Shown piece by piece: positions 1 through 9,640 of a DNA stretch of 9,640 nt. Position 1 is the first letter of the stretch. Each line of letters begins with the position of its first letter. This stretch comes from Flavobacteriales bacterium UBA5869. GTDB taxonomy: Bacteria > Bacteroidota > Bacteroidia > Flavobacteriales_D > Crocinitomicaceae. Below the pieces are notes generated by a model. The model had not been told where the DNA came from. It was given only the letters and a program-made list of their open reading frames with translations, and searched no databases. The stretch spans positions 12,866 to 22,505 of the forward strand of contig DJFP01000202.1 in assembly GCA_002432565.1 (NCBI GenBank), in the 5' to 3' direction. A program made the translations under genes and the position numbers.

Positions 1-1098
1 AATCATGCCATTGCAACGGCATTTGAACATTTACTGCCTTCCAAATTGTTTCCGGGTTATTTTTTATTCCTGGAAGTAGATCCGAAGCAAATCGATGTGA
101 ACGTGCATCCGACTAAAACAGAAATCAAATTCGAAGAAGATAAAGCCATTTACAGCATACTCAGAAGTGCTGTGCGCTTAGGTTTGGGAAAATTCAACAT
201 CACTCCTACTTTGGATTTTGACCGTGAATCAGAGTTTGATCTCCCGGTATCGATGCTGAGTCAAACTCCTGTTGCGCCTGAAATCCGGGTTGATAAGTCC
301 TACAATCCTTTTCATGTGCAAAATACCCGTGAAGGACAATTTTCAAACGGAAATTCTTCTTCGGGTACTTCTGCGACAAAAGACAAAGCCTTTTCGAACG
401 CAATGAATAAAGCCGGGTTCGGATCGCAGTTCCAATCTGCAAGCCTGGATGAGCTGTGGAATTCTGAAATTATCCCTGAAGAAGTAAAGAGTCCGCAATT
501 CGAAGAAAAACAGCAGCAGATCGACTTGGATGTTGAGGCGGTTAAATCGATCGGACCTTTTATCCTGAAAGGATCTTTTGTGGTTGGTTCCGTTCCGGAA
601 GGATTGCTCGTGATACATTACCGACGGGCTTACGAACGGATGCTCTATGACGATTTGATGCGTGGTTTTTTCGTTAATCCGCTCGCGTCGCAGCAATTGA
701 TCTTCCCGATGGAAAAAGTCATGTCCAAACAGGAACAATTGGCATGGAATGAACATGAAAAAACACTTTCGCGCATCGGATTTAACTGGTCGTGGGCTGA
801 TCAGGAGTTACACATTGACGGTATTCCACAGATCCTGGATGAGTCAACCGTTCTTTCTTGTGTAGACAAAATCCTGGAACAATTGCAGATGGGGACCCTG
901 GATAAGGGAGAAATCGCTCATACCGTTTTATCCCAGATTGCTTTCGGTGGAAGCATGTCTTTTAAGTTACCTACCAATCAGGAAGCAATTTCCGACTTCA
1001 TTGCCCGTTTGTTTGAAGCAGATGAGCACACATTTTCTCCTTCGGGAAAACGCATTATTGCACAAATTACAAATGAACAATTAATACAACTGTTTTAA
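1..1098 (+). CDS. mutL: DNA mismatch repair protein MutL, C-terminal part (5' end outside window)
   Basis: The frame is open from base 1, so the gene enters from the left. About 365 codons are visible and roughly the first 250 residues (the GHKL ATPase core) are missing. The opening codons encode the end of the transducer domain, with the family motif VDPKQIDVNVHPTKTEIKF at about 76-132. A variable S/N/G/Q-rich linker follows (about 240-530), then the C-terminal dimerisation domain (about 550-1095), beginning ILKGSFVVGSVPEGLLVIH. MutL couples MutS mismatch recognition to strand removal. In endonuclease-type MutL the C-terminal domain carries DQHA(x)2E(x)4E, an ACR-like motif and CPHGRP. Here the equivalent positions read HYRRAYERMLYD (616-651), IAFGGSMSFK (937-966) and SPSGKRII (1036-1059), so the nicking site looks degenerate. 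The stop TAA is one base before the next ATG, suggesting an operon with the rhomboid genes. The identity is firm; the loss of nuclease activity is inference. Confidence 0.95.
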   Translation, partial: NHAIATAFEHLLPSKLFPGYFLFLEVDPKQIDVNVHPTKTEIKFEEDKAIYSILRSAVRLGLGKFNITPTLDFDRESEFDLPVSMLSQTPVAPEIRVDKSYNPFHVQNTREGQFSNGNSSSGTSATKDKAFSNAMNKAGFGSQFQSASLDELWNSEIIPEEVKSPQFEEKQQQIDLDVEAVKSIGPFILKGSFVVGSVPEGLLVIHYRRAYERMLYDDLMRGFFVNPLASQQLIFPMEKVMSKQEQLAWNEHEKTLSRIGFNWSWADQELHIDGIPQILDESTVLSCVDKILEQLQMGTLDKGEIAHTVLSQIAFGGSMSFKLPTNQEAISDFIARLFEADEHTFSPSGKRIIAQITNEQLIQLF

Positions 1099-1099
1099 C

Positions 1100-1879
1100 A
1101 TGTTTGGAAATATACAGCCGGTAACCAAGAATTTACTATTGCTCAATGTAGCAATGTTCTTATTGACGCTATTTTTTGAGTACCAGGGACAAGGAATCGA
1201 TTTGGGAAGCCTGCTTGGAGCTCACTATTTCGGGACCTCTCTTTTTGAGCCCTATCAATTGATAAGCCACTTCTTCATGCATGGAAACTTCTTTCATATT
1301 TTAATGAACATGTACATCCTAGTCATGTTCGGAAGCTTCCTGGAACGTTTGTGGGGTCCGAAACGCTATTTCATTTTATATATTGCTTCTGCTTTGGGAG
1401 CTGTTTTGCTTTACAATAGTGTCGGTTTTTTCCAGATCCTGGAATTGAAAGAAACAATCCACAATTCGAATGCCATTGCGGCTTTGAACGGTCTTTTGAG
1501 AGAAACGGGCGGACATATTACAGATGGAAACCTGATGGAAATTGCACAACGTTATGGAATTACAACCCAGGTTCAGTATGATGCTTTAGGTCATTATGCG
1601 ATTAAATCAATTGTTCCGATGGTTGGTGCTTCCGGCGCTATTTTCGGATTACTGGCAGCTTTTGCTATTCTTTTCCCGAATACGGAGTTGATGTTGTTAT
1701 TCCCTCCTATTCCGATTAAAGCGAAATGGCTGATCGGCGGATATTTCGTATTCGAAGTGTATAACAGTTTCCAAAACAATGCAGGCGACAATGTAGCGCA
1801 CCTGGCGCATGTGGGCGGTGCTATTGTCGGAGCAATATTGGTCCTTATTTGGCGCAGAACAGGTAAAAATTTTTATTAA
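1100..1879 (+). CDS. Rhomboid family intramembrane serine protease (first of a tandem pair)
   Basis: A 259-residue polytopic membrane protein predicted to cleave transmembrane substrates within the inner membrane. Visible motifs match rhomboid family PF01694: H61-x4-H66-x3-N70 in the second membrane segment (oxyanion-hole residues), the nucleophile S178 in GASG, and the catalytic H237 in AHLAHVGG followed by a small-residue helix (GxxxG type). All the residues expected of an active protease are present. Hydrophobic segments lie at about 10-27, 52-83, 90-108, 172-193, 208-222 and 235-251. A polar stretch of about 60 residues (110-170) is inserted before the catalytic-serine helix, longer than in a minimal GlpG-like rhomboid. 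The ATG is one base after the mutL stop, in the context TAAcATG, and the stop is likewise one base before the next rhomboid. Translational coupling is likely because no clear Shine-Dalgarno sequence is visible. The substrate is unknown. Confidence 0.93.
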   Translation: MFGNIQPVTKNLLLLNVAMFLLTLFFEYQGQGIDLGSLLGAHYFGTSLFEPYQLISHFFMHGNFFHILMNMYILVMFGSFLERLWGPKRYFILYIASALGAVLLYNSVGFFQILELKETIHNSNAIAALNGLLRETGGHITDGNLMEIAQRYGITTQVQYDALGHYAIKSIVPMVGASGAIFGLLAAFAILFPNTELMLLFPPIPIKAKWLIGGYFVFEVYNSFQNNAGDNVAHLAHVGGAIVGAILVLIWRRTGKNFY

Positions 1880-1880
1880 C

Positions 1881-2777
1881 ATGCAGAACGACAGAACATT
1901 ATCGGAGGAATTAAAATTCCAGTTCAAATTCGGAGGAATGCATATCCGGTTGATTTTCATCAATACAATATTTTTCTTTGCAATAAAGCTACTTGGCCTA
2001 ATTGGTAAAATTACAGATCAGGACTTGCTATTTGGGACAATTCAGCTAAAAGGATTTACACTTCAAACACATCTTCCGGATCTGTTAACAGCTCCTTACG
2101 GTTTCATTACGAGTATTTTCTCACACTTCGAGTTTTTCCATTTTCTTATGAATATGGTATTTCTTTACTTAAGTGGAAACATTTTTCGTCAGTTCTTCTC
2201 TGATAGAAGGATGCTACATGTGTATGTCTTAGGCGGACTTGCTGGTGGACTTGCTGAAGTAATTATCCGACAATTCATGGGGTATTATCCTCCGGTTATT
2301 GGTTCTTCAGGAGCGGTTATGGCATTATTTATGTCGATTGCGGTTTATAGACCAAATTACAAAGTTGTCTTCTTTGCGATTGTCCCTGTAAAATTATACA
2401 TCCTTGCATTAATATTCTTAGCAGTGGATGTTCTGCATATGTTGCAAGTCGACGGAACGGCACATTTTGCACATTTAGGAGGTGCTTTGATCGGTTTCCT
2501 TTCCGTACAAAATCTGCATGCTTCTTCCAATATCATTAATTGGACAGAAACCATGCATCAACGGATATTGAACTATTTCTCCGCAAGAAGGAGTGCAAGA
2601 CCTAAAATGAAAGCTCAAAAAGGCGGAAGAACGGTCAAATCAGATGAGCAATACAACATGGATGCGAAAGCTAAACAAGAGCGCATCGACAAAATTTTGG
2701 ATAAAATTTCCAAGTCAGGTTATGAGTCATTGACCAAAGCCGAAAAAGACTTTTTATTTTCGCAGAGCAACAAGTGA
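1881..2777 (+). CDS. Rhomboid family intramembrane serine protease with polar C-terminal tail (second of the pair)
   Basis: A 298-residue protein, taking the ATG one base after the previous stop (TAAcATG) as the start. An upstream in-frame start at 1809 would overlap the first rhomboid by about 70 bases and is less likely. Rhomboid signatures are intact: H82-x4-H87-x3-N91, S143 in IGSSGAVM, and H198 in AHFAHLGGALIG. It lacks the long insertion seen in the first rhomboid before the serine helix. After the last membrane helix (about residue 208) there is a basic linker (ARRSARPKMKAQKGGR) and a charged helical tail of about 35 residues (260-298) resembling the small C-terminal domain common in Bacteroidota rhomboids, ending YESLTKAEKDFLFSQ. 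The divergent sequence argues for an old duplication with separate substrates rather than a recent copy. It lies within the mutL operon, and its stop TGA abuts the next gene. Confidence 0.93.
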   Translation: MQNDRTLSEELKFQFKFGGMHIRLIFINTIFFFAIKLLGLIGKITDQDLLFGTIQLKGFTLQTHLPDLLTAPYGFITSIFSHFEFFHFLMNMVFLYLSGNIFRQFFSDRRMLHVYVLGGLAGGLAEVIIRQFMGYYPPVIGSSGAVMALFMSIAVYRPNYKVVFFAIVPVKLYILALIFLAVDVLHMLQVDGTAHFAHLGGALIGFLSVQNLHASSNIINWTETMHQRILNYFSARRSARPKMKAQKGGRTVKSDEQYNMDAKAKQERIDKILDKISKSGYESLTKAEKDFLFSQSNK

Positions 2778-2778
2778 T

Positions 2779-3906
2779 TTGAGTTGGTTTAAAAAAATAG
2801 CGCGATTTTCCACGTTGATCAAGATTCTCTCAATCATCTCGATCTGCTGTTTGTTACTGGCCTATTTGGCGCCTTATGTTCGTCCATCAACCATACGTAT
2901 TCTCCCGTTTTTCGGATTGATGTATCCAATTTTTATCAGCCTGGCGCTAATCCTGATGATTTATTGGGCTTTTTCAAGATCAAGATGGTTTTTCTACATT
3001 TTAATTGCCCTCCTATTTGGCGGAAACCTGCATTTCCGAACTATTTCCATTCATTTTTCGGATCCAAAACCCGAAAAAGAAGTTGCTTCGTGGAATGTCA
3101 TGAGCTATAATGTGCGCTTGTTTGATGTTTACAACGAATCTTTGGAAGAACGAAACAAGTCGCGTGACAGCATTGTGAGCTATATCCAACGTGTAAGTCC
3201 TGATGTAGTTTGTTTCCAGGAATTTTTTCACCAGGATAAACCCTCCGCTTTTTCAACGCGCGACACGTTGATCAGTCTGATGGATTATAAGTTTTATCAC
3301 GAACGTTACTCTCACCGCATACGTAACCGTCAGAACTTTGGAATTTGTATGCTGTCGAAGTACCCGATTATTGCTAAGGGTGATGTGATGTTTAACAACT
3401 TTAAGACAACGGATAATTATTGCATTTTCGCTGATATTGTAAAGGGATCGGACACGATTCGTTTTTACGACATTCACCTTCAGTCCATTAAACTGCAGCA
3501 GGAAGATTACGAGTTATTCGGAGAAAAGAACAAACAGGCTGGCGGAAAGAAATCAACCGTTCGTTTACTCATTGATAAATTACGTATTGCTTACCCTGCA
3601 AGAGCGAAACAGGCGGAACGGGTTGTAGAGCATATGAAGACTTCTCCTTACCCTGTGGTTGTTTGCGGCGATTTCAATGATACTCCGATGTCATACGTTT
3701 ATAATCAGTTCAATACAGACCTGGTGGACTCTTACCGGGAAACCACAACCGGTATCGGTGTCACCTATGTTGGGCGTGTGCCGGCCGGAAGAATCGATTA
3801 CATTTTCCATTCGGGAGATTTAGGTGCTTTTGACTTCGGAATTCAATCCGTTCCGTTTTCCGACCATAGAGCAATTCATTGTAAAATTTATAAAAAGATG
3901 CTTTAA
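2779..3906 (+). CDS. Membrane-anchored endonuclease/exonuclease/phosphatase (EEP) family protein
   Basis: A 375-residue protein with an N-terminal membrane region of three hydrophobic helices (about 12-32, 42-64 and 68-81) followed by an EEP (DNase I-like) catalytic domain (about 103-375). Catalytic and metal-binding motifs are in the family order: SYNVR with N111, CFQEF with E148, DIHLQS with H233, CGDFND with D298 and N300, RIDYIF with D340, and SDHRAI with D362 and H363. All key residues are present, so a Mg-dependent phosphoesterase is expected. The substrate (nucleic acid, phospholipid or inositol phosphate) cannot be read from sequence. The start is placed at a TTG one base after the rhomboid TGA. 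There is no ATG or GTG between the upstream in-frame stop at 2731 and this codon, and the translation MSWFKKIARF gives a normal short basic N-terminus. It is probably the last gene of the mutL operon. The domain may face the periplasm or the cytoplasm. Confidence 0.9.
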   Translation: MSWFKKIARFSTLIKILSIISICCLLLAYLAPYVRPSTIRILPFFGLMYPIFISLALILMIYWAFSRSRWFFYILIALLFGGNLHFRTISIHFSDPKPEKEVASWNVMSYNVRLFDVYNESLEERNKSRDSIVSYIQRVSPDVVCFQEFFHQDKPSAFSTRDTLISLMDYKFYHERYSHRIRNRQNFGICMLSKYPIIAKGDVMFNNFKTTDNYCIFADIVKGSDTIRFYDIHLQSIKLQQEDYELFGEKNKQAGGKKSTVRLLIDKLRIAYPARAKQAERVVEHMKTSPYPVVVCGDFNDTPMSYVYNQFNTDLVDSYRETTTGIGVTYVGRVPAGRIDYIFHSGDLGAFDFGIQSVPFSDHRAIHCKIYKKML

Positions 3907-3955
3907 AGTTTTAGTTTAATTCTGATTGTTTCAATTATTCGATTATATTTAAGTC

Positions 3956-4411
3956 ATGAAGCAATCGACAATTAATCTATTATTATTTTTCACACTACTG
4001 CTTTTTGTATCCTGTTCAACAAACACCAAAAAAGTTGAAACCAAGGCGGGACAAAAGAAAATGTCCGTCATTGGAAGATGGGTGTTAATCAAATCGGAAG
4101 ATTCCGGATTCCGCAAGACAGATCATCAAAATCAACCTTCTGACGTAGTTTTGAACATTCAAAAAAATGGGTTTTTTATCGTTTATGATACCCTTGTAGA
4201 TTCGAAATGGCGAAAAAAAGGCCTTCCACTGATACAGGAAAGAACTTCCGGACAATGGAAACTTGAAGACTCGCTTTTAACAATGATCCACGATGACAAA
4301 GACACTTCATTCACGGAAGACTTCAAAATTGTACGTTGTGATGGAGATGAATTGGTAACAGAGCGTTCGAATAAGAAAACTACCGTCTACAGAACCTACG
4401 GTAAGAAATAG
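3956..4411 (+). CDS. Small lipocalin-like lipoprotein, function unknown
   Basis: A 151-residue protein with a lipoprotein signal: basic start MKQSTIN, hydrophobic core LLLFFTLLLF, then VSC with the lipidated cysteine at residue 20. The residue at -3 is Phe rather than the usual Leu, a tolerable deviation from the lipobox. The mature part is polar and rich in Lys and Asp. It has the pattern of the small beta-barrel 'lipocalin-like' proteins common in Bacteroidota: a GRWVLIKSED strand near residue 40, SGQWKLEDSLLTMI near residue 100, and a C-terminal strand ending VYRTYG. No catalytic motif is visible. It is separated from the EEP gene by 49 AT-rich bases and followed by a strong terminator, so it may be transcribed alone or as an operon tail. 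Lipoprotein status is fairly secure; the lipocalin-like fold is a weaker call, and no role can be assigned. Confidence 0.75.
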   Translation: MKQSTINLLLFFTLLLFVSCSTNTKKVETKAGQKKMSVIGRWVLIKSEDSGFRKTDHQNQPSDVVLNIQKNGFFIVYDTLVDSKWRKKGLPLIQERTSGQWKLEDSLLTMIHDDKDTSFTEDFKIVRCDGDELVTERSNKKTTVYRTYGKK

Positions 4412-4731
4412 AAAAAAGTAGGGCTGGAAAATTTTCCAGCCCTACTTTTTGAATTCTACATTTTGATTTTTGCATTAAAAACCCATACAGCGTCCGTCAA
4501 ACGACGGAAAATTCTGAACGCCTCAGAAAGCACGATTTGGTTCGCTGTTTTTCTTTGTAATCTGCCGATCGCGTCATGCGAAACCCGAAGGTTGCAGCCC
4601 GCCATTAAAAAACTAAGACTCCCCATTCGTAGTAAAAAAATGTTAGACGTCAACAATCTCACTGCATGGGTTTATCTCCCGCACGTGCGGAAGAATGTTA
4701 TTTACACCCCGTCATCTGACGGGCGAATAAC
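4412..4731 (-). ncRNA. Candidate structured non-coding RNA, about 320 nt, unassigned family
   Basis: No protein family is recognisable here, but the minus strand shows an ordered set of helices. From the predicted 5' end: hairpin A (4731-4697), with stems GTTATT/AATAAC and CCCGTC/GACGGG; hairpin B (4694-4675), 8 bp with an ACGT loop; then helix P1 pairing 4673-4662 with 4490-4479 (12 bp, one G-U). Inside P1 are a 7-bp hairpin with a cUUCGg tetraloop (4596-4577), a 6-bp hairpin (4528-4512) and a 6-bp hairpin (4508-4493). A further 6-bp pairing, CGCGAU with AUCGUG, is possible. Wobbles in P1 and hairpin B pair only on the minus strand and would be A-C mismatches on the plus strand; the UUCG loop likewise favours the minus strand. 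A promoter lies just upstream and a terminator at the 3' end. I see no RNase P, tmRNA or SRP RNA signature. A 6S-like role cannot be excluded, though the multi-branched layout does not fit well. A palindromic mobile element is the main alternative. Confidence 0.6.
4413..4450. terminator. Perfect 38-bp palindrome acting as a bidirectional terminator
   Basis: Two 19-base arms, 4413-4431 and 4432-4450, are exact reverse complements. The practical stem is GTAGGGCTGGAA paired with its complement around an AATT loop, flanked by an A-tract on the left and a T-tract on the right. On the + strand the hairpin ends in TTTTT and starts two bases after the lipoprotein stop. On the - strand it ends in TTTTTT (4417-4412), where the predicted non-coding RNA would finish. 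It therefore fits intrinsic termination in both directions. Confidence 0.9.
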
Positions 4732-4735
4732 AATT

Positions 4736-4766
4736 TAAAGATACAAATTCTGCTCCCACAATCAAA
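4736..4766 (-). promoter_or_regulatory. Bacteroidota-type promoter for the candidate non-coding RNA
   Basis: Read on the minus strand, TTTG (4766-4763), a 19-base spacer, and TATCTTTA (4743-4736) match the Bacteroidota sigma-ABfr consensus TTTG-N19-21-TAnnTTTG at all but one base. Five bases past the second box is G at 4731, which is also the first base of the 5' hairpin. The agreement between predicted start site and structure boundary supports both calls. Confidence 0.55.
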
Positions 4767-4897
4767 GAATCCTATATGAAATCTATGAATTTTAACAGTC
4801 AGAAGTAAAAAGGCATTGATTCAAAAATAAATAGCGGTTGACCAGGATTAAAACCTTCTCGTTAAATTAATCCTATTTTTACAGCAAAATTGTTAAA
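4767..4897. other. AT-rich divergent spacer between the RNA promoter and proC
   Basis: This spacer has no gene, repeat or convincing helix. A TATTTTTA box at 4874-4881 could be a -7 element for proC, leaving a leader of about 12 bases before the ATG, but no TTTG sits at the right distance upstream. I treat it only as a possibility. Confidence 0.4.
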
Positions 4898-5686
4898 ATG
4901 AAAAAGATTGGAATTATTGGATGCGGGAATTTGGGATTGGCTTTATTGAAAGGATTTCGCAAACAATATCCCAACGCTCAATTATTCGGTACGCGCAGAA
5001 CCATTGCGGATCTGGTTGATTTTGGAGATGATAAAACACATTTTACTTCCGACAACAAAGAGGTGATCAAACAGTGTGATTACCTGATTATTGCATTAAA
5101 ACCTTACACCATTTTATCCTTTTTGAAAGAACACAAGGATTTCTTCGATGTCAAAAGACATACAATCATTAGTGTTGCAACCGGAATCACCCTGGACGAA
5201 ATCAAAACAGCTCTTGAGTTTACAGAAGTTTCCCTTTATCGCGGAATGCCTAATACCGCAGCCGATGTTCAGGAAAGTATGACGGCTTTAACCGGTTTGA
5301 CAGATCCTTTGGACAGGAAACAGCAAGTGAGCGAATTATTCCATGCTATCGGTGATATTGTATGGATCGATGAGCAATTGATGGAATCTGCAACTATTCT
5401 AGGCGCTTGCGGAATTGCTTACGTTTTGCGCTTTATCCGTGCCATGATCCAGGGCGGGATCGAAGTTGGTTTCGATGCAAAAACTGCCAATAAGATCGTT
5501 AGTCAAACTGTAAAAGGCGCTGCGCAGCTATTGATCCAAAACGGATTGCATCCGGAGGAAGAGATCGACAAGGTAACAACTCCTAAGGGCTGCACGATTG
5601 TGGGATTAAACGAAATGGAACATAGCGGGTTTAGTTCAGCTTTGATTAAGGGAATTGTGACCAGTTATCAGAAGATTGAGCGTTAA
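4898..5686 (+). CDS. proC: Pyrroline-5-carboxylate reductase
   Basis: A 262-residue cytoplasmic enzyme that reduces 1-pyrroline-5-carboxylate to L-proline with NAD(P)H, the last step of proline synthesis. The N-terminal Rossmann fold is clear: KKIGIIGCGNLG, with the GxGxxG dinucleotide motif at 8-13. The middle has LYRGMPNTAADV (113-124), the conserved 'R-x-M-P-N' substrate-side motif. The C-terminal helical dimer domain contains the family signature around 225-241 (DKVTTPKGCTIVGLNEME), where the usual SPGGTT core reads TPKGCT. The length is close to the usual 260-280. The ATG is the first start in frame with a good N-terminus. No operon partner is evident: an AT-rich spacer lies upstream and about 150 bases separate it from the helicase. 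Confidence 0.95.
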   Translation: MKKIGIIGCGNLGLALLKGFRKQYPNAQLFGTRRTIADLVDFGDDKTHFTSDNKEVIKQCDYLIIALKPYTILSFLKEHKDFFDVKRHTIISVATGITLDEIKTALEFTEVSLYRGMPNTAADVQESMTALTGLTDPLDRKQQVSELFHAIGDIVWIDEQLMESATILGACGIAYVLRFIRAMIQGGIEVGFDAKTANKIVSQTVKGAAQLLIQNGLHPEEEIDKVTTPKGCTIVGLNEMEHSGFSSALIKGIVTSYQKIER

Positions 5687-5826
5687 AAACGTCTCTGAAA
5701 CCCAATTAAGATGTGGCTTCATCTATATATGTAAATATTCCGATTTTGCGACATTTGAATAGTGTAATATCGCCATGTTGAAAAGTCGAAATATTGAAAA
5801 GTATCGGGATTCCAAGGACAAACCCG

Positions 5827-5834
5827 TACCTTTG
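5827..5834 (+). promoter_or_regulatory. TAnnTTTG -7 box directly before the helicase start
   Basis: TACCTTTG is an exact match to the Bacteroidota -7 consensus, and only four bases separate it from the ATG at 5839. Transcription would begin at or within a base or two of the start codon, giving a leaderless or nearly leaderless mRNA. No TTTG is found 19-21 bases upstream, which lowers confidence. A hairpin-capable sequence (GTAtCGGG at 5801-5808 with CCCGTAC at 5823-5829) overlaps the box. Confidence 0.45.
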
Positions 5835-5838
5835 GGCT

Positions 5839-7149
5839 ATGAATAATTCAATTCCCCCATTCTCTCTTGAAAAACTCGGCATTTCTTCTCTCAATGAAAT
5901 GCAGCAGCAAATGCTGGAGGCTTCCAAAACGACCCCTGAAATCATTTTACACGCGCCTACAGGGTCAGGTAAAACGGTCGCTTTCTTACTGACCGCCCTT
6001 GGGAAATTGAATAAAGAACAAAAAAGCGTTCAGTTATTGATTATTTCACCAACGCGCGAGCTTTCTATTCAAATTGAGGATGTGTTCAAAAAGTTAAGCA
6101 CAGGTTTCAAAGTAAATACCTGCTACGGCGGACATTCCATGCGCGTGGAAGAAAATAATCTTTCTGTTCCTCCTGCTGTGTTAATCGGAACTCCGGGAAG
6201 ACTTGCTGATCATGTCAGAAGGAATAACATTGATTTATCCGAAGTTCATACCCTGGTTTTGGATGAGTTCGACAAATCACTTCAAATGGGATTTGAATCC
6301 GATATGACGGAGATTATCCGGGAATTACATTCACTTCACAATAAATACCTGGTTTCGGCAACGAAATTACAGGCCATACCCGCGTTTACAGGTATTCAAA
6401 AGCCTAAAACAATTGATTTCCTGGTTGAGAAAAGCCACCGGATCAATTATTTTGGGGTCAATATGGTTGATTCTGACAAATTGGGTTTACTACTGGAATT
6501 GTTGTGTAATCTCCCGGAAGGAAAAACAATTATCTTCTGCAATCACCGGGAACCTGTTGTGGAAATTGTCGACTATTTGAAAGAAAACGGAGTGATTGCA
6601 GCTGCATACCATGGCGGAATGGAACAGGATGACCGTGAACGGGCATTGATCCGTTTCAGGAATGGGAGCGCGGATTTTTTGGTGTCAACGGACCTTGCTG
6701 CTCGTGGCCTGGATATTCCGGCTGTCGAGCATGTGATTCATTATCAATTACCGCTGAAAGAAGCAGAATTCATTCACAGAAGCGGCAGAACCGGTCGACA
6801 AGACGCTGACGGAGTAGTGTTCATGTTCCTGGATTCAAAGAAAAATATTCCGGCTTTTATCCCGAAGCATCATGAATATGAGATAATTCCCAATGAACCT
6901 CTTCCTGAACGCCCGAAATGGAAAACCATTTACATCAGTGCAGGGAAAAAAGACAAAGTCAATAAGGTTGATATCGTAGGTTTTTTGCACAAAACCGGCG
7001 GATTAAGACCTGATGAGATCGGACTGATTACCGTGATGGATTACAGTTCTTTTGTTGCTATAAGCAGTGAAATCGCAGAAGAAGTAGTTCCGGAGCTGCG
7101 GGACAAAAAGATTAAAGGCAAGAAACAGAAGATTGGCTTTGCGAGATAA
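5839..7149 (+). CDS. dbpA: DEAD-box RNA helicase with DbpA-type RNA-binding domain
   Basis: A 436-residue ATP-dependent RNA helicase (E. coli DbpA, about 457 residues, acts in 50S ribosome assembly by binding 23S rRNA helix 92). Motifs in order: Q-motif region with F8 and Q23/Q24, Walker A APTGSGKT (39-46), PTREL (71-75), TPGR (118-121), motif II at 142-145 reading DEFD instead of DEAD, SAT (173-175), IIFCNHRE (231-238), STDLAARGLDIP (283-294) and HRSGRTGR (313-320). Residues about 360-436 match the DbpA RNA-binding domain: WKTIYISAGKKDKV, VDIVGFLHKTGGL, IGLITVMDYSSFVAI and KIKGKKQKIGF. The ATG at 5839 is preferred over a TTG 45 bases upstream because the protein then starts just before the Q-motif region and the ATG follows a TAnnTTTG box. 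It converges with the thioesterase gene. Family assignment is strong; the exact rRNA target is inferred from homology. Confidence 0.9.
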   Translation: MNNSIPPFSLEKLGISSLNEMQQQMLEASKTTPEIILHAPTGSGKTVAFLLTALGKLNKEQKSVQLLIISPTRELSIQIEDVFKKLSTGFKVNTCYGGHSMRVEENNLSVPPAVLIGTPGRLADHVRRNNIDLSEVHTLVLDEFDKSLQMGFESDMTEIIRELHSLHNKYLVSATKLQAIPAFTGIQKPKTIDFLVEKSHRINYFGVNMVDSDKLGLLLELLCNLPEGKTIIFCNHREPVVEIVDYLKENGVIAAAYHGGMEQDDRERALIRFRNGSADFLVSTDLAARGLDIPAVEHVIHYQLPLKEAEFIHRSGRTGRQDADGVVFMFLDSKKNIPAFIPKHHEYEIIPNEPLPERPKWKTIYISAGKKDKVNKVDIVGFLHKTGGLRPDEIGLITVMDYSSFVAISSEIAEEVVPELRDKKIKGKKQKIGFAR

Positions 7150-7272
7150 TTACGAATTACGAATTCCCAATTACGAATTATCAGTAATTGCAATCACTGA
7201 TTAAATTAGTTAATCCCTGATTAATAACTTTACCTCACATTCAATTAATTAGGAATTCGGAACTCGTAATTA
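7147..7272. repeat. Inverted arrays of a 7-bp repeat (AATTACG-like) between convergent genes
   Basis: From 7148 heptads run AATTACG, AATTACG, AATTCCC, AATTACG, AATTATC. Related units appear on the other strand at about 7246-7284. The two 27-base arms, 7147-7173 and 7246-7272, are reverse complements at 24 of 27 positions around a 72-base spacer. The left arm begins inside the helicase stop codon, and the right side reaches the thioesterase stop. The spacer also holds a 13-base direct repeat, AATC(a/c)CTGATTAA, at 7192-7204 and 7212-7224. The arrangement could form a long hairpin in either transcript and help end transcription of both converging genes, though no T-tract follows directly. Confidence 0.8.
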
Positions 7273-7282
7273 GGAATTACAA

Positions 7283-7711
7283 TTAGCTTTCAGCTAATTG
7301 CGGAAACTTCTTCATTGTTTCAATAACAACCTCCGGTGTTGGATTGGCCAGCTTGCGTTTCTGCGTATCGATCCAGGCACCGTCGATTGTAATAGTCGCA
7401 CACAATTCCCCTCTTTGGTTCGTTAGCAAGTGTTGCATGGTCCAGCGTGATCCATCCTCAGCAATCGATTTGATTGCAAGGCTGATTGTTACTTCATCAT
7501 GCATGTGGATTTCTTTCCTGAAAACACATTCCTCACGGAATAAGATCGGTCCGAAATGATTTTCCTGCATCACCTTTAATGAAAGGCCCAAATTATTCAA
7601 CACCTCCACACGTTGCTGAGCTCCCCAATCGTAATATGCGCTGTGTCTGACATGATAATTGGGATCCAGGTCCGACCAGCGTATAGATATAACTTTGTTA
7701 AACAATTCCAT
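7283..7711 (-). CDS. Hotdog-fold acyl-CoA thioesterase (4HBT family)
   Basis: A 142-residue cytoplasmic protein of the 4-hydroxybenzoyl-CoA thioesterase-like group, expected to hydrolyse an acyl-CoA or acyl-ACP thioester. The N-terminal active-site region reads RWSDLDPNYHVRHSAYYDW (11-29), equivalent to the family pattern D-x-D-x-x-x-H-V-x-N-x-x-Y. D16 is the candidate catalytic acid, and the usual second Asn is His23. The long hotdog helix follows (about 25-42), then alternating strands, including VTISLAIKSIAEDGSRW and GELCATITIDGAWID. The length is typical of the family. The ATG is preceded on its strand by AAAAAAAGG, so a weak ribosome-binding site may exist. The gene is single, convergent with the helicase and divergent from the carbamoyltransferase, with 181 bases between the start codons. 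The substrate is not predictable. Confidence 0.85.
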   Translation of the reverse strand: MELFNKVISIRWSDLDPNYHVRHSAYYDWGAQQRVEVLNNLGLSLKVMQENHFGPILFREECVFRKEIHMHDEVTISLAIKSIAEDGSRWTMQHLLTNQRGELCATITIDGAWIDTQKRKLANPTPEVVIETMKKFPQLAES

Positions 7712-7892
7712 CCTTTTTTTGATGTAAAGTTACAAAATATTTATGCGTGCAGAATATTATTCAGTTTCAACAGTTAATTCTTAATGAATAATATCAGCGT
7801 GCTCTTGCTTCCTATGATTAATGAATTAATTTTGTTCCTTATCAAAATGAACTGGCGTTTTTAGCGTTAGTGAAACAGAATAAATTGCGCGA

Positions 7893-9640
7893 ATGAAAAA
7901 AGTCTTAGGGATTTCTGCCTTCTATCATGATTCGGCTGCTGCCCTGGTTATTGGAGGCAGAATTATTGCCGCAGCTCAGGAAGAACGATTCACGCGCGAT
8001 AAGCACACTCCGGATTTCCCGGTACAGGCTGTGAAATATTGCCTGGAAGAAGCCGGGCTTGAGATTGATGACCTGGATGCGATTGTATTTTACGACAAAC
8101 CGCTCCTGAAATTTGAACGACTGCTTCAAACTTATTATTCCTTTTCCCCAAAAGGGCTTGTTTCCTTCTTAAAAGCAATTCCGGTTTGGATCAACGAGAA
8201 GATGTTCCTGAAGAAAATGATTCATGACGGTTTAAAGGAGGTAGGAGCTTATGATAAAAAGAAAGTGAAAATGCTTTTCCCGGAACACCATTTATCTCAT
8301 GCGGCAAGTGCTTTCTATCCTTCTTCATTTCCGGAATCAGCGATTCTAACGATCGATGGTGTTGGTGAATGGTGTACCGCATCAATTGGTTTGGGGAAAG
8401 GTGAAAAAATCGAATTGTTACGTGAAATGGAATTCCCGCATTCTGTGGGATTGCTTTACAGCGCGTTTACATATTACTTAGGATTCACGGTTAATTCCGG
8501 GGAATACAAATTGATGGGCTTGGCACCTTATGGAAATGAACATGCCGATCAAACCCAGGAATTCATCAAAAAGATAAAATCAGAACTGGTTGATATTAAA
8601 GAAGATGGATCGATCTGGCTAAACCAAAAGTACTTCAACTACGCAACAGGACTCCGCATGGTTCACGACCAGAAATGGAAAGAACTGTTTGGTGTTGCGC
8701 GAAGAGAAGGCGAATCTGAACTGGAACAGGTCCATTGCAACCTGGCAATTGCTATTCAAAAGGTAACGGAAGAAATCGTCATCCTGATGGCTAAGGAAGC
8801 GAAACGTCAGACCAATTCCGACTATTTATGCATGGCTGGTGGAGTTGCACTAAATTGTGTAGCAAACGGAAAACTGCTGGAAGAGAATATTTTCAAAGAA
8901 ATCTATATCCAGGCTGCTTCCGGCGATGCCGGCGGAGCTTTGGGTGCTGCTTTAGCGGTTTCTCACATGTATTTCGAAGAAGAGCGTGTGATTGATTACA
9001 AGTACGATCAGATGAACGGAACTTATTTGGGTCCGGATTATTCGGAGAAAGAAATTCAATCGATGAATAAGCGTACGAATGCACGCTACAAGAAATACGA
9101 TGATTTCGGTGATCTGACCAAATTTGCAGCTTCGAAACTGGCCGAAGGAAATGTGGTTGGCTGGTTCCAGGGAAGAATGGAATTTGGCCCTCGTGCTTTG
9201 GGTAACCGAAGTATCTTAGGAGATGCCCGAAATCCTGAAATGCAGAAAAAATTAAACCTGAAAATCAAATACCGCGAAGGATTCAGACCTTTTGCGCCTT
9301 CTGTTTTGGCTGAAGATGCCCGCGAGTATTTCGACCTGCAGGCCGATTCACCATACATGCTTGTTGTTGCTCCGGTTAAAGAAAGCAGAAGACTAAAATT
9401 GCCTGACAATTACAACGATTTACCGTTATGGGAGCGTTTGTACCATCAGCGCAGTGATTTGCAATCGATTACCCACTTAGATTTCTCAGCGCGTGTGCAA
9501 TCAGTTTACAAGGAGACAAACCCGCGTTACCATGCATTAATTCAGGAGTTTAAGAACCAAACTTCTTATGGATTAGTGGTCAATACCAGTTTCAATGTAA
9601 GAGGCGAACCGATCGTTTGTACCCCATATGATGCTTTCCG
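7893..9640 (+). CDS. Carbamoyltransferase, NodU/CmcH/TobZ family (3' end outside window)
   Basis: The frame opens with ATG at 7893 (MKKVLGISAFYHDSAAAL) and continues uninterrupted to the window edge, giving 582 complete codons. Family members are about 600 residues, so only the last few dozen are missing. The family transfers carbamoyl from carbamoyl phosphate, through carbamoyl-adenylate, to hydroxyls of small molecules or sugars. The N-terminal Kae1-like half carries EHHLSHAASAF (131-141, metal-binding histidines H132/H136), TIDGVGEW with D155, YKLMGLAPYG, and the phosphate-loop-like MAGGVALN (314-321). The C-terminal YrdC-like half has EFGPRALGNRS (430-440), FRPFAPSVL, and NTSFNVRGEPIV near the edge. 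All expected motifs look intact. In Bacteroidota such genes often sit with SxtJ/DUF5989-type small membrane proteins; those would lie beyond the right edge and cannot be seen. The acceptor substrate is unknown, and a surface glycan or secondary metabolite is possible. Confidence 0.93.
   Translation, partial: MKKVLGISAFYHDSAAALVIGGRIIAAAQEERFTRDKHTPDFPVQAVKYCLEEAGLEIDDLDAIVFYDKPLLKFERLLQTYYSFSPKGLVSFLKAIPVWINEKMFLKKMIHDGLKEVGAYDKKKVKMLFPEHHLSHAASAFYPSSFPESAILTIDGVGEWCTASIGLGKGEKIELLREMEFPHSVGLLYSAFTYYLGFTVNSGEYKLMGLAPYGNEHADQTQEFIKKIKSELVDIKEDGSIWLNQKYFNYATGLRMVHDQKWKELFGVARREGESELEQVHCNLAIAIQKVTEEIVILMAKEAKRQTNSDYLCMAGGVALNCVANGKLLEENIFKEIYIQAASGDAGGALGAALAVSHMYFEEERVIDYKYDQMNGTYLGPDYSEKEIQSMNKRTNARYKKYDDFGDLTKFAASKLAEGNVVGWFQGRMEFGPRALGNRSILGDARNPEMQKKLNLKIKYREGFRPFAPSVLAEDAREYFDLQADSPYMLVVAPVKESRRLKLPDNYNDLPLWERLYHQRSDLQSITHLDFSARVQSVYKETNPRYHALIQEFKNQTSYGLVVNTSFNVRGEPIVCTPYDAF

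Follow-up and report, generated by a model that had tools for sequence, protein, structure and literature searches.

We hold it very probable that the RNA described here, encoded on the minus strand of a 9,640-nucleotide stretch of DNA (the window) from Flavobacteriales bacterium UBA5869 of the Crocinitomicaceae (GenBank assembly GCA_002432565.1, contig DJFP01000202.1), is a Bacteroidota homologue of 6S RNA, predicted to bind the housekeeping holoenzyme as a mimic of an open promoter and likely to be transcribed with a two-hairpin 5' domain. Polymerase binding, pRNA synthesis, growth-phase control and transcription itself we infer from the 6S class. New here are an unrecognised Crocinitomicaceae branch of that class, the P1-P2 architecture common to the Rfam families RF01693 and RF01685, and a conserved 5' module. 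All positions are those of the window.

The locus and its promoter

On one side of the RNA lie mutL, two rhomboid genes, a gene of the endonuclease/exonuclease/phosphatase family and a lipocalin-like gene; on the other are a proC-type gene, a DEAD-box helicase, a thioesterase and a carbamoyltransferase. The lipocalin-like gene (3956-4411, plus strand, its Pfam match just under cut-off) is the next gene beyond the 3' end of the RNA, and the two converge. No minus-strand gene follows the RNA in the window, which bears out the earlier view that a cis-acting leader is unlikely. In favour of such a leader, a riboswitch or an L20-type leader of a gene further along, there is a match to the Rfam family RF00558 (L20_leader) at 27.1 bits over 4561-4406. 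The cut-off of that family is 58.7 bits, the E value of the match is 0.056, and there is no minus-strand gene in the window for it to lead; we find this reading barely credible.

The promoter is of the Bacteroidota type (4736-4766, minus strand), with TTTG at 4766-4763, a 19-nt spacer and TATCTTTA at 4743-4736, a position from which transcription is expected to start near 4731. The Bacteroidota consensus, of the TTTG and -7 box type, differs from that of sigma-70, so it came as no surprise that a sigma-70 promoter scan found none. The strand from 4732 to 4474 (259 nt) folds at -89.8 kcal/mol (z -4.21), and none of 200 shuffles did as well.

The elements named in the original prediction are all present on the sequence: the promoter, two 5' hairpins, a 12-bp closing helix around 171 nt, a hairpin capped by cUUCGg (4592-4583, minus strand) and a T-tailed palindrome. 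Its central idea of a structured, free-standing RNA gene also stands, on the strength of the fold, of covarying pairs and of a -7 box kept at most loci of the family. A coding reading fares badly. The 68-aa minus-strand frame is not kept across nine Fluviicola loci. There the longest stop-free run of a locus measures between 41 and 95 aa and is not always in the same frame; the pairs, in contrast, covary.

Probable assignment to the 6S class

The RNA had been called unassigned, after RNase P, tmRNA, SRP RNA and riboswitches had been set aside. A search for tRNA and tmRNA found neither; what was missing from the list was 6S RNA. In the Rfam search, positions 4618-4522 match RF01693 (Bacteroidales-1, described in Rfam as '6S-Bacteroidales RNA suggested') at 46.2 bits, E 3.2e-5, over model positions 55-149 of 179, which is below the curated cut-off of 60 bits. 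The next-best match to this family in the whole 4.09-Mb genome has an E value of 0.35. Every other Rfam line, sR18 among them, was below its cut-off and was put aside. Neither RF00013 (6S, cut-off 46.4 bits) nor RF01685 (6S-Flavo, cut-off 85 bits) has a match in this genome, and RF01685 matches none of 100 Crocinitomicaceae genomes. It is silent in its control genomes too, yet matches 21 of 295 genomes of the class, two of them over cut-off; RF01693 matches nine of 296 genomes of the phylum, again with two over cut-off.

The sub-threshold match gains weight from covariance models working in the other direction. One, R1, was built from 13 Crocinitomicaceae sequences with the structure read off their alignment; another, R2, from the 67 Crocinitomicaceae sequences that R1 found. 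R1 matches the two Bacteroidales-1 loci that are over the Rfam cut-off (L040 at 60.0 bits, L039 at 51.7) and the over-cut-off 6S-Flavo locus L043 (33.7 bits), each from end to end over model positions 1-185 and each at the place where Rfam finds it. It also scores L042 at 34.9 and L041 at 31.2 bits, with low scores for L046 (15.1), L045 (12.6) and L044 (7.2). L041 is telling: RF01685 (49.3 bits) and RF01693 (41.1 bits), both under cut-off, match it at the same place, which argues that Bacteroidales-1 and 6S-Flavo are one class. R2 finds 20 of 22 loci outside the Crocinitomicaceae, missing L256 and L259; Rfam families had brought in 15 of these (R2 finds 13) and R1 itself the other seven. A degenerate pattern of the core, run over a collection of named genomes, gave at least 119 stretches. 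The 80 that were listed are, by their titles, all from Bacteroidota, and R2 matches every one, 77 at full length and three cut by the end of the locus. Taken with the double match at L041, the end-to-end matches of R1 and R2 to both Rfam families mark the minus-strand RNA, as judged from its sequence, as a divergent Bacteroidota 6S RNA and no new RNA class.

A covarying rod with a central bubble

The core of the RNA is a rod of about 200 nt, made of a closing stem, a central bubble and an apical stem, which we met in 67 family and 20 non-family sequences. The closing stem P1, helix 1 of our 67-sequence family alignment A3, runs from AAACCCAUGCAGUG (4660-4673, minus strand, as are all elements of the rod) to CGCUGUAUGGGUUU (4479-4492). 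It is 12 bp long, pairing 4673-4662 with 4490-4479 around an interior of 171 nt, or 14 bp (4673-4660 with 4492-4479) if a U-G and G-C extension is counted. Beside it sits an extra hairpin of Fluviicola type (4493-4508; alignment rows L009-L015), missing or replaced in other rows. In A3, both sides of the pair have changed at 10 of the 14 positions of P1, which is 90.8% paired.

Inside P1 comes P2 (helix 2), a duplex of the downstream type. Its 5' strand, UUGACGUCU (4645-4653), together with the adjoining 5' bubble is the predicted template for pRNA; its 3' strand, AGGCGUUCAG (4514-4523, with one bulged base), takes the place of GAGUUU in Bacteroidales-1 and 6S-Flavo, where the two strands read AAACUC/GAGUUU. 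The P2 strands are UUGACGUC/GGCGUUCAG in Fluviicola and UUGAAGCUU/AAGCUUCAG in the other genera. All nine pairs show change on both sides, with 93.7% pairing. Above P2 the central bubble opens, with AACAUUUUUUUACUACGAAU on its 5' side (4625-4644, unpaired in the covarying structure) and CCAAAUCGUGCUUUCUG on its 3' side (4524-4540), the first two bases of which pair with 4624-4623. Within the 3' strand a U (column 219) and a G (column 229) are invariant in 67 of 67 sequences; its CAAAUC.UGU also occurs in Bacteroidales-1, and 6S-Flavo has a similar AAAC.UGUU. An alternative helix in the bubble, GAACG/CGUUC, proved to be confined to the Fluviicola-type rows of another alignment, A1, and was dropped. 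The apical stem (4547-4613; helices 4-6 of A3) lies within the stretch matched by RF01693, 4618-4522. It consists of P3 (GUUUUUU/GAAAAAC), an internal loop (GCGGG/AUUA), P4 (CUGC/GCAG) and variable apical hairpins, including the one with UUCG.

Across the 67 family sequences, 91.4% of the cells of A3 are paired and 32 of 38 pairs show change on both sides (7-16 in slid versions of the structure), with a covariation score of 0.444 against 0.046-0.105 for the slid versions. In the 20 non-family sequences, which were fitted to the model so that their alignment leans toward its structure, 34 of 37 pairs show change on both sides, where slid versions give 13-25, and pairing stands at 88.9% of the cells, where slid versions give 36-44%. 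In Rfam, the structure lines shown for RF01693 and for RF01685 cover the apical part only, which makes P1 and P2 additions to both.

Two other readings of the RNA meet their evidence here. The original prediction favoured a trans-acting RNA, and the locus does look like a free-standing gene with its own promoter and end. In the form of a small RNA that works by base-pairing, this is opposed by a long-range covarying rod, by a single locus in most genomes and by the matches to 6S families; base-pairing sRNAs do not usually keep such structure over a class, and we think this reading very improbable. The RNA might instead descend from 6S RNA and have turned into something else, for example an RNA that binds core polymerase and has no pRNA cycle, like Ms1 of actinobacteria, which is called structurally related to 6S RNA (PMC9130861). 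Strong divergence from RF01685 and a 5' domain not seen outside the family would fit such a history. A bubble and a P2 as well kept as those described above would not, nor would the covariation of an alternative hairpin to which we now turn, and we regard an Ms1-like fate as improbable.

An alternative hairpin and a proposed model for release

The long-range helix P2 competes with a local hairpin, UUUCUGA.GGCG.UUCAGAA (4529-4512, minus strand), formed from the 3' side of the central bubble and the 3' strand of P2. This matters for the interior hairpins of the original prediction, some of which represent one of two alternative folds; the rival, P2, covaries. The seven pairs of the alternative hairpin are 85.9% paired across the family, and 34 cells show change on both sides, compared with 9.6 in shuffles and 2-23 in slid versions. 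The count of pairs changed on both sides (six) was reached by 55 of 500 shuffles, and some of the hairpin's covariation may be borrowed from P2, with which it has bases in common.

In an energy model, the 3' strand of P2 has a mean local pairing of 0.22, which rises to 0.49 once the putative template is blocked; the hairpin reaches at least 0.5 in 42 of 67 family members when the template is blocked and in seven of 67 when it is free, and P2 reaches 0.5 in 35 of 67 in the free state. For the window's own sequence in the free state, the model already prefers the local hairpin (0.47) over P2 (0.14).

In a published account of 6S RNA (PMC8876501), the apical arm holds a region like a -35 element and the 3' central bubble one like a -10 element; synthesis of pRNA starts in the 5' bubble and proceeds into P2 along its 5' strand, and that helix opens. 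In E. coli-type 6S RNA, according to the same source (PMC8876501), a 9-bp hairpin in the 3' bubble forms once P2 opens. If the cycle is the same in Crocinitomicaceae, the RNA would stay bound by polymerase during stationary phase. When nutrients return, the enzyme would use the RNA as template, beginning in the 5' central bubble at about 4640-4644 and running through the 5' strand of P2 to 4653, and synthesis of this short pRNA would open P2. The freed 3' strand would then snap into the hairpin at 4529-4512 and the polymerase would be released, as in E. coli-type 6S RNA. For the two 5' hairpins our guess is that they would shield the 5' end or provide a further contact.

An extra 5' domain

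Between the promoter and the rod the window has two hairpins. Hairpin A (4697-4731, minus strand) has an outer stem, GUUAUU/AAUAAC, an asymmetric internal loop on the 3' side and an inner stem, CCCGUC/GACGGG. Hairpin B (4676-4695, minus strand) directly precedes P1.

The layout recurs throughout the family. We counted promoters and hairpin B at 66 of the 67 loci, having dropped L107 for its short upstream sequence. At 48 of the 66, the end of a -7 box lies 44-66 nt ahead of P1, and in 22 of these 48 a -33 TTTG (at least three of four letters, 18-21 nt spacing) goes with it. The lowest-energy fold of the stretch from promoter to P1 has two hairpins and no others at 62 of 66 loci; the window's row, two bases short, gives three hairpins, and its full strand gives two. 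For the named genomes we used 77 of the 80 listed loci, leaving out the three cut by locus ends, with one more too short to count. Of the 68 usable loci listed outside the family, 51 have a box no more than 30 nt from P1 and five have one at 44-66 nt; among the eight listed loci of family type (R2 at least 130 bits), it is at 44-66 nt in seven and within 30 nt in none.

The hairpins themselves also hold up. Hairpin B, of at least 3 bp, is present in 66 of 66 usable loci with 46 distinct pairs of arms, at a mean score of 12.39 against 7.54 in shuffles (the highest shuffle mean was 8.39). Hairpin A had to be aligned in two sets. In the nine Fluviicola rows of alignment A6, eight of 12 pairs have changed on both sides and 90.4% of the cells are paired (slid 28-61%); cells changed on both sides number 20, compared with 6.8 in shuffles, and further pair types, at 11 against 12.8, are not above the shuffled level. 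In the other genera (alignment A5, which contains two out-of-place matches of the model R3 introduced below, L102 and L076), eight of nine pairs have changed on both sides, with 90.5% pairing (slid 31-46%) and 72 changed cells to 17.8 in shuffles. The pair count of eight was reached by 95 of 500 shuffles; the cell count and the score were not reached.

R3, a covariance model of hairpin A, has in-place matches at 29 of the 67 family loci, 21 of which supplied its training rows. It matches none of nine Fluviicola loci and none of 22 loci outside the family. As it misses Fluviicola as well, little can be read into the lack of matches outside the family, and promoter position is the stronger sign that the 5' domain is special to the Crocinitomicaceae. 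Homology of the domain between Fluviicola and the remaining genera rests on the family-wide layout and not on sequence.

Two covarying hairpins between promoter and P1 are new for this class and are likely part of the transcript. Whether they stay on the mature RNA is where readings of a 6S RNA diverge. Precursors of 6S RNA are trimmed in E. coli, and the 5' domain might likewise be a short-lived leader. Both hairpins covary, though, and from genus to genus the spacing of promoter and P1 is maintained, which seems more than a leader soon to be discarded would call for; we give trimming appreciable weight without favouring it. As a tentative suggestion, which we rather doubt, this would be a 6S RNA of two modules, the 5' one remaining in place as a second handle on the polymerase-bound RNA, which a protein partner might use, for instance, or through which release might be controlled. 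No conserved add-on at the 5' end of a 6S RNA is known to us, and our search of the open-licence literature found nothing on a 5' extension of 6S RNA. Additional hairpins are mentioned in other sRNAs (PMC5320573).

The 3' end

The end of the RNA had been placed at the palindrome, and we doubt it. A T-run (4477-4481, minus strand), its last three bases within P1, marks the end of the closing stem and is likely the conserved 3' end: of 67 family members, 66 have at least four consecutive T, and 51 at least six, within the 10 nt downstream of the GGG of P1. The palindrome (4413-4450), a bidirectional terminator-like element with a T tract between the RNA and the convergent lipocalin-like gene, is symmetric and so carries no strand information. 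A long palindrome some 30 nt after P1 is found at two of nine Fluviicola loci. Copies of the window's palindrome, AAAAAGTAGGGCTGGAAAATTTTCCAGCCCTACTTTTT, exact or nearly so, also lie at five other sites in the genome (contigs C234, C44, C180, C82 and C219 of G000) and in other Fluviicola genomes; the palindrome is a dispersed Fluviicola repeat, of the bidirectional terminator type or REP-like. With the T-run kept at nearly every locus and the palindrome rare and dispersed, the transcript likely ends near 4477 rather than 4413 and measures about 255 nt.

Distribution in the Crocinitomicaceae and beyond

A DNA search of 100 Crocinitomicaceae genomes recovered the RNA in all nine genomes of the sample that belong to Fluviicola, the genus of the window's host, and gave partial matches in nine further genomes, two of which (G067 and G079) match only in the part after P1. 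R1 finds it in 67 of the 100, each time once and at full length, a count that includes its 13 training genomes. R2 extends this to 84 genomes and 21 of 24 genera. Eighty of these have a single match, two (G056 and G090) have in addition an echo on the opposite strand at the same place, and two (G001 and G054) have a second locus. Neither model is a general one for 6S RNA: within the class, R1 matches 12 and R2 42 of 295 genomes.

The genomes with a second locus belong to genus g2. The paired loci are G054:C2:161087-161257 with 163203-163371 and G001:C1:244147-244317 with 242031-242204, about 2 kb apart, the second one weaker in each case (56 and 38 bits). The second locus in each is possibly a second 6S RNA.

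R2 has no match in 16 of the 100 genomes, among them all seven of genus g22 (G022, G040, G053, G065, G076, G084 and G092). The listed completeness of all seven is 99-100%. The reading we suggest is that in this genus the 6S RNA has been lost or has diverged strongly.

A gene for zapA is the classical and frequent, if not defining, neighbour of 6S RNA. In the present draft genome zapA is on contig C27 and the RNA on C12, so the two are not near each other. Elsewhere this neighbourhood can be seen: in L041 (1181-3148) the 6S-type RNA sits between zapA and an RNase Y gene, and in L043 (1-1991) zapA is on one side and an ORF that looks by eye like RNase Y on the other. We found no strict -7 box in the 300 nt upstream of the RNA in L041-L044, which suggests co-transcription with zapA followed by processing.

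Comparison with known 6S RNAs

For 6S RNA in this phylum there are published reports. One paper describes a 6S RNA of B. thetaiotaomicron with two classes of pRNA from dRNA-seq (PMC7366714), and another lists 6S RNA among the RNAs detected in Flavobacterium psychrophilum (PMC9723704). The B. thetaiotaomicron RNA is likely of RF01693 type, by elimination: of RF01693, RF00013 and RF01685, only the first has a match above its cut-off in a control Bacteroides genome. That RNA was detected experimentally, whereas the window's RNA is a prediction from sequence. In the open-licence literature we found no paper on 6S RNA in the Crocinitomicaceae or on noncoding RNA in Fluviicola. The gap has a simple outline. 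RF01685 matches none of the 100 Crocinitomicaceae genomes though 84 carry a 6S-type RNA, and the best RF01693 score in the window's genome falls short of that family's cut-off. Filling the gap makes promoter mimicry and release testable with the unusual promoter type of the Bacteroidota, and it suggests that a 6S RNA can carry an additional, conserved domain at its 5' end.

With E. coli-type 6S RNA (RF00013), the window's RNA would share a release hairpin built from the 3' central bubble and the 3' strand of P2 (PMC8876501). It differs in that its genome has no RF00013 match and its pRNA is a prediction. The likeness to RF01693 is closer. Bacteroidales-1 has the same plan of closing stem, P2, bubble and apical stem, the same core of AUGGCGGGC...GAUUACA and the same CAAAUC.UGU bubble strand, whereas the window's RNA scores below the family's cut-off and matches part of its model. 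The promoters differ as well: at the listed loci outside the family the -7 box is mostly within 30 nt of P1 (51 of 68), and in the Crocinitomicaceae mostly 44-66 nt away (48 of 66). With RF01685 the window's RNA shares the plan, by both R1 and R2, and has at the place of its P2 the counterpart of ACUCAAC / GGAGUUU in 6S-Flavo. The core loop sequence is different, none of the 100 family genomes is matched, and the RF01685-matching gene of L041 lies between zapA and the RNase Y gene, unlike the window's RNA. To judge from these sequences, RF01693 and RF01685 appear to be one class, which could be merged with P1 and P2 added.
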